In this document: positions 1 to 64,000 of the stretch, in pieces
How positions within the stretch are numbered: position 1 is the first letter of the stretch
How the letters are laid out: each line of letters opens with the position of its first letter
From: Streptomyces sp. CA-278952
GTDB taxonomy: Bacteria > Actinomycetota > Actinomycetes > Streptomycetales > Streptomycetaceae
Assembly (NCBI RefSeq): GCF_028747205.1
Contig: NZ_CP112880.1
Coordinates: forward strand, 1,426,001-1,490,000
Reading direction: 5' to 3'
Length of the DNA: 64,000 nucleotides
The notes under the pieces: generated by a model
What the model saw: the letters and a program-made list of their open reading frames with translations, nothing else
Database searches by the model: none
Told to the model about the DNA's origin: nothing
Made by a program: the position numbers and the translations under genes

Positions 1-1
1 G

Positions 2-1279
2 CTGGCCGACACGGTCGGCTCACGCTCGGTGGGGCGCACCATACAACTCTTGCGGGTGGCGCGGCTGTTGGACGTGGACGGCAGGGAGTCGCTGCCAGGG
101 GCCATTGACCGGCTGGCGCCCGCTCTGCTGGCGGAGGCGGCGGCGCACGAAGGCCCCCCGGGCTTCGCACCGGCCCTGCTGGAGCTGCTGGACGAGCAGT
201 TCGAGGTGCGGACGGCGCTGCTCGGCGCGCTGGACCGGATCGCGCCCGAGGACCCCGGGGCGGTGGCCCGGTTCCTGGAGCGGGTCACGCTGCCGTTCAC
301 GGGTACGCAGGCGTTGCCGCATCTGCGGATGTGCGCCGAGGTGCCGGAGGCGATGGCGACCCTGGGCGGTGACCGGGCGGCGGTGTGGCACCGGGTGCTG
401 CGGGCGGCCGGCCTCTCCCCCTTCGCCGAGCCCCTGGTCCTGCGCACGGCGGCCGGCCTGGTGTGGGAGGACCGGGCCCCGACGGTCGGGGAGGCCCGGC
501 TGCTGCTGGACGCGGCCACCTCGGACGCGCACCGCGCGGCCGGTACCTGGGCGCGCCTGGTGGACGCGGCGCTCGGGGCGTCCACCGGTGGCACGTCCGC
601 CGCCGGCGCCCCCACCGCCGGCACGTCCACCGGTGGCACGTCCGCTGCCGGCACGTCCGCCGCCGGCACGGACGAGGCGGCCGGGCTCGCCCACGACCTG
701 CTGCGCGGCTTCCCCGAGGAGATCGGCGGCCGGGAGCGGGCAGGACTCCACCTGCTGGTCCTCGTCCGCGAACTGCGCACGGGCGCCCCGGAACCCGGCT
801 GGGCGGAGCGGGTCCGCACGCTGTGCGCGCAGGCGGAGCCGGTCGAACCGGCGCTCCGGGAGCGGGCGCACGCGGCCCTGGTCGAACGGCTGCTGGCCCC
901 GGACCGCCCGGGGGCGGAGCTGTACGACTTCGTCCACGGCGACGACGCCGAGCTGATCGCCGCGTACGACCGGGCCGCCCGGACGGAGACCGTACGGGCG
1001 CGGCTGCGCACCCAGCCCGCCTACGCGGCGGACTGCTTCACCGTCTGGACGGCCCACCCGCACGCGGGCCGCGCCTGGCCGCCGGTGGCCGCAGCCCTCC
1101 TCGACGACGTCCTGCGCCCCGCCGTACGCGCCCTGTCGGCCGAAGCCGTGGCGGAGGTCGAGGAGACGGTGGGCCGCACGGGCAGCAGCGGCCGGGCCGA
1201 CGCCTTCCGCGACTGGAACCGGGTCAGCGCCCTGGGGCGGCTGGGCCGCCGGATCGCGGGGCGGGTGCGGCGGGGGTGA
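2..1279 (+). CDS. GTPase-associated protein 1 (GAP1)-like protein, C-terminal part, 5' end outside window
   Basis: The frame is open to the left edge, with coding-like residues LADTVGSRSV before the first GTG (29), so I read this as the 3' part of a larger gene. About 425 residues are visible. They are helical and Leu/Ala/Arg-rich and end in a pattern I associate with the C-terminal region of actinobacterial GAP1-related proteins: LYDFVHGDDAELIAAYDRA near residues 300-320, then a run containing CFTVWTAHP. That family is known from NTP-dependent conflict and signalling systems with a partner GTPase, which would lie upstream outside the window. Residues 183-212 are a low-complexity GTSAA/GTSTG insertion encoded by a 15-bp repeat. 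No catalytic motif is visible. The family call is from recall and is moderate; that the gene is real is well supported by codon bias and length. Confidence 0.6.
   Translation: MADTVGSRSVGRTIQLLRVARLLDVDGRESLPGAIDRLAPALLAEAAAHEGPPGFAPALLELLDEQFEVRTALLGALDRIAPEDPGAVARFLERVTLPFTGTQALPHLRMCAEVPEAMATLGGDRAAVWHRVLRAAGLSPFAEPLVLRTAAGLVWEDRAPTVGEARLLLDAATSDAHRAAGTWARLVDAALGASTGGTSAAGAPTAGTSTGGTSAAGTSAAGTDEAAGLAHDLLRGFPEEIGGRERAGLHLLVLVRELRTGAPEPGWAERVRTLCAQAEPVEPALRERAHAALVERLLAPDRPGAELYDFVHGDDAELIAAYDRAARTETVRARLRTQPAYAADCFTVWTAHPHAGRAWPPVAAALLDDVLRPAVRALSAEAVAEVEETVGRTGSSGRADAFRDWNRVSALGRLGRRIAGRVRRG
575..664 (+). repeat. Six 15-bp in-frame tandem units (GTSAA-type pentapeptides)
   Basis: Six consecutive 15-bp units with consensus GGCACGTCCGCCGCC encode GASTG, GTSAA, GAPTA, GTSTG, GTSAA, GTSAA. 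They lie in frame inside the GAP1-like gene, so copy-number change would not shift the frame. Units 2, 5 and 6 are nearly identical in DNA, which suggests recent slippage. Confidence 0.85.
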
Positions 1280-1331
1280 CTCCCGGCCCGCTTGACGCCC
1301 GACGTCCTGGGATGCCTGCCCGCAAGGCGTC

Positions 1332-1832
1332 TCAGCCGTAGGCGGCGGATTCCCAGACGTCTCCTGCCTTCAGTCCCCCCGTCCAGGAAGGGTCGTGCAC
1401 ACGGATCGTCAGCCGGGCGTTGGGCAGGCGGGAGTCATCGCTCCACAGTTCACGCCAGGCGTCTTCGAAGGCCGCCTGCCAGGCAGCCGCGTCCCGGGAA
1501 TCCAGACCGCGGGCGCGCAGCCCGTCCTCGATGCGCTGCTTCTCGGCATGCTCGGCGAACGGAGAGTTGTGCAGATCACCCACCGTGACGCTCTCGATGA
1601 TCTCCTCGGCCGCGCCGGGGACATCGTCCCGCCCGCGTACGCTCGCATCACCGGCCGCGCGTTCCCGACCGTCGACCAGCAACCGCAGGGCGAAGATCGC
1701 ACGGTCCGAGGGAGCACCGCTGTCCGGGTGCGCCGAGGTGAGACGGAGCGTCAGCTCATGCCCGTCGACCTTTTCGACTCGCGCTTTCCACAGGCTCGAC
1801 ACAGGTAATCCTTCCGTTTCCGCTGCACACAT
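1332..1832 (-). CDS. Hypothetical protein downstream of the DUF4157/nuclease gene, candidate immunity or accessory protein
   Basis: A 166-residue soluble protein with no signal peptide or membrane segment. It contains VEKVDGHELTLRLTSAHPDS and an acidic, Trp-containing C-terminus (EDAWRELWSDDSRL). I do not recognise the family. It lies 18 nt downstream of the DUF4157 gene on the same strand, so co-transcription is likely, and small genes in that position often encode the immunity or chaperone partner of a toxin (inference). Two starts are possible. ATG 1832 has GGGAGG only 3 nt away and would place a TTA (bldA) codon at codon 9. GTG 1802 has GGAAGGA at 6 nt spacing and gives a 156-residue protein without the TTA. 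The upstream start is reported, but the downstream one is about equally likely. Confidence 0.65.
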   Translation of the reverse strand: MCAAETEGLPVSSLWKARVEKVDGHELTLRLTSAHPDSGAPSDRAIFALRLLVDGRERAAGDASVRGRDDVPGAAEEIIESVTVGDLHNSPFAEHAEKQRIEDGLRARGLDSRDAAAWQAAFEDAWRELWSDDSRLPNARLTIRVHDPSWTGGLKAGDVWESAAYG

Positions 1833-1850
1833 GCGCCTCCCGGAGGGAGA

Positions 1851-3434
1851 TCACAGGTACAGCAGACCAGCGGCCATGGCGTGGACGAGGGTATCCAGCC
1901 CCTCTGCTCCATATCCGTGGTTGGTGATACGCATGTCGAACGTGGTCACATTCCTTTGCGCCGCCGCTGCGCGAGCGCTGGCCCGGGGAGGAGCGAAAGG
2001 GATCCGCCTGAAGGCCTCGGCGATGTCTGCGGGACTGCTTCCACCGTTCAGCAGCTGAAGGAATTCAGCTCGCCGCGAGGGGCCCGCGATGGAGTGGAGG
2101 AAGTCGACGTCGTCCGTGTTCCAGACCGATGCTGTTTGTTTGGTGGTGCAGCCGGTGTACTGCCGCAGAGTGGGCAGGTCCAACTGGCTCAGGGGCAGGC
2201 GCTGCCTGGTGTCGGTCGGCTGCGGGTGCTTGAACGAGAACGTCGATCCCCGGTGCTTCCACTGCCAACTGCCCTGGGCGGCACTGTAGGTCTTGTGATA
2301 CACCGTAAGCTTGCTGGGAAAGTTGGGTGCGGCCGCCTGCTGAAGAGCCGTTGTATTCGGCTGGGGATTGTTGGCGTACTCCACTTCGACGCCGAAATAC
2401 ACGTGATCCTGTGGATTCAGGGCAGCTGCGGCGACGTCGCGTTTGAGAGCTGCTTCGAAAGTTCTCTCGTACGTCTGATTGTCCGACCCGTGGGCGGGCA
2501 CCAGGTTGTCGGCGGAGCCGGGCCCGCCCGCCACGTTGTTGACCAGATGGAACCGGATCCAGGAACTGGTCTGCGCCAGGGCACGGATGTAGTCGTAGCC
2601 CGGCGGATCTGCGAAGGGAATACTGCCCGTGGTAGACCCGTCATTGATCATTTGCGCGGTGACAGCTCTGTTGGAAGAGTCCGGGGTCGCCCAGAACCGA
2701 TACCCGTTCGGCACGGCGTTGTAGTCCAGGACGCGCTGCACGGTCTCGTTCCCCGCGGCGGGTCGCGGGCCGTCTTCCGGCGCCGGCACGGGCGCTGTCG
2801 AACCCGCGCGGGCGGGCGCGCGCATCACCCGCGTGGCGTTGGCCTCCGCTTCGCGCTCATACCGGTCCGAGGGGTCGGAGACCTTCAGCCCGGACCCGTT
2901 GTCGGTTCCCGCCACGGAGCCTTGGCGTTGCTGGATGACGTGGGTGAGTTCGTGGGCGAGGGTGTGCTTGTCGGCGCCACCGTCACCGATGACGACATGG
3001 CTGCCGGATGTGTAGGCACGGGCTCCGACCTCGGCGGCGGAGGCTTGGGCGGCGCGGTCGTCGTGGATGCGGACATCGGAGAAGTCCGCGCCCAGACGTG
3101 CTTCCATATCGGAGCGCGTGGCCCCGTCGAGTGGCTTCCCCGGTCCGCGCAGGACGTCATGGACGGTGGAGCGTTGCACCGCGGGCTGCTCGGCCTGCGG
3201 GTGGCCGCAGCCCTCTCCGTGCTGGTGCCGCTCCGGCAGGGCCCGGGGAGGGCCGCCGCCGCCCCGCCGCAGCATCTGCACGACCGCCGCATTGCCCGCG
3301 CGGGCCTGCTGCGCCATCAACCCCTCCAACGGCGTTCCGGCCCGCCCCGGCGCGGCGGTTTGGCGGGGCGAGGGCTGCCGGACCTGTTCGTCGGCCTTCT
3401 GCGCCGAGTCGTTCCGAGGGCGGCTGGGTATCAC
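1851..3434 (-). CDS. DUF4157 (eCIS-core) protein with C-terminal nuclease-like domain
   Basis: 527 residues, GTG start. The N-terminal 85 residues are disordered and Gln/Pro/Arg-rich. Residues 88-205 are a clear DUF4157 domain: LGADFSDVRIHDD at 114-126 and the HELTH zinc-metallopeptidase-like motif at 161-165, followed by EREAEANA. The family is often linked to extracellular contractile injection systems and polymorphic toxins. Residues 235-527 form a separate domain with H296 (RFHLVNN) and VAGGPGSADNLVP (301-313), resembling the GHLxNxxLGGPG...NLxP pattern of DNA/RNA non-specific (beta-beta-alpha-metal) nucleases. A later YFGVEVEYANN and LTVYHKTY fit the same fold. I therefore infer a secreted or delivered nuclease effector. 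No injection-system structural genes lie in the window. The C-terminal assignment is by motif only. Confidence 0.85.
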   Translation of the reverse strand: MIPSRPRNDSAQKADEQVRQPSPRQTAAPGRAGTPLEGLMAQQARAGNAAVVQMLRRGGGGPPRALPERHQHGEGCGHPQAEQPAVQRSTVHDVLRGPGKPLDGATRSDMEARLGADFSDVRIHDDRAAQASAAEVGARAYTSGSHVVIGDGGADKHTLAHELTHVIQQRQGSVAGTDNGSGLKVSDPSDRYEREAEANATRVMRAPARAGSTAPVPAPEDGPRPAAGNETVQRVLDYNAVPNGYRFWATPDSSNRAVTAQMINDGSTTGSIPFADPPGYDYIRALAQTSSWIRFHLVNNVAGGPGSADNLVPAHGSDNQTYERTFEAALKRDVAAAALNPQDHVYFGVEVEYANNPQPNTTALQQAAAPNFPSKLTVYHKTYSAAQGSWQWKHRGSTFSFKHPQPTDTRQRLPLSQLDLPTLRQYTGCTTKQTASVWNTDDVDFLHSIAGPSRRAEFLQLLNGGSSPADIAEAFRRIPFAPPRASARAAAAQRNVTTFDMRITNHGYGAEGLDTLVHAMAAGLLYL

Positions 3435-3614
3435 ACGAAAGCCTTTCGGGCAAGTCTGGACAGCGGACCTGTTGACCCCGAATCCTGGACACGGGCTTCC
3501 CGGACACGGGTTACGCCTTTCGTGACAGCGTAGTTGACGGTGTTTCGGAACCTGGCTCGCATGCGATGGGCGATTTCAGTCATTCCGAAGCCACTCCGAC
3601 CACTGGCCTCAACG

Positions 3615-4076
3615 TCAGTAGAGCAGGTCCAGCTCCGCCCGGACCGTCTTGCCCGGGTCGCGGTCGAGAACCACCCAGCGGTCGGCCAGGGCGTCCACGA
3701 TCAGCAGCCCGCGCCCGCTGTCGGAGCTGTCCTCCGGCGCGGTGATCTCGCCGGGCCCCGGCGGCCGGCACTCGCCCCGCGTGTCGGACACCTCGATGCG
3801 TAGGAGGCCGGGCGTCTCCGGGTCGCCGGGCAGGTGCGACAGGCGTAGTTCGAAGTCGCGGTCGGGGACGCGGCCGTGGGTCGCGGCGTTGGCCGTCAGC
3901 TCGCCGATGATCAGGGCCGCCGACTCCGAGGCGTCACTGAGGTACGGGATGCCCCAGGTGTGCAGCTTGTGCAGCCCGACGCGGCGGGCGAGCCGGGCAC
4001 CGCGTGGATCGGCGTCGAATTGACGCTTGAACACACGTACGGTTACGTCGGGTTGGGTCTTCGTGAGTGCTTCCAT
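3615..4076 (-). CDS. RsbW/SpoIIAB-like HATPase (anti-sigma-factor-type serine kinase)
   Basis: 153 residues with the GHKL ATPase signature: N-box ESAALIIGELTANAATHG (51-68, N63), G1 box VSDTRG (97-101) and G2 box SGRGLLIV (120-127). It is a single-domain protein of usual length for the family, cytoplasmic and without sensor domains. Streptomyces encode dozens of these next to Scr1-type regulators and DUF397 proteins, as in the whiJ and abaA-like loci, and here the regulator is divergent 153 bp away with DUF397 behind it. Its binding partner (sigma factor, anti-anti-sigma or the regulator) cannot be told from sequence. ATG 4076 is the start. Confidence 0.9.
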   Translation of the reverse strand: MEALTKTQPDVTVRVFKRQFDADPRGARLARRVGLHKLHTWGIPYLSDASESAALIIGELTANAATHGRVPDRDFELRLSHLPGDPETPGLLRIEVSDTRGECRPPGPGEITAPEDSSDSGRGLLIVDALADRWVVLDRDPGKTVRAELDLLY

Positions 4077-4122
4077 GCCCCCAGATTCCGGGCCCCGGCC
4101 CCTCTCCGCCAGGTCAGGAACT

Positions 4123-4143
4123 CGTACGCTGAGTCAGCGTACG
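4123..4143. promoter_or_regulatory. 21-bp perfect palindrome between HATPase and Scr1-regulator genes, operator candidate
   Basis: Arms CGTACGCTGA (4123-4132) and TCAGCGTACG (4134-4143) are exact inverted repeats around a single G. The site lies 47 bp upstream of the HATPase start and 87 bp upstream of the regulator start, so a bound dimer could control both divergent genes. Autoregulation by the adjacent helix-turn-helix protein is inferred. Confidence 0.6.
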
Positions 4144-4229
4144 GGTGCGAAGGGTAGACGGTACGCGTCACGTTCCGTGAGCATGGACGGGTCGCGGACC
4201 AGGACAGGCGCACGGGGAGGTAGCCGTAC

Positions 4230-5120
4230 ATGACGCACGGCACGGACGGCATCGACAGCATCACCACGTACGGGACTTTCGGCAACGGCGGCGGACGCGG
4301 CGGCGTCGGGGGCGAACCCGAACCGCAGTACATCCTCAAGATGTTCGGAGAGGTGGTCAAGACCTTCCGCAAGCGGGCGCGGCTGACGCAGGAGCAGTTC
4401 GCCCCGCTCGTCGGGTACTCACTGGAGACCGTCGCCTCCATCGAGCAGGGCCGTCGGCTCCCGCCTCCGGACTTCGCGGAGCGCGCGGACAGCCTGCTCG
4501 ACGCGTTCGGCGTGATTTTGGCGGCGGCAAAGCACCTGACGCGGCGGAAGGGGCTGGCGAGCTGGTTCCGGCAGTGGGCGCAGCTGGAGGTGGGGGCGCT
4601 GAGCCTGTACACGTACGAGTGCCGGTTGATTCCGGGGCTGTTGCAGACGCCGGCGTACGCGCGGACGCTGTTCACCGACCAGTTGCCGCCGCTCGGTGAC
4701 GAGCAGATCGAGGCCCAGCTCGCGGCTCGGCTGGAGCGCCAGCAACTCCTGCGGAGCCGGCCCAACACCGCGTTCACCTTCATCCTCGAAGAGCATCTGT
4801 TCCTGCGGGACTTGGGTGGCGCGGAGGTCACCAGTGAGCTGATCGACCACGTCCTCGACCTGTCCAAGCTGCGCAATGTGGACATCCAGATCATGCCGCT
4901 CGTACGGCATCACCATGCGGGGCTGGACGGGCCGATGCAGTTGCTGGAGACGCAGGATCACCAGTGGTTCGGCTATCTGGAAGGGCAGGAGCACGGACAG
5001 TTCGTCTCCGACCTCAAAGTGCTCAGCGCGCTCCAGATGCGGTGTGCCAGTATGCGTTCACAGGCTCTCTCGTTGGACGACTCCAAGAGCCTGATGCGGC
5101 GGATGCGAGGAGCGAGATGA
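4230..5120 (+). CDS. Scr1-family (DUF5753) helix-turn-helix transcriptional regulator
   Basis: 296 residues. After a Gly-rich N-terminus, residues 38-92 form an XRE-type HTH (VVKTFRKRARLTQEQFAPLVGYSLETVASIEQGRRLP). Residues 105-285 match the DUF5753 pattern: LEVGALSLYTYECRLIPGLL, QTPAYARTLF, and VDIQIMPLVRHHHAGLDGPMQLLE. This is the WhiJ-like class that works with a DUF397 partner. The stop overlaps the DUF397 start (ATGA at 5117-5120), giving translational coupling. GGGGAGG lies about 10 nt before ATG 4230. A palindrome at 4123-4143 is the likely operator. Family assignment is secure; target genes are unknown. Confidence 0.92.
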   Translation: MTHGTDGIDSITTYGTFGNGGGRGGVGGEPEPQYILKMFGEVVKTFRKRARLTQEQFAPLVGYSLETVASIEQGRRLPPPDFAERADSLLDAFGVILAAAKHLTRRKGLASWFRQWAQLEVGALSLYTYECRLIPGLLQTPAYARTLFTDQLPPLGDEQIEAQLAARLERQQLLRSRPNTAFTFILEEHLFLRDLGGAEVTSELIDHVLDLSKLRNVDIQIMPLVRHHHAGLDGPMQLLETQDHQWFGYLEGQEHGQFVSDLKVLSALQMRCASMRSQALSLDDSKSLMRRMRGAR

Positions 5121-5362
5121 GCACCACACCCCTGGCCTGGTTCAAGAGCAGCTACAGCAGCGGCTCCGGAGACTCCTGCGTGGAGGTCGCCCTGGAGTGG
5201 CACAAGTCGAGCTACAGCGGCGGCTCCGGAGACTCCTGCGTCGAGGTCGCCGCCTGCCCCTCCACCGTCCACGTCCGCGACTCCAAGCTGGACGAGAGCC
5301 CCCAGCTCGCCCTCGCCCCGACCGCCTGGACGCATTTCCTCGCGTACGCCGCCCAGGGCTGA
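5117..5362 (+). CDS. DUF397 domain protein with duplicated N-terminal half
   Basis: 81 residues. It carries two copies of the DUF397 opening motif W-x-KSSYSxGSGDSCVEVA, at residues 8-25 and 28-45, followed by one normal second half (VHVRDSKLDESPQLALAPTAWTHFLAYA). Typical DUF397 proteins have one copy and about 60-65 residues. The extra copy comes from a 60-bp tandem duplication. Small DUF397 proteins pair with the upstream Scr1 regulator, and this start overlaps the regulator's stop. Whether the duplicated module is functional is unknown. Confidence 0.9.
   Translation: MSTTPLAWFKSSYSSGSGDSCVEVALEWHKSSYSGGSGDSCVEVAACPSTVHVRDSKLDESPQLALAPTAWTHFLAYAAQG
5131..5250 (+). repeat. 60-bp tandem duplication within the DUF397 gene
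   Basis: Bases 5131-5190 and 5191-5250 align without gaps. The second half of each unit (CGGCTCCGGAGACTCCTGCG and following) differs at a single base, while the first half has a handful of changes. The unit is exactly 20 codons and in frame. Confidence 0.92.
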
Positions 5363-5377
5363 GCCGACAGCCTGTGG

Positions 5378-5806
5378 TCAGCGGTCGTCGGGACGCCGCC
5401 CGAAGGCGGCCTCGATGACGGCGGCCAGGTCGGCGGCGGGGACGACGGCGCGGACCGTGGCAAGGACATCCGGAAAGTCGGCGTCGTCAATGGAACCAAG
5501 GTGTTCCTGGCGCAGACCATGGATGACCGCGACCAGTTCGGGCCTCAGCCGCATCCACGCGCGGGAGGTCCTGACCTCGGCGTCCACCCGGTCCATGAAC
5601 CAGCGCATGACCTCGTACGGGATGTCCAGATCCCCGGCCCGGGCATCGAAACTGAACGTCGGCTCGCGCGCCGGGTCCTCGTCGGGGACGATCGCCATCA
5701 CGAGGGTCCGGTGATCCCGGACGAGGTCCAGTTCCAGGTACCAGGCTTCGTCGGGTACGGAATACACCTCGGTGATCATGTAGTCACGGCCCAGGTGAGT
5801 GAACAT
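5378..5806 (-). CDS. Hypothetical protein
   Basis: 142 residues starting at ATG 5806, with AGGAGAAAGG about 10-15 nt upstream. It is soluble and acidic with no signal peptide. Visible features are a beta-rich N-terminus (YMITEVYSVPDEAWYLELDLV), the segment DLDIPYEVMRWFMDRVDAEVRTSRAW, and an acidic C-terminal stretch (SIDDADFPDVLATVRA). I do not recognise the family. It lies 88 nt downstream of the LRV-repeat gene on the same strand and may share its transcript. It is convergent with DUF397, only 15 nt between stops. The size and position would suit a partner or immunity protein, but nothing in the sequence proves it. Confidence 0.75.
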   Translation of the reverse strand: MFTHLGRDYMITEVYSVPDEAWYLELDLVRDHRTLVMAIVPDEDPAREPTFSFDARAGDLDIPYEVMRWFMDRVDAEVRTSRAWMRLRPELVAVIHGLRQEHLGSIDDADFPDVLATVRAVVPAADLAAVIEAAFGRRPDDR

Positions 5807-5894
5807 CGGCCCCGCACCTTTCTCCTGATCCGGCGAATGCCGGGCGTCTGAGCCACCCGGCCCGCATTCCGGCGGGCCCACGGTCGAACACGGC

Positions 5895-7448
5895 TCAGGC
5901 GGCAGGCCCGTTCCACCGATGCGCCGGCCCATGCCTCCGGGACACCAGCTCCAGCATCGCCTGCGGCGGCAACGACGGATTGGCGGCTGCCGCTTCCGCC
6001 ACCTCCGGGTCGGAGTCGGTGAGCAGGCCCACGATGACCGGTGGCGGGAGAGCGGGGTGCCCGGCCGCGACGGGCCTCGCCCTTTCATTCTCCAGGCAGG
6101 CGAGCAACGCGGGAGCCGTCGCTCTGCGGTGCCGGGCGATCTCCCGGAGCGCCTTGTGCACCGGCGGTTCGTGCCGGGCCAGCGCGTCCAGCAGCTCCGG
6201 GGGCGCGTCCGGGTTGGCGGCGACCTTGGCGAGGACCCGGATGCCGTGCCGGTCGGCCATGGAGCGCAACCGCGCCGCGGAGAGGCCCGGGTGCGGGGCG
6301 ATGGACTTGAGCACCTTCGCGTCGGGGTCGGCCGCCAACGCGTCGCGTATCCCGGCCGGAAGGTCGCGCCGCCGGGCCACGAGCATCCGTACGACCGGGT
6401 CGGGCGACCGCGCCAGTTCCGCGGTCTCGGTGGCGGAGGCGGTGGCGATCCGGGGCAGCAGGGTTTCACCGATCTTCGTCGTGCCGGCCAGATGGGTGAG
6501 CACGTCCAGGGGGACGCGGGGGTGGTGCGCGAGACTGCGGCGCACGTCGGATGAGCGGTCATGGGCCAGTACGCGGATCAGGTCGTCGTCGAGCGCGGGG
6601 TTCGCGGCGAGGTCCGCCCGTACACCGGGTACCGGGTCCGCGGCGAGCCGTCGGCACACCGTCGGCGGCAGGTCCGGGCGGGCCGCGAGGGACCGGCGCA
6701 GCTGAGTGGAGGAGTGTTCGGCGAAGACGACTGCGGCCTCGGTCGGCGTGGCCGGGTTCCGCACGGCCGCCTGCCACAGCTGGTGGGTGACGGACTCGTG
6801 GGAGCCGTCGCACGCGGCGTCCGGGAGCAGATCGCAGTCGGGCCTCGGGCACTGCCGGCCGTGCGTGAACGGAATCTCCTCACGGTCGCAGACCAGGCAG
6901 CGGAGCACGGGGGGCAGTCCTTCGCCGGTGATCAGCGCCGCGAGTGTCTCCGCAGGCGTCGCCTCGTTGGCCGCCACCGCACGTCGGACCTCGGCCTGGG
7001 GGTGTCCGGCGAGCCCGGCGGCCACTTCCGGATCGGCCCACTCGGCCAGTTCCGCGACCACGCGGACGTCCGGGTCCGCGGCGAGCCGCTCCACGACATC
7101 GGGCGGGAGGCCGGGGCAGCCGGCCAGCTTCTCCCTTCGCCCGCCGTCCGGATCCGCTGCGAAGAGGCGCGCCCACTCCGGCCGGCCGGCCCGTTCGTCG
7201 AGCAGGGCGAGGGCGGCCATCGGGTGCACCGCGGGATCGATGTCGGCGGCGGTCAGGCGGCCCCCGTACGCGAGGCCGACCGCGCTGTCTCCCACGCGGG
7301 AGACCAGGGCGACCGCTTGGTCCCGGCCGAGATCCGCGCGGCGGGCGAGGGTTTCGGCGAGGTCGGCGTCCGCGACCGCGATCAGCCGGTCGACCGCTGC
7401 GGACGGCAGGGACGGGTTGGCGGCGAGACCGCGCAGAACATGGTTCAC
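5895..7448 (-). CDS. Leucine-rich-repeat-variant (LRV)-like alpha-solenoid protein with internal Cys cluster
   Basis: 517 residues built almost wholly from ~24-residue helical repeats of the form AANPSLPxxxxxRLxADxDxxVRxxLA (for example residues 8-30, 110-160, 245-300 and 355-500), resembling LRV/HEAT-like repeats. The array is interrupted at 180-220 by a cysteine cluster (C184, C187, C200, C205, C213, with H196 and H217) that looks like a zinc site. In classical LRV proteins the metal cluster is N-terminal. There is no export signal, so it is probably a cytoplasmic scaffold. ATG 7448 starts the first repeat. The companion gene at 5378-5806 follows on the same strand. Molecular function unknown. 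Confidence 0.85.
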   Translation of the reverse strand: MNHVLRGLAANPSLPSAAVDRLIAVADADLAETLARRADLGRDQAVALVSRVGDSAVGLAYGGRLTAADIDPAVHPMAALALLDERAGRPEWARLFAADPDGGRREKLAGCPGLPPDVVERLAADPDVRVVAELAEWADPEVAAGLAGHPQAEVRRAVAANEATPAETLAALITGEGLPPVLRCLVCDREEIPFTHGRQCPRPDCDLLPDAACDGSHESVTHQLWQAAVRNPATPTEAAVVFAEHSSTQLRRSLAARPDLPPTVCRRLAADPVPGVRADLAANPALDDDLIRVLAHDRSSDVRRSLAHHPRVPLDVLTHLAGTTKIGETLLPRIATASATETAELARSPDPVVRMLVARRRDLPAGIRDALAADPDAKVLKSIAPHPGLSAARLRSMADRHGIRVLAKVAANPDAPPELLDALARHEPPVHKALREIARHRRATAPALLACLENERARPVAAGHPALPPPVIVGLLTDSDPEVAEAAAANPSLPPQAMLELVSRRHGPAHRWNGPAA

Positions 7449-7556
7449 AGAGGCATCCTGCCGGTCCCCCGGCCGAAGGGCCCGCGGGTTTCCGGGTTCG
7501 CCCAGGGCCCGCCTGAAGCCCGCCCGGTCCGTGCGCCGGTGCCGGGCGGGTAACGT

Positions 7557-7625
7557 AAGGAGGTACTGACTGATTGACTCATGGGCCTCCTGGCGGGCTG
7601 CGTGAACCCAGGAGGAGCAACATGA
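7557..7625 (+). promoter_or_regulatory. 5' leader with strong SD, short leader ORF and SD-sequestering hairpin
   Basis: AAGGAGGT (7557-7564) is a near-perfect ribosome site 58 nt before the gene start at 7622. It could serve TTG 7574 (9 nt; an in-frame N-terminal extension of 16 codons) or, with poorer spacing, ATG 7581. The latter opens a 14-codon peptide, MGLLAGCVNPGGAT, whose TGA overlaps the main ATG (ATGA). CCTCCTGG (7586-7593) pairs exactly with CCAGGAGG (7608-7615), burying the gene's own SD. Translation through the leader would open the hairpin, so a coupled or attenuator-like control is plausible (inference). Confidence 0.5.
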
Positions 7626-8095
7626 CGACCAACCGTGGACGCAAGGACGTCATCCGTGACCGGATGGCCGCCACCGGCGAGTCGTACAACGTCGCCGCCC
7701 GCAACCTCAAGGCCATGAAGGACATGGGCGCGACCCGCGAGGCCGTCCTCGTGCAGCGCTGGACGCCCGCCGACTCCCTCGACGTGCCGTGTCCGTGCGG
7801 CGGGACCTGTGAGCCGGGCGAGACCTGTGATCACTGCCACGCCCGCCACCGTCACGTGAAGCGCTATCCGGGCTCCACCACCGAGGTCGAGACCTGGGCC
7901 GACCGCTACGAGTGCACCGGCTGCTCCTCCTCGTACACCCTCACCATCCACCTGGCCGGACGGCCCTGGGGTGTCGCCGAGACCGTCGTCCAGGGCGGGT
8001 CGGCCGAGGAGGTCGTGCGGGCCCGGGTCTTCCCCGGCGTGATCCACCCGCTGCTGCGGTCGGAAGCGTCCGACAGCGGGGACGACGAGCAGTGA
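7622..8095 (+). CDS. Putative zinc-ribbon protein with N-terminal MAxTGExYxxAxxxL helix
   Basis: 157 residues from ATG 7622, preceded by AGGAGGAG at 5-7 nt. The N-terminus DVIRDRMAATGESYNVAARNLKAM is a motif found at the start of many small actinobacterial proteins. Residues ~57-75 hold CPCGGTCEPGETCDHCHARHRH and residue ~104 begins CTGC, giving at least six Cys and several His that could bind one or two zinc ions. The rest is a small beta domain (SSYTLTIHLAGRPWGVAETVVQGG). No export signal. Function unknown. The leader (7557-7625) could regulate translation. Confidence 0.85.
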   Translation: MTTNRGRKDVIRDRMAATGESYNVAARNLKAMKDMGATREAVLVQRWTPADSLDVPCPCGGTCEPGETCDHCHARHRHVKRYPGSTTEVETWADRYECTGCSSSYTLTIHLAGRPWGVAETVVQGGSAEEVVRARVFPGVIHPLLRSEASDSGDDEQ

Positions 8096-8142
8096 TCCAC
8101 TGTCCGTAAAGGGCACGTGCGTACGGTCCCCCTGCTGCTTGG

Positions 8143-8799
8143 ATGAGCCGTATGAGAATCGACCAGTCCGTAGAGACACCCTGGGGCATATCCGTCTTCG
8201 GCGCGGCGAGCATCAACGCCGCCCCTGATGTGGCGCGACTCCGGGTAGCGATCAAAGAGACCCGGCAGCAGGCCGGCGAGGCGTTCGAGGTCACCCGGCG
8301 CGGCGTCAACCAGGTCCGGGAGGTCGTACGTGGCCACGGCGTGCCGGACCGGCACGTGTCCACGTCCCGGCTGAACCTGGAGTCCTCCTACGTCTACGGC
8401 GGCGAGCGCAAGTTCGTCGGCTACGAGTGCACGGCGTCCTTCGTGATCGAGCTGCGTGCTCTGGACACACTGGAAGCCGTCCTGGTCGACGTCGTGGAGG
8501 CCGGGGCGAACGAAGTCGGCGGCGTCGAGTTCGACGTGCGGACGAAGAAGGAGCTCCGTGCCGAGGCACGCAGGGCCGCCGTGGCCGCCGCTCGTGAAAA
8601 GGCGGCGCTCTACGCGGAAGCCGCCGGGGTCCGGCTCGGTGCGGTCATCCACATCAAGGACGTGGACTCCGAGCAGCTCCAGAACAGCTACCGCTCGCAC
8701 GGCAGGAGCACTGAGGGCGACGGCGAGGGAGATCTCACGCCCGGCAGGGTCACGGTGACCGCGGGGGTGGTCCTCGGCTTCTCGATCATCGAGAGCTGA
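8143..8799 (+). CDS. SIMPL domain (DUF541) protein
   Basis: 218 residues spanning the whole SIMPL fold: ISVFGAASINAAPDVARLRVAIKET near the N-terminus, then YVYGGERKFVGYECTASFVIELRALDTLEAVLVDVVEAGANEVGGVEFD, then KAALYAEAAGVRLGAVIHIKDVD, and a C-terminal beta strand ending VTAGVVLGFSI. The family is widespread, is often periplasmic or secreted, and forms oligomers of unknown function. This copy lacks a signal peptide and is probably cytoplasmic. ATG 8143 or ATG 8152 could be the start, as neither has a strong SD. It is convergent with msrB and separated from it by a hairpin. Confidence 0.9.
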   Translation: MSRMRIDQSVETPWGISVFGAASINAAPDVARLRVAIKETRQQAGEAFEVTRRGVNQVREVVRGHGVPDRHVSTSRLNLESSYVYGGERKFVGYECTASFVIELRALDTLEAVLVDVVEAGANEVGGVEFDVRTKKELRAEARRAAVAAAREKAALYAEAAGVRLGAVIHIKDVDSEQLQNSYRSHGRSTEGDGEGDLTPGRVTVTAGVVLGFSIIES

Positions 8800-8822
8800 G
8801 ACGACCCGGTCCGGACGGCACC

Positions 8823-8858
8823 GCCGGAGCCCTTGCCCCCACACAGCGGGGCTCCGGC
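8823..8858. terminator. Bidirectional hairpin between the SIMPL gene and msrB
   Basis: GCCGGAGCCC (8823-8832) pairs perfectly with GGGCTCCGGC (8849-8858), a 10-bp stem in the 78-bp gap between convergent genes. There is no clear U-tract, as is usual in Streptomyces. Confidence 0.6.
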
Positions 8859-8877
8859 TCCGGTCGGCCGTCCCGGC

Positions 8878-9285
8878 TCAGCTCTCGTCCGGCGCCAGGG
8901 TCAGCGAGATCGAGTTGATGCAGTAGCGCTGGTCCGTGGGGGTCGGGTAACCCTCGCCCTCGAAGACGTGGCCCAGGTGCGAGCCGCAGCGGGAGCAGCG
9001 CACCTCGGTGCGGACCATCCCGTGGGCGCGGTCCTCGACCAGCTCGACCGCGTCGGTGTCCTTCGGGTCGTAGAAGGACGGCCAGCCGCAGTGCGACGCG
9101 AACTTGGTGTCGGAGCGGAACAGCTCCGCCCCGCAGGCCCGGCAGGAGTAGACGCCCGCCGTCTTGGTGTCGGTGTACTCACCCACGAAGGCGGGTTCGG
9201 TGCCGGCCTGGCGCAGCACCGCGTACTCGGCGGGGGTCAGCTCTTCCCGCCACTGCTCGTCCGGCTTCTCGACGTCGTACGGCAC
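8878..9285 (-). CDS. msrB: Peptide-methionine (R)-S-oxide reductase MsrB
   Basis: 135 residues, full length for MsrB. It reduces methionine-R-sulfoxide in proteins in the cytoplasm. Structural zinc ligands are C48 and C51 (CRACG) and C97 and C100 (CSRCG). The catalytic cysteine is C122 in RYCINSISL, and the conserved GHVFEGEGYP lies at 105-113. C66 in SHCGWPSF is in the position of the resolving cysteine. It lies just downstream of murC on the same strand (50 bp gap) and may be co-transcribed with it. Confidence 0.97.
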   Translation of the reverse strand: MPYDVEKPDEQWREELTPAEYAVLRQAGTEPAFVGEYTDTKTAGVYSCRACGAELFRSDTKFASHCGWPSFYDPKDTDAVELVEDRAHGMVRTEVRCSRCGSHLGHVFEGEGYPTPTDQRYCINSISLTLAPDES

Positions 9286-9335
9286 GGCTCGCTCCTCAGC
9301 TCGACAGGTGGTCGCTCGATCCGGTCGCCACTCGG

Positions 9336-10736
9336 CTACCGGCCGCTCGACAGGTGGTCCAGGATGCGCGGGCCGAGGTCGGTGACATCGCCCGCTCCCA
9401 TGGTGAGAACGAGATCGCCGGGCTTCGCCATTCCCGCGACGGCGGCGGGGACGTCGGCCTGGTCGTGGACGGCGGTGACCTGGGCTCCGGCCTCCTTCGC
9501 CGCGTCGATGATCAGGGCGCTGGTGATGCCGGGGATCGGGTCCTCGCGGGCCGGGTAGATGTCCAGGACCACGGAGGCGTCGGCCAGGGCGAGGGCCTGG
9601 CCCATCTCGGTGCCCAGCTCCTGCGTACGGGAGAACAGGTGCGGCTGGAAGACGACCAGGATGCGGGCGTCGGCGGCCGCGCCGCGCATGGCCTCCAGGT
9701 CGGCGGTCATCTCGGTGGGGTGGTGTGCGTACGAGTCGATGACCTGCACGCCCGCCGCCTCGCCCTTGAGCTGGAGGCGGCGCTTGACCCCGGTGTACGA
9801 ACCGAGGGCCGAGGCCAGGTTGTGCGCGGGGATGCCGAGGGCGACCCCGGCGGCGAGGGCGGCGACCGCGTTGTGGGCGTAGTGGCTGCCCGGGACCGAG
9901 ACGGTGAAGGTCAGGAACTTGCCGTTGAGCAGGACCGTGACCTCGCTGGTCAGGCCGCGCGGGGTGACCTTGTGGACGCGTACGTCGGCGTTCTCGGCGG
10001 AGCCGTAGGTGACGACCTTGAGCTCGGAGAGGTCGCGGACCCGGCGGGTCAGCTCGATCGCGCCGGGCTGGTCGGCGGAGATGACGAGGGTGCCGCCGGG
10101 GACGACCTTGCCGACGAACGTCTCGAAGGAGTCGTAGATCTCGTCCATCGAGGCGTAGTTCGCGTGGTGGTCCAGCTCGACGTTGAGGACGATCGCGACC
10201 TCGGGGTCGTACTTCTGGAAGCTGCGGTCGCTCTCGTCCGCCTCCGCCACGAAAATGGCCCCTTCGCCGTGCGTGGCGTTGGTGCCGGGGCCCTCCAGGT
10301 CGCCGCCGATGGCGTACGAGGGGGCCATGCTCAGCGAGGAGAGGGCGACGGCCAGCATCGACGTCGTGGTCGTCTTGCCGTGGGTGCCGGCGACCGCGAT
10401 GGAGCGCAGGCCGTTCATCAGGGAGGCCAGCGCGTCGGAGCGGTGCACCACGGGGATCGCCAGCTCGTTCGCGCGGAGCAGCTCCGGGTTGTCGGCGCGG
10501 ATGGCGCTGGAGACGACCACGCAGGACGCGTCGTCGGCCAGGTGGCCCGCCGCGTGTCCGATGTGCACGGTCGCCCCCAGCGCCCGCAGGGACTCGGCGG
10601 TGGCGGACTCCTTCGCGTCGCTGCCAGCCACCTTCGCCCCGCGCTGGGCGAGGATCTTCGCGATGCCCGACATTCCGGCGCCGCCGATGCCGATGAAGTG
10701 GGGTCGTTCCATGGCGGCGGGAATGCCGGGTGCCAT
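9336..10736 (-). CDS. murC: UDP-N-acetylmuramate--L-alanine ligase MurC
   Basis: 466 residues. The protein adds L-Ala to UDP-MurNAc, the first peptide step of peptidoglycan precursor synthesis, in the cytoplasm using ATP. The N-terminal Rossmann motif HFIGIGGAGMSGIA is at 13-26, the Mur-ligase P-loop GTHGKTTTTS at 117-126, and EADESDRSF and the central-domain H-rich ELDHHANY follow. The C-terminal domain includes YAHHPTEM and FQPHLFSRT. ATG 10736 has GGAG at 5 nt. In S. coelicolor the gene likewise stands apart from the main dcw cluster (recall). Confidence 0.97.
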   Translation of the reverse strand: MAPGIPAAMERPHFIGIGGAGMSGIAKILAQRGAKVAGSDAKESATAESLRALGATVHIGHAAGHLADDASCVVVSSAIRADNPELLRANELAIPVVHRSDALASLMNGLRSIAVAGTHGKTTTTSMLAVALSSLSMAPSYAIGGDLEGPGTNATHGEGAIFVAEADESDRSFQKYDPEVAIVLNVELDHHANYASMDEIYDSFETFVGKVVPGGTLVISADQPGAIELTRRVRDLSELKVVTYGSAENADVRVHKVTPRGLTSEVTVLLNGKFLTFTVSVPGSHYAHNAVAALAAGVALGIPAHNLASALGSYTGVKRRLQLKGEAAGVQVIDSYAHHPTEMTADLEAMRGAAADARILVVFQPHLFSRTQELGTEMGQALALADASVVLDIYPAREDPIPGITSALIIDAAKEAGAQVTAVHDQADVPAAVAGMAKPGDLVLTMGAGDVTDLGPRILDHLSSGR

Positions 10737-10805
10737 CTGTGCTCCTGCGTGGTCGCTGCGGTTCGGACGGCGGCCGGGGGCCGACCCGGACCGCGCGGCC
10801 TCAGC

Positions 10806-11276
10806 CTATTCGCTGTGCGCGAAGAGCTTGAGCACCGGGACGCCGACCTTGTGCCGGGCGCGGGAGGCCCAGTCGCGGTGGAAGAACTCCTCCACGTAGT
10901 GCGGGGCGGTCAGGACGATGACCTCGTCGGCGCCCGCCTCCTCGACGACGGTCGTCAGTCTGTCCAGGGGGTGATTCTCGATCACCTGTCCGACCGCCGC
11001 GGAGCCCGCGGCGCGCAGGGCCCGGAGGGAGTACTCCAGGCCGATCTGTGCGGTCTCGCGGGCCTCGTCGCCCTCCGGCTCCTCGCCCTCGCGGACCGCT
11101 TCCTTCAGCTCCCCCATCGCCACGTCGTCGATCGCGCGCAGCAGGACATCGGCCTGGTCGCCGCGCGGCTGCAACAGAACGACGAACGAGATCCGCTCCT
11201 CGCCGTGGAGGGTGGTGACGAATTCCACGTCCTCGGGAGTGAGCGGCTTCTCGATCATCAAAACGCTTGTGAACAC
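10806..11276 (-). CDS. Conserved hypothetical protein (USP-like fold suspected)
   Basis: 156 residues from GTG 11276 (MFTSVLMIEKPLTPEDVEF). It contains GEERISFVVLLQPRGDQADVLLRAIDD early and a C-terminal alternating beta/alpha segment, LTTVVEEAGADEVIVLTAPHYVEEFFHRDWASRARHKVGVPVLKLF, reminiscent of a universal-stress or adenine-nucleotide-hydrolase-like fold. Some genomes label relatives indole-3-glycerol phosphate synthase, but I see no TrpC motifs and do not accept that name. It lies 70 nt upstream of murC, same strand, and may form an operon with murC and msrB. ATG 11258 is an alternative start. Confidence 0.8.
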   Translation of the reverse strand: MFTSVLMIEKPLTPEDVEFVTTLHGEERISFVVLLQPRGDQADVLLRAIDDVAMGELKEAVREGEEPEGDEARETAQIGLEYSLRALRAAGSAAVGQVIENHPLDRLTTVVEEAGADEVIVLTAPHYVEEFFHRDWASRARHKVGVPVLKLFAHSE

Positions 11277-11421
11277 GACAGGCGCCCTTCCGCTTCTTCT
11301 TCTCGTCGACTGCCGGCTCGACCGTCGACGGTCGTTTGCTGAAACCATCCTTCCCCGTGCTTCCACGGGGACCGCAGGGGTAAGTGTGCCCAGCCGGAGC
11401 TAAGCGGAACGGCAAATTCCG

Positions 11422-12240
11422 CTATCTGTCGGTCCGACGGTACCGAGTGAAGAGGAACCCGGCCTCTTCCAGCAGCGATGCCAGGGAAAAACGTTCCGGC
11501 ACGGTGACTCCGGGGCCCCCCGCGATCCGCTGGGCGTCCCCGGCGGTCAGCATCGGGGACACCGTCAGGCACAGCTCGTCCAGCACGCCGGCCGCCACGA
11601 ACTGGCCGAGCATCCGGGGCCCGCCCTCGGTGAGCTGCCGGGCCAGCCCCCGGTCGGCCAGCTCGCGCACGACACGGGCCGGGTCCACCCGGGCGCCCTC
11701 GCCCGCGATCACCACCTCGGCGCCCGCCTTCCGGGCCGCCGCGATCCGGTCGGAGGGGGCCCCGGCCCCGGTCACCACAAGGGTCGGGACGAGCGGCTCG
11801 GTGAACAGCGGCAGCGAGAAGTCCAGCTCCATCGAGCCGGTCACCACCGCGACGGCGGGAGCGGGGCCCTGTCCGGCGGCCGCCCGCCGCGCGGCGAACG
11901 CCTCCCGGGCGCGGGCCGGCCGGTACCCCTCCAGGCGTACGGTCTCGGCCCCGGCGATCACCACGTCGGCCAGGCCCCGCAGGGTGCCGAAGATCCGCAT
12001 GTCCGCCGCGCAGGAGATGGGCTGCGAGCGGCCGTCGTGCTGGGCGGCCCCGTCGAGGGTGGAGACCATGTTGGCGCGGAGCCAGGGAGCCGCGGGCCCC
12101 TGGGCCGGAAGGCCGGTGGGGTAGGCGTAGGCGTCGGCCAGCTCGTCGAGGCTCCACTCGCGGTCGATGAGCGGCCCGGCCGGGTCCTCCGCTCCCGATC
12201 CGCTTTCTGTCAGGTCCGTCACAGGGAACAGGCTTCGCAT
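11422..12240 (-). CDS. RibD C-terminal-type pyrimidine reductase family protein
   Basis: 272 residues from ATG 12240. It has the reductase-domain pattern RANMVSTLDGAAQHDGRS (NADPH/substrate region), ADMRIFGTLRGLADVVIAGAETVRLEGY, AVAVVTGSMELDF and LTEGGPRMLGQFVAAGVLDELCLTVSPML. The deaminase half of RibD is absent, so this is a stand-alone reductase-like protein. It could be a riboflavin-pathway 5-amino-6-ribosylaminouracil reductase or a paralogue with another NADPH-linked role. It is divergent from zapE with only 37 bp between the starts, so the two promoters must overlap. Confidence 0.92.
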   Translation of the reverse strand: MRSLFPVTDLTESGSGAEDPAGPLIDREWSLDELADAYAYPTGLPAQGPAAPWLRANMVSTLDGAAQHDGRSQPISCAADMRIFGTLRGLADVVIAGAETVRLEGYRPARAREAFAARRAAAGQGPAPAVAVVTGSMELDFSLPLFTEPLVPTLVVTGAGAPSDRIAAARKAGAEVVIAGEGARVDPARVVRELADRGLARQLTEGGPRMLGQFVAAGVLDELCLTVSPMLTAGDAQRIAGGPGVTVPERFSLASLLEEAGFLFTRYRRTDR

Positions 12241-12277
12241 GGGTTGCAGTCTGGCATGAGCCTTAGGGTGGACAGTT

Positions 12278-13369
12278 GTGTCGTCATCCACCGCTTTTCC
12301 GGGGCAGAGCCCCCTTGCCGAAACGGCCCCGCTGTCCCTGTGCGCCCGTGAGCCGCACGTACCCGCAGACCGTCTGGTCGCCGAGATGGTGCCTCCGCCG
12401 CGCTTCGACTCGGTGCGCTTCGACACGTACGTCCCCGACCCGAACCAGCCCAGCCAGAGCGAGGCGGTCACGGTCCTGGCGGACTTCGCCGCCGGGCTCG
12501 GCGGGGCGCACGCGACGGGCGCCGGGCGGCGCAAGTGGTTCAGCAGGAAGCCGGCCGCGCCGACCGGGCCGCGCGGCGTGTATCTCGACGGCGGCTACGG
12601 CGTCGGCAAGACCCACCTGCTGGCCTCCCTCTGGCACGCCACGCCCGCCGAGCCGTCGCTGAAGGCGTTCGGCACGTTCGTGGAGCTGACCAACCTCGTG
12701 GGCGCGCTGGGCTTCCAGCAGACCGTGCGGACCCTCAGCGGGCACCGGCTGCTGTGCATCGACGAGTTCGAGCTCGACGACCCGGGCGACACCGTGCTGG
12801 TCTCCTCGCTGCTCAGCCGACTCGTGGAGGCGGGGGTGGCGCTCGCCGCGACCTCGAACACGCTGCCGGGCAAGCTCGGCGAGGGCCGGTTCGCCGCCGC
12901 CGACTTCCTGCGCGAGATCCAGGGCCTGTCCGCGCACTTCCGCCCGCTGCGCATCGACGGCGAGGACTACCGGCACCGCGGACTGCCCGAGGCCCCGCCG
13001 CCGTACGACGACGAGCAGGTCACCCGGGCCGCGTACGCCACGCAGGGCGCGTCCCTCGACGACTTCCCCGGTCTCCTTGACCACCTGGCCCGGGTCCACC
13101 CGAGCCGGTACGGCGCGCTGACCGACGACCTCCGCGCGGTCTGTCTGACCGGGGTGAGCGCGGTGCCCGACCAGTCGACCGCGCTGCGCCTGGTGGTGCT
13201 GGCCGACCGGCTGTACGACCGGGAGGTCCCGGTGCTCGCCTCGGGGCTGCCGTTCGACCGGCTGTTCAGCGACGAGATGCTGAACGGCGGGTACCGGAAG
13301 AAGTACTTCCGGGCGATCTCCCGGCTGACGGCACTGGCGCGTGACGCGAAGGGGCTGGTGGCGCAGTAG
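12278..13369 (+). CDS. zapE: ZapE/AFG1-like cell-division ATPase
   Basis: 363 residues. Walker A is GGYGVGKT (105-112) and Walker B LLCIDEFELDD (158-168). Sensor and family features include ATSNTLPGKLGEGRF, FLREIQGLSAHFRPLRIDGEDYR and, at the end, DRLFSDEMLNGGYRKKYFRAISRL. The family binds and modulates FtsZ in E. coli and relates to mitochondrial Afg1. GTG 12278 lies 8 nt after TAGGGT (12264-12269), so the mRNA may be leaderless (inference). It ends 18 bp before a terminator hairpin. Confidence 0.93.
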   Translation: MSSSTAFPGQSPLAETAPLSLCAREPHVPADRLVAEMVPPPRFDSVRFDTYVPDPNQPSQSEAVTVLADFAAGLGGAHATGAGRRKWFSRKPAAPTGPRGVYLDGGYGVGKTHLLASLWHATPAEPSLKAFGTFVELTNLVGALGFQQTVRTLSGHRLLCIDEFELDDPGDTVLVSSLLSRLVEAGVALAATSNTLPGKLGEGRFAAADFLREIQGLSAHFRPLRIDGEDYRHRGLPEAPPPYDDEQVTRAAYATQGASLDDFPGLLDHLARVHPSRYGALTDDLRAVCLTGVSAVPDQSTALRLVVLADRLYDREVPVLASGLPFDRLFSDEMLNGGYRKKYFRAISRLTALARDAKGLVAQ

Positions 13370-13386
13370 GTTCGGGGGCGTAACGC

Positions 13387-13419
13387 GACGGGACACCGCA
13401 CGCTGTGGGGTGTCCCGTC
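13387..13419 (+). terminator. Terminator hairpin after zapE
   Basis: GACGGGACACC (13387-13397) and GGTGTCCCGTC (13409-13419) form an 11-bp perfect stem with an 11-nt loop, starting 18 bp after the zapE stop. Confidence 0.7.
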
Positions 13420-13461
13420 CTATCCCCGTACAACCGCGCACACTTTTCGAAGGGGTCCAGC

Positions 13462-13887
13462 ATGGCTACCACGCGTCAGGCGCACACGAACTGGGAAGGC
13501 AACCTGATCGAGGGCAAGGGGGTCGTCACCTTCGACTCCTCCGGCATCGGCGACTACCCCGTCTCCTGGCCCGCCCGCTCGGAGCAGGCGAACGGGAAGA
13601 CGAGCCCCGAGGAGCTCATCGCCGCCGCCCACTCCAGCTGCTTCTCGATGGCGCTCTCCCACGGCCTCGCCGGGGCCGGCACCCCGTCGACCCGGCTGGA
13701 GACCAAGGCCGAGGTGACCTTCCAGCCCGGTACCGGCATCACCGGCATCCACCTCACCGTCGTGGGCGAGGTGCCCGGTCTCGACGAGGACGCCTTCCTG
13801 AAGGCCGCCGAGGACGCCAAGGCGAACTGCCCGGTCAGCCAGGCGCTCACCGGCACCACGATCACCCTGACGGCTTCGCTCGCCTGA
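13462..13887 (+). CDS. osmC: OsmC family peroxiredoxin
   Basis: 141 residues, the usual OsmC length. The two redox cysteines are C60 in AHSSCFSMAL and C123 in KANCPVSQAL. R39 and the E50/E51 pair in SPEELIAAAHSS match the active-site Arg and Glu. The family reduces organic hydroperoxides using lipoyl or other thiol donors. ATG 13462 follows GAAGGGG at about 8 nt. It is flanked by terminator hairpins on both sides, so it is a monocistronic unit. Confidence 0.95.
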   Translation: MATTRQAHTNWEGNLIEGKGVVTFDSSGIGDYPVSWPARSEQANGKTSPEELIAAAHSSCFSMALSHGLAGAGTPSTRLETKAEVTFQPGTGITGIHLTVVGEVPGLDEDAFLKAAEDAKANCPVSQALTGTTITLTASLA

Positions 13888-13935
13888 CCTTCCGCGTACG
13901 GCTGCCCCGGCGGGGCAACCACAGCGGAAACACGG

Positions 13936-13966
13936 GGCGCGGGGGTACGCATGGTTCCCCCGCGCC
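13936..13966 (+). terminator. Terminator hairpin after osmC
   Basis: GGCGCGGGGG (13936-13945) pairs with CCCCCGCGCC (13957-13966), a 10-bp stem followed by TTTG, about 50 bp after the osmC stop. Confidence 0.75.
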
Positions 13967-14025
13967 TTTGTGCGTGCTACACACGTGCGGGTCACTTCAC
14001 CTGTCCGCCAACAGGGAGTCACCTC

Positions 14026-15399
14026 ATGTCAACCGCACCCCGCTCCACCGCGACACGACGCCAGGTCCTGGCAGGCAGCGGCGCAGCCGCCGCGATCGCC
14101 TTCACCGGGGCCTTCTCCGAACTCTTCGCGGGCACGGCCGCCGCACGCGGCCACGACGGCTACGGCCCGCTCGTCCCCGACCCCGACGGCCTGCTCGACC
14201 TGCCGAAGGGATTCCGTTACCGGGTGCTGTCCCGGGAGGGCGAACCGCTGCGCTCCGGCGAGGGGCCGGTGCCGGGCAACCACGACGGGATGGCCGCGCT
14301 GCCCGGCCGCAACGGCCGGGTCCACCTCGTCCGCAACCACGAGAACCGGCACACCGCCAAGCTCGGCGTACCGCCCGTCGAGGGGCTGACCTACGACCCG
14401 GCGGCCAAGGGCGGCTGCACCTCCCTGGAGCTGGACGGCCGCAACAAGGTGCTCGGCGAACGCGTCGCCATCGCCGGTACGGCGGTCAACTGCGCGGGCG
14501 GGCCCACCCCCTGGCGCACCTGGCTGACCTGCGAGGAGAACGAGGACAAGGCCGGGACCAACGGGTACACCAAGGACCACGGCTTCATCTTCGAGGTGGA
14601 CGGCGCCGATCCGCGCCGCACCGGGGCCGTCCCGCTGACCGCGATGGGCCGCTTCCAGCACGAGGCGATCGCCGTCGACCCGAGATCCGGGATCGTGTAC
14701 GAGACGGAGGACGCGTTCGACAAGCCGTTCGGGCTCTTCTACCGCTTCCTTCCCGAGAAGCCGCTCGGCGGCACCGGATCGCTCCGGGCGGGCGGGGCGC
14801 TGGAGGCGATGCGGGTGCCGGGCGTGCCCGACCTTTCCTCCGTCCAGGAGACCGGTACGAGCTTCGACCGGATCGAGTGGGTCCCCGTACCGGATCCGCC
14901 GGCGGCGGAGACCGCGATCCGTTTCCAGGACTTCGGCCCGAAGGGCGTCACGCACGCCCAGAAGCTGGAGGGCTGCTACTGGGGCGGCTCGTCCGTCTAC
15001 TTCGTCTCCAGCTTCGCCCGCAGCGACGAGGGTTCGGCGGCCGACCACTACGGCCAGGTCTGGCGGTACGAGCCGAGGAAGCGGCGGCTCACCCTGGTTG
15101 TGATCTTCGGCCCGGACACCGACATCCAGCTGCCCGGCGAGTCCCCCGACAACATCTGCCTGGCGGCCGACGGCGGGCTGATGGTCTGCGAGGACGGCGG
15201 CGGCGCGCAGCACGTGCTCGGGGTGACCCGGCGCGGCGAGGTCTACACCATGGCGCGCGGACGGCAGAACATCGGGACGCCCGAGGAGCCGGAGTGGGGG
15301 GAGTTCGCGGGGGTCGTCTTCTCCCCGGACGGCTCGACGATGTACGTGAACTGCTACACGCCGGGGACGACGTTCGCGGTGACGGGGCCGTGGTGCTGA
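14026..15399 (+). CDS. PhoX-like (DUF839) alkaline phosphatase family protein, Tat-exported
   Basis: 457 residues from ATG 14026 with AGGGAG upstream. The N-terminus TRRQVLAGSGAAAAIAFTGAF is a Tat-type signal (twin Arg, then a hydrophobic run). The body has propeller-like repeats and PhoX-family landmarks: VPGNHDGMAAL, LVRNHEN, LTCEENEDKAG, GRFQHEAIAVDP, and DNICLAADGGLMVCEDGGG with a final FSPDGSTMYVNCYTPG. PhoX enzymes are Fe/Ca-dependent phosphatases. This shorter DUF839 form may or may not keep the activity. It probably acts outside the membrane. It stands alone, 59 bp after a terminator hairpin and 83 bp before the deacetylase gene. Confidence 0.9.
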   Translation: MSTAPRSTATRRQVLAGSGAAAAIAFTGAFSELFAGTAAARGHDGYGPLVPDPDGLLDLPKGFRYRVLSREGEPLRSGEGPVPGNHDGMAALPGRNGRVHLVRNHENRHTAKLGVPPVEGLTYDPAAKGGCTSLELDGRNKVLGERVAIAGTAVNCAGGPTPWRTWLTCEENEDKAGTNGYTKDHGFIFEVDGADPRRTGAVPLTAMGRFQHEAIAVDPRSGIVYETEDAFDKPFGLFYRFLPEKPLGGTGSLRAGGALEAMRVPGVPDLSSVQETGTSFDRIEWVPVPDPPAAETAIRFQDFGPKGVTHAQKLEGCYWGGSSVYFVSSFARSDEGSAADHYGQVWRYEPRKRRLTLVVIFGPDTDIQLPGESPDNICLAADGGLMVCEDGGGAQHVLGVTRRGEVYTMARGRQNIGTPEEPEWGEFAGVVFSPDGSTMYVNCYTPGTTFAVTGPWC

Positions 15400-15481
15400 G
15401 GCGGCGCCGGTAGCTCCCCACGCCTCCGGACATCGGAGCGCCGTCAAACGATATGATCGTATTGTCAGATATTTTCCGTGA

Positions 15482-16372
15482 GTGATCACTACTGCACGGA
15501 CGATGCGGGCTATGCGGATGACGACGGCTCGGGCGGTCGCGGGGGTACTGACCTGCGCCGTCCTGACCGGGTGCGGGGCCGCTCCCGCACCCGCTCCCCC
15601 ACCCACCCCCACGGCCTCCGCCCCGGCTTCGGCCGCACCGGAGAAGCCGCCCACGATGGCCCCCGGCCCGGCGGGCCGCACCCCGGTCTTCGAGCGGAGG
15701 CCGACGGGCGGGGGTGCGGCCGGGCGCACGGCGGAGAAGGTCGTGGCGCTGACGTTCGACGCCGACATGACGGCCGACCAGGGCCCCCGGGCCGCCTCCG
15801 GCGAACGCTTCGACAACCCGGAACTGATCGCGCTGCTGCGCGGGCTGAAGGTGCCCTCCACCGTCTTCATGACCGGGCGCTGGGCCGAGGAGTACCCGGC
15901 GCAGGCGAAGGCCATCGGCACGGACCCCCTGTTCGAGATCGCCAACCACTCCTACAGCCACCACGCCTTCAGCTCCCCTTGCTACGGCCTGCCGGTGATC
16001 GGGAAGGCCACGATGGCCCGCGAGGTGGAACGTGCCTTCACGGCGTTCCGGGAGGCGGGGGCGCGGAACGTGGTGCCGTACTTCCGTTTCCCCGGCGGCT
16101 GTTACGACGACACGGCGCTGCGCGCGCTGGCCCCGGCGAACGTGACGGCGGTGCAGTGGGACGTGGTCAGCGGCGACGCCTTCGCCACGGACGCGGACGC
16201 GGTGGCCGAGCAGGTGCTGGACGGGGTGCGGCCGGGCTCCCTCGTGGTGATGCACTGCACCCGCAGCGCGGCCCCGGCCACCGAGGCGGCCGTACGCCGG
16301 ATCGTGCCGGAACTGCGCGAGCTCGGCTACCGCTTCGTGAAGGTGTCCGAGTTGATGGAGGAGAGGCCCTGA
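15482..16372 (+). CDS. Polysaccharide deacetylase lipoprotein (CE4/NodB-like)
   Basis: 296 residues. A type II signal peptide ends in LTGC (C31), so the protein is probably lipid-anchored outside the membrane, with a Pro/Ala-rich linker to residue ~80. The NodB domain starts at VVALTFDADMT (88-97; D93/D95 at the catalytic/metal position) with the metal motif NHSYSHH (H156, H160), then FRFPGGCYDD and QWDVVSGD, and a late VVMHC. It likely deacetylates a GlcNAc-containing cell-wall or extracellular glycan. GTG 15482 is reported; ATG 15503 would give a more typical signal peptide. A short ACGAT-ATG-ATCGT inverted repeat lies about 30 bp upstream. Confidence 0.92.
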   Translation: MITTARTMRAMRMTTARAVAGVLTCAVLTGCGAAPAPAPPPTPTASAPASAAPEKPPTMAPGPAGRTPVFERRPTGGGAAGRTAEKVVALTFDADMTADQGPRAASGERFDNPELIALLRGLKVPSTVFMTGRWAEEYPAQAKAIGTDPLFEIANHSYSHHAFSSPCYGLPVIGKATMAREVERAFTAFREAGARNVVPYFRFPGGCYDDTALRALAPANVTAVQWDVVSGDAFATDADAVAEQVLDGVRPGSLVVMHCTRSAAPATEAAVRRIVPELRELGYRFVKVSELMEERP

Positions 16373-16386
16373 GCTCGTTGTGCGGA

Positions 16387-16419
16387 GCGAGGGCCGGGGA
16401 TGTGCACTCCGGCCCTCGC
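16387..16419. terminator. Bidirectional terminator between deacetylase and PA14-propeller genes
   Basis: GCGAGGGCCGG (16387-16397) pairs exactly with CCGGCCCTCGC (16409-16419), an 11-bp stem in the 90-bp gap of a convergent pair. Confidence 0.75.
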
Positions 16420-16462
16420 CCCATGGGGTCACGTCTCACCGGTGACGCGTCGGCCCGCTGTG

Positions 16463-18862
16463 CTACGGCAGGGCCCACTTCTGGTTGGGACCGGTGTGGC
16501 AGGCCCACAGATGGACCGGTGTGCCGTCGTTCCAGGCGCCTCCGGACGCGTCGAGGCACTTGCCGGACCGCGGGTTGCGTAGCGTGCCGTCGGCCTGGGG
16601 CTGCCAGGTCTGGGCCGCGCTGCCGTTGCAGCCGTAGAGCTGCACCTTCGTGCCGTCGGCGGTGCCGGCGTTGTCGATGTCCAGGCACTTGTCCAGGGCG
16701 CGCACGGTTCCGTCACCGGAGACCGTCCACTTCTGGGCCGCGGTGTTGTTGCAGGTCCACAGCTGGATCTTCGTGCCGTCGGCGGTGCCGCTGTTGTCCA
16801 CGTCCAGGCACTTGCCGTTGACCCCCTTCACCTCGCCGGTCCGGGAAGTCGCTCCGGGCAGCTGGTTCATCGTGTACCAGGCTTCGGTGCTCCAGAGCTG
16901 TTCGCCGTCCGTCGCGCTGAAGGGACGGGCCGAGCGCACATGGACGACTCGGTCGGCCTTGAGCCCGGGGACCGTCAGCGTGACCGTCTTGCGGTCGGCG
17001 GAGAGGGTGGCCGACTGGGCGGTGAGGCTCTCCTCGTCGACCTTGGGACCGCCGTACGCCGCGGTCGGCACGTAGCGCCACTGCTTGATCTTGTAGCGGC
17101 CGGCCAGGTTGGCCGCGGTCTCCGTCGACACCGGCTGGGTGTACTCCAGCGCGAAACCGCCCGGGACGGCGCGCATGGCGCGGATGTCGAAGGCGTCGGT
17201 GCCGTTCGGCGTCAGCTTCTGCAGACCGTGGCTGAGCTTGCCCTCCTGGCCCCAGTTGCCGCCCGCACCCAGCCCGCCCGCGTAGAGGGCTCCGTCCGGG
17301 CCGACGCTGATCCGGGTGACACCGGCTTCGAGTCCTTGCGTGAGGCGGAAGACCGCCCCCTGGTACTCCCCGCCGACCTTCTCCAGGAACCCACGCTGGA
17401 TGCCGCCGTACGTCACGTCGCCGAACAGCATCTGGCCGGCGAAGGGACCGTCCTTCAACTGGAGGGGGGTGCTGGGCGAGTTGGCTATCTCGTTCTGCGG
17501 GAGCCACAGCACCGGTCTGGTCACCGGCCGGGAGTCGAAGGGCCCGTCCGGGTTGGTGTAGTGGTTGAAGAAGCGGTCCTGCTTGATGTGCACCAACTTC
17601 GACGAGGGCAGCCAGCCGCCCTGGTTGTCGGTGACGAACATGTCGCCGTCCGGACCCCACCCGATGCCGTTGGGGGTACGCAGTCCACCGGCAACGTAAC
17701 TCACCTCCCCGCTCGCCTTGTTCACCTTGATCGTCGTGCCGCGGTTCGGTGCCGGTTGCGGGTCCGTGGTGGCCCCGCCGTAGTTGATCGACACCGAGAG
17801 GTTCAGATAGAAGAACCCGTCCTTGTACAGCAGGCCGAAGGCGAACTCGTGGAAGTTGTTGCCGAACGGCCAGGTGGCGATCCGTTTGTACTGGTCGGTG
17901 ACGTCGTCGCCGTTGGTGTCGTTCAGTTCGGTCAGTTCGTGTTTCTGGGAGACATAGAGCTTGCCGTCCACGTACTTGACGCCCATCGGCTCCTTCAGGC
18001 CGCTCGCGATCTTCTTGTACGTCACCTTGTCGGGCCCGGTGGCCCCGGTGACGTTGCTCAGCAGGTAGACCTCGCCCGTGCTGTTGTCCGTGCCGCCCCA
18101 GGTGGTCACCGCGAGGCGGCCGTCGGGCAGCCAGTCCATGGCGGAGACCTGCGGTTCGAAGCCGGCCGGCCTCAGGTTCGTCAGGGTGTAGTTCGGGTGG
18201 ACCTCGGTCAGGGGCAGTCCGTCACCGGGCGTGTCGAGGACACCTTCGCACTCCTTGCGGCCCGGCGACGTGACGCGTACGACGCCGGCGTCGGTGCTCA
18301 GCACCGAGTTCGGTACGAGGCTGAAGCCGGTGGCGCCCGGAGGCTTCCAGGCGAGCGTGATCTGCTGGCCGCCACCGGCCTCGAAGTGCTCGATGCGCAG
18401 GGAGTGAACGCCGGCCGTCAGCGAGACCGTGCCGTCCTTGGGCAGCTCGGAGCCGTGCAGTCCGTCGTGGTCGATGACCAGCTGGTCATCGATGTAGAGG
18501 CGGGAGCCGTCATCGCTGGTCAGCCGGAAGGTGTGGCTGCCGGCCGCGGCGACGTCGAGGTTCCCGGTGACCTGCGTGACGAAGTTGGACGCGAGCCCGA
18601 AGTCCGCGTCGGAGGTCCAGTCGATCACCGACATCTTCTTGTCGATGTTCGGGGTCTGTCCGGGCTTGAGGGTGCAGATCTCCTTCAGCGAAGTCTGCAC
18701 GTCGAAGACGCGGAGCGTGACACCGGGCTCCTGCGGGGGAAGAGGTGCGGCCTCCGGGGCGGCCGCGTCTGCGGGGAGCGAGAGGCCGAGGGCCAGTAAC
18801 GGGACGGTGAGCGTTACGGCCAGACGTCTGCCGAGCCGGTGGGAGAACAGCCGTGGATACAC
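16463..18862 (-). CDS. Secreted PA14 / beta-propeller / ricin-type lectin (CBM13) protein
   Basis: 799 residues from GTG 18862, with AGGAGG 4 nt upstream. The signal peptide runs to about residue 34 (LSLPADAAA). PA14 occupies ~46-175 (DDGSRLYIDDQLVIDHDG at 117-134). Residues ~215-620 form a propeller resembling soluble sugar-dehydrogenase folds (DWLPDGRLAVTTWGG, NGIGWGPDGDMFVTDNQGGW, SVGPDGALYAGGLGAGGNWGQ). Residues ~677-799 are a three-fold CBM13 lectin (KCLDVDNSGTADGTKIQLW and two repeats). Leu22 in the signal peptide is TTA (18797-18799), so translation should depend on the bldA tRNA, that is, on development. It is divergent from the GSDH/ThuA pair, which carries the same lectin. The substrate is probably a glycan; the reaction is not determinable. 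Confidence 0.9.
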   Translation of the reverse strand: MYPRLFSHRLGRRLAVTLTVPLLALGLSLPADAAAPEAAPLPPQEPGVTLRVFDVQTSLKEICTLKPGQTPNIDKKMSVIDWTSDADFGLASNFVTQVTGNLDVAAAGSHTFRLTSDDGSRLYIDDQLVIDHDGLHGSELPKDGTVSLTAGVHSLRIEHFEAGGGQQITLAWKPPGATGFSLVPNSVLSTDAGVVRVTSPGRKECEGVLDTPGDGLPLTEVHPNYTLTNLRPAGFEPQVSAMDWLPDGRLAVTTWGGTDNSTGEVYLLSNVTGATGPDKVTYKKIASGLKEPMGVKYVDGKLYVSQKHELTELNDTNGDDVTDQYKRIATWPFGNNFHEFAFGLLYKDGFFYLNLSVSINYGGATTDPQPAPNRGTTIKVNKASGEVSYVAGGLRTPNGIGWGPDGDMFVTDNQGGWLPSSKLVHIKQDRFFNHYTNPDGPFDSRPVTRPVLWLPQNEIANSPSTPLQLKDGPFAGQMLFGDVTYGGIQRGFLEKVGGEYQGAVFRLTQGLEAGVTRISVGPDGALYAGGLGAGGNWGQEGKLSHGLQKLTPNGTDAFDIRAMRAVPGGFALEYTQPVSTETAANLAGRYKIKQWRYVPTAAYGGPKVDEESLTAQSATLSADRKTVTLTVPGLKADRVVHVRSARPFSATDGEQLWSTEAWYTMNQLPGATSRTGEVKGVNGKCLDVDNSGTADGTKIQLWTCNNTAAQKWTVSGDGTVRALDKCLDIDNAGTADGTKVQLYGCNGSAAQTWQPQADGTLRNPRSGKCLDASGGAWNDGTPVHLWACHTGPNQKWALP

Positions 18863-19370
18863 GTGACCTCCTGTAGACCCCGAGACCGGGGGCACAAATG
18901 GGGCAAAGTGCAGAATCCACCGCCGCCGGAGCGCGCCGTCGTTCCGGATACGGAGAGATACGGAGAGATGCGGAGATGTGGAGACTCGGAGATGCGGAGA
19001 CGCGAGATGCGGACGGTGACGCTTGAGGCGCGTACCGCCGCCCCACCGCCGCGTCGCACACAGTAGGGACTTCCGCCGGGCACGTCCATACTTTGTCATG
19101 AGCGCGTACAAACCTCTCGGAAGATTCCATGAACGTCCGTCAACTCTGCCTCCATCGAGCTGACTTGGGATCAAGAGCCGCTTTGTCCCTCTGCTGGAAA
19201 AAGTTACGGCCATCTGTGTCAAAGGGGTTTCTGGTGCGTGAAAAAGCGAATAGCTTCCTGCCCTGTACCGAACGACAAGGGCGGAACGCCCTCCCTCCGG
19301 GGTCCCCCAAGCCCCTCGGCGCGATGGCGTGCGCCTGTGCTCCAGACCCCACCCCGTCAGCACACGGAGG
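18863..19370. other. 508-bp divergent intergenic region with purine-rich repeats
   Basis: No gene is seen. It separates the two arms of the secreted CBM13 module and must hold both promoters. The half nearer 18862 contains the repeat array at 18946-19013. The half nearer 19371 is relatively AT-rich around 19100-19260 (for example AAAAAGTTACGG and GTGAAAAAGCGAATAG). No consensus -35/-10 pair could be assigned with confidence. Confidence 0.6.
18946..19013. repeat. Imperfect short tandem repeats (GATRCGGAGA core)
   Basis: About six degenerate copies of a 10-14-bp unit with core GATACGGAGA/GATGCGGAGA run through 68 bp, about 85 bp upstream of the PA14-propeller gene. One strand is nearly all purine plus T/C interruptions. 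It could be an operator array or simple slippage sequence. Confidence 0.75.
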
Positions 19371-22214
19371 ATGCGCGTGCACAGGAGACTCATTCGACCT
19401 CTCGCGGCACTGGCCTGCACCTTGCTCGCCGCCGCGGGCGCTCTCACCGCCCAGCAGAGACCCGCCGACGCGACACCCGCACTCGCGGTGGCCGCCGCGG
19501 CCGACGAGTTCCAACAAGTCACCCTCGCCAAGGGGGTGGCGGAGACCGGTGAGCCCATGACGCTCGCCGTCCTGCCCGACAGGTCCGTGCTGCACACGTC
19601 ACGGGACGGCACCCTCCGCCTCACCGACGCAGCAGGCGCCACCAAGGTCGCCGGGAAACTGGACGTCTACTCGCACGACGAAGAGGGCCTGCAAGGCATC
19701 GGCGTGGACCCCGGCTTCGCCACGAACCGCTTCGTCTACCTCTACTACGCACCGAAGCTGACGACCCCCTCCGGCGACGCGCCCGCGAACGGGTCCGCGG
19801 CGGACTTCGCCCCCTTCGACGGCGTCAACCGGCTGTCGCGTTTCGTCCTCGGAGCCGACGGCTCACTCGACATCGCCAGCGAGAAGAAGGTCCTCGACGT
19901 TCCCGCGAGCCGCGGACTGTGCTGCCACGTCGGTGGCGACATCGATTTCGATGCCCAGGGCAACCTGTACCTCTCCACCGGTGACGACAGCAACCCCTTC
20001 GCCTCCGATGGCTACACCCCCATCGACGAGCGCGCCGGCCGCAACCCCGCGTACGACGCCCAGCGCTCCTCCGGCAACACCAACGACCTGCGCGGCAAGG
20101 TGCTGCGGATCAAGGTGGGCGCCGACGGGAGCTACACCATCCCGTCCGGCAACCTCTTCGCGCCCGGAACCGCGAAGACCAGACCGGAGATCTACGCCAT
20201 GGGGTTCCGCAACCCCTTCCGGATGAGCGTCGACAAGCCCACCGGCACCGTCTACCTCGGCGACTACGGCCCCGACGCGGGCACGGCGAACGCGGGACGC
20301 GGACCCGCCGGGCAGGTGGAGTTCAACCGGATCACCAAGGCCGGCAACTACGGCTGGCCCTACTGCACCGGCGACAACAGCCCCTACGTGGACTACAACT
20401 TCGCCACCTCGACGTCGGGCGCCGCCTTCTCCTGCGCCGCCCCCAAGAACACGTCGCCGAACAACACCGGCCTGACCGACCTCCCCCCGGCCCAGCCCGC
20501 CTGGATACCGTACGACGGGGGTTCCGTCCCCGAGTTCGGCGGCGGCTCGGAGTCACCGATGGGCGGGCCCGTCTACCGCTACGACGCGGCCTCGACCTCC
20601 ACCGTCAAGTTCCCGCAGAGCTTCGACGGCGACTACTTCGCCGGCGAGTTCGGCCGCAAGTGGATCAAACGGATCGAGCAGTCCGGCGACGGCACCGTAC
20701 AGTCGATCAACGCCTTCCCCTGGCAGGGCACCCAGGTCATGGACATGGCCTTCGGCCCGGACGGCGCGCTGTACGTCCTCGACTACGGCACCGGCTACTT
20801 CAACGGAGACGCCAACAGCGCGGTCTACCGTATCGAGTACGTCACCGACGGACGCGCCCCGCTCGCCAAGGCCACCGCGAACCGCACCTCCGGCCAGGCC
20901 CCGCTCACGGTGGCGTTCTCCTCGGCCGGGACCTCCGACCCCGACGGCGACCCCCTCACCTACGCCTGGAAGTTCGGTGACGGGGGCACGTCCACGGCCG
21001 CGAACCCCTCACACACCTACACCGCCAACGGCCGCTACACCGCCGAACTGACCGTCTCCGACGGCACCGGCTCCACCGCCACCGCCTCCGTCATCATCAC
21101 CGTCGGCAACACCGCGCCCACCGTCACCCTCAACCTGCCCGCCGACGGCTCCATCATCGACCCGGGCGCCGCCGTCCCCTTCACGGTCACCGTCACCGAC
21201 CCCGAGGACGGCACGATCGACTGCTCCAAGGTGAAGGTCACCTTCATCATCGGCCACGACAGTCACGGTCACCCGCAGACCTCCGCCACCGGCTGCTCCG
21301 GCACCGTACAGACCATCGCCGACGGCGAGCACGACCCGAACGCCAACATCTTCGGCGTCTGGGACGCCGAGTACACCGACAAGGGGGCAGGGGGCCAGCC
21401 CGCCCTGACCACGCACGACCAGAACATCACCCAGGGCAGCAAGCGGCAGGCCGAGCACTTCAGCGGCTCCGCCGGCGTCCAGATCGTCGACAAGGCCACG
21501 GCCAACGGCGGCAAGACCGTCGGCTACATCGACAACAACGACTGGATCTCCTTCACCCCGTACATCCTCGGCAACGCCACCAAAGTGACCGCCCGGGTCT
21601 CCTCCGGCGGTGCGGGAGGCACCCTGGAGGTACGGGCCGGCTCACCCACCGGCACGCTGCTCGGCTCGGCCGCGGTCCCCGCCACAGGAGGCTGGGACAC
21701 CTTCCGGGACGTGAGCGCGGACCTGACCGACCGCCCGGCCGCCACCACCACCCTGTACCTCGTCTTCAAGGGCGGCAGCGGCTCCCTCTTCGACCTCGAC
21801 GACTTCACCTTCACCACCAGCGGGGCCACCGCGCCCGGTGGTGAGCTCAAGGGGATCGGCGGCAAGTGCGCGGAGGCCGCCGGCGGAGCGAGCGCCGACG
21901 GGACGCAGATCCAGTTGTGGACGTGCAACCGGACAGCCGCCCAGAAATGGACGCCCGGCACGGACGACACACTGCGGGCACTCGGCAAGTGCCTGGACAT
22001 CAGCGGCGCGGGCACGGCCGACGGCACCAGGATCCAGCTGTACGGGTGCAACGGTACGGGCGCCCAGAAGTGGGTGGCTCAGGCCGACGGAACGTTGAAG
22101 AACCCGATGTCCGGCAAGTGCCTGGACGCCTCCGGAGCCTCCTCGGCGGACGGTACCAAGCTGCACCTGTGGACCTGCCACACCGGCGCCAACCAGAAGT
22201 GGACCCTGTCATGA
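19371..22214 (+). CDS. Secreted PQQ-type sugar dehydrogenase-like protein with PKD, CBM6-like and CBM13 domains
   Basis: 947 residues from ATG 19371 (GGAGG close upstream). Signal peptide to about residue 36. Residues ~45-490 are a glucose/sorbosone-dehydrogenase-type six-bladed propeller (MTLAVLPDRSVLHTSRDGTLRL, EEGLQGIGVDPGF, CCHVGGDIDFDAQGNLYLSTGD with H186, EIYAMGFRNPFRMSVD, GGPVYRYD, VMDMAFGPDGALYVLDYG). A PKD domain is at ~495-580 (PDGDPLTYAWKFGDG), a linker at ~580-690, a CBM6-like domain at ~695-825 (QAEHFSGSAGVQI, YIDNNDWISF), and a CBM13 lectin at 827-947. It probably oxidises sugar at a glycan surface outside the cell, if PQQ is bound. Its stop overlaps the ThuA gene start (ATGA), so the two are translationally coupled. 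Confidence 0.92.
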   Translation: MRVHRRLIRPLAALACTLLAAAGALTAQQRPADATPALAVAAAADEFQQVTLAKGVAETGEPMTLAVLPDRSVLHTSRDGTLRLTDAAGATKVAGKLDVYSHDEEGLQGIGVDPGFATNRFVYLYYAPKLTTPSGDAPANGSAADFAPFDGVNRLSRFVLGADGSLDIASEKKVLDVPASRGLCCHVGGDIDFDAQGNLYLSTGDDSNPFASDGYTPIDERAGRNPAYDAQRSSGNTNDLRGKVLRIKVGADGSYTIPSGNLFAPGTAKTRPEIYAMGFRNPFRMSVDKPTGTVYLGDYGPDAGTANAGRGPAGQVEFNRITKAGNYGWPYCTGDNSPYVDYNFATSTSGAAFSCAAPKNTSPNNTGLTDLPPAQPAWIPYDGGSVPEFGGGSESPMGGPVYRYDAASTSTVKFPQSFDGDYFAGEFGRKWIKRIEQSGDGTVQSINAFPWQGTQVMDMAFGPDGALYVLDYGTGYFNGDANSAVYRIEYVTDGRAPLAKATANRTSGQAPLTVAFSSAGTSDPDGDPLTYAWKFGDGGTSTAANPSHTYTANGRYTAELTVSDGTGSTATASVIITVGNTAPTVTLNLPADGSIIDPGAAVPFTVTVTDPEDGTIDCSKVKVTFIIGHDSHGHPQTSATGCSGTVQTIADGEHDPNANIFGVWDAEYTDKGAGGQPALTTHDQNITQGSKRQAEHFSGSAGVQIVDKATANGGKTVGYIDNNDWISFTPYILGNATKVTARVSSGGAGGTLEVRAGSPTGTLLGSAAVPATGGWDTFRDVSADLTDRPAATTTLYLVFKGGSGSLFDLDDFTFTTSGATAPGGELKGIGGKCAEAAGGASADGTQIQLWTCNRTAAQKWTPGTDDTLRALGKCLDISGAGTADGTRIQLYGCNGTGAQKWVAQADGTLKNPMSGKCLDASGASSADGTKLHLWTCHTGANQKWTLS

Positions 22215-23989
22215 GCCGACGACTCACCCGTCTCGCCTGCTGGGCCGCCTGCGGCCTGCTCGGCGCCGCAGCCCTGCCCGCGGCCGTCTCCACGGCCTCC
22301 GAACCGGGCCCGACCGCCCCCGACCGCGCCTCAGCGGCCGCCCCTGCCCGCGCGGCCGCCGCCGCCGACCCGGCGTACGACGTACTGGTCTTCTCCAAGA
22401 CCGCCGGATTCCGCCACTCCTCCATCGACGAAGGCATCACCGCCCTGCGCCAGCTGGGCACCGCCAACAACTTCACCGTCACCGCGACCGAGGACGCCAC
22501 CGCCTTCACCCCCGGCAACCTCAGCGGTTACGAGGCCGTCGTCTTCCTGTCCACCACCGGCGACGTCCTCAACACCGCCCAGCAGACCGCCTTCGAGGGA
22601 TACATCGGGGCGGGCGGCGGCTACGTCGGCATCCACGCGGCGGCCGACACCGAGTACGACTGGACCTGGTACAACGGCCTGGCGGGCGCCCTGTTCAAGT
22701 CCCACCCGCACATCCAGCCGGCCACCGTCAAGGTGGAGGACCGCGCCCACGACGCCACCGCGCACCTCGGCCCGACCTGGCAGCGGACCGACGAGTGGTA
22801 CGACTACCGCACCAACCCCCGCACTTCGGCCCACGTCCTGGCCTCGCTCGACGAGTCCACCTACAGCGGCGGCACCATGGGCGGCGACCACCCCATCGCC
22901 TGGTGCAAGGACTACGAAGGAGGGCGCGCCTTCTACACCGGCGGCGGCCACACCGAGGACTCCTACGCCGACCCCGCCTTCCGCCGCCATCTGCTCGGCG
23001 GCATCCGCTGGGCGGCCGAGATGACGGAGGCCGACTGCCGCCCGGAGACCGGCTACACCGCCCTGTTCGGCACCTCCGGAACGACTGGCTGGAAGCAGGC
23101 CGGTCCGGGCTCCTTCTCCAACGCCGACAACACCCTGACCTCCCAGGGCGGCCTCGGCCTGTTCTGGTACCAGGCCAAGGAGTACGAGTCCTACTCGCTG
23201 AAGCTCGACTGGCGCCAGGCCGGTGACGACAACTCCGGCGTCTTCGTGGGCTTCCCCGCCTCCGACGACCCGTGGTCGGCCGTCAACAACGGGTACGAGA
23301 TCCAGATCGACGCCACGGACGCTCCGGACCGCACCACCGGCGCCGTCTACGGCTACAAGTCCGCCGACCTCGCCGCCCGCGACGCGGCGCTGAACCCGCC
23401 GGGAGAGTGGAACACGTACGAGATCCGGGTCGAGGGCGAGCGCCTCCAGCTCTTCCTCAACGGCCGCAAGATCAACGACTTCACCAACACCGACCCCGCC
23501 CGCAGCCTCCAGCAGGGCCACATCGGCCTGCAGAACCACGGCGACGGCGACGACGTGTCCTTCCGCAACATCCGGATCAAGGAGCTGGGCGGCGCGACCG
23601 GACCCCGGGAGGGCGCCATCACCGGCATCGGCGGCAAGTGCGTCGACGTCGCCAACGGGTCGAGCGCCGACGGCACGCAGATCCAGTTGTGGACGTGCAA
23701 CCAGAGCGCCGCCCAGAAGTGGACGGTCGCCTCGGACGACACACTGCGCGCCCTGGGCAAGTGCATGGACATCAGCGGCAGCGGCACGGCAGACGGCACC
23801 AAGGTGCAGCTCTACGGCTGCAACGGCACCGGTGCCCAGAAATGGGTGCCACAGGCCGACGGCACGCTGAGGAACCCGCAGTCGGGCAAGTGCCTGGACG
23901 CGTCCGGTGTCTCCTCTGCCGACGGCACCAAGCTCCACCTGTGGAGCTGCCACACGGGCGCCAACCAGAAGTGGGCGCTCCCCGGCTGA
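22211..23989 (+). CDS. Secreted ThuA / 3-keto-disaccharide hydrolase (DUF1080) / CBM13 protein
   Basis: 592 residues; ATG 22211 overlaps the previous stop. The signal peptide and Ala-rich leader run to ~53. ThuA domain ~55-270: YDVLVFSKTAGFRHSSIDEG, GGGYVGIHAAADTEYDW (137-151), GGDHPIAWCKDYEGGRAFYTGGGHTEDSY. DUF1080 domain ~280-465: GYTALFGTSGTTGWKQAG, DDNSGVFVGFP, NGYEIQIDATDAPDRTTGAVYG, GEWNTYEIRVEGERLQLFLNG. CBM13 470-592. DUF1080 proteins hydrolyse 3-keto-glycosides and ThuA proteins accompany keto-sugar pathways. Next to a sugar-dehydrogenase-like partner this suggests an extracellular oxidise-then-cleave route on a polysaccharide (inference). Confidence 0.92.
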   Translation: MSRRLTRLACWAACGLLGAAALPAAVSTASEPGPTAPDRASAAAPARAAAAADPAYDVLVFSKTAGFRHSSIDEGITALRQLGTANNFTVTATEDATAFTPGNLSGYEAVVFLSTTGDVLNTAQQTAFEGYIGAGGGYVGIHAAADTEYDWTWYNGLAGALFKSHPHIQPATVKVEDRAHDATAHLGPTWQRTDEWYDYRTNPRTSAHVLASLDESTYSGGTMGGDHPIAWCKDYEGGRAFYTGGGHTEDSYADPAFRRHLLGGIRWAAEMTEADCRPETGYTALFGTSGTTGWKQAGPGSFSNADNTLTSQGGLGLFWYQAKEYESYSLKLDWRQAGDDNSGVFVGFPASDDPWSAVNNGYEIQIDATDAPDRTTGAVYGYKSADLAARDAALNPPGEWNTYEIRVEGERLQLFLNGRKINDFTNTDPARSLQQGHIGLQNHGDGDDVSFRNIRIKELGGATGPREGAITGIGGKCVDVANGSSADGTQIQLWTCNQSAAQKWTVASDDTLRALGKCMDISGSGTADGTKVQLYGCNGTGAQKWVPQADGTLRNPQSGKCLDASGVSSADGTKLHLWSCHTGANQKWALPG

Positions 23990-24004
23990 GCGACCCTCTG
24001 GACT

Positions 24005-24037
24005 TCGTCGGCACCGCTTTGAGGGCGGTGCCGGCGA
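24005..24037 (+). terminator. Terminator hairpin after the ThuA/DUF1080 gene
   Basis: TCGTCGGCACCGC (24005-24017) pairs with GCGGTGCCGGCGA (24025-24037), a 13-bp stem with one G-U pair and a 7-nt loop, 15 bp after the stop. Confidence 0.75.
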
Positions 24038-24262
24038 AACCGGCCGCGAGATCGGGCCGGTGACGGCGGCCGGGCGCCACGCCGAAGCGCCCGGCCGCCG
24101 TACGCTCACGCTCGTCGAGGCGGAGTTCCCCACCGCCGTCCCGCAAGCCAACCCGCGGCACGGCGGCACAGCGGCACAGGCAGGGGAAATCCAGGTGCGC
24201 CTGCCCTTGTCAGCCCCCTACGTTGGGCGAACAGGACATTCCCCCTCCAAGGAGCCGACCGC

Positions 24263-25324
24263 TTGCAGGCCGCAGTAACCGTCACCCCCACCCAGATCCC
24301 GGACCTCCTTCTGGGACTCGCCACCGTCCGCCCGGTGTTCCTCTGGGGCGCCCCCGGCATCGGGAAGTCCTCCCTGGTGAGGAAGTTCGCCGAATCCCTG
24401 GGCCTGGAGTGCGTCAGCCTGCTGGGCACGCAGCTCGCCCCCGAGGACCTGATCGGCGTGCCGCAGATCCGTGACGGCCGCTCCGTGTTCTGCCCGCCGG
24501 AGGCCATCGCCCGCGACGAGCCCTACTGCCTCTTCCTGGACGAGCTGAACGCCGCGACCCCGGACGTGCAGAAGGCGTTCTACTCACTCATCCTCGACCG
24601 CCGGATCGGCAGCTACGAGCTTCCGGAAGGCTCGATCGTGATCGGCGCCGGCAACCGCGCCACCGACAACGCCCTCGCACGTCCCATCGCCTCCGCGCTC
24701 GTCAACCGCCTCACCCATGTCCACCTGCGTGCCTCCGCCACCGACTGGCTGGTGTGGGCGGGCGAGAACGGCATTCATCCCTGGGTGGTGGACTACCTCG
24801 CCGACCGGCCCGACCACCTCTGGTCGCAGCCGCCCAAGACCGAGGAGCCGTTCTCCACGCCCCGCTCCTGGCACATGCTCTCCGACGCGCTGCACTCCTT
24901 CGGGCCGGCGCTGGACGAGGAGACGCTGAGGATCGTGGCCCACGGGACGCTGACCCCCGCCCACGCCGTCTCCTTCTGCGGGTACGCCAAGATCGTGCGG
25001 CACACCTACGGCATCGAGGCGATCATCAAGGGAGACGCCTCCTGGCCCCGCCGCACCGAGGACCGCGACCTGCTCTACTACCTCGCCGAAGCGTTCCGGG
25101 GACGGCTCGTCAAGGAGCTCCCGGCCCAGCGCGAGCACGCCTCGGCCGCCGTGCGCGAGACCTCCTACCGCGCCAAGTCGCTGCTCGTGCAGCTCGCCGA
25201 GATATCCGTCGAGGTCGCCCAGACCGTCATCGCCGAGGACGCCGACGGCAACCCGGTGCTGCCCGCCTGGTTCCTGGTGGAGGCCGCCCGTGACATGCCC
25301 CGGCTGGTCGAGGCCCGGCGTTGA
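24263..25324 (+). CDS. MoxR-type AAA+ ATPase
   Basis: 353 residues starting at TTG 24263, with AAGGAG at 8 nt. Walker A GAPGIGKSS lies near residues 30-38, Walker B CLFLDELNAA near 90-100, and sensor GAGNRATDNALA and PIASALVNRLTHVHL follow. The C-terminal lid is helical. MoxR ATPases act as chaperones for metal-dependent or VWA-domain partners. The next gene, a metallopeptidase-VWA protein, begins inside this stop codon (TTGA), so the two form a coupled pair. The cytoplasmic client is unknown. Confidence 0.92.
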   Translation: MQAAVTVTPTQIPDLLLGLATVRPVFLWGAPGIGKSSLVRKFAESLGLECVSLLGTQLAPEDLIGVPQIRDGRSVFCPPEAIARDEPYCLFLDELNAATPDVQKAFYSLILDRRIGSYELPEGSIVIGAGNRATDNALARPIASALVNRLTHVHLRASATDWLVWAGENGIHPWVVDYLADRPDHLWSQPPKTEEPFSTPRSWHMLSDALHSFGPALDEETLRIVAHGTLTPAHAVSFCGYAKIVRHTYGIEAIIKGDASWPRRTEDRDLLYYLAEAFRGRLVKELPAQREHASAAVRETSYRAKSLLVQLAEISVEVAQTVIAEDADGNPVLPAWFLVEAARDMPRLVEARR

Positions 25325-27123
25325 GCCGCTCCCGCAAGCAGGGCGCGGACCGCCCCGACCCGGCCGCCGAGGCCTTCGCCGCCGGCGCCGAACTGGTGCG
25401 CCGCAACCCCGCCCTCGCCGCCGTCGACGCCGACTTCGTCCGCGCCAAGGGCAATGCCGACGCCCCCGGGCAGGGCCTCGTCCGGGCGGACTCCAACGGG
25501 CGGGTGCACGTCCACCCCACCCGCCGGGCCGAACCGGGCGAGTGGGCCTGGGCGCTCGCCCACGCCCTCCTCCACCTCGGCTTCGGCCACCTCCCCGCCG
25601 CCAAGGAGCTCCGCGAGCAGCCCGACCGCTTCGCCCTCGCCGCCCGCTGCACCGTCGTCAACCGCTTCCTCGCCACCTTCCCCATCGGGACCGCCCCCGA
25701 CCACCTCCCCGAGAGCTACCCCGACGGCGACGAGGACCAGCTCGCCGCCCGCTGGCGCAAGACCGGCGTCCCGGCCGCCTACGAGCGGTGCGGCACCGCG
25801 GACGGCGAACCCGACCAGCTGCTGGTCCAGTGGCCGCGCCTGGACACCACCCTGCCCGACCGGCAACTCGCCTTCGCCTACGCCCTGACCCGTACGGTCT
25901 CCGCCGCGATGGACGTCGCGGGGGGCCGCCGGGACCGGCTCACCGGTGAGCGCGTCGCCCAGCGTCCCTGGGACCGGGCCCTCAACTGGTTCGTCTCGTC
26001 CTACCCGCTGCTCGGCGGCCTCGCGGCCGGACTGACCGTCGTCGCCGACGCCGAACTCGCCCGCACGCACGACATCTCCGTGGCCGCCGTGGACGCCGCC
26101 GCCGGCGAGATCTACGTCAATCCGCTCAAGCGGTTCACGGACGAGGAGTGGCGCTTCATCCTCGCCCACGAGATGCTGCACGCCGCCCTGCGTCACGGCG
26201 GGCGCCGCGGCGCCCGCGACCACTATCTCTTCAACGTCGCCGCCGACTACGTCGTCAACGGCTGGCTGGTCGAGATGGACGTCGGCGCGATGCCCGAAGG
26301 GCTGCTGTACGACCCCGAGTTGAAGGGGCTGTCGACCGAGGAGGTGTACGACCGGATCGCCACCGGGCTGCGGCGCGGCCGACGCCTCGCGACCCTGCGG
26401 GGCAAGGGCGTCGGTGACATCCTGGGCGAGCCCCTGTCGGGCCGGCCCGCCGACCCCGTCGACCTCGACGCCTTCTACCGGCGCGCCCTCGTCCAGGGCC
26501 ACCAGCTGCACACCGACCGACAGCGCGGCCTGCTGCCGGCCGGGCTGGTCCAGGAGATCCGCGCGCTCGCCCACCCGCCCGTCCCGTGGGACGCCCGACT
26601 GGCCCGCTGGTTCGACGAGTTCGTGCCCCGCCCCGAGCCGGTGCGCAGCTACTCCCGGCCCGCCCGGCGCCAGGCCTCGACCCCCGACATCCCGCGCGCG
26701 GGCCGCTACTTCCCGCCCGAGGAGGTCGCCCGCTGCACCTTCGGCGTCGTCCTGGACACCTCGGGCTCGATGTCCGGCCCGCTGCTGGCCAAGGCACTGG
26801 GCGCGATCGCCTCGTACGCCGAGGCCCGCGACGTGCCGGCCGCCCGTGTGGTGTTCTGCGACGCCGCCGCCTACGACGCCGGGTACCTGGCGCCGACGGA
26901 GATCGCCGGACGGGTACGGGTGCGGGGGCGCGGCGGCACGGTCCTGCAACCCGGCATCGACCTGCTGCAACGGGCCGACGACTTCCCGCCGACGGCCCCG
27001 GTCCTGGTGATCACCGACGGCTGGTGCGACGTGCTGCGGGTCCGCCGCGAGCACGCCTACCTGATCCCGGAGGGCGCGGGGCTGCCGTTCGCCCCGCGCG
27101 GACCGGTCTTCCGGGTGCGCTGA
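25321..27123 (+). CDS. DUF2201-type metallopeptidase-VWA protein partnered with MoxR
   Basis: 600 residues from TTG 25321, overlapping the MoxR stop. Residues 250-300 hold a zinc-peptidase motif: FILAHEMLHAALRHG (HEMLH 283-287, third ligand H292). Residues 78-90 carry a degenerate copy, ALAHALLHLGFGH, in which the catalytic Glu is Ala (HALLH 81-85). The C-terminus is a VWA-like fold with MIDAS DTSGSMSG near 479-486 and a late VLVITDGW. It fits the Pfam pair of a putative metallopeptidase and a VWA-like DUF2201 domain. It probably works in the cytoplasm with the ATPase as a chaperone or peptidase complex; substrates are unknown. Confidence 0.92.
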   Translation: MSRSRKQGADRPDPAAEAFAAGAELVRRNPALAAVDADFVRAKGNADAPGQGLVRADSNGRVHVHPTRRAEPGEWAWALAHALLHLGFGHLPAAKELREQPDRFALAARCTVVNRFLATFPIGTAPDHLPESYPDGDEDQLAARWRKTGVPAAYERCGTADGEPDQLLVQWPRLDTTLPDRQLAFAYALTRTVSAAMDVAGGRRDRLTGERVAQRPWDRALNWFVSSYPLLGGLAAGLTVVADAELARTHDISVAAVDAAAGEIYVNPLKRFTDEEWRFILAHEMLHAALRHGGRRGARDHYLFNVAADYVVNGWLVEMDVGAMPEGLLYDPELKGLSTEEVYDRIATGLRRGRRLATLRGKGVGDILGEPLSGRPADPVDLDAFYRRALVQGHQLHTDRQRGLLPAGLVQEIRALAHPPVPWDARLARWFDEFVPRPEPVRSYSRPARRQASTPDIPRAGRYFPPEEVARCTFGVVLDTSGSMSGPLLAKALGAIASYAEARDVPAARVVFCDAAAYDAGYLAPTEIAGRVRVRGRGGTVLQPGIDLLQRADDFPPTAPVLVITDGWCDVLRVRREHAYLIPEGAGLPFAPRGPVFRVR

Positions 27124-27154
27124 GCGGCAGGGCCTCGCACGGGTTCGCCGGGGA

Positions 27155-27370
27155 TCAGCCCGAGCAGGCCGTCCGGCCCGCCTCCTGCCAGGCGCAGACC
27201 GGGCACAGCGTGGCGCCCTTCGTCGACCCCGGGTGTTCGGTCGGCTCGCGGCACAGCACACACTCGGCGTAGGGAGGGCCTTCGGCCGCCCCGGCCGGCG
27301 GGGCCGGTGCGATCGGCCCCGGGGTCGCGCAGTACGTGTCGTCGGTGTCCACACCCACGAGCGTACTCAC
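27155..27370 (-). CDS. Small Cys-rich putative zinc-ribbon protein
   Basis: 71 residues from GTG 27370. After a variable start (DTDDTYCATPG and a Pro/Ala linker) it has CVLCREPTEHPGS and LCPVCAWQEAGRTACSG, two CxxC knuckles that should bind one zinc ion. The GTG overlaps the stop of the broken permease remnant upstream (GTGA at 27367-27370), so it was probably translated by coupling to a gene that is now damaged. Its own ribosome site is poor. Codon bias and the CxxC pattern support it; function unknown. Confidence 0.6.
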   Translation of the reverse strand: MSTLVGVDTDDTYCATPGPIAPAPPAGAAEGPPYAECVLCREPTEHPGSTKGATLCPVCAWQEAGRTACSG

Positions 27371-27755
27371 CCGCGCCGGGCGGCGGTCCGGCAGACGAGG
27401 ACCGCCGCCCCGAGCAGGGGCAGGACGGGCGGCTGGACCGTCCCGGTCCGCGACCCCGTGACCAGGGCGGTGACGGCCAGGCGCGCCGGGGACCCGGCGG
27501 TCACGAGCGCGAGGACCGACCCGAGCACGGCCGCCGCGACGGACCAGCCCCGGCCAAGCGGCACCGGACGGGTGCTCAGCGCCCCCCACGGCCACGCCCA
27601 GCAGCACGCAGCACAGGACGGCGAGCAGTCCGGCGAGCGCGGCGGCCGGCCGGGATACGGCGCGTGCCCCGTCGTCGGTGCAGCGTGAGCTCGACCCCGC
27701 GCAGCACCCAGGCGCCGCGGAGGCCGTACCGGTGGCCCACGCCCTTCAGCTCCAC
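27367..27755 (-). pseudogene. Remnant of an ABC transporter operon (ATPase start fused to permease end, plus frameshift)
   Basis: From GTG 27755, 2 nt after the AIM24 stop, the frame encodes VELKGVGHRYGLRGAWVLRG and then VELTL, a typical ABC-ATPase N-terminus. After about 27681 the similarity stops and the frame runs out at 27576 with no Walker A. Another frame from about 27670 gives a membrane helix (AALAGLLAVLCCVLLGVAVG). Beyond a C6 run (27582-27587) a third frame continues with RGWSVAAAVLGSVLALV and a further helix to a stop at 27367. Removing one C would join the two membrane segments into a three-helix permease C-terminus. I read an internal deletion joining an ATPase 5' end to a permease 3' end, followed by a +1 frameshift. 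Confidence 0.6.
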
Positions 27756-27757
27756 CG

Positions 27758-28432
27758 TCAGTTGGAGGTCTTCTCCGGCCTGGCCTCGCTCGGCCGCACG
27801 ATGACGAAGCCCTCGCCCTGGAGCATCAGCTGGACAGCCTCGCCGGATCCGCCGCGCACCATCGAACCGACGCTCTGCGAGCGGTTGAGGCTGGTCGTGA
27901 GCTGCTGGCTCCAGCCGACGACCGCGTCCGTGTCCACGTACACCGGCTGGGCGCCGGTCACGGGAATCACGATCGGGGTGCCCTCACACATCAGGCCGAG
28001 CTTGCCGTAGCCCGTGAACACGCTGTTGAAGAGGCCGCCGCCGACCATTCCGGCGCCCTTCACGGTGCTGATCTCGTAGGAGAGCGTGGGGTCGAAACAG
28101 AGGACGTTGCGGCCGTTGATGGTGATGGAGTCGCCCTGGTCCAGCTCGACGATGAAGCAGTTCGCCGCCTCGTGCGCGAACCACGCCTCGCCCTGACCCC
28201 GGACGGCCATGAGCGCCAGGCCCTCGCCCGTCACCGCGCGCTTGAGCATGCCGCCGATGCCCTGGCCCTTGCGCTCGAACTGGAGGTTGCCGCGGAAGGC
28301 GATCATCGAGCCCTGCCGGGCGTGCATCTCCCCATTGACGGCGTACTTGATCGACTTGGTGTTCTGCAGGGTCATACCGGGGGCGGTGGCCGGCTGGGCC
28401 ATGTGGTCGCTGGAAAAGAGATCGCTCTTCAT
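27758..28432 (-). CDS. AIM24 family protein
   Basis: 224 residues from ATG 28432 (GAGG about 11 nt upstream). It shows the AIM24/TerD-like-associated beta-rich fold: MTLQNTKSIKYAVNGEMHARQGSMIAFRGNLQFE, KRAVTGEGLALMAVRGQGEAWFA, ITINGRNVLCFDPTLSYEI, GGLFNSVFTGYGKLGLMCEGTPIVI and YVDTDAVVGWS. Bacterial AIM24 proteins have no defined enzymatic role; the yeast namesake is mitochondrial. The ABC-transporter remnant starts 2 nt after this stop, so the gene probably once headed a transporter operon. It is divergent from the Pth2-like gene. Confidence 0.92.
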   Translation of the reverse strand: MKSDLFSSDHMAQPATAPGMTLQNTKSIKYAVNGEMHARQGSMIAFRGNLQFERKGQGIGGMLKRAVTGEGLALMAVRGQGEAWFAHEAANCFIVELDQGDSITINGRNVLCFDPTLSYEISTVKGAGMVGGGLFNSVFTGYGKLGLMCEGTPIVIPVTGAQPVYVDTDAVVGWSQQLTTSLNRSQSVGSMVRGGSGEAVQLMLQGEGFVIVRPSEARPEKTSN

Positions 28433-28503
28433 ACGGAGCATCCTCACCCGGACCCGGTCGTTCCGCCAAGCAGGTGACGGGTCCGGCCTGGCAGACTGGG
28501 ACG

Positions 28504-29232
28504 GTGACCAGCGATGACATCCCTGCCCCCGCCTCCGAGAGTCCGTTCCACGATGGTCCGACCGACCGCGACCAGCCGCGGCAGTTCGTGCTGCCGCTGG
28601 TGCTCCACCTGGAGAAGACGGATCCGCCCGCCCGCACCGACGCGCTGCGGAGCGCCGCCCGTGCGGTGCTGACGATCCTCTCCGACGAGCGGTCGCTGGA
28701 CGACGGCGAGTGGTCCGGGGCGATGCGGGACTGGCAGGACGCCCGGATCCGCAAGGTCGTACGGCGGGCGCGTGGTGCGGAGTGGCGCAAGGCCGCGGCG
28801 CTGGACGGCATCACGGTGACGGGTGAGGACGGCGCGGAGGTACGGGTGTTCCCGCCGATCCCGCTGGACGGCTGGCCCAAGGAGCTGGCCAAGCTCCAGG
28901 TGTCGGGCACCGATCTGGAGGATCCCGAGCCGCCCGCAGCGCCCGATCTCTCCGGCCCGGTGCTGTGGCTCAACCCGGAGCTGGACATGTCGGCGGGCAA
29001 GACGATGGCGCAGGCGGGGCATGCGGCCCAGCTCGCCTGGTGGGAGCTGTCCGACACCGAGCGCAAGGCGTGGCGCGAGGCCGGCTTCCCGCTCTGCGTC
29101 GCCACTGCCGGTGCGGAGCGCTGGCGGGAGCTGACGGTGAGCGGGCTGCCGGTGGTGCGGGACGCGGGGTTCACCGAGATCGCCCCGGGGTCCTGCACGG
29201 TGGTCGCCGACCACCCGGCGCTGCGCCGCTGA
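28504..29232 (+). CDS. PTH2-type peptidyl-tRNA hydrolase domain protein
   Basis: 242 residues from GTG 28504. The C-terminal ~90 residues match the Pth2 fold: LWLNPELDMSAGKTMAQAGHAAQLAWWEL (the Lys/His-rich active-site helix begins GKTMAQAGHA), then FPLCVATAG and SGLPVVRDAGFTEIAPGSCTVVA. The N-terminal ~140 residues (PRQFVLPLVLHLEKTD, DERSLDDGEWSGAMRDWQDARIRKVVRRARGAEW) are an extra actinobacterial module not found in archaeal Pth2. If active it would recycle peptidyl-tRNA in the cytoplasm; housekeeping Pth1 is presumably elsewhere. Annotation by family resemblance. Confidence 0.85.
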   Translation: MTSDDIPAPASESPFHDGPTDRDQPRQFVLPLVLHLEKTDPPARTDALRSAARAVLTILSDERSLDDGEWSGAMRDWQDARIRKVVRRARGAEWRKAAALDGITVTGEDGAEVRVFPPIPLDGWPKELAKLQVSGTDLEDPEPPAAPDLSGPVLWLNPELDMSAGKTMAQAGHAAQLAWWELSDTERKAWREAGFPLCVATAGAERWRELTVSGLPVVRDAGFTEIAPGSCTVVADHPALRR

Positions 29233-29420
29233 ACATTCCTCGTTCCTTCTCCGTATCTCCCGGTGCCGCCCGCGATGAGTCCGACGCCCTGACGAGGAAC
29301 GGCGGTCCGGGAACCTCAAATCCAGCTCTGAACGTCCCCTTGGTCGGGTTCATCGCCGCCTGACGGGGCCATGACCCCTGAACAGTACGAGGTGTGCGGC
29401 AGGGGGACGGGGGAAACGCC

Positions 29421-30749
29421 ATGGAACTGGGCATCGGCATCGGCTGGCGGCCGGAGATCGCGGACGAGGTGGAGGCGCTGGCGGGGATCGACTGGGTCGA
29501 GGCCGTCGCGGAGAACCTCTGCGACGGCCATCTCCCGGACTCCCTCCTACGGCTCCGGGAACGGGGCGTGCGGGTCGTACCGCACGGGGTGGCGCTCGGG
29601 CTCGGCGGCGCCGACCGCCCGGACCCCGCGCGCCTCGCCTCCCTCGCGGCGCGCGCCGAGCTGCTGGGGACGCCGCTGGTGACCGAGCACATCGCGTTCG
29701 TACGGGCCGGGGGGCCGCTGACCGCGTCGCCGAGGCTGGAGGCGGGGCATCTGCTGCCGGTGCCGCGCACCTGGGAAGCGCTGGACGTGCTGTGCGAGAA
29801 CGTGCGGATCGCGCAGGACTCGCTGCCGGTGCCGCTGGCTCTGGAGAACATCGCGGCGCTGATCACCTGGCCGGGCGAGGAGCTGACCGAGGGGCAGTTC
29901 CTGGCGGAGCTGGTCGAGCGGACCGGGGTACGGCTGCTGATCGACGTGGCCAACCTGCACACCAATCACGTCAACCTCGGCCAGGATCCGGCGAAGGCGC
30001 TGGACGAGCTTCCGGTGGAGGCCATCGCGTACGTCCATGTGGCGGGCGGGGTCGAGAGGAACGGCGTCTGGCACGACACGCATGCCCACCCGGTGACCGC
30101 TCCGGTCCTTCAGGTGCTGGCCGAGCTGCGCTCCCGGGTCGACCCGCCGGGCGTGCTGCTGGAGCGCGACGACGCCTTCCCGCCGGCCGCGGAGCTGGCG
30201 GGCGAGCTGGACGCGATCCGGGCGACGCTGCGGGACGCCGCACCCCCGGCGGAGCAGCGTCCCGCGACCCGGCACGCGGCACGTGACGGGGGCGGTGACC
30301 GGGGCCGTGCGCCCGCCGCCCCCGTGCCCGCCGGGACCCGCGACCGTACCGCCGTCGCGCAGACCGCGCTGCTCTCCTCGCTGGTGGCGGGCACCCCGGC
30401 CCCCGAGGGCTTCGACCACCGGCGGCTGCGGGTGCAGAGCCGGGCGCTGGCCGCCAAGCGCGCGGACGTCGTCGCCAAGGTCGCACCGGAGCTGCCGGAG
30501 ATCCTCGGCGACGGCTACCGCGCCGCTTTCCTCGCGTACGCCGGGGGCCGCCCGATGTCCGGCGGGTACCGGCGCGACGCCCTGGACTTCGCGGAGCACG
30601 TGCTCATCGCGGGCGGTCCCGCCGATCCGGTGGCGCGGCGCCGGCTCACGTACTGGTGGCAGGACCGGTCGGGCGCCCGGCCGCCGCGCCGTACCACCCG
30701 TCTGGTCCGGGCGGCCCGTGCCGCCCTCGTGAGGAAGGGGACGCCGTGA
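29421..30749 (+). CDS. DUF692/MNIO (multinuclear non-heme iron oxygenase) with fused C-terminal domain
   Basis: 442 residues from ATG 29421. Residues 1-275 are the DUF692 TIM barrel with its metal-ligand set visible: H55 ([10 protein letters not shown]), H90 (VTEHIAF), E142 (LALENIAAL), D175 (LIDVANLH), H180 or H183, H206 (YVHVAGG), D219/H221 (HDTHAHP) and E248 (LLERDD). Members (MbnB, TglH, ChrH, BufB) oxidise cysteines of peptide substrates. After a 35-residue linker, residues ~311-442 form a helical SCO6045-type C-terminal domain. It may replace the separate substrate-presenting partner used by other MNIOs (inference). The stop overlaps the start of the next gene (GTGA), which encodes a Cys-rich tail, the obvious substrate candidate. 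Confidence 0.93.
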
Positions 30750-31819
30750 ACGTGCTCGCGCTGCTGGTGACCTTCGCGGTCGTCGTCTCCACCGTGCTCC
30801 TCATCACGAAATCGGCCGTCTCCCGGTCCCGCATCCCGTCGGCCGGCCGTTTCCCCGCCGTCCACGACGTCTACGAGGCGGCCTTCCTGACCGGCGGTCC
30901 GGCCGGGGTCGCGGACACCGCGCTCACCGCCCTGCACACGGACGGCCGGGTGCTCATCGGCGGTCCCGGCATCATCTCCGTACGTTATGCGCAGGCGAAC
31001 GACCCGGTGGAACGCGCGGTGTTCCAGGAGCTGTCCACCGCTCCGAGCGGCGCCCTGCACCTGGTGCGGGACGCGGTGATGCGCCACCCGGCCGTGCAGG
31101 AGATCGGCGACGGGCTGGCGCAGCGGGGCCTGCTGGTTCCGCCCGGCGAGGGCCGCCCCGTACGACGTTGGGGACTGGTCCAGGGAGTGAGCTGCTTCGT
31201 CGCGCTCCCGCTGTCGATCGTCCTCACCGTCCTCCAGTACGTGACGACGGACGTGAGCCTGAGCATGCCGGTCCCGTTCGTCCTAAAGGTGCTGCCCGCG
31301 ATCCTGCTCGGCGGGATCAGCGGGCTCGTCATCGCCTCGGCCGCGGCCAAGCGGATCACCCGAGCGGGCCGCCGGGCCGCCCAGGCATGCCGGGCGGCCC
31401 GGGTCCACCCGGAGACCCCGGCCCACCTGGTCGCCACACGGGGGCTGCGCGCGCTCCCGGACCGGGCGCTCTGGGAGCAACTGGTCGCGGCGAGCCGCCT
31501 GACCGCGTCGGCGAGGCGGTCGCGTTCCGGCCTCGCGGGGAGCGGGCGGCCCGGGTACGCGGGGAGCACGGCGGGGGCGTCGGCCTTCGCGGTGGCGACG
31601 GTCTGGTGCGCCGCCTCCAGTCCCGGCGGCTCCAGCTGCGGAGGTTCCAGCGGGGGTGGCTCCGGATCGAGCTGCGGCGGGGGTGGCTCCGGATGTTCCT
31701 CGGGATCCGGGTGCGGGGGCAGCGGCGGATCGAGCTGCGGCGGCGGCTCCAGCTCGGGAGGTTCGAGTTGCGGCGGCGGCTCGGGCGGGTCGGGCTGCGG
31801 CGGGGGCGGCGGTTCCTGA
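30746..31819 (+). CDS. TIGR04222-type membrane protein with Gly/Ser/Cys-rich C-terminal tail
   Basis: 357 residues from GTG 30746, overlapping the MNIO stop. Membrane segments are at 2-21, ~143-166 and ~178-202. The N-terminal conserved block ([30 protein letters not shown]) matches the TIGR04222 domain. Residues 291-357 are low complexity: 67 residues with 7 Cys (298, 310, 317, 323, 331, 342, 351) spaced 6-12 apart and otherwise only Gly and Ser apart from a single Pro. Such tails resemble ribosomal-peptide precursor regions. Coupling to an MNIO makes oxidative cysteine modification of this tail the leading hypothesis. The membrane anchor would then display the modified tail at the cell surface or release it by proteolysis. 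No leader cleavage motif was recognised. Confidence 0.9.
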
Positions 31820-31948
31820 ACCGCGCTGCGTGACGCGGAAGCTGACCGCCCATCGGAGTCATGGTTCCGGACATGCTCGGGCGGTGCTGGACTTCACCGT
31901 CCCGCCCGCCCGACCATCCCTCTCCGCATCCGCAGAGAGGCACCGCGC

Positions 31949-33511
31949 GTGAGAACTGCTGCGCTGTACACATCGATCGGCTCCCTGGTCCTGTCCGCCC
32001 TGGCCGTCGCTCCCGCCGGGGCCTGGGAGAGCCGGGGCTCCGCCGAGGGCCGGGGCACCGCGATCGCCGCCGCCCGTGCCACGGCCGCCGGGATCGATTT
32101 CGTCTCCTGCCCGGAGAAGGAGATGCTCCCGGACTCCCTGAAGTGCGGCACGGTGAAGGTTCCCCTCGACTACGCCGAACCGGACGGGAAGCAGCTCGAA
32201 CTGACCGTCAGCCGCACCGGTGCCACCGGCCCGGCCGACGCCCGGCAGGGCGCGTTCGTCTACAACCCGGGCGGCCCCGGCGCCTCCAGCATCACCTTCC
32301 CGATGGCCGGGGAGCTGCCGGAGTGGAAGGAGATCGCCGAGGCGTACGACCTGGTCGGCTACGCCCCGCGCGGGGTGAACGGCTCCTCCGCCCCGCTGAC
32401 CTGCCAGGACCCGGCGGCGTACACGAAGGGCCCGACCGACGCGCCGACGCACCCGACGCGGGAGTACAAGGAGCGGCGCGTCGCCCGGGCGAAGGCGTAC
32501 GCACAGGGCTGCGCGAGCCACGCGGGCGAGACGCTGCGGCACTACACGTCGCTCAACAACGCCCGTGACCTGGACGTCCTGCGGGCCGCGCTCGGCGAGG
32601 AGCGGCTGACGTTCATGGGGGCGTCCTACGGGACGTACTTCGGCGCGCTGTACGCGACGCTGTTCCCCTCCCACGTGCGGCGCATGGTCTTCGACTCGGT
32701 GGTCGACCCGGACCCGGAGCAGATCTGGTACCGCTCCAACATGGGTCAGTCGCTGGCTTTCGAGGCGCGCTGGGAGGACTTCCGCCGCTGGGTGGCCAAG
32801 CACGACGACGTCTACCACCTGGGGGACACGCCCGAGTCGGTGCAGCGGCACTACGACGAGGTGCGCGCCGAGCTGGCGGAGAAGCCCGCGGGCGGGAAGG
32901 TCGGGCCGGGGCAGCTGCACTCGGCGTTCCTGGGGGCCGGTTACTACGACGACTACTGGGCGATGCGGGCGACGGCGCTCTCCGAGTACGTCCGGGGCAA
33001 CCCGGAGCCGCTGGTCGCGCAGGCCTCCCCGCGTGCGGTGGCGGCCGCGGACAACGAGAACGCCAAGGCGGTGTACACGGCCGTCGAGTGCAACGACGCG
33101 CCGTGGCCCGAGGAGTTCGAGGTGTGGGACCGCGACCACACGGAGCTGGCGCGCGTCGCGCCGTTCGAGACCTGGGACAACGCCTTCGCCAACCTGCCGT
33201 GCGCCTTCTGGCCCGCGCCCCGGCAGCGGCCGCTGGAGGTCGGGACGCGGTGGGGCGAGCTGCCGCCGGTGCTGATCCTGGCGGCGGAGCGGGACGCGGC
33301 GACCCCGTACAAGGGGGCGCTGGAGCTGCGGAAGCGGCTGCCCGGGTCGTCGCTGGTGACCGAGCGGGACGCCGGGACGCACGGCATCGGCGGGGCCGGG
33401 AACACCTGCGTCGACGACCATCTGCGCCGGTACCTGCTGACCGGTGAGGTGCCGGGGCGGGGCGCGGACTGCGCGGCGCACCCGGAGCCGAACCCGGTGT
33501 CGCTGGACTGA
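31949..33511 (+). CDS. Secreted TAP-like alpha/beta-hydrolase (tripeptidyl aminopeptidase family)
   Basis: 520 residues from GTG 31949. Signal peptide to about residue 25 (LSALAVAPAGA). Hydrolase core: FVYNPGGPGAS oxyanion region, nucleophile S226 in MGASYGTYFGALYATLFP, acid in ILAAERDAATPY, and histidine in DAGTHGIGG. The arrangement matches actinobacterial Slp/TAP exopeptidases that trim N-terminal tripeptides outside the cell. It is 129 nt downstream of the TIGR04222 gene, same strand, with no clear terminator between. Co-expression with the MNIO pair is therefore possible but unproven. A 22-bp repeat of its last codons lies downstream. Confidence 0.93.
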   Translation: MRTAALYTSIGSLVLSALAVAPAGAWESRGSAEGRGTAIAAARATAAGIDFVSCPEKEMLPDSLKCGTVKVPLDYAEPDGKQLELTVSRTGATGPADARQGAFVYNPGGPGASSITFPMAGELPEWKEIAEAYDLVGYAPRGVNGSSAPLTCQDPAAYTKGPTDAPTHPTREYKERRVARAKAYAQGCASHAGETLRHYTSLNNARDLDVLRAALGEERLTFMGASYGTYFGALYATLFPSHVRRMVFDSVVDPDPEQIWYRSNMGQSLAFEARWEDFRRWVAKHDDVYHLGDTPESVQRHYDEVRAELAEKPAGGKVGPGQLHSAFLGAGYYDDYWAMRATALSEYVRGNPEPLVAQASPRAVAAADNENAKAVYTAVECNDAPWPEEFEVWDRDHTELARVAPFETWDNAFANLPCAFWPAPRQRPLEVGTRWGELPPVLILAAERDAATPYKGALELRKRLPGSSLVTERDAGTHGIGGAGNTCVDDHLRRYLLTGEVPGRGADCAAHPEPNPVSLD

Positions 33512-33599
33512 GCCCGGCTGTCGGCGGGGCGGCACGGAGCGGGGGCCGCCGCACCATGACGGTGCGACGGCCCCCGAAGCCGAACCCGGTGTCGCTGGA
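33486..33599 (+). repeat. 22-bp direct repeat of the TAP gene's 3' end, 92 bp apart
   Basis: The 22 bases at 33486-33507, containing CGAACCCGGTGTCGCTGGA, reappear exactly at 33578-33599. The first copy encodes the last residues of the TAP protein; the second lies beyond the terminator hairpin in non-coding DNA. Confidence 0.9.
33541..33575. terminator. Hairpin between convergent TAP and hemQ genes
   Basis: GGGGGCCGCCGCACC (33541-33555) pairs with GGTGCGACGGCCCCC (33561-33575) with one mismatch and a 5-nt ATGAC loop, in the 163-bp gap. Confidence 0.75.
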
Positions 33600-33674
33600 G
33601 GAGCGGACGGCACGATCGGTGCCCGGTGCCCGCCCTTCTGATCTTCCGGGTTGGGGTGGTGCGGGACTCGCTGG

Positions 33675-34403
33675 TTATGCGAGCCCGGCCACCAGGTCTG
33701 CGACGCTCTTCCTGCGGCCCGTGTAGAACGGGACCTCCTCGCGCACGTGGAGACGTGCCTCGGAGGCGCGCAGGTGACGCATCAGGTCGACGATGCGGTA
33801 CAGCTCGTCCGCCTCGAAGGCGAGGACCCACTCGTAGTCGCCCAGCGAGAACGAGGCGACCGTGTTGGCGCGGACGTCCGGGTAGCCCCGGGCCATCTTG
33901 CCGTGGTCCGCGAGCATGCGGCGGCGGTCCTCGTCGGGCAGCAGGTACCAGTCGTAGGACCGGACGAAGGGGTAGACGCTGATGTAGTCGCGCGGCGTCT
34001 CGTCGGCGAGGAACGCCGGGACGTGCGACTTGTTGAACTCGGCCGGCCGGTGCAGCGCCATGTTCGACCAGACCGGGTCGAGGGCGCGGCCGAGCTTGGT
34101 GCGCCTGAAGAGGTTGTACGCCTCCTGGAGCTCGTCCGAGGTCTCGGCGTGCCACCAGATCATGAGGTCGGCGTCGGCCCGCAGCCCGGACACGTCGTAG
34201 GTGCCGCGGACGGTGATGTCCTTGGCCGCGAGCTGGTCGAACAGCTCCTGGACCTCGTCGGCGTATCCCGCGCGGTCCAGCGGGAGCACGTCGCGCAGTT
34301 TGAAGACCGACCACAGGGTGTAGCGGATGACCTCGTTGAGGTCCTTGGCCTTCTTGCCGGCGTTCGGACTCTTGCTTGATGTCACAGTCTCAGGGGCACT
34401 CAT
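33675..34403 (-). CDS. hemQ: Coproheme decarboxylase HemQ (hydrogen peroxide-dependent heme synthase)
   Basis: 242 residues. HemQ performs the last step of the coproporphyrin-dependent haem pathway, two decarboxylations of coproheme to haem b using H2O2. Conserved features are [18 protein letters not shown] with the catalytic Tyr (Y140) and the haem-ligand His in [14 protein letters not shown] (H167), plus [19 protein letters not shown]. The protein is cytoplasmic. Four nt separate it from the hemG stop, so hemG-hemQ is an operon. Confidence 0.97.
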
Positions 34404-34407
34404 ACGG

Positions 34408-35919
34408 CTATTGTCCCGCCTCGCTCCCCGTGCCCCGAACCAGGGTCGACGTGGCGATGATCTCTCCCGTCGTCCCCGCCGTCGTCCCTGCCGGGATCTT
34501 CCCCGTGATCTCCCCCGCGATCTCGTCGGCCGCCCGGCGCGCGCTCGCGATGCAGGCGGGGATGCCGACCCCGTCGTAGACCGCGCCGCAGACCCGCAGC
34601 GCGGGCAGCTTGGCGACCTCGTCGCGGATCCGGGCGACCCGGGCGAGGTGGCCCACCGGATACTGCGGCAGGCCGCCGATCCAGCGGGTGACCTCGGTGT
34701 CCACGGGGCGGGCGGTCAGTCCCGTGGCCGCGGCGAGGTCGCGCAGGGAGACGGCGACGAGCTCCTCGTCCTCGCGGTGCAGATGGTCCTCCTCGCCGTA
34801 CCGGCCGACGGAGGTACGGAGCACGAACAGGTCGGGGGCGCTGTCCGCGACCCACTGCCACTTGTTGCTGGAGAACGTGGACGCCTTGATCGTGTGGCCG
34901 TCGACCGGCGGTACGAGGAATCCGGAACGGCCGCGCAGGGCCTCGTACCGCTCGATGTCGGCCCGCCGGAAGGCCAGGGTCACCAGGGCCATCGAGGCGT
35001 ACTCGACTCCGGACAGCTCGGCGGACGCGGCCGGGGACTCGGCGGCCAGCAGCGTGCCGGCGGACCAGGCGGGGGAGGCCAGGACGATGCCGTCGGCGGC
35101 GAGCGTCCGGGTGTCGGTGCGGACGGCCCACCCCGTTTCCGTACGGGTCAGGCCCAGGACGGGGGTCCGGTCGAGGATCTCGCCGCCACCGGCCCGTACG
35201 GCGTCGGCGACGGCCGCGGGGAGGGTGCCGATGCCGCCCTCGACGCCCTGGAAGACGGGTCCGGTCTGCTGCCGGGCGGCGGCCCGCTCCTGGATACGGC
35301 GTACGCCCTCCAGCAGCGGCCCGCCCTCCTTCACCGCCTCGAAGAGCTGGGGGACGGCGGCGCGCATCGAGATCCGGTAGGCGTCACCGGCGTAGACCCC
35401 GCCGAGGAGGGGCTCCACCAGCCGGTCCACGACCTCGCGGCCGAGCCGGTCGGCGACGTACGCGCCGACCGCGACGTCGTCGCCGACGGGGGTCGGGGTC
35501 AGGTCGCGCTCCTCGGCGATCCGGGCCAGGCCCTCGGGGGACAGCACCTCGCCGAGCACCGCCGGGTCGCCGGGGACGCCCATGACGTGCCCCTTGGGCA
35601 TGGGGCGCAGCGCGTCGCGCGTCCACAGCGAGGCGGTGGCGGTGGCGGGCGGCTGGAGGCGGTCGGCGAGGCCCACCTCGCGGGCCAGGGCGACCGCCTC
35701 GGGGCGCCGGGCGAGCATCGACTCGGCCCCCAGGTCGACCTGGACGCCCGCGACCTCGCCGGTCATGAGCTTCCCGCCGAGCCGGTCCGTCGCCTCCAGG
35801 AGGGTGACCCGCAGTCCGGTGGAGACCAGGTGGTGGGCGGCCGCCAGGCCGGCGATGCCGCCGCCGATGACGACGACGTGGCCCGGGGGCGTTTCCGCAC
35901 GCTGTTGAGAACGCTGCAT
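34408..35919 (-). CDS. hemG: Protoporphyrinogen/coproporphyrinogen III oxidase (HemY/CgoX type, hemG in Streptomyces naming)
   Basis: 503 residues. FAD-binding [17 protein letters not shown] is at 15-31, followed by [15 protein letters not shown]. The C-terminal FAD contact region is [21 protein letters not shown]. In actinobacteria with HemQ, this flavoenzyme oxidises coproporphyrinogen III to coproporphyrin III. It is first of two genes on the minus strand, directly before hemQ. It is divergent from the DUF4349 lipoprotein gene across 126 bp, which must hold both promoters. Confidence 0.96.
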
Positions 35920-36045
35920 GGGTCCACTCTCTCAAACCCGTACCGCGTCCTGACCGTGACCACTTCGAAACCGCCCGCCGGCAACCGGTCCCGGGGCGGG
36001 CGCGTCGAACCGGCACCATCAACCACCGTCCTGGGGGGACCCGTT

Positions 36046-37029
36046 ATGGAATGGAACAGCAGAGCCGATCGATCCCCGGCCCGTGGGCGAGCCGCTCTCG
36101 TGGCCGGGGTGCTCGGCCTCCTGCTCGCCGTCGGCGGCTGCGGGGCGTCGGGCGACGCGTCGGGCAGCGGCGAGAAGGCGGCGGACAGCACGTACGCGCC
36201 GTCCGGGGAGCGGGCGGGGGCCGGGGCGGACGCCGACGGGGCCGCGTCTGCGGCCGAGGAGCGGGCGGACGGGAAACCGGCCGGGTCGAAGGCGGCGCCG
36301 AAGCCGGGGGCGGCGGCCACCCACGTCATCCGTACGGCCACGCTCTCCGTCGAGGTGAAGAACGTGGCGAGGGCGGTCGCCGCCGCGCGCGGCGCGGCCG
36401 AGGGCGCGGGGGGCCTCGTCGCGACGGAGGAGACCGAGCGGCTCGACGACGCCCGCGAGACCTCGCACCTGGTGCTGCGGGTGCCGCAGGACCGGTACCA
36501 GGAGGTGCTGCGGGAGCTGTCCGGTTCCGGGAAGCTGCTGTCGCGCACCTCGGACGCGAAGGACGTCACCGACCAGGTGGTCGACGTGGACAGCCGGATC
36601 GCCACCCAGCGCGCGAGTGTGGCGCGGGTGCGGGAGCTGATGGACCGGGCGGAGAGGATCAGCGATGTGGTCGCCCTGGAGGGTGAGCTGAGCAGCCGTC
36701 AGTCCGACCTGGAGTCGCTGCTGGCCCAGCAGTCGGGCCTGAAGGACCGCACCTCGCTGGCGACGATCACCCTGGACCTGACGCCGCCGGACGCCCCGGG
36801 CGACGACGGGCGGGAGGAGGACACCGGGTTCCTGGACGCGTTGGGCGGCGGCTGGGACGCGTTCGTGACGGTGCTGCGGTGGATCGCGGTGGCGTTCGGG
36901 GCCGCGTTCCCGTTCCTGGTCACCGGGGCCCTGGCGCTGCTCGTGTGGCGGGTGCTGCGGGCCCGGCGGGCGGCCCGCAGGGCCCCGGCGGCGCCCCGGC
37001 CGGAGGCGGAGGGCGCTCCGGCTCCCTGA
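36046..37029 (+). CDS. DUF4349 membrane lipoprotein
   Basis: 327 residues from ATG 36046 with GGGGGGA upstream. The N-terminus has a lipobox (LLLAVGGC, modified Cys at about residue 28), then a Gly/Ala/Asp-rich linker. Residues ~95-250 form the DUF4349 domain with strands (IRTATLSVEVKNVARAV, LVLRVPQDRYQEVL) and a coiled coil (VVDVDSRIATQRASVARVRELMDRAERISDVVALEGELSSRQSDL). A transmembrane helix near 280-305 (WIAVAFGAAFPFLVTGALALLVWRV) precedes a basic tail. Having both a lipid anchor and a TM helix is usual for the family. Role unknown, envelope-associated. Confidence 0.9.
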   Translation: MEWNSRADRSPARGRAALVAGVLGLLLAVGGCGASGDASGSGEKAADSTYAPSGERAGAGADADGAASAAEERADGKPAGSKAAPKPGAAATHVIRTATLSVEVKNVARAVAAARGAAEGAGGLVATEETERLDDARETSHLVLRVPQDRYQEVLRELSGSGKLLSRTSDAKDVTDQVVDVDSRIATQRASVARVRELMDRAERISDVVALEGELSSRQSDLESLLAQQSGLKDRTSLATITLDLTPPDAPGDDGREEDTGFLDALGGGWDAFVTVLRWIAVAFGAAFPFLVTGALALLVWRVLRARRAARRAPAAPRPEAEGAPAP

Positions 37030-37096
37030 CCGCCGTAGCGTGGGGCTCCGACGTGGTGATGCGCCGAGAGGGCGCATCGGCGAAAGGGGACCCGGC

Positions 37097-38485
37097 ATGG
37101 CAGCGGAGCGACTGGTGGTCATCGGCGGTGACGCGGCGGGCATGTCCGCCGCGTCACAGGCCCGCAGGCTGAAGGCGGCGGACGCGCTGGAGATCGTCGC
37201 CTTCGAGCGCGGCCACTTCACGTCGTACTCCGCGTGCGGCATCCCGTACTGGGTGAGCGGTGACGTCGCGGCGCGCGACGACCTGATCGCCCGCACCCCC
37301 GAGGAGCACCGGGAGCGGGACATCGATCTGCGGATGCGGACCGAGGTGACGGAACTCGACGTGCCCGGGCGGCGGGTGAAGGCGCTGGACCGGGAGAGCG
37401 GGAAGACGTACTGGACCGGCTACGACAAGCTGGTGATCGCCACCGGGGCCCGTCCGGTGCGCCCGGCGCTGCCCGGTATGGACGCGCCCGGGGTGCACGG
37501 GGTGCAGACCCTGGACGACGGGCAGGCGCTCCTGGACTCGCTGGACGCCCTGGGTGCGCGGGAGAGCCGCCGGGCGGTCGTGGTGGGCGCGGGGTACATC
37601 GGCGTCGAGATGGCCGAGGCGATGCTCAAGCGGGGCTTCGAGGTGACCGTCCTCAACCGGGGCGAGCAGCCGATGGCGACGCTCGACCCGGACATGGGGC
37701 GGCTCGTCCACGACGCGATGGACGGGCTGGGCATCACCACGGTCAACGGGGCCGCCGTGACCGGGATCCTCACCGGTCCGGACGGGCGGGTGCGCGAGGT
37801 GGCGACGGACGCGGGGAGCTATCCGGCGGACGTGGTGGTCCTCGGCATCGGCGTGGAGCCGGAGACGGCTCTGGCGCGCGGGGCGGGGCTGCCGGTGGGG
37901 CCGCAGGGCGGGCTGCTGACGGATCTGTCGATGCGGGTGGTGGGCCACGAGAACATCTGGGCGGGCGGCGACTGCGTGGAGGTCCTGGACCTGGTGGCGG
38001 GCCGGACCCGGCACATCGCGCTGGGCACGCACGCCAACAAGCACGGCCAGGTGATCGGTTCCAACGTCGGGGGCGGCTACGGCACGTTCCCGGGCGTGGT
38101 CGGTACGGCGGTGAGCAAGGTCTGCGACCTGGAGATCGCCCGGACCGGGCTGCGGGAGAAGGACGCCCGCGCGGTCGGGCTGGCTTACGTCACGGCGACC
38201 ATCGAGTCGACCCAGCGGGCGGGCTACTACCCGGGGGCGAAGCCGATGACGGTGAAGATGATCGCGGAGCGCCGTACGGGCCGGCTGCTCGGGGTGCAGA
38301 TCGTCGGCCGTGAGGGGTCGGCGAAGCGGGTCGACGTGGCGGCGGTGGCGTTGACGGCCGGAATGACAGTGGAGCAGATGACGGCGCTCGACCTCGGTTA
38401 CGCGCCGCCGTTCTCGCCGGTCTGGGACCCGGTGCTGGTGGCCGCCCGCAAGACGGTGACGGCGGTGCGGGGCGCGGGGAGCTGA
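37097..38485 (+). CDS. CoA-disulfide reductase-like FAD/NAD(P) oxidoreductase
   Basis: 462 residues from ATG 37097. FAD motif VVIGGDAAGMSAASQ is at 7-21, and single redox cysteine C47 is in TSYSACGIPYW, the hallmark of CoA-disulfide reductases and Nox-type enzymes. NAD(P) motif VVVGAGYIGVEMAEA is at 161-175, with GHENIWAGGDCVE later and a C-terminal dimerisation domain (GLAYVTATIESTQRAGYYPGAKPMTVKMI). It would reduce low-molecular-weight disulfides or persulfides in the cytoplasm; the exact substrate is unknown. It follows the DUF4349 gene by 67 bp and ends at a strong terminator shared with hemE. Confidence 0.93.
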   Translation: MAAERLVVIGGDAAGMSAASQARRLKAADALEIVAFERGHFTSYSACGIPYWVSGDVAARDDLIARTPEEHRERDIDLRMRTEVTELDVPGRRVKALDRESGKTYWTGYDKLVIATGARPVRPALPGMDAPGVHGVQTLDDGQALLDSLDALGARESRRAVVVGAGYIGVEMAEAMLKRGFEVTVLNRGEQPMATLDPDMGRLVHDAMDGLGITTVNGAAVTGILTGPDGRVREVATDAGSYPADVVVLGIGVEPETALARGAGLPVGPQGGLLTDLSMRVVGHENIWAGGDCVEVLDLVAGRTRHIALGTHANKHGQVIGSNVGGGYGTFPGVVGTAVSKVCDLEIARTGLREKDARAVGLAYVTATIESTQRAGYYPGAKPMTVKMIAERRTGRLLGVQIVGREGSAKRVDVAAVALTAGMTVEQMTALDLGYAPPFSPVWDPVLVAARKTVTAVRGAGS

Positions 38486-38490
38486 CGGCC

Positions 38491-38516
38491 GGTCCCGGGG
38501 CGTGGGCCCCGGGACC
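38491..38516. terminator. Bidirectional terminator between the CoA-disulfide-reductase-like gene and hemE
   Basis: GGTCCCGGGGC (38491-38501) and GCCCCGGGACC (38506-38516) form an 11-bp perfect stem with a 4-nt loop, exactly in the 37-bp gap of a convergent pair. Confidence 0.88.
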
Positions 38517-38522
38517 GTTGGC

Positions 38523-39620
38523 TCAGCGCGCGGTCTGCTCGTGGACGTAACCCACGAGGCGGGTGAGCGCGTCCGGGTCCATGTTCGGCATGACGCCGTG
38601 GCCCAGGTTGAAGATGTGGCCCTCCAGACCGGCGGCGGCGTCCAGCACCTCGCGGGTCTTCTCCTCGACGGCCGGGGTCGGCGCGAACAGCACCGCCGGG
38701 TCGAGGTTGCCCTGGAGCGCCTTGCCGGGGCCGACGCGGCGGGCGGCCTCGTTCAGCGGGACCCGCCAGTCGACGCCGACGACGTCCGCGCCGGCCTCGC
38801 CCATCAGGCCGAGCAGCTCGCCGGTGCCGACGCCGAAGTGGATGCGGGGGACGCCGTAGGGGGCGACGGCGTCGAAGACCTTCGCGGAGGCGGGCAGCAC
38901 CGCGCGGCGGTAGTCGGCGGGGGCCAGCGCGCCGACCCAGGAGTCGAAGAGCTGGACGGCGGAGGCGCCGGCCTCGATCTGCACCTTGAGGAAGGCGCCG
39001 GTGATCTCGGCGAGCCGGTCGACGAGGTCGGCCCAGAGCCGCGGGTCGCCGTACATCATGGCCTTGGTGCGCTCGTGGTTGCGTGAGGGGCCGCCCTCGA
39101 CGAGGTAGCTGGCCAGCGTGAAGGGGGCCCCGGCGAAGCCGATGAGCGGGGTGGCGCCCAGCTCGGCGGTGAGCATCCCGATGGCCTCGGTGACGTACGG
39201 GACGTCCTCGGGGGTGAGGTCGCGCAGCCGGGCCAGGTCGGCGCGGGTGCGGATCGGCTCGGCGATGACGGGGCCGACGCCGGGCTTGATGTCGAGGTCG
39301 ATGCCGATGGCCTTCAGGGGCACGACGATGTCGCTGAAGTAGATCGCGGCGTCGACCTTGTGGCGGCGTACGGGCTGGAGGGTGATCTCGGCGACCAGCT
39401 CCGGCATCATGCAGGAGTCGAGCATCGCGATGCCCTCGCGGACCTTCAGGTACTCGGGCAGCGAGCGCCCCGCCTGGCGCATGAACCAGACCGGCGTGTG
39501 GGAGACGGGCTCGCGGCGGCAGGCCCGCAGGAACGCCGAGTCGTGGGTGGCGTGGCGGACCGCGTCGAGGCTGGCGGAGGTCGTCGTCTGCTGGCCCGAA
39601 GGGCTGTCGTTGGCACTCAC
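38523..39620 (-). CDS. hemE: Uroporphyrinogen decarboxylase HemE
   Basis: 365 residues. HemE converts uroporphyrinogen III to coproporphyrinogen III by four decarboxylations in the cytoplasm. The invariant [15 protein letters not shown] lies at ~43-57; [24 protein letters not shown] and later [38 protein letters not shown] and VGVDWRVPL are all family landmarks. It supplies the substrate of HemG a few kb downstream on the same strand, but two opposite-strand genes separate them, so they are distinct transcription units. Confidence 0.97.
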
Positions 39621-39712
39621 GCACAGAATCTTCGCACGCGCGCCGAAGGAGCCCGGCCCCGCACGGGTGTCTCTCCCCGCACGCGGCCCGGCTTCCGCCT
39701 ACTCTTCCCCGC

Positions 39713-40372
39713 ATGGCTCCGGCTCAGGGACAATTTTCCGATCATTCCGACGGCGTTGAAAGCAAGGACCGCGCGGAGGAACCTTCCGTGCCGCCCGCGT
39801 TCCTGGCGGCGGTCGACGCGCTGCGCTCCGCGCGGCTCCGCCCGGAGCTGGAGGTGGAGGTGACCAGGCCGCCCCAGCGGCTCGCCCCGCACGCGTACGC
39901 CATGGAGGCGGCAGTGGTGGACGGCGAGGACGATCTCGCGGACGGCAGGCTGGTCCTGCTGCACGATCCGGCGGGGCACGACGCCTGGCAGGGCGCGTTC
40001 CGGCTGGTGACGCTGGTCCGGGCGGAGCTGGAGCCGGAGATGGCGGCGGACCCGCTGCTCCCGGAGGTGTGCTGGTCCTGGCTGACGGGTGCGCTGGACG
40101 CGCGGGGCCTGTCGTACGGAGAGGCCGGCGGGACGGTGACGCGCGCCGGATCGCACTACTTCGGTGCGCTGTCCACGCGCCGCCCGGCGACGCAGATCGA
40201 GATCAGGGCCTCGTGGACGCCGAGGGAGTCACGCGGCGGTGTGCCGGACACGGCGTCGCACCTGATGGCCTGGGGTGATCTGCTGTGCCAGATCGCGGGA
40301 CTGCCGCCGTCGGATCCGGCTGACGCGGCGGTGGTGACGTTGCCGCAACGGCGCGGGCCGCAGGTTTCGTAA
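39713..40372 (+). CDS. DUF3000 domain protein
   Basis: 219 residues from ATG 39713. It is an actinobacterial conserved protein with PPAFLAAVDALRSARLRPELEVEVTRPPQRLAPHAYAMEAAVVD, GRLVLLHDPAGHDAWQGAFRLVTLVRAELEPEMA and SWTPRESRGGVPDTASHLMAWGDLLCQIAGLPP. It has no export signal and an unknown function. It is divergent from hemE across 92 bp and sits upstream of whiI in the order seen in S. coelicolor. Confidence 0.92.
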   Translation: MAPAQGQFSDHSDGVESKDRAEEPSVPPAFLAAVDALRSARLRPELEVEVTRPPQRLAPHAYAMEAAVVDGEDDLADGRLVLLHDPAGHDAWQGAFRLVTLVRAELEPEMAADPLLPEVCWSWLTGALDARGLSYGEAGGTVTRAGSHYFGALSTRRPATQIEIRASWTPRESRGGVPDTASHLMAWGDLLCQIAGLPPSDPADAAVVTLPQRRGPQVS

Positions 40373-40474
40373 CACTCCGTCACCCGTTTCGCACAAGCGC
40401 CGACGCTCTTTTCGTACAATCGATCGCGCGTCCTATTTGCCCGAATTGTTACGCATCAAATAGCGATCTTCCCC

Positions 40475-40502
40475 TAAAGGAGGACGGGTCCGCTGCCGAA
40501 GA
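40475..40502 (+). promoter_or_regulatory. Sigma-WhiG-type promoter upstream of whiI
   Basis: TAAA (40475-40478), a 16-nt spacer, then GCCGAAGA (40495-40502) closely match the WhiG/sigma-28-class consensus TAAA-N15-GCCGATAA. whiI is an established WhiG target in S. coelicolor. Transcription would start about 40508-40510, giving a leader of roughly 75 nt to GTG 40583, or a leaderless in-frame ATG at 40508. Confidence 0.75.
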
Positions 40503-40582
40503 GGTCAATGACCCTTCAAGCACGGTTCGCCCCGGCTTCACCCCCCGAGCCGGCCCGTCCCGCCACTCCCCCAGGAGGCCTG

Positions 40583-41245
40583 GTGTCCGTTCTCCTTGAG
40601 CAGCCCGCAAGCCTGGTCGCCTACCGCCCGAACAAGCCGACGGCCATGGTCGTCGTGGCCGACCCGCGCGTCCGTTCCACCGTCACCCGCCATCTGTGGG
40701 CCCTCGGAGTACGTGACGTCATCGAAGCGTCGTCCATCGCGGAGGCACGCCCCCGCGTCGGCAATCCGCGCGACATCTGCATTGCCGACGTCCACCTGCC
40801 CGACGGTTCCGGGCTGACCCTGCTGTCCGAGACCCGCGCCGCAGGCTGGCCCAACGGTCTCGCCCTCTCCGCCGCCGACGACATCGGCGCCGTTCGCAAC
40901 GCCCTCGCGGGCGGCGTGAAGGGCTACGTCGTCACCGGCACCCGAACCAACATCGGCCACCCCACCCGCCCCGGCGTCGCCCCCATCGGCGCCAACGCGG
41001 CCCGTATGCACCGCAGGCCTCCCGGTTCCCCGAGCCACCCGGGCGGCTACCGCGAACTGTCCGGACGTGAGGTGGAGGTGCTCCGCCTGGTCGCCGAAGG
41101 CCAGTCCAACAAGGCCATCGGCGTCTCGATGGGCCTCTCCGCCCTGACCGTCAAGTCCCACCTCGCCCGCATCGCCCGCAAGCTCGGCACCGGAGACCGT
41201 GCCGGAATGGTCGCGGTCGCCCTGCGGACGGGCATCATCCACTGA
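40583..41245 (+). CDS. whiI: WhiI-like orphan response regulator (sporulation)
   Basis: 220 residues from GTG 40583 with AGGAGG upstream. Residues ~20-118 are a receiver-like domain; D69 (CIADVHLPDGSG) and K113 (GVKGYVV) remain, but the acidic pair is reduced to one residue (VVVADPR, D27). That fits WhiI's known atypical phosphorylation pocket. A LuxR/NarL HTH is at 157-217 (LSGREVEVLRLVAEGQSNKAIGVSMGLSALTVKSHL). WhiI partners with BldM to activate late sporulation genes in Streptomyces. The local order (DUF3000, this gene, ribonuclease D, thiolase) and the WhiG-type promoter support the name. ATG 40508, in frame, could give a 245-residue form. Confidence 0.88.
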   Translation: MSVLLEQPASLVAYRPNKPTAMVVVADPRVRSTVTRHLWALGVRDVIEASSIAEARPRVGNPRDICIADVHLPDGSGLTLLSETRAAGWPNGLALSAADDIGAVRNALAGGVKGYVVTGTRTNIGHPTRPGVAPIGANAARMHRRPPGSPSHPGGYRELSGREVEVLRLVAEGQSNKAIGVSMGLSALTVKSHLARIARKLGTGDRAGMVAVALRTGIIH

Positions 41246-41302
41246 CCGCACCCCGCCGGGACGTGCACCGATGCGGTTCCGGCTGGAATACGCGCATGGC
41301 CG

Positions 41303-41330
41303 CCCGTCGACGGAACGTTCCGTCGACGGG
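41303..41330. repeat. 28-bp perfect palindrome between whiI and rnd
   Basis: Arms CCCGTCGACGGAAC (41303-41316) and GTTCCGTCGACGGG (41317-41330) are exact inverted repeats with no spacer. As RNA this is a 12-bp stem with a tight 4-nt loop and could terminate whiI, 58 bp after its stop. As DNA it is an ideal dimer-binding site 30 bp before the rnd start. Either role is possible. Confidence 0.85.
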
Positions 41331-41359
41331 CTCCGCGCATACACAGATACCCTTGACAC

Positions 41360-42631
41360 GTGACCGACGCCCAAGAGACCGCAGCAGACAGTTCACTGCG
41401 AACCACCGGGGGCGCTCCCCCGGACGACGTCGCCCCGGCGCCGATCCCCTTGCTCGAACCGCGCGAGGGCGTTCCCCCGGTAGTGACGTCCGACGACGCC
41501 CTCGCCGGGGTGATCGCGGCCTTCGCCGCGGGCACCGGCCCGGTGGCCGTCGACGCCGAGCGCGCCTCGGGATACCGCTACGGCCAGCGCGCCTACCTCG
41601 TACAGCTGCGCCGCGAGGGCGCGGGCAGCGCCCTGATCGACCCGGTCGGCTGCCCCGACCTCGCCGGCCTCGGCTCCGCGCTGTCCGGCACGGAGTGGAT
41701 CCTGCACGCGGCGACCCAGGACCTGCCGTGCCTGCGGGACATAGGCATGACCCCCACTTCGCTGTTCGACACCGAGCTGGCCGGACGGCTCGCGGGCTTC
41801 CCGCGCGTCGGCCTCGGCGCGATGGTGGAGAACGTCCTCGGATACGCCCTGGAGAAGGGCCACTCCGCGGTCGACTGGTCCACCCGCCCGCTGCCCGAGC
41901 CCTGGCTGCGCTACGCCGCGCTCGACGTGGAGCTCCTGATCGACCTGCGCGACGAGCTGGAGGACGAGCTGGAGCGGCAGGGCAAGCTGGAGTGGGCCCG
42001 GGAGGAGTTCGACGCCATCGCCTCCGCCCCGCCCGCGCCGCCCCGCAAGGACCCCTGGCGCCGCACGTCGGGCATGCACAAGGTGCGCCGCCGCCGTCAG
42101 ATGGCCGTCGTCCGGGAGCTGTGGACCGCCCGTGACCAGGTCGCCCAGCGCCGCGACGTCTCCCCGGGCAAGGTGCTCGGCGACGCCGCGATCATCGAGG
42201 CCGCGCTCGCGCTGCCGGTCGACGTACAGGCCCTGTCCGCGCTGCCGGGATTCGGCCACCGCATGGGACGCCGTCAGCTGGAGCAGTGGCAGGCCGCCGT
42301 GGACCGAGCCAAGGCGCTGCCCGAGACGGCGCTGCCGCAGCCCGGCCAGCAGCCGGCCGGACCGCCTCCCCCGCGCTCCTGGGCCGACAAGGACCCGGCC
42401 GCCGCCGCCCGGCTCTCGGCCGCCCGCACCGCCGTCTCCGAACTGGCCGAACGCCTCCACATGCCCCAGGAGAACCTGATCACCCCGGACACCGTGCGCC
42501 GAGTGTGCTGGGAGCCGCCGAAGAACCCGACGCCGGGCGCCGTCGAGGACACCCTCGCCGGGTACGGGGCGCGGAACTGGCAGATCCAGCAGGTCGCCCC
42601 GCTCCTGGTGCGGGCGCTGGACGCCTCCTGA
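41360..42631 (+). CDS. rnd: Ribonuclease D with HRDC domain
   Basis: 423 residues from GTG 41360. The DEDD exonuclease motifs are visible: D65 and E67 in VAVDAERASGYRYGQRAYLVQL, HAATQDLPCL with D121, and RYAALDVELLIDL for the last Asp. An HRDC domain follows near ~220-300 (HKVRRRRQMAVVRELWTARDQVAQRRDVSPGKVLGDAAIIEAA) and there is an actinobacterial C-terminal extension to 423. It trims stable RNA 3' ends in the cytoplasm. It starts just after the palindrome at 41303-41330 and ends at a terminator. Confidence 0.95.
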   Translation: MTDAQETAADSSLRTTGGAPPDDVAPAPIPLLEPREGVPPVVTSDDALAGVIAAFAAGTGPVAVDAERASGYRYGQRAYLVQLRREGAGSALIDPVGCPDLAGLGSALSGTEWILHAATQDLPCLRDIGMTPTSLFDTELAGRLAGFPRVGLGAMVENVLGYALEKGHSAVDWSTRPLPEPWLRYAALDVELLIDLRDELEDELERQGKLEWAREEFDAIASAPPAPPRKDPWRRTSGMHKVRRRRQMAVVRELWTARDQVAQRRDVSPGKVLGDAAIIEAALALPVDVQALSALPGFGHRMGRRQLEQWQAAVDRAKALPETALPQPGQQPAGPPPPRSWADKDPAAAARLSAARTAVSELAERLHMPQENLITPDTVRRVCWEPPKNPTPGAVEDTLAGYGARNWQIQQVAPLLVRALDAS

Positions 42632-42654
42632 CACACCCGTTCCCGTGACGCAGC

Positions 42655-42685
42655 GAACACCCCTGGTCACCGACCGGGGGTGTTC
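42655..42685 (+). terminator. Terminator hairpin after rnd
   Basis: GAACACCCCTGGTC (42655-42668) pairs with GACCGGGGGTGTTC (42672-42685), a 14-bp stem with one G-U pair and a 3-nt loop, 24 bp after the rnd stop. The ~240 bp that follow up to fadA hold no gene. Confidence 0.85.
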
Positions 42686-42927
42686 CGCTTCCCCGGACCC
42701 GCCCACGGGCCGAACCGATGGTCGAAATCGCGCCAGGTTCAGAGCTCTTTCTTTCGCCGCGCGGCCGCCGGGACGGCCCGTACCGGGCACCGGGACGGTG
42801 TGACCTTCGACGCTCCGGCCGCGAGGGGTGGGCAGTCTGGTTACCCGCAAGTAGCATGAGGGCAGGCGGCGCGCCCCCGTGGCGTGCCCCGCAGCAGTGC
42901 CATCCCGCACCCTGGAGGAGAGCCACC

Positions 42928-44154
42928 GTGCCTCGTACCATCCGGGACGTCGTCTTCGTCGACGGCGTCCGCACCCCGTTCGGCAAAGCGGGCCCCAAGG
43001 GCATCTACCACGAGACCCGCGCCGACGACCTCGTCGTGAAGGCCATCCGGGAGCTGCTGCGCCGCAACCCGGACCTGGACCCCAAGAAGATCGACGAGGT
43101 CGCCATCGCCGCGACCACGCAGATCGGGGACCAGGGCCTGACGCTGGGCCGTACCGCCGGAATCCTGGCCGGTCTGCCGCAGTCCGTCCCCGGCTACTCG
43201 ATCGACCGCATGTGCGCGGGCGCGCTGACCGCCGTCACCTCGACGGCCGGTTCCATCGCCTTCGGCGCGTACGACGTCGTCGTGGCCGGTGGCGTCGAGC
43301 ACATGGGCCGCCACCCGATGGGCGAGGGCGTCGACCCGAACCCGCGCTTCGTCTCCGAGAAGCTGGTCGACGAGTCCGCCCTGTTCATGGGCATGACGGC
43401 GGAGAACCTGCACGACCGCTACCCGACGATCACCAAGGACCGTGCCGACGCGTACGCGGTGCGTTCGCAGGAGAAGGCCGCCAAGGCGTACGCCAACGGC
43501 AAGATCCAGCAGGACCTGGTGCCGGTCTCGGTGCGCCGCACGAACGCCGATGTCGGGGAGACGGGCTGGGGCCTGGTCACCGCCGACGAGCCGATGCGCC
43601 CGGGCACCACCATGGAGTCCCTGGCCGGTCTGAAGACCCCGTTCCGCGCCCACGGCCGCGTGACGGCCGGTAACGCCGCGGGACTCAACGACGGCGCCAC
43701 CGCCTCCCTGCTCGCCGCCGAGGATGTCGCGCGCGAGATGGGCCTCCCGGTCAGGATGCGCCTCGTCTCCTACGCCTTCGCGGGCGTCGAGCCGGAGGTC
43801 ATGGGCTACGGCCCGATCCCGGCGACCGAGAAGGCGCTGGCCCAGGCCGGTCTCTCCATCGAGGACATCGGTCTCTTCGAGATCAACGAGGCGTTCGCCG
43901 TGCAGGTGCTCGCCTTCCTGGAGCACTACGGCATCGCCGACGACGACGCCCGCGTCAACCAGTACGGCGGCGCGATCGCCTACGGCCACCCGCTGGCCTC
44001 CTCCGGTGTCCGGCTCATGACGCAGCTGGCCCGGCAGTTCGAGGAGCAGCCCGAGGTCCGCTACGGCCTGACGACCATGTGCGTCGGCTTCGGCATGGGC
44101 GCCACGGTCGTCTGGGAGAACCCGCACTTCAACGCTGACGGAGGCAACAAGTGA
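42928..44154 (+). CDS. fadA: Acetyl-CoA acyltransferase (thiolase), beta-oxidation beta subunit
   Basis: 408 residues from GTG 42928 with GGAGGAG upstream. Active-site C96 is in SIDRMCAGALTAV. The C-terminal catalytic pieces are INEAFAVQVLAF, YGGAIAYGHPLASSGVRL (His) and TTMCVGFGMG (second Cys). It cleaves 3-ketoacyl-CoA to acetyl-CoA and a shortened acyl-CoA. Its stop overlaps the fadB start (GTGA at 44151-44154), typical of a FadA-FadB complex. About 73 bp upstream, GTTAC-CCGCAA-GTAGC (42840-42855) is an imperfect inverted repeat that could be a fatty-acid regulator site (weak). Confidence 0.95.
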   Translation: MPRTIRDVVFVDGVRTPFGKAGPKGIYHETRADDLVVKAIRELLRRNPDLDPKKIDEVAIAATTQIGDQGLTLGRTAGILAGLPQSVPGYSIDRMCAGALTAVTSTAGSIAFGAYDVVVAGGVEHMGRHPMGEGVDPNPRFVSEKLVDESALFMGMTAENLHDRYPTITKDRADAYAVRSQEKAAKAYANGKIQQDLVPVSVRRTNADVGETGWGLVTADEPMRPGTTMESLAGLKTPFRAHGRVTAGNAAGLNDGATASLLAAEDVAREMGLPVRMRLVSYAFAGVEPEVMGYGPIPATEKALAQAGLSIEDIGLFEINEAFAVQVLAFLEHYGIADDDARVNQYGGAIAYGHPLASSGVRLMTQLARQFEEQPEVRYGLTTMCVGFGMGATVVWENPHFNADGGNK

Positions 44155-46280
44155 GTTCCACCACTGAGCTTCTGAAGGGTGCGGCCGAGCTGTTCCCCGG
44201 CGAGGTCGTCACCCAGGCGCACGTACGCCACCTGGACCTTCCGTCCGGCGCGGGCAACTTCGCCCTCATCACGCTGGACAACGGCCTTGACCACACCAAG
44301 CCGACCACCTTCGGACCGCAGTCGCTGGCGAACCTGAACGCCGCGATCGACCAGGTCGAGAAGGAGGCGTCCGAGGGCACCATCACGGGCGTCGGCATCA
44401 CCGGCAAGCCGTTCATCTTCGCCGTCGGCGCCGACCTCAAGGGCGTGGAGCTGCTCGGCCGCCACGAGGACGCGCTGGCCATCGGCAAGGGCGGCCACGA
44501 CGTCTTCCGCCGCCTGGCCGGCCTCGCGGTCCCGGCCTTCGCGTACTACAACGGCGCGGCCATGGGGGGCGGTGTCGAGGTCGGTCTGCACTGCACCTAC
44601 CGCACCGTCTCCCAGGCGCTCCCGGCGTTCTCGCTGCCCGAGGTCTTCCTCGGCCTGGTCCCCGGCTGGGGCGGCTGCGCGCTCCTGCCGAACCTGATCG
44701 GCGCGGACCGCGCGGTCTCGGTGATCATCGAGAACTCGCTGAACCAGAACCGTCAGCTCAAGGGCAAGCAGGTCTACGAGCTCGGGATCGCCGACGCGAT
44801 CTTCGAGGGCGCGGACTTCCTGGAGCAGTCGCTGATCTGGACCGCGGCCGTGCTGAAGGGCGAGCTCGCCGTCGAGCGGCCCGCGATCGACCGCGGCGAG
44901 GCCTGGGACGCGGCCGTCGCCCGCGGCCGGGCCATCGCCGACTCCAAGGTGCACGGCGCGGCCCCGGCCGCGTACCGCGCGCTGGACATCATCGCGGCGG
45001 CGAAGGACGGCGACCTGTCCGCCGGCTTCGACGCCGAGGACCAGGCGCTGGCGGACCTGATCATGGGCGGCGAGCTGCGCAGCGGCATCTACGCCTTCAA
45101 CCTGGTCCAGAAGCGCGCCAAGCGCCCGGCCGGCGCCCCGGACAAGAGCCTGGCCCGCCCGGTCACCAAGGTCGGCGTCGTCGGCGCGGGCCTGATGGCC
45201 TCGCAGCTGGCGCTGCTGTTCCTGCGCCGCCTGGAGGTCCCGGTCGTCCTCACGGACATCGACCAGGAGCGCGTCGACAAGGGTGTGGGCTATGTCCACG
45301 CCGAGATCGAGAAGCTGCTCGGCAAGGGCCGCATCAACCAGGACAAGGCCAACCGCCTCAAGGGCCTGGTCTCGGGTGTCCTCGACAAGGCCGAGGGCTT
45401 CGCGGACGCGGACTTCATCATCGAAGCCGTCTTCGAGGAGATCGGCGTCAAGCAGCAGGTGTTCGCGGAGGTCGAGGCGGTCGCCCCGGCGCACGCGATC
45501 CTCGCCACCAACACCTCCTCGCTCTCGGTGACCGAGATGGCGTCGAAGCTGAAGAACCCCGAGCGGGTCGTCGGCTTCCACTTCTTCAACCCGGTCGCGA
45601 TCCTCCCGCTGCTGGAGATCGTGCGCGGCGAGCAGACGGACGACGCCTCGCTGGCGACGGCGTTCGGTGTGGCCCGCAAGCTGAAGAAGACGGCGGTCCT
45701 GGTGAAGGACGCCCCGGCGTTCGTCGTCAACCGCATCCTCACCCGCTTCATGGGCGAGATCCAGAACGTCATCGACGAGGGCACCCCGGTCGAGGTCGCG
45801 GAGAAGGCCGTCGAGCCACTCGGCCTGCCGATGTCCCCGCTGGTGCTCCTGGAGCTGGTCGGCCCGGCCATCGGCCTGCACGTCTCCGAGACCCTGAACC
45901 GCGCCTTCCCGGAGCGTTTCACGGTCTCGCAGAACCTCGCGGCGGTCGTGAAGGCCGGCAAGCGCGGCTTCTACGTCTACGACTCCGGCGCTCCGGTCCT
46001 CGACCCCGAGGTCGCGGCCCTCCTCGAGCAGGGCGACACCGTCCTCACCGAGGAGCAGACCCGCGACCGCGTGCTCGACGCGGTGGCGCAGGAGATCGGC
46101 CTGATGCTGGACGAGGGCGTCGTCGCCGAGGCCCAGGACATCGACCTGTGTCTGATCACCGGCGCGGGCTGGCCCTTCCACCTGGGCGGCATCACGCCGT
46201 ACCTGGACCGTGAGGGCGTCTCCCAGCGGGTGAACGGCAAGCCGTTCCTGGCGCGGGGCGTGGCGAGCGTGCCGGCGTAA
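44151..46280 (+). CDS. fadB: Fatty oxidation complex alpha subunit (enoyl-CoA hydratase / 3-hydroxyacyl-CoA dehydrogenase)
   Basis: 709 residues from GTG 44151. The N-terminal ~200 residues are a crotonase fold (FIFAVGADLKGVELLGRHE, AMGGGVEVGLHCTYRT, FLGLVPGWGGCALLPNLIG). The Rossmann motif VGVVGAGLMASQLALLFL lies near 342-359, followed by NTSSLSVTEMASKLKNPERVVGFHFFNPV with the catalytic His and two helical 3HCDH C-terminal segments (FVVNRILTRFMGE). It hydrates enoyl-CoA and oxidises hydroxyacyl-CoA with NAD+, feeding the thiolase encoded just upstream. Length matches the actinobacterial family. Confidence 0.95.
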   Translation: MSSTTELLKGAAELFPGEVVTQAHVRHLDLPSGAGNFALITLDNGLDHTKPTTFGPQSLANLNAAIDQVEKEASEGTITGVGITGKPFIFAVGADLKGVELLGRHEDALAIGKGGHDVFRRLAGLAVPAFAYYNGAAMGGGVEVGLHCTYRTVSQALPAFSLPEVFLGLVPGWGGCALLPNLIGADRAVSVIIENSLNQNRQLKGKQVYELGIADAIFEGADFLEQSLIWTAAVLKGELAVERPAIDRGEAWDAAVARGRAIADSKVHGAAPAAYRALDIIAAAKDGDLSAGFDAEDQALADLIMGGELRSGIYAFNLVQKRAKRPAGAPDKSLARPVTKVGVVGAGLMASQLALLFLRRLEVPVVLTDIDQERVDKGVGYVHAEIEKLLGKGRINQDKANRLKGLVSGVLDKAEGFADADFIIEAVFEEIGVKQQVFAEVEAVAPAHAILATNTSSLSVTEMASKLKNPERVVGFHFFNPVAILPLLEIVRGEQTDDASLATAFGVARKLKKTAVLVKDAPAFVVNRILTRFMGEIQNVIDEGTPVEVAEKAVEPLGLPMSPLVLLELVGPAIGLHVSETLNRAFPERFTVSQNLAAVVKAGKRGFYVYDSGAPVLDPEVAALLEQGDTVLTEEQTRDRVLDAVAQEIGLMLDEGVVAEAQDIDLCLITGAGWPFHLGGITPYLDREGVSQRVNGKPFLARGVASVPA

Positions 46281-46295
46281 CGCTCGATTGCACTG

Positions 46296-46336
46296 CGGAC
46301 GGGCCGTACGGGAGATCATCCCGTACGGCCCGTCCG
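46296..46336. terminator. Strong bidirectional terminator between fadB and the phosphodiester glycosidase gene
   Basis: Left arm 46296-46313 (CGGACGGGCCGTACGGGA) pairs perfectly with 46319-46336, an 18-bp stem with a 5-nt GATCA loop, 16 bp after fadB. Confidence 0.92.
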
Positions 46337-46384
46337 GCGTGAACGATTCCGCGCGGAGCTCTCGTCGCGGGCGGGACAGACCGC

Positions 46385-47680
46385 TCAGCGAAGCGGTTCA
46401 GGCACGACGACGATCGCGTTCGAGACCTCGCGCTGCCGGTCCTCGTCCGTGCGGCCCGGGTCCGACGGGCTGTTTCGAACCCGGTCCCGCACCACCATCG
46501 TGCTGGAGCCGCCGCCGTCCAGGTTCATGGCCTCGACCGCGCCCAGCGCGAGAACCTCCCTCGCCGCCTCGGTCAACGTCGCCCCCTCGCTGACGCCCGG
46601 CCTGCGCCCGTCGAGGACGACCAGGAGCAGGGCACCGTCGGCACGGATGCCGGCGACGGTGCGCGGGGCACGGGTGCCGGACGCCCCGGCAGAGACACCG
46701 TTGGCGGCGGCGTTGATCATGATGCGGCCGGAGCGGACGAGGGCCGGGCCCGCGCCGAGCACGGAGGCGCCCTCGATGGGTACCTCCCGCCCCTCCCGGT
46801 CCGCCACGGTGGCGGACACCGTGAGGCCATGTCCGGTCCGGGCGTTCTCCCGGAGCCAGTGCGCCGCGGAGCCGGTGCCGATGAGGCTCCGGCCGTCCTG
46901 CGGCAGGGGGCCGCCCGCAGGGCTGCGCAGACCGATCACGGTGGATCGGGCGTCGAGCAGGGCCTCGACGCTGCCCGGGACGCCGACGGCCGTGGATGCC
47001 CCCCATTCGGTGGTGAATTCGACTAGTTCATCCTGGTCCGTACACACCCGCCCGGGGCGTGGAGCCGTGACCGGCGGTCCGATGCCGTCGAGGCGGTCGC
47101 CGCCGGTACCTCCGCAGCCGAGGATCCGGCCGGGCGTCCGGTTCGTTCCGTCCACCGGTCGGCTCACCCCGTGGTCCGTGGTGACCCGGCTCACGGAGCT
47201 CAGTTCGGTGATGCGGGCGGGCTTGTCGCGGGCCGGGAGGACCAGAGCGGTGCGGCCGTTGGACGCCTCGCTCAACAGAGTGCCCCCGGCGACGTACAGG
47301 CCCAGCGGATCGCCGGTGTCGCGCGGGGCCTCGGCGTCGAAGAAGGTGCCGTTGACCGCTGCGACGGCGCCCGCCCCGCGGGCCAGCGCACCCACGGTGT
47401 CGACCTGCGCGAGGCCGTCGCCGTGCTCGGCACGCATACGCACGGGCGCGTCGCGGTCCACCGTCAGGACGCTGAGACGCAGCGGGGCGCCGTCGTCGAG
47501 CGTGCGGGTCGTGTGCGTGAACGTCACCCCGTCCGGCAGGCGTTGGGCGGTCGGGGCGGGCGCAGGAGCCGGCGGCCCGGAGTCCCGGGGGCGCTCGGGT
47601 GACGCCCCGCCGCTGCAGGCCGCCAACAGCAGTGGCGCGAAGGCCAGCGCCGCCGCGCGGACCGGCCGTCGTACCCTCAT
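46385..47680 (-). CDS. Phosphodiester glycosidase (NAGPA-like) lipoprotein
   Basis: 431 residues from ATG 47680. Signal peptide with lipobox LLLAAC (Cys about 22). The body contains GAVAAVNGTFFDAEAPRDTGDPLGLYVAGG, AGIRADGALLLVVLDGRRPGVSEGATLTEAAREVLALGAVEAMNLDGGGSSTMVVRD, the hallmark of phosphodiester glycosidase domains (NGTFFD and NLDGGGSS). The family hydrolyses sugar-phosphate diesters such as GlcNAc-1-phosphodiesters. Facing a teichoic-acid-like locus, it may trim or remodel that polymer at the cell surface (inference). It is divergent from the Asp2-like gene. Confidence 0.92.
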   Translation of the reverse strand: MRVRRPVRAAALAFAPLLLAACSGGASPERPRDSGPPAPAPAPTAQRLPDGVTFTHTTRTLDDGAPLRLSVLTVDRDAPVRMRAEHGDGLAQVDTVGALARGAGAVAAVNGTFFDAEAPRDTGDPLGLYVAGGTLLSEASNGRTALVLPARDKPARITELSSVSRVTTDHGVSRPVDGTNRTPGRILGCGGTGGDRLDGIGPPVTAPRPGRVCTDQDELVEFTTEWGASTAVGVPGSVEALLDARSTVIGLRSPAGGPLPQDGRSLIGTGSAAHWLRENARTGHGLTVSATVADREGREVPIEGASVLGAGPALVRSGRIMINAAANGVSAGASGTRAPRTVAGIRADGALLLVVLDGRRPGVSEGATLTEAAREVLALGAVEAMNLDGGGSSTMVVRDRVRNSPSDPGRTDEDRQREVSNAIVVVPEPLR

Positions 47681-47921
47681 GTTTCTCTGTCTCCCCTTCT
47701 CGGCCACCCCGTCCGACCCGCCCGGGGAAAGGGCGCACCGGTGTGGAGGAATCACCCATCGCAAACGCCCTCGAACGCGTGGACACTATCAGCGCCCGAT
47801 GCCCGCAGAACGACCTGGGATGCATATGGCGACTCGACTGGCGTCCCCTGGGCCGGATAGACTCCAAAGCCCGACGGAACACCGTGTCCGACATCACGCG
47901 AGAGCAGGCAAGGGTATCTCC

Positions 47922-49610
47922 ATGACATCTCCGATCCCTCCTCTCGTGTCGAATCCAGCCGCTACGGACAGCCGGAGCGTGCTGACCGCCACAGACGACT
48001 CCGGCCCGATTCCGGTCGAGTATAAATTCCGCCCCGCCGAGGGCGATACTCAGCATCTGATCGTCATCTTCTCAGGTTTCGCAGCACCGGCCGGATATCA
48101 TTTCGCGGGTAAATCGCTGAACGATCTGCGCGCCAATATTCTCTGGATTCGCGACGACTTCGACGACCATTACAGCTACTACCTGTGCCGGGACATGAAT
48201 TTCGGTATCGAGACGGCGGTGGCGGGTCTGATCGAGCGGACCATGACCGGCCTCGGGCTCACCCCCGACCGGGTCAGCCTCCTGGGCGTCTCCAAGGGCG
48301 GCAGCGCGGCACTATATTTCGGATTGAAATACGGTTACCGGAACATCGTCTCCGTCGTGCCCCAGTTCCTGATCGGGGACTACGTTCGCGATCGGGCAGA
48401 GACGGGCCGGTACATGCTCGGCGAGGCAATGCCGCAGCAGCACGTGGACGCACTGAACGGAGCACTCCCCAGCCTGGTCAACGCCTATGGCGGGCAAGGC
48501 CACAACATCTACCTCTTCACCTCCGAGGCCGATGAGCAGTACACGAAGGAGATCCATCCGCACCTGGAGCTTTTCTGGGGGTGCGCCAATTTCAACTTCA
48601 TCCGTACGCGCTCGGCCATGGTGCGTCAGCACGGTGAGGTGTCCGGGTACAACCTGCCGCTCGTCACCGGTGTGCTGGCCTCGCTGACTGAGGGTGCGGA
48701 GCCCCGCCTGGGCTTCGTCGAGAACGGCAATGCGCAGGTCGACGAGGTGGAACGAGGCATGTATCTCGCCAAGTTGCGCCAGTCGGACCAGGTGGTCGCC
48801 GTGCTCAACAAGCAGGACATCCGCGGTGCCGGGCTGCTCCTCACCGGCCATGCCTTCCTTCCGGGCGAACCGTCCCATGCTGTCGGGCGGCCGGTCAAGA
48901 GCCTGATAGCCGAAGGTCCGGGCAATCGCCATTGGGAGTTCCCGCTCGCCACGACCGAGGCCAAGCATCTCTACAGTCTCTATTTCGACCGATTCGCTTG
49001 CGACTACCCTGACGGCGGCTTCGAACCGGAGAGCCCCAAGGGAATCCTGGTGAACGAGATCCCGGCCGGCGCGTACGACCTCTCGGTTCGCATTCAGAGC
49101 CCTGCTGAAGGCATAGACCGACGCGCGCCCCTCTCGGCACGCCGCCCCTTCGATATCCGACGCCCTTTCGGAGGCACGGAGATATCGCTGATCGGGGACA
49201 AGCGCAAGGTTCGACTCCTCCGAAGGCCCATTATCGGCCATTACTCCCAGGAGACAGCTTTCTCCGTCGAGAACACCTGGCTCAAGGAGCGAACGTTCCA
49301 CGTCGAAGGAACGTTCTTCGTCCACGGAATAGAGGCAGCCGAGCACGGGCACGCGAATTATTACCTAGTGCTGCGCGGAGAGCAGTCCATCTACTCGTTC
49401 CGGCTCGGCATGTCACGTAAGCCGGCCGCCATCCGCGGGCATATCCGACGTGGCGACTTCAGCAATTATGACTTCGCCTACTTCGCCACCTCGGGCTACA
49501 AGGGAATCAACCTCGCGAACGCACGTCCGGGAAACTACGAAGTGCACGTTTCCATGAGCACGGGCGGCTCTCTCTTCTCCGCCCAGGCCGGCACGGTCAC
49601 ACTGAACTGA
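47922..49610 (+). CDS. Asp2/XcbB-like alpha/beta-hydrolase, glycopolymer-associated
   Basis: 562 residues from ATG 47922. Residues ~40-260 look like an alpha/beta hydrolase: LIVIFSGFAAPAGYHF, then GVSKGGSAALYFGLKYG with nucleophile S124, and GHNIYLFTSEADEQYT as the acid region. The C-terminal half is beta-rich. Accessory-secretion Asp2 and capsular XcbB-type proteins share this plan. There is no signal peptide. Codon use is a little less GC-biased than that of its neighbours (AAATTC, AATTATTAC, CTA), hinting at later acquisition. It is convergent with the Ig-like gene, 6 nt between stops. A role in modifying or exporting the wall polymer is inferred from context. Confidence 0.8.
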   Translation: MTSPIPPLVSNPAATDSRSVLTATDDSGPIPVEYKFRPAEGDTQHLIVIFSGFAAPAGYHFAGKSLNDLRANILWIRDDFDDHYSYYLCRDMNFGIETAVAGLIERTMTGLGLTPDRVSLLGVSKGGSAALYFGLKYGYRNIVSVVPQFLIGDYVRDRAETGRYMLGEAMPQQHVDALNGALPSLVNAYGGQGHNIYLFTSEADEQYTKEIHPHLELFWGCANFNFIRTRSAMVRQHGEVSGYNLPLVTGVLASLTEGAEPRLGFVENGNAQVDEVERGMYLAKLRQSDQVVAVLNKQDIRGAGLLLTGHAFLPGEPSHAVGRPVKSLIAEGPGNRHWEFPLATTEAKHLYSLYFDRFACDYPDGGFEPESPKGILVNEIPAGAYDLSVRIQSPAEGIDRRAPLSARRPFDIRRPFGGTEISLIGDKRKVRLLRRPIIGHYSQETAFSVENTWLKERTFHVEGTFFVHGIEAAEHGHANYYLVLRGEQSIYSFRLGMSRKPAAIRGHIRRGDFSNYDFAYFATSGYKGINLANARPGNYEVHVSMSTGGSLFSAQAGTVTLN

Positions 49611-49616
49611 CCGAAG

Positions 49617-50345
49617 TCAGGAATGGTCCGCGACGGCACCAGGAGACGCTCCGAAGTCGCCGATATGCACGGTGACTTCCGACCACACCCGATGACCGCG
49701 CGCATCCTCATAACAGAGTTCGAAGCGGTCGTATCCCAGGTGTTCCGGATCGGCCTCGTACGTGACGCCGCCATCGGCGGTACAGGTCAGCAGCCCATGC
49801 CGGGCGATCCCCACTCCGACGAACCGCAGCCCTTCCGCGGGACTGTGACCGGCCGGGAGCAGCGCGCGCCCGCCCTGCCGCAGCCTCATGCTCTGTCCGG
49901 CCAGCACATGCCGCCGCACCCGGAACCCCGCATCCGAGACCGCCGTGGAGGGGATCAGTTTGTCGCCCTGGACCGTCATCAGGCCGATGATCACCCGGGG
50001 CAACAGCACACTGCCCTCGGCGGCGTCGTCGGCGATCCGCACGACGCAGTTGACCGTGCGCGGTTCGGTGCCGCCGGCGTACGTGGCGTACCGCCCGTTG
50101 TTCAGGTGGCTCATGCCCTGGTGACGCACCATCGTGGCGTGATCGCCGAGCAGGTCGTCGAGCAGGTACCCATAGGTACGGTAGGCACCGCCGACCGGCG
50201 TCACCGACAGTGCGAGGCCGAACTCCTGTCCTGGCACCAGGGGCAGTGCCGGGTCCACATCGGAGAACAGATCCAATGTGCCGCCGATATGGGGCATCTG
50301 GGGGTGGGTGACCCAGGCTCGTACGAGCGGATACCAGTCGTTCAC
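49617..50345 (-). CDS. Hypothetical protein with C-terminal Ig/cadherin-like segment, wall-polymer operon
   Basis: 242 residues from GTG 50345, which overlaps the SGNH hydrolase stop (GTGA). There is no signal peptide. The N-terminus has WYPLVRAWVTHPQMPHIGGTLDLFSDVDPALPLVPGQEFGL. The C-terminus GVTYEADPEHLGYDRFELCYEDARGHRVWSEVTVHIGD resembles a bacterial Ig/cadherin-like strand pattern. The family is not recognised. Coupling to SGNH hydrolase and the polymerase argues for a role with the same glycopolymer. Confidence 0.82.
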   Translation of the reverse strand: MNDWYPLVRAWVTHPQMPHIGGTLDLFSDVDPALPLVPGQEFGLALSVTPVGGAYRTYGYLLDDLLGDHATMVRHQGMSHLNNGRYATYAGGTEPRTVNCVVRIADDAAEGSVLLPRVIIGLMTVQGDKLIPSTAVSDAGFRVRRHVLAGQSMRLRQGGRALLPAGHSPAEGLRFVGVGIARHGLLTCTADGGVTYEADPEHLGYDRFELCYEDARGHRVWSEVTVHIGDFGASPGAVADHS

Positions 50346-51139
50346 AGCAGCACCTCTCTCCTCTCCTGGGATGCGGCGCCGGAGCCGACCCTGGACTTGG
50401 TCAGTCGTTCGAAGTCGTCGTCGTCGAGGAACTCCACCGCGGTCTCCGGGATCTTGGCCTCCAGGTTCCTGAAGTGGGCCGGGGTGAGCAAACCCTGGGC
50501 GCACATCTCGTCCGCCACGAACCGCGCGCACTCCACCGCGCCGTGACCGCGAAGGTGGGTGTTGTCGGCGATCCCGTCGGGGAAGTTGGCGTACTCCCCG
50601 GGCTCCGTGTAGAGAAAGAGCTGCTTGGTCCCCTCCGCACCGGCCTGGCGCCACCAGTTGACGCTCCACGCGTTGAGGTCGATGAGCGGAACGGACAGGC
50701 CCGCCGCGACTTCGCGCATGGCCGTCGGATAGAGACCCAGTGGGCGGCGCATGTTTCCGTGGTCGTCGAAGACGCGCCGTTCATGGCTGGTCACCAGCAC
50801 CGGATGCGCTCCCCGCGCCCGCGCCCCGAGCACGTACTTGCGCAGATACCACTGGTAGTCGCCGAACGGTTCGGTGAACCGGCCGTCACCCGGCTTCATG
50901 TCGATCAGCCCGAAGGAGACCACCAAGAGATCGCCGGGCTCGATGTTCTCCAGGATCCAGTCGAGCCTGCCGCGCTCGACGAAGCTGCGTGAACTGGCTC
51001 CGGCACGTGCGGCGTTCACTACTTCGGCGTTCTGGATGAAGATCTGGAGCACCTGGCCCCAGCCGGTCATCGGCGCCATGCTGCGCGGGCGGCTCGTCAC
51101 GCTGGAGTCACCCGCCAGAAAGACCCTCACATGCCGCAT
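50342..51139 (-). CDS. SGNH/GDSL hydrolase
   Basis: 265 residues from ATG 51139, 2 nt after the polymerase stop. Block I is VFLAGDSSVTS (catalytic S12), block II/III LVVSFGLIDMKPGD (the usual GxND is replaced by GLID), and block V DNTHLRGHG supplies Asp and His. The overall plan matches rhamnogalacturonan-acetylesterase-like SGNH proteins. Without a signal peptide it probably acts in the cytoplasm, adding or removing acyl groups on polymer intermediates (inference). The terminal segment (EFLDDDDFERLTKSRVG) is variable. Confidence 0.9.
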   Translation of the reverse strand: MRHVRVFLAGDSSVTSRPRSMAPMTGWGQVLQIFIQNAEVVNAARAGASSRSFVERGRLDWILENIEPGDLLVVSFGLIDMKPGDGRFTEPFGDYQWYLRKYVLGARARGAHPVLVTSHERRVFDDHGNMRRPLGLYPTAMREVAAGLSVPLIDLNAWSVNWWRQAGAEGTKQLFLYTEPGEYANFPDGIADNTHLRGHGAVECARFVADEMCAQGLLTPAHFRNLEAKIPETAVEFLDDDDFERLTKSRVGSGAASQERREVLL

Positions 51140-51141
51140 CC

Positions 51142-54100
51142 CTAAACCCGTTCCTTCTGGTGATCCGTGGGCCGTCCCATGATGAGCGGGGCCGACATGC
51201 GCCCCGGGTCGCCGCCTGCGGCGGCGTCCATGGAGTCGATCACGTCGAAGGCCCGTCGACAGTTGTTGGTGTCCCGCAGGACGAAGAACTCCTCGGCCCG
51301 GCGGCGGTACTCCGGCTCCACCTGGAAGTCGCGGGCGATCGACGCGATGATCTCGTCCACCGCTTGGTCGACCCGGCCGCACGCCGGTCCGAAGCCGTCC
51401 CGCGCGAGGTCGAAGTAGCCCCGCTTGTAGTGCTTGCTGTAGAACGCATCGTCGTCGAAGTTCGTGTAGACGATCGGCTTGCCCATGTACGCGACGTCGA
51501 AGAACACCGATGAGTAGTCGGTGACGAGCATCGAACACTCCCGCATCGCCAGCTGTACGTCGCGGCCGGTCGAGGAGACCGTGATCGACGGGTGGTCGAT
51601 CCGGAAGTGCTTCAGGTAGGGCCGGATCTCGTAGTGCGGCATGAACTCCAGCTCGACCGCATAGTACTGGAGCGCCTCCAGCAGCCTCTCGTCCCGTAGC
51701 AGGGCGGAGAAGAACCGGTAGTACTCGGACGCGGCGAACGGGATCTCGGGCTTGGCCGCCTTGTTGTACGAGGGCGCCACGATGTCCCGCCGCCACGTGG
51801 GCATGACGAGGATCTTGCGAGGTCCGGGGGCCGGGGTCAGCGCGTCGTACCGGGGCAGCCCGGTGGCCGCCACCCGGTCATATCCGTAGCCGCAGTGCTC
51901 CGCGTAGTAGGCACGCTCGCTGCGCCCGGTGGTGAGCACCATGTCGACGTTGGTCACCTGGGCGTGGATGGACTGGACGACGTCGTTGTAGACGACGCCG
52001 TGCTGGAGGAAGACCCGCTTGTAGCGCAGCAGATCTCCGTATCCGCGCAGGAACGCTCGCTTGGACAGACCGGGGAAGCCGAGGTAGGCCTCCAGGTCAT
52101 AGGCGTTGATGAGCCGGGTGGCGTGCAGGAGGTAGGCGCGGTACCTCCACGAGAGCCGGTCGATGACCCGGCCCAGGTGGTCGATCTTCTGACGGTCCGG
52201 CGCGTCTCCGTTGATGGCGTAGTACACCTTGCGCCTGGGCTCGTTCTCCCTGATCCACTTGAACAGGTGGTACGAGTTGTCCTGCGCGGTGTCCTCGCGC
52301 TCACCGATGATCCAGATGTCCTTGCCGTGCAGTTTCGGGTACATCAGCCAGTACAGCAGCCGGGTGCGCCAACCAGCCCTGCCTGGAAGAGAGTTGCGCA
52401 ACTCCTCCCGCAGCCGGCCGAGGGCGAACCGCGACTTGTGCAGAGCACCGCTGACCCGGCGGAGGGTAACGGTCTCGTCGTCGGCGATGGTCAGGCGCAT
52501 CCGCGCACGCCCGAGGCGGTGCACGCCCTTGAACCGGTGCAGCATCTGCCGGGCTTCCACCGGCATGTCCTGCTGCCGCTCCCCCTCGTGGACCCGCAGC
52601 CGCAGCGTGAGGTCACGGTTGGAGAGGCGGCTCAGGTCACCGGGTCGGGCCACCGCACGCCAGCCCGCGTACCAGTCCTGTTCCTTACGGGCCCGCCAGC
52701 GGTCGCGCCGGTAGACCTGCTCGACGGTGAGGGGCACCTCATCGGCTCCGTCGCTCAGCACGAGTTCCAGGCGGTTGCTGAAGAGCTCACCGATGTCGAC
52801 GCCACCGAGCACCAGGAGGCCCTCGAACCGGATGTGCTCCCCGTCGGCGACGAGGGTCTCCAGGACCGCCTTCTGCCGTTCCACCCGCAGCAGGGTGGTC
52901 TCGACGCGGTCCTGGACGAGGCGGCGGTGCATGCCGGCGTCGTCGATCAGCAGGTCCGGCCGATACTCGGGCTTGCTGTACGGATCGCAGAACAGCTCGT
53001 AGTCGCCGGTGCGGACGGCGTGGTGCTGGAGCCGGGCCATCGGGACCGCCGCGTACGTGAGGATCAGCTCATCGGGTATCCGCTCGTAGAGGTCGCAGAG
53101 CACCGGGAAGATGCCGGCGATCTCCATGCGGCTCATGATCCGGTGGATGTTGCGCAGATGCGGCTGCATCGAGCGCACCACGAAGCGCAGTGCGAGCCGG
53201 GCGCTCCGGGGACTCAGCCGTTGCGACATCTGGACGACGTGTCGGCAGAGCCGGATCAGCTCCTGGGTCTTGACGGGATCGTTCCACGTCAGGTCGAAGA
53301 GCGAATCCCGGCGCTCGGGGTCCCGTTCGAAGAAGACAGCGGTCGGCGCGGTGGTCACCGTGCGAGCCAGCAATGCCGCGGGCACGGTGAGCCAGGCGCC
53401 CTCGAAACCCGGCCCGTGGCCGGTGCGCAGACCGTGCTTGCGCAGCAGCGAAGTCCTGAACAGTTTTCCGCCGAGCTCGGTGGAGAAGATCAAGTACGGG
53501 GCGTCGTCGAGCCCCTCCGCCCGGGGGGCGTCCCGCTCGAAGTAGCGCTGCCAAGGCTCGTCGCCGAACCGGCGCGGCCCGGGAAAACTGTCCAGGTCCC
53601 CGACCACCACGTCGGCCTTGACCCGGCGGGCGGCGGCGACCAGCCGGCCCAAGCAGTTCTCGCCCAGGACGTCCTGGGCTCGGGCGAACGTCACGTAGGG
53701 CGCCCGGACATGGCTCAGCCCGTTGTCGTAGCTGGAGCGCTGCCCCAGGGCGATCTGGCTGACCACCTCGACGTTGGCGTGGAACGAGGAGAACTCGGCC
53801 AACTGTGCGGCCGTGGCGTCCGTGGAGCCGTCGTCCACCAGGATGACCTGGGTGGCGGCGAACTCGCGCTGCGCCAGCAGCGAGCTGAGAAATTCGTAGA
53901 GGTGATACTCGTCGTTGCGGCAGTGCACCACGAGCGACGCGGCGTACTCCGTCGACCGTTCGGGAGGGCTCTGGGCGGGCTTGCCCTCCCACCACAGCCA
54001 CGGAGTACCGCGGGGGCGGTCGGTGGTCAGCGTCTCCCTGGTCTCCGGGCGCAGGGCGAGGTTGCCGCTGATCGTCCGGTAGATCTCGTAGGATCCGTCG

Positions 54101-55602
54101 CGCCCACGATAGCGCTGCTGCTCGATGTCGACGCCCGTGACAGCGACGGTGGTGGTGGCGCGTTCCCCGCCGTGCCTGATCTGCACGAAGAGGTTCCAGT
54201 TGCCGGGCGGACCCGTTGCGCCGAGCGTCGCGTCGAGGTCCACAGTGGTGTGGTAGCGGATGAACTCCTCGTCGACGTCGATGCCCTTGACGTCGAAGAC
54301 GTGGTCCGCCTTGGTGCTGCGGCGGCGCAACACGGCGGTGAGCTCCAGCTTGTCCTTCGGCCCCACCCGTCCGAACTGGTTGCGGATCCATCCGGTCACA
54401 TGGAGGGTGCCGTCCTGGATGTCGACCAGGGTGGCCTGATTGAACAGCCGGGCGTCGGAGAGGCTGTTGCCGCTGAGGTCGAGGTCCGTGACGTCCAGGA
54501 ACCGTTCGGCGTCCGGCCGGCCCAGCAATGCCGCCGACCAGTAGACCCTGCCGTCGCGCTCCACCAGGTCCGAGCTGAGCACGCTGCGGCTCTGGGTGTA
54601 GTCGGAGACGGTCAGGGCGAGATCGACCCGGCCGTGCATCATGGTGAACGCGCGGACGCGCTCCAGCGGCCCGCAGAGATCGTAGACATCGAGCGGCATG
54701 GACTGCAGGTACGGTGCGACGAGGTTGGCGAATCCCTTGCGGAACTCGGCGTCACCCGACCGGAGTTCAGGGGTGTACAGCCGCAGGTCGTGCGAGAGGA
54801 ACTTCGCCGCCTTGTGGGCCAGCAAGTCCCGCGCGCCGTTGCGCAGCAGAAAGGCGTCGGCGTACTGGTGCACCAGAACGCGGTCGCGGATGCTGCGCAG
54901 TTCGCCCCGTCGGTTGGTGATGGACGGGGCGTCGCTCTCGCGCTCCCAGATCCACCGGTAGACGGGGACGGGGAGCAGGGTGATCGTCCGTGCGCAGTAC
55001 CAGGCGACGGTCGAGAAGTAGGTGTCCTCGAAGTAGAGCTCTTCCGGGAAGCGGATGCCCTGGTCGAGCAGGAAGTCCAGCCGGTAGAGCTTGGCCGCGG
55101 CGATCGGGTCGTCGAACAGTTCGGGCATGGCACGCAGGCCGCCCTCCACGGTCCGGGCGGTGCCGTACAGCTGCGGCTGCCAGACCGTCACCTCGTCCTT
55201 GGCGAGGTTGACCCGCAAAGCGCGGCCCGCCGTGATCTCGGCGCCGGTGGCGAGCGCCGATTGGAGGAGCGACTCGCAGGCCTTGTGCGGCAGTTCGTCG
55301 TCCGCGTCGAGGAACATCAGGTACTGACCGGTGGCCACGGCGATGCCGTTGTTGCGGGGTGCGCCGACCCCGCCACTGTTGCTCTCGCGCCCGATGACGC
55401 GTACTCGCCCGTCGCGGGCGGCGTATTGCCGGGCGACAGCGAGCGTGCCGTCGGTGGAGGCGTCGTCGACGACGATCACCTCGACCTGCGAGTGGGTCTG
55501 ACGCAGTGCCGAGTCCAGGGCGCGCCCGAGCGTGGCGCTCGCGTTGAACGCGCCGATGACGATGGAGACGCGGTAGTGGTCGGCCGGTGCGGGAGTACTC
55601 AT
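51142..55602 (-). CDS. Giant double-GT2 / TagF-like CDP-glycerol glycerophosphotransferase
   Basis: 1486 residues. GT2 domain 1 at ~10-230 has VSIVIGAFN, VVDDASTDGT (45-53) and DADDE (99-103). A beta-rich module spans ~380-500. GT2 domain 2 at ~553-760 keeps LVDDGSTDAT (588-597), but the metal-binding acidic cluster is replaced (VTFARAQDVLGEN). A second beta module is at ~890-1060. The TagF/TarL-type domain at ~1090-1465 has IWIIGEREDTAQDNSYHLFKW, VFLQHGVVYNDV (H1201), MPTWRRD and LVTDYSSVFFDVAYMGKPIVY. TagF enzymes polymerise glycerol- or ribitol-phosphate. Here sugar addition and polyol-phosphate polymerisation appear combined. ATG 55602 overlaps the upstream stop (ATGA). Confidence 0.93.
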   Translation of the reverse strand: MSTPAPADHYRVSIVIGAFNASATLGRALDSALRQTHSQVEVIVVDDASTDGTLAVARQYAARDGRVRVIGRESNSGGVGAPRNNGIAVATGQYLMFLDADDELPHKACESLLQSALATGAEITAGRALRVNLAKDEVTVWQPQLYGTARTVEGGLRAMPELFDDPIAAAKLYRLDFLLDQGIRFPEELYFEDTYFSTVAWYCARTITLLPVPVYRWIWERESDAPSITNRRGELRSIRDRVLVHQYADAFLLRNGARDLLAHKAAKFLSHDLRLYTPELRSGDAEFRKGFANLVAPYLQSMPLDVYDLCGPLERVRAFTMMHGRVDLALTVSDYTQSRSVLSSDLVERDGRVYWSAALLGRPDAERFLDVTDLDLSGNSLSDARLFNQATLVDIQDGTLHVTGWIRNQFGRVGPKDKLELTAVLRRRSTKADHVFDVKGIDVDEEFIRYHTTVDLDATLGATGPPGNWNLFVQIRHGGERATTTVAVTGVDIEQQRYRGRDGSYEIYRTISGNLALRPETRETLTTDRPRGTPWLWWEGKPAQSPPERSTEYAASLVVHCRNDEYHLYEFLSSLLAQREFAATQVILVDDGSTDATAAQLAEFSSFHANVEVVSQIALGQRSSYDNGLSHVRAPYVTFARAQDVLGENCLGRLVAAARRVKADVVVGDLDSFPGPRRFGDEPWQRYFERDAPRAEGLDDAPYLIFSTELGGKLFRTSLLRKHGLRTGHGPGFEGAWLTVPAALLARTVTTAPTAVFFERDPERRDSLFDLTWNDPVKTQELIRLCRHVVQMSQRLSPRSARLALRFVVRSMQPHLRNIHRIMSRMEIAGIFPVLCDLYERIPDELILTYAAVPMARLQHHAVRTGDYELFCDPYSKPEYRPDLLIDDAGMHRRLVQDRVETTLLRVERQKAVLETLVADGEHIRFEGLLVLGGVDIGELFSNRLELVLSDGADEVPLTVEQVYRRDRWRARKEQDWYAGWRAVARPGDLSRLSNRDLTLRLRVHEGERQQDMPVEARQMLHRFKGVHRLGRARMRLTIADDETVTLRRVSGALHKSRFALGRLREELRNSLPGRAGWRTRLLYWLMYPKLHGKDIWIIGEREDTAQDNSYHLFKWIRENEPRRKVYYAINGDAPDRQKIDHLGRVIDRLSWRYRAYLLHATRLINAYDLEAYLGFPGLSKRAFLRGYGDLLRYKRVFLQHGVVYNDVVQSIHAQVTNVDMVLTTGRSERAYYAEHCGYGYDRVAATGLPRYDALTPAPGPRKILVMPTWRRDIVAPSYNKAAKPEIPFAASEYYRFFSALLRDERLLEALQYYAVELEFMPHYEIRPYLKHFRIDHPSITVSSTGRDVQLAMRECSMLVTDYSSVFFDVAYMGKPIVYTNFDDDAFYSKHYKRGYFDLARDGFGPACGRVDQAVDEIIASIARDFQVEPEYRRRAEEFFVLRDTNNCRRAFDVIDSMDAAAGGDPGRMSAPLIMGRPTDHQKERV

Positions 55603-56810
55603 CGCCGCCGCCCCTCGGCCTCCACCCAGCGCACATCAGCGTGTGGACCGGGAGGGTGGAAGACGGGGTCCGCGGCATAGCCGACCCCCGGCGCGGCGTG
55701 TCCGTCCTGCTCGTCGTAGCGAAAGCCCACGTCGTGACGGGGTTCGGGGTACGGCTGGAAGCCTGGGTCCTCGTACGGCTCCGGGGCGGGGAAGCGCTGC
55801 TCCACCGGTACGCCCGCGACGGTCACTGGGTCGTATACGGGCTCGTCGCCGCCCCTGCGGTGACGGCCGGCGTGGAGATGGCTGGCGACACTGCCCACGG
55901 CGACGAGGGGCTCGGGGGCCAGTTCCTCGACCACCCGGGTGAAGTCGCGGGTGGAGAGCCAGAACTTGTACATGATGACCAGCTCGAAGAGGCCGAGCAG
56001 CACCGCGGAGACGGCGGTGGTCCACAGGATCTGGCCGATCAGTGGACCGATGATGAAGATGAACATCTGGAATTCGATGCCGCTGATGAGGTGCGGCCGC
56101 ATCCTGGTGCGCAGCAGCGCTTGGCGCAGCCGTGTGTACCAGGGGAAGCGGTCGCGGAACTGGGCGTGCAGGTCCACGACGTTCTCGGCCTGCTGCTTGA
56201 GGAGGTCGGCCTCGACACCGGGATTTTCCCGGAGAAGGTCCTCCATGAAGACGACTCCCGGCCCCTCGGGGGCCTCGGCCTCGCGCCTGGCCTCCTTGAG
56301 CTTCTCGATCTTCGTACGCATCGACATGCGCATCTTGTAGATCTGGAGGGCGTCGACGTACCGGAGCATGTCGAGGAAGACGACGACCAGGGCAGCGATC
56401 AGGTACCAGGCGCTCTCGCTGCGGAGGTACTGACCGCCCATCAGGGCGAGCGCGCAGAAGAGGACGCGGATGCGGTCGAAGACGTAGTCCAGCCAGCCGC
56501 CGAAGACCGTGCCGTTCCCCTTGAGGCGGGCCAGCTTTCCGTCGATGCAGTCCAGGATGAAGCTGACGTGGTAGAGCGCGGCTCCGATGATGAGCGACTG
56601 GGTGTCACCGCGAAGGAAGAAGCCCGCGGAGCCGAGGCCGACGAACAGGGCTGCCCAGGTGACGCCGTTAGGGGTGATGAACCCGAAGCGCGCGATGCGG
56701 ATGAGCACCCTGGTAGCGACCGGATCGACCAGGAGCACGGTCCACCAGGCGTCACGCTTCTTGCAGGTGAGCTTCTGCACAGCCCGCAGAGACAGCTTCC
56801 TCTTCCCCAT
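55599..56810 (-). CDS. CDP-alcohol phosphatidyltransferase family protein
   Basis: 403 residues. The CDP-AP catalytic signature D87-x2-D90-G-x2-A-R-x8-G-x3-D108-x3-D112 is complete (FILDCIDGKLARLKGNG then GGWLDYVFDR). Several membrane segments flank it (WAALFVGLGSAGFF, WYLIAALVVVFLDML, FQMFIFIIGPLIGQILW, TTAVSAVLLGLFELVIMYKFW). An insertion at ~160-235 is charged and helical, and residues ~300-403 are a Pro/His-rich cytoplasmic tail. It transfers a CDP-linked alcohol to a lipid or polyol, probably priming or linking the glycopolymer made by the next gene, with which it overlaps by 4 nt. It is first gene of a four-gene minus-strand operon. Confidence 0.93.
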   Translation of the reverse strand: MGKRKLSLRAVQKLTCKKRDAWWTVLLVDPVATRVLIRIARFGFITPNGVTWAALFVGLGSAGFFLRGDTQSLIIGAALYHVSFILDCIDGKLARLKGNGTVFGGWLDYVFDRIRVLFCALALMGGQYLRSESAWYLIAALVVVFLDMLRYVDALQIYKMRMSMRTKIEKLKEARREAEAPEGPGVVFMEDLLRENPGVEADLLKQQAENVVDLHAQFRDRFPWYTRLRQALLRTRMRPHLISGIEFQMFIFIIGPLIGQILWTTAVSAVLLGLFELVIMYKFWLSTRDFTRVVEELAPEPLVAVGSVASHLHAGRHRRGGDEPVYDPVTVAGVPVEQRFPAPEPYEDPGFQPYPEPRHDVGFRYDEQDGHAAPGVGYAADPVFHPPGPHADVRWVEAEGRRR

Positions 56811-57365
56811 AACCCCTCAGCCGTGGACGTCCAGCACAGCCCCGACGCGCCGCTCTCGCGGCCACTGGGGGCGGGATGCCCACAGTTTGTTTACCAACTG
56901 CGCACATCTAGCGCTGCGCAGCTTAAATGAATCTTAAAGAATCACACAATCAGATTACCGTTGACCACGGAGCGCGACGAAAGATGAACGGTCGGTTAAT
57001 CAGCGTCCAACGGCTCACCAACCCCGCCCACCCGCTCCTCACGGAGTCTTTATGCGGCAGTATGAGTGTGACAACTTATGATCACGTGATGATCGACACA
57101 CGATAGAGGTTTCTCCGCACCCGACCGTAGGTGCGAAGTCTGTCTATAGTTCTCGGACGGCTGTCCGATTCAGGCGATCGCGACACCCCATGCCGTGTGA
57201 CCGTGCGCAGCTCGGACCGCCGCACCCCACGGCCCGGTTCGATCTCTCGACGTACGGACGGACTTCCCCAGCTCGCGTCAACGCGCAGGCGGAAGAGGCT
57301 ATTCACCCCCCAGGTGGCACACCAGACCGGTGTGTCCTTCGTCCGGGCCAGAGGAATCGAACAGT
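56811..57365. other. 555-bp divergent intergenic region of the wall-polymer locus
   Basis: No gene is seen. It separates the CDP-AP operon from the LCP gene and is clearly less GC-rich than its surroundings around 56920-57120 (for example TTAAATGAATCTTAAAGAAT). It has a 10-bp palindrome ATCACGTGAT (57081-57090) and a TATAGT hexamer at 57144-57149 without a good -35. Both operon promoters and probably their regulator sites lie here. Confidence 0.6.
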
Positions 57366-58469
57366 ATGAGCGAAGCCACGGCAACGCACGGCCGACGCGC
57401 CACCCGTGAAGGCGGAGGCCGCAGACGCGGCAGGGAACGAACGCGCGGACAGCGCGTACGCCGGTGGGTCGGATGGAGTCTGGTCGCTCTCCTCCTGGTC
57501 GCGGGCGGCACAGCGTGGTGGCTCTACCACCGCCTGGACTCCAACATCACCGGAGTCGACCTGAACAAGGCGCTCGGCGAGGACCGCCCGGAGAAGCTCC
57601 CCACCAGCGGTCAGAACCTTCTCGTCCTCGGCTCCGACTCGCGCGCCGGTGCGGAGAACAAGGACCTGGGCGGCGGCGGCAACGTCGGAGGCGCCCGCTC
57701 CGACACCGCGATGGTCGTCCACATACCCGAGGGCCGCGCCAAGGCGACCGCGGTCTCCATCCCCCGCGACACGCTGGTGAGCCGGCCCGAGTGCACCAAG
57801 GCCGACGGTTCGTCCGTCTCCGCCGCCGACCGCGTCATGTTCAACTCGGTCTACTCGCAGGCCGGCCCGACCTGTGTGGTCAAGACGGTCGAGAAGATGT
57901 CCGGGATTCGCATCGACCACTACATGGAGATCAACTTCGCGGGCTTCAAGGACCTGGTGGACGCGATCGGCGGGGTCACCGTGACCATCGACGAGCCGAT
58001 CCGCGACAAGGCCAGCGGGCTCGAACTCGAAGCGGGCACCCACCGTCTGACCGGTACCCAGTCGCTCGCCTTCGTACGGACGCGGCACGGCATCGGTGAC
58101 GGCAGCGACCTGGGGCGCATCGGGCTGCAGCAGCAGTTCATGCTCGCGCTGCTCAGTGAGATCAAGAAGCAGGACCTGCTCAGCAGCCCCACCAAGACAT
58201 ACAAGATCGCGAATTCCGCGACCGGCTCGCTGACCACCGACTCGGAGCTCGCCTCGCTCACCAAGCTCGCCGAGTTCGCCCGCTCCATGAACGGCATCGA
58301 CCCGGCGTCGATGGAGACCATCATGCTGCCGGTGCGCTATGACACCAAGGACCCCAACCGCGTGGTCGCCGCCGAGCCTCAGGTCACCCAATTGTGGAAG
58401 GCCCTCCGCGCCGACCAGGAGATTCCCGAGTCCGCGAAGAAGTCCCCCGCTACCGGTGGCGGTTCCTGA
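57366..58469 (+). CDS. LytR-CpsA-Psr (LCP) family glycopolymer-peptidoglycan ligase
   Basis: 367 residues from ATG 57366. A basic cytoplasmic N-terminus (1-33) precedes one TM helix (34-54), with the LCP domain outside. Catalytic and pyrophosphate-binding residues are visible: GSDSRAG (D91, R93), ARSDTAMVVHI (R111, D113), SIPRDTLV (R134, D135) and a later FVRTRHGIGDGSDLGRIGLQQQF. LCP enzymes attach teichoic-acid-type polymers to peptidoglycan. Divergence from the polymer operon fits that role. The gene ends at a very strong terminator. Confidence 0.95.
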   Translation: MSEATATHGRRATREGGGRRRGRERTRGQRVRRWVGWSLVALLLVAGGTAWWLYHRLDSNITGVDLNKALGEDRPEKLPTSGQNLLVLGSDSRAGAENKDLGGGGNVGGARSDTAMVVHIPEGRAKATAVSIPRDTLVSRPECTKADGSSVSAADRVMFNSVYSQAGPTCVVKTVEKMSGIRIDHYMEINFAGFKDLVDAIGGVTVTIDEPIRDKASGLELEAGTHRLTGTQSLAFVRTRHGIGDGSDLGRIGLQQQFMLALLSEIKKQDLLSSPTKTYKIANSATGSLTTDSELASLTKLAEFARSMNGIDPASMETIMLPVRYDTKDPNRVVAAEPQVTQLWKALRADQEIPESAKKSPATGGGS

Positions 58470-58533
58470 GCGGACCCCGGCAAGCAGGGCCGCCGCAGCG
58501 CAAGGTCGTGCTGATCGGCCGTCGAGCAGCCAA

Positions 58534-58575
58534 CGCGAAACGCCCGGCCGGAGTTTCCCGGCCGGGCGTTTCGCG
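58534..58575 (+). terminator. Very strong terminator after the LCP gene
   Basis: Left arm 58534-58551 (CGCGAAACGCCCGGCCGG) pairs perfectly with 58558-58575, an 18-bp stem with a 6-nt AGTTTC loop. Confidence 0.92.
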
Positions 58576-58648
58576 TGGAGCGCCGTCTCACGTCGTTGCA
58601 CGGAGCACCTGGTCGACGGCTCCTCCGTGCCGTTCCAGCGGAAGTGCT

Positions 58649-59773
58649 TCAGCCGACCCGTACCGCCGGGGCCATCGCTAGGCCCGGCTCGTTGTTCTGC
58701 TGAGCGATGTACAGGGCCCCGTCCGAGCCGATCATGCCCAGCACTATCCGGCCGTGCGCGTCGAGCGCGAGGGCCGGGGCCGCCGGGGTCCGTTCACCGG
58801 TGGGCGACCACCACACGCCGGCGCCCTCGTTCTCCGTGCCGCACGCCGCCAGCATGACCTGGCCGTCCAGCTCCCGGTGAGCGATCACCGTGCAGTCGTA
58901 ACCGTCCAGAACGGCGCGCAGGACAGTGGCCGGGCCCTCCGCCGGAGCGCCGCCCAACGGGATCACCCAGGTGCCGGGGCGATGCGCCACGATGCCGTTG
59001 CCCGCCGGATCGGTCCAGTAGTAGGTGTGGCGGCCCGGCGCCGTCTCCAGAGCAGCGACGCCGCCGGGCGCGATCTGTACCGGGATACGCGTCACCGGCC
59101 CAAATGCTCCGTCCTCAGCGGCCTGGACCCACCGCAGGGCCTGGCCGTCGCCCGGAGCGAACAATTCCATGCCGCCGGAGGCCGGAACCGACACGGCCGG
59201 GGCGTCCTGGGACTGACCGCCCTTCAGGTCCTTCCAGCCCTCCCAGACACCGCCCTTGCCCTCGCGCCGCAGCATCACGCTGCCGGTGACGCTCCGCGCG
59301 AAAACGTACACGGCGCCGGACGGGCTGACCGCGACGACGGGGGACCCCACCTCCACCGCGAGGTCGCGCTCCTTGTGCGGGTTGCCCAGTGAGCTCCAGG
59401 ATCCCAGCGGGCGGCCCGTCTGATACTGAATCGCATGGGCGAAGTCGACTCGCGTCGGCCCGTCCCCCCTCGTCACGGACCGGCGGGCCATGACGTGGAC
59501 GAAGCCGTCCTGACCCTGCGCCACCGCCAAGTGCGTCTGCCCGGGGATCTGGATGAGTTCGGGCCCGGTCCACGCGGCGCCCCCGGGGCGGCTCTGAGTC
59601 CACCGCAGCAGACCGTCCTGGTGGCGGGCGTAGGCGGTCAGCCGACCGTCCTTGCCCAGGGTGATCCACCGTCCGGCGACCGGGGCCACCGCCCCGGTCC
59701 TGCTGCTGAGGCTTCCGCTGGCGGACGGTGCGGGGGCTGTCCCCCGGGCCGAGCGTCCCGATCTGACCGGCAT
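58649..59773 (-). CDS. Propeller-like (PLL/sialidase-like repeat) protein, function unknown
   Basis: 374 residues from ATG 59773. Repeated blocks of about 45-50 residues with the pattern GRLTAYARHQDGLLRWTQSRPGGAAW, DGFVHVMARR, GAVYVFARSVTGSVMLRREGKGGVW, GQALRWVQAAEDGAF, RHTYYWTDPAGNGIVAHR and GRIVLGMIGSDGALYIAQQN indicate a seven-bladed propeller like bacterial lectin/sialidase-fold proteins. No signal peptide is evident, only a Ser/Ala/Pro-rich N-terminus, so location is uncertain. It lies downstream of the LCP terminator on the opposite strand. A glycan-binding role is a guess from the fold. Confidence 0.82.
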   Translation of the reverse strand: MPVRSGRSARGTAPAPSASGSLSSRTGAVAPVAGRWITLGKDGRLTAYARHQDGLLRWTQSRPGGAAWTGPELIQIPGQTHLAVAQGQDGFVHVMARRSVTRGDGPTRVDFAHAIQYQTGRPLGSWSSLGNPHKERDLAVEVGSPVVAVSPSGAVYVFARSVTGSVMLRREGKGGVWEGWKDLKGGQSQDAPAVSVPASGGMELFAPGDGQALRWVQAAEDGAFGPVTRIPVQIAPGGVAALETAPGRHTYYWTDPAGNGIVAHRPGTWVIPLGGAPAEGPATVLRAVLDGYDCTVIAHRELDGQVMLAACGTENEGAGVWWSPTGERTPAAPALALDAHGRIVLGMIGSDGALYIAQQNNEPGLAMAPAVRVG

Positions 59774-59916
59774 GGTGTGAGGTCGTCCTTCCCGTGATTC
59801 CCGACCCGACCCCGATTCCGCGGTCGCTGCGTCGCCGGAAGGGAAAGGTCTGACCTACCCATCATAGAATCCCCGTTCGACCATCGTGGACGCAGCGGTC
59901 GTGCGCCCTCCCCACC

Positions 59917-61419
59917 TCACGTACGGGACGCGCCCATGCGGCTGTGGGAGCGCCCGTACACGAAGTAGATGATCACCCCGAGGACCATCCAGGCGCCGAA
60001 GCGGACCCAGGTCTCCACCGGCAGGTTGAGCATCAGCCAGACCGACGCGGCCACCGAGGCGATCGGGAGCACCGGCACCCACGGGGTACGGAACGCGCGG
60101 GGCAGGTTCGGCTGGGTGCGGCGCAGGACCAGGACGCCGAGGGCGACGATGACGAACGCGAAGAGCGTGCCGATGTTCACCAGGGTGGCCAGCTCCTCGA
60201 TGCTCGTGAACCCGGCGATGATCGCGATCAGCACGCCGAGCAGGATCGTCGGGCGGTAGGGCGTGCGGAAGCGCGGGTGCGTCTTGGAGAAGAAGCGCGG
60301 GAGCAGGCCGTCGCGGCTCATCGCGAAGAAGACCCGGGTCTGGCCGAGCAGCAGGATCATGCAGACCGTGGTGAGCCCGACCGCCGCGCCGAAGCTGATC
60401 AGTCCGGCGTAGAAGGGGTGCCCGGTGGCCTTGAAGGCGTCGGCGAGCGGGGCGCTGACGGAGAGTTCGCGGTAGTTCTGCATACCGGTGACCACGATCG
60501 ACACCGCCACGTAGAGCACCGTGCAGATGATGAGCGAGCCGATGATGCCGCGCGGCATGTCGCGCTGGGGCAGCTTGGTCTCCTCGGCGGCGGTGGCCAC
60601 CACGTCGAAGCCGATGAAGGCGAAGAAGACGATGGAGGCGGCGGTGAAGATGCCCATGATGCCGAAGTTCGTGGGTTCGTAGCCGAACAGCAGCTGCACG
60701 AGCGGGGCGTCCCAGCCCGAGCCGGCGGGCTGTTTCTCGGCCGGCGGGATGAAGGGCTTGTAGTTCTCGGCCTTGATGAAGAAAGCTCCCGCGATGATCA
60801 CCATGAGGACCACCGCGACCTTGATCGCCACCACGACCGAGGTGACCCGGGCGGACAGCTTCATGCCGACGACCAGGATGGCGGTCAGGACCAGCACCAG
60901 GGCGAAGGCCAGAATGTCGAAGCCGAATCCTTCCGCCACGTCCGTCCCCGAAAGGACTTCGGGCATCGTCCAGTCGACGTTGTCCATCAGTGAGCGGACG
61001 TAGCCCGACCAGCCGACGGCGACCACCGCGGTGCCCAGCGCGAACTCCAGCACCAGGTCCCAGCCGATGATCCAGGCCACCAGTTCGCCCAGCGCGGCGT
61101 AGGCGAAGGTGTAGGCGGAGCCGGCCACCGGGACGGTGGAGGCGAACTCGGCGTAGCAGAGCGCGGCCAGCGCGCACACCACGCCCGCCGCGGCGAACGC
61201 GATGGCGGTGGCGGGGCCCGCCGTCTCCTTGGCGACCTGTCCGGTGAGGACGAAGATGCCGGTGCCGATGATGACGCCGACGCCGAAGACCGTGAGGTCC
61301 AGGGCGGAGAGGGACTTCTTGAGCGCGTGTTCCGGCTCCTCGGTGTCCAGGATCGACTGTTCGACGGACTTGGTGCGGAACATGCCGTTTCCGCGGGGTG
61401 GTGTGACCTGCGCGCTCAC
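59917..61419 (-). CDS. APC-family (cationic) amino acid permease
   Basis: 500 residues from GTG 61419 with GGAGG at 8 nt. About twelve hydrophobic segments are visible, starting with LDLTVFGVGVIIGTGIFVLTG, the substrate-site GxGxxGTGIF motif of APC transporters. Other landmarks are GSAYTFAYAALGELVAWIIGWDLVLEF, FFAFIGFDVVATAAEETKLPQRDMPRGIIGSLI, and GQTRVFFAMSRDGLLP. The plan matches CAT/YfnA-type permeases for cationic or branched amino acids in the inner membrane. The specific substrate cannot be assigned. Confidence 0.95.
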   Translation of the reverse strand: MSAQVTPPRGNGMFRTKSVEQSILDTEEPEHALKKSLSALDLTVFGVGVIIGTGIFVLTGQVAKETAGPATAIAFAAAGVVCALAALCYAEFASTVPVAGSAYTFAYAALGELVAWIIGWDLVLEFALGTAVVAVGWSGYVRSLMDNVDWTMPEVLSGTDVAEGFGFDILAFALVLVLTAILVVGMKLSARVTSVVVAIKVAVVLMVIIAGAFFIKAENYKPFIPPAEKQPAGSGWDAPLVQLLFGYEPTNFGIMGIFTAASIVFFAFIGFDVVATAAEETKLPQRDMPRGIIGSLIICTVLYVAVSIVVTGMQNYRELSVSAPLADAFKATGHPFYAGLISFGAAVGLTTVCMILLLGQTRVFFAMSRDGLLPRFFSKTHPRFRTPYRPTILLGVLIAIIAGFTSIEELATLVNIGTLFAFVIVALGVLVLRRTQPNLPRAFRTPWVPVLPIASVAASVWLMLNLPVETWVRFGAWMVLGVIIYFVYGRSHSRMGASRT

Positions 61420-61506
61420 CTGCGATACCTCCACGCATTCGTTGTGAACGCCATGATGGGGACCCTGCCGGACGCGAACGCGCCATCTGGCCCGTTTCAT
61501 GCGAAT

Positions 61507-61548
61507 GGGCCGGGAGAACCACCCGTACAGGGGTGGTTCTCCCGGCCC
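61507..61548. terminator. Strong terminator between dxs and the amino acid permease
   Basis: Bases 61507-61524 pair perfectly with 61531-61548 (18-bp stem containing GGGAGAACCACCC, 6-nt loop GTACAG), 25 bp beyond the dxs stop. Confidence 0.92.
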
Positions 61549-61572
61549 GTCGGCCGTGCGGAGGTGGCTGCG

Positions 61573-63486
61573 TCAGTCGCGGGCGGGCTCCACCGCGCGG
61601 CTCTCGAAGCGGCCGTCGAGCTTGGCGACCAGACCGGTGACCTGCCGGGCGATGTCCGGCGCGGTCAGGCCGATCTCGGCCATGACCTCGCCGCGCGAGG
61701 CGTGGTCGAGGAAGACCGGCGGGATGCCGAAGTCGCGCAGCGGTACGTCGACGCCGGCGTCGCGCAGGGCCTGGGCCACGGCGGAGCCGACGCCTCCGGC
61801 ACGGCTGTTGTCCTCGACCGTGACGACGACGCGGTGGCGCTCGGCGAGCGGGGCCAGCGCCTCGTCGACCGGCTTGACCCAGCGGGGGTCGACGACGGTG
61901 CTGGAGATGCCCTGGGCGTCCAGCAGGTCGGCGATCTCCAGGCACATCGGGGCGAGCGCGCCGACGGAGACGATCAGGACGTCCGGGCGTGCGGCCTTCG
62001 GCTCGCGCAGGACGTCCATGCCGCCGACCCTGCCGACCGCCTTGACGGCGGGGCCGACCGCGCCCTTGGAGAAGCGGACCACGGTGGGCGCGTCGTCGAC
62101 GGCGACGGCCTCGCGCAGCTGGGCGCGGACCTGGTCGGCGTCGCGCGGGGCGGCGATCCGGAGGGTGGGCACGCACTGGAGGATCGACATGTCCCACATG
62201 CCGTTGTGCGAGGCGCCGTCCGTGCCGGTGATGCCGGCCCGGTCCAGGACGAAGGTCACGCCGCACTTGTGCAGGGCGACGTCCATCAGGACCTGGTCGA
62301 AGGCGCGGTTGAGGAAGGTGGCGTAGACCGCGAAGACCGGGTGGAGTCCGCCGGTGGCGAGGCCGGCCGCGGAGGCCGCGCCATGCTGCTCGGCGATGCC
62401 GACGTCGTAGATCCGGTCCGGGAAGGCTGCCTCGAACTTGCCGAGGCCGACCGGCTGGAGCATGGCCGCGGTGATGGCGACGATGTCCTCGCGCTCCTCG
62501 CCGAGCTTGACCATCTCCTCGCCGAAGACCGAGGTCCAGTCGAGGCCGGAGGTGGCGATCGGCAGGCCGGTGTCCGGGTGGATCTTGCCCACCGCGTGGA
62601 AGCGGTCGGCCTCGTCCTGGAGGGCGGGGGTGTAGCCGCGGCCCTTCTCGGTGAGGCAGTGCACGATGACCGGGCCGCGGAAGCGCTTGGCGCGCTGGAG
62701 CGCGGATTCCAGGGCCTCGATGTCGTGGCCGTCGATCGGGCCGACGTACTTCAGGCCGAGGTCCTCGAACATGCCCTGCGGGGCGATGAAGTCCTTGAGG
62801 CCCTTCTTGGCGCCGTGCAGGGTCTCGTACAGCGGGCGGCCGACGACGGGCGTGCGCTCCAGGATGTCCTTGCCGCGGGCCAGGAACCGTTCGTAGCCGT
62901 CGGTCGTACGGAGGGTGGCGAGGTGGTTGGCCAGGCCGCCGATGGTCGGGGCGTAGGAGCGCTCGTTGTCGTTGACGACGATGACGAGGGGGCGGTCCTT
63001 GGCGGCGGCGATGTTGTTCAGCGCCTCCCAGGCCATACCGCCGGTGAGGGCGCCGTCACCGATGACCGCGACGACGTGGTCGTCCTTCTTCAGGACCTCG
63101 TTGGCCTTGGCGAGGCCGTCGGCCCAGCCGAGGACCCCGGAGGCGTGGCTGTTCTCGATGACGTCGTGGTCGGACTCGGCGCGGGAGGGGTAGCCGGAGA
63201 GGCCGCCCTTGCTCTTGAGCCGGGAGAAGTCCTGGCGGCCGGTGAGCAGCTTGTGCACGTAGCTCTGGTGGCCGGTGTCCCAGAGCACCCTGTCCCGGGG
63301 CGACTCGAAGACCCGGTGCAGGGCGATGGTGAGCTCGACGACGCCCAGGTTGGGGCCGAGGTGTCCGCCGGTCTTGGACACCGCGTCCACGAGGAAGGTA
63401 CGGATCTCCTCCGCGAGCTGGTCCAGCTCACCGAGGCTGAGCCGGTCCAGGTCGCGCGGTCCCTTGATGCGGGTCAGCAGATCCAC
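61573..63486 (-). CDS. dxs: 1-deoxy-D-xylulose-5-phosphate synthase Dxs
   Basis: 637 residues. Dxs condenses pyruvate and glyceraldehyde-3-phosphate, the entry step of the MEP isoprenoid pathway, using thiamine diphosphate. TPP site: [18 protein letters not shown] to NDN. H-loop: [15 protein letters not shown]. The transketolase-C motif [20 protein letters not shown] and the family end domain follow. The segment near residue 365 reads [43 protein letters not shown]; the usual AMxxGTG is replaced, as in many Streptomyces enzymes. Many actinomycetes carry a second dxs elsewhere. ATG 63486. Confidence 0.96.
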
Positions 63487-63596
63487 CCGTGCCTCCTTGC
63501 GTTTGAGCTGATCGAGCGTGCCGATCCGATGAGTCTAATGTTCCGCTCGCGGCGGCGGGCATCGGGCGGCCCTCTTCGCGTCCGGAATGCCGGAAA

Positions 63597-63640
63597 CGCG
63601 CAGGTGCCCGGAGCCCTTGGGGGCACCGGGCACCTGCGCG
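63597..63640. terminator. Terminator after the sugar ABC permease gene
   Basis: CGCGCAGGTGCCCGG (63597-63611) pairs exactly with CCGGGCACCTGCGCG (63626-63640), a 15-bp stem with a 14-nt loop, 10 bp beyond the permease stop. Confidence 0.88.
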
Positions 63641-63649
63641 GTTGTGCGG

Positions 63650-64000
63650 TCAGGCGCGGCCCGCGGTCTTCTGGGTCCTCCGGGTGACGGAGTCGATGAC
63701 GACCGTGGCGAGAAGCACGGCCCCCGTGACCATGTACTGGATCGGGGTGGCGATGCCCTCCAGCGACAGGCCGTACTGGATGGAGACGATCACCATGACG
63801 CCGAGCAGCGCGTTCCAGGTGCGTCCCCGGCCGCCGAAGAGGCTGGTGCCGCCGATGACGGCGGCCGCGATGACGTTCATCAGGAGGTCGCCGGTGCCGG
63901 AGCCCTGGTTGGCCGCCGCGATCTTGGAGGCCCAGAACAGGCCGCCGATCGCCGCGAAGGTCCCCGCGATGGAGAAGACGGAGACGCGGATCGCGGTGAC
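63650..64000 (-). CDS. xylH: Sugar (xylose/ribose-type) ABC transporter permease, C-terminal part
   Basis: 117 C-terminal residues are visible; the 5' end lies beyond the window. VSVFSIAGTFAAIGGLFWASKIAAANQGSGTGDLLMNVIAAAVIGGTSLFGGRGRTWNALLGVMVIVSIQYGLSLEGI matches the BPD_transp_2 permeases of xylose and ribose importers (GGTSLFGGRG is the typical loop). It spans the membrane and should act with an ATPase and a binding protein encoded upstream. The xylH name rests on the family and on remembered synteny, and the substrate is not proven. Confidence 0.88.
   Translation of the reverse strand, partial: VTAIRVSVFSIAGTFAAIGGLFWASKIAAANQGSGTGDLLMNVIAAAVIGGTSLFGGRGRTWNALLGVMVIVSIQYGLSLEGIATPIQYMVTGAVLLATVVIDSVTRRTQKTAGRA

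Follow-up and report, generated by a model that had tools for sequence, protein, structure and literature searches.

The window (the whole stretch of 64,000 nucleotides analysed here) contains a gene for an enzyme of the MNIO (DUF692) family followed by a gene encoding a TIGR04222 membrane protein with a Cys-rich tail (Table 1). These are the only PF05114 and TIGR04222 matches in the whole genome (one each, E ≤ 0.001). As the first-pass annotation had indicated, the stop codon of the first gene overlaps the start codon of the second. Genes of the chlorite-dismutase and amine-oxidase families, which we take to be HemQ- and HemG-like, adjoin the locus in convergent orientation (window positions 33675-35919, − strand). 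A chlorite-dismutase-like ORF was seen by eye near the MNIO in further Streptomyces loci and, by BLAST, was common to three of four other Streptomyces loci. Among the BLAST matches listed, the ORFs common to distant families were those of the MNIO, PF26136 and TIGR04222 together with their antisense shadows; one further ORF about 4.8 kb away was common to four loci. Upstream, peptidyl-tRNA-hydrolase-like proteins precede the MNIO in five of the seven Streptomyces loci inspected (similarity judged by eye), and the gene order in the window resembles the published arrangement 'Adjamnio-II (peptidyl-tRNA hydrolase) - MNIO - TIGR04222' (PMC12452194). The published Adjamnio-II proteins are of 233–256 aa and are described under PF01195, whereas the upstream protein of the window, similar in length, matches PF01981.

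Table 1. Genes and features of the MNIO locus (window coordinates)
Feature	Position	Strand	Size or basis
Protein with peptidyl-tRNA hydrolase 2 domain, upstream of MNIO	28474..29232	+	252 aa; PF01981 2.9e-10
MNIO (DUF692/PF05114) enzyme with C-terminal PF26136 partner-like domain	29421..30749	+	442 aa
Catalytic TIM barrel, residues 4-270, iron ligands included	29430..30230	+	PF05114 match
All-helical domain PF26136 (SCO6045-like C-terminal), covering residues ~306-442; candidate fused MNIO partner	30336..30746	+	
GTGA, overlap of MNIO stop and TIGR04222 GTG start, 4 nt	30746..30749	+	sequence
TIGR04222 membrane protein with Cys-rich Gly/Ser tail; likely substrate	30746..31819	+	357 aa
TIGR04222 domain, residues 7-238	30764..31459	+	profile match
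Gly/Ser/Cys tail with 8 Cys, the first at residue 288 and the other 7 within the final 67 residues	31607..31816	+	

The PF05114 match (E 4.7e-77 across residues 4-270 of the 442-aa ORF) and the TIM-barrel fold of TglH and MbnB place the enzyme among the MNIO / DUF692 proteins; the AlphaFold model of the fused enzyme reached a pLDDT of 92.3 and a pTM of 0.89. TglH holds its iron through H71, H107, E151, D184, H216, D229, H231 and E258, with N187 (PMC10880893). The corresponding residues here are H55, H90, E142, D175, H206, D219, H221 and E248, which had already been listed as kept metal ligands in the first-pass annotation, and N178, which we add to the list. This di/tri-iron ligand set is intact in the window enzyme and in all fused homologues that have a residue aligned at these positions (97 fused rows, with gaps in one). 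At least 120 close homologues carry both PF05114 and PF26136. The top NCBIfam model was MNIO_BufB (NF050167), with a score of 176.4 bits that lies under its equivalog cut-off of 310. A PF05114 match was present in 96 of the 101 sampled Streptomyces genomes. Extra MNIOs of three of them (G229, G237 and G176) gave far higher PF05114 scores, 358-371 bits, and are perhaps true bufferin-type enzymes; the loci analysed for the genus sample were those of its MNIO matches other than these four high-scoring ones (two in G229) and seven weak or partial ones. In S. coelicolor, SCO6045, which to judge by the domain name would be the orthologue of the window MNIO, was up 3.01-fold under H2O2, alongside cysteine-synthesis genes (PMC4991794).

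The downstream protein scored 158 bits with the TIGR04222 profile (cut-off 43), which makes it a member of this family, and contains three hydrophobic segments, around residues 1-26, 142-168 and 170-201. Its final 67 residues comprise 35 Gly, 24 Ser, 7 Cys and 1 Pro, in agreement with the earlier description of a Gly/Ser tail with one Pro and seven Cys spaced by 6-12 residues. An eighth Cys, at residue 288, lies just ahead of this tail, and the successive spacings are 10, 12, 7, 6, 8, 11 and 9. The coefficient of variation of the spacing was 0.222 compared with 0.78 in shuffled tails (fraction as low, 0.0002), and for 58 tails with at least five Cys it was 0.378 compared with 0.76, a value as low being found in none of 500 shuffles; slippage of a repeat unit in the DNA could have contributed to the even spacing. 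TIGR04222 proteins from seven genomes of a single family that lack an MNIO have tails rich in Gly/Asp and free of Cys. Together with the Cys spacing, these tails ruled out chance low complexity as the origin of the Cys tail. An argument from selection on the Cys positions was dropped: for the 11 tails of the S. griseus clade, the first alignment gave identities of 97.6% for Cys, 89.1% for Gly and 80.4% for Ser, and when Cys was hidden from the aligner its identity went down to 75.9-79.4%, not above that of Gly. Eight of the 80 named contigs (L281, L286, L299, L304, L309, L315, L272 and L337) end at most 1.5 kb past the MNIO, and it may be that assembly is interrupted there by the GC-rich repeats that encode the tail.

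The co-occurrence of the tail and the enzyme was studied in a class sample of 148 genomes, 57 of which had a TIGR04222 match. In this sample a protein was scored as Cys-tailed when its last 70 residues contained three Cys or more and were at least 40% G+S; a second rule, used for the locus and ligand counts, considered the residues after the HMM match. Cys-tailed TIGR04222 proteins were found in 21 genomes, 20 of which also had an MNIO, and in the remaining one (G067) a fragment of an MNIO lies where a contig ends. When TIGR04222 was present without a Cys tail (36 genomes), an MNIO was found in nine, seven of them Streptomyces. The association gave Fisher p values, uncorrected for kinship, of 1.8e-7 overall and 1.1e-9 outside Streptomyces. 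At the level of the locus, a Cys tail was adjacent in 18 of the 21 non-Streptomyces PF26136-MNIO loci, borne by TIGR04222 in 15 of them. The other three (L082, L089 and L091) have no TIGR04222; the adjoining protein joins a single hydrophobic helix to a Gly-rich tail that carries 3-4 Cys, and is encoded between the MNIO and PF26136 genes in L082 and L089 and past the PF26136 gene in L091. The membrane anchor is therefore swappable, which seems to be a new detail. The three loci of the 21 without an adjacent tail (L087, L090 and L094) belong to genomes that have a Cys-tail TIGR04222 elsewhere (G085, G095 and G034). The tail of G034 has three Cys, continues into other sequence and falls outside the last-70-residue rule; at G034 C1:5645744 (L106) the Cys-tail TIGR04222 frame runs into a stretch that resembles, by eye, the KR motif of PF26136.

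The situation was different in Streptomyces. Out of 94 non-truncated PF26136-MNIO loci, 52 had a Cys tail, 36 had only a tail-less TIGR04222 and 6 had neither; this count omits six Streptomyces loci truncated by contig ends, and Cys-tail loci were counted whatever the contig end. The co-conservation of tail and MNIO expected by the first-pass annotation is missing only within part of Streptomyces, at the 42 loci without an adjacent Cys tail, where the iron ligands are kept. Indeed, the ligands were intact in 37 of 37 fused MNIOs next to a tail-less TIGR04222 and in 10 of 10 next to none (truncated loci included; one of the ten, L090, is not from Streptomyces). An intact MNIO without an adjacent Cys tail means that there is either another substrate or, in some genomes, service by unlinked tails. 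In eight such genomes, the unlinked TIGR04222 proteins had 3, 3, 1, 0 and 1, 1, 1, 1 tail Cys, only part of the genus-sample matches listed having been examined.

Many Streptomyces carry tandem TIGR04222 genes, one Cys-tailed and one tail-less; the tail-less gene comes after the Cys-tailed one in, for example, L149, L163 and L188, and is often the sole survivor. The tail-less paralogue usually has a conserved CxxxC past its initial helix, as well as another conserved Cys, with column conservations of 0.91, 0.94 and 0.91 in 35 stand-alone proteins and 0.87, 0.80 and 0.93 in 30 that accompany a Cys-tailed protein. These three columns, like the 42 loci that keep an intact MNIO, would fit a real substrate other than the tail, either this paralogue or an unlinked peptide, the Cys tail then being an unmodified thiol brush that binds metal. 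We consider this rather unlikely, for the Cys tail is the constant element outside Streptomyces, the TIGR04222 proteins of the seven MNIO-less genomes have Gly/Asp tails free of Cys, and G192, in which no MNIO was detected, also has a TIGR04222 gene whose end resembles that of the tail-less paralogue. In a tree of the 80 named MNIOs, the window enzyme and five outgroup rows, the Cys-tail label changed at least 11 times, compared with 23.9 for shuffled labels, five of the changes being forced by starred branches (quick method, long outgroup branches). In this tree the Cys tail looks ancestral and repeatedly lost. Some of the losses are probably assembly breaks, since 6 of the 28 tail-less named loci reach a contig edge within 1 kb of the MNIO; the named loci overlap the sampled genomes and are not an independent sample. 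A 3-Cys tail also occurs in the fragmented assembly of G240, where no MNIO was detected. At four Streptomyces loci without a Cys tail (L074, L075, L077 and L083), the MNIO is followed by a Pro-rich, nearly Cys-free membrane protein with the motif FSGTGL.

The C-terminal part of the enzyme had been named SCO6045_C and proposed to replace a separate partner protein. The family is real: PF26136 is found on close homologues, and the UniRef titles of stand-alone members agree, reading 'SCO6045-like C-terminal domain', presumably PF26136's own name; the local Pfam copy gave no match to this domain in the window enzyme. Stand-alone homologues lie directly downstream of unfused MNIOs at 24 loci, and PF26136, fused or separate, was found at 67 of 69 Cys-tail loci, the exceptions being L103, at a contig edge, and L194. 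After the MNIO or fused to it is also where partners of PME-type 2 stand. We read PF26136 as a partner because it also occurs as a gene of its own, directly after the MNIO, where known partners are usually encoded. The best structural matches of the domain model, both weak, were chain A of TglHI (TglI) and 7dz9_C, and both come from MNIO-partner complexes. The weakness of these matches, and the lack of a relevant relative in a sequence search of the PDB (best E 1.8, a dihydropteroate synthase), would suit a mere docking or dimerisation module that recruits no precursor. This we judge improbable, given the separable gene at the usual partner site, the origin of the two top matches and the absence of any DUF2063 match found in this genome. 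Foldseek alone gave no match below E 1 for the domain, NGO1945 (3dee) was absent from the VIA-align rows, and hhalign to three DUF2063 proteins was weak. On these sequence and model comparisons, the fused PF26136 domain seems to stand in for the separate partner, as had been proposed, and would recruit the substrate. The putative partner is fused in most sampled Streptomyces loci; elsewhere it is often a small gene after the MNIO. The fused partner seems to be a new detail: searches for PF26136, SCO6045, SCO6044, SCO6046 and 'SCO6045-like' in a literature that left most subscription journals outside found nothing on the fused domain.

We then considered the side of the membrane on which the tail lies. 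TIGR04222 Gly/Ser/Cys tails have been predicted to be periplasmic (PMC12452194), and the first-pass annotation had expected a cell-envelope product. K+R residues were counted in 63 of 67 Cys-tail TIGR04222 proteins, four being skipped for weak segments. On average, the 15 residues ahead of TM2 contain 3.30 of them and the 15 that follow TM3 contain 3.78, compared with 0.32 in the loop between TM2 and TM3, which has a mean length of 9 residues; the charge pattern predicted a C-in orientation in 62 of the 63. Similarly, in the three Cys-tail proteins with a single helix, K/R number 0, 1 and 0 before the hydrophobic core and 4, 4 and 6 in the 15 residues after it (starts chosen by eye). This distribution suggests that the tail faces the cytosol, contrary to the published prediction, and weakens the case for a product unlike those of the described MNIO RiPPs. 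In seven of the 63 proteins (L061, L065, L073, L149, L150, L153 and L154), an extra hydrophobic segment before the tail would flip it; in the window protein no segment past TM3 exceeds 1.6. These seven proteins and the prediction of Antoine et al. leave some room, less than an even chance in our view, for a tail that is modified ahead of export and serves outside the membrane as a bufferin-like chelator; the charges of the 62 TIGR04222 and three single-helix proteins, and the lack of a further segment in the window protein, speak against it.

The explanation that we favour, and hold to be probable as a whole, is that a fused-partner MNIO modifies a membrane-held Cys tail, the locus being, at the same level of confidence, a protein-modifying unit of two genes. 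The MNIO oxygenase, in the cytosol, would have its substrate-recruiting partner built in as the fused PF26136 domain, and the flexible Gly/Ser tail of the membrane-anchored protein, the likely substrate, would present seven to eight evenly spaced Cys in an (S/G)-C-(G/S) context. The enzyme would oxidise some or all of these Cys, probably into a metal-chelating group, as related bufferin enzymes do. This chemistry is proposed by kinship, BufB being the best NCBIfam model and Caulobacter bufferin carrying Cys-derived, copper-chelating thiooxazoles (PMC12452194); a role in metal or oxidative stress may be inferred. More tentatively, and with rather more doubt than belief, we propose that an oxygenase with a built-in receptor installs metal-binding groups on an inner-face Cys brush, which is conserved while its anchor is either TIGR04222 or a bare single helix. 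One polypeptide for the enzyme and one substrate gene make a simple target for reconstitution. If the tail is modified, the reach of MNIO chemistry would extend to numerous positions of one integral membrane protein; nearly all sampled genomes of this genus have PF05114.

The pairing itself, presented in the first-pass annotation as a new system, is already known as a published proposal: Antoine et al. (2025) put forward some of the TIGR04222 proteins that end in Gly/Ser/Cys tails as candidate substrates of MNIOs (PMC12452194). Beyond that study, a literature search for DUF692 with TIGR04222, again outside most subscription journals, found no further paper; a TIGR04222 peptide is mentioned in a predicted bacteriocin cluster of Pseudonocardia (PMC5183585). 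The published clusters and the window share an MNIO adjoining TIGR04222 proteins whose unstructured Gly/Ser C-termini have Cys at intervals. PME-type 2 partners are encoded in at least 10% of the TIGR04222 clusters, and for many clusters no partner is apparent (PMC12452194), whereas in the window the partner seems to be fused, a candidate answer to this gap of the 2025 survey. SCO6045 is absent from the main text of PMC12452194, no fused partner domain is named in the sections consulted, and the passages on fusions found there concern other proteins. A cell-envelope product had also been thought to set this system apart from described MNIO RiPPs; that distinction is weakened by the lipoproteins DybA and NedA (DAG-RiPPs), which are known membrane-attached MNIO products (PMC12636315), and by the MerC-bufferin fusions, which are predicted ones (PMC12452194). 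DybA and NedA are anchored by lipidation via the lipoprotein pathway, while the window candidate has integral membrane helices. In BufABC / HvfABC, as proposed here, an MNIO and a partner act on the Cys of a precursor; in contrast to the multi-helix candidate substrate of the window, that precursor is small and Sec-exported, and the window enzyme scores below the BufB cut-off in a genome with no DUF2063 match. TglHI (3-thiaglutamate) and MbnBC (methanobactin), which act on small peptide substrates, share the catalytic fold and the iron ligands, and PF26136 finds its best, if weak, structural matches among their partner chains; their partners are separate subunits, whereas the window enzyme carries a fused partner-like domain.
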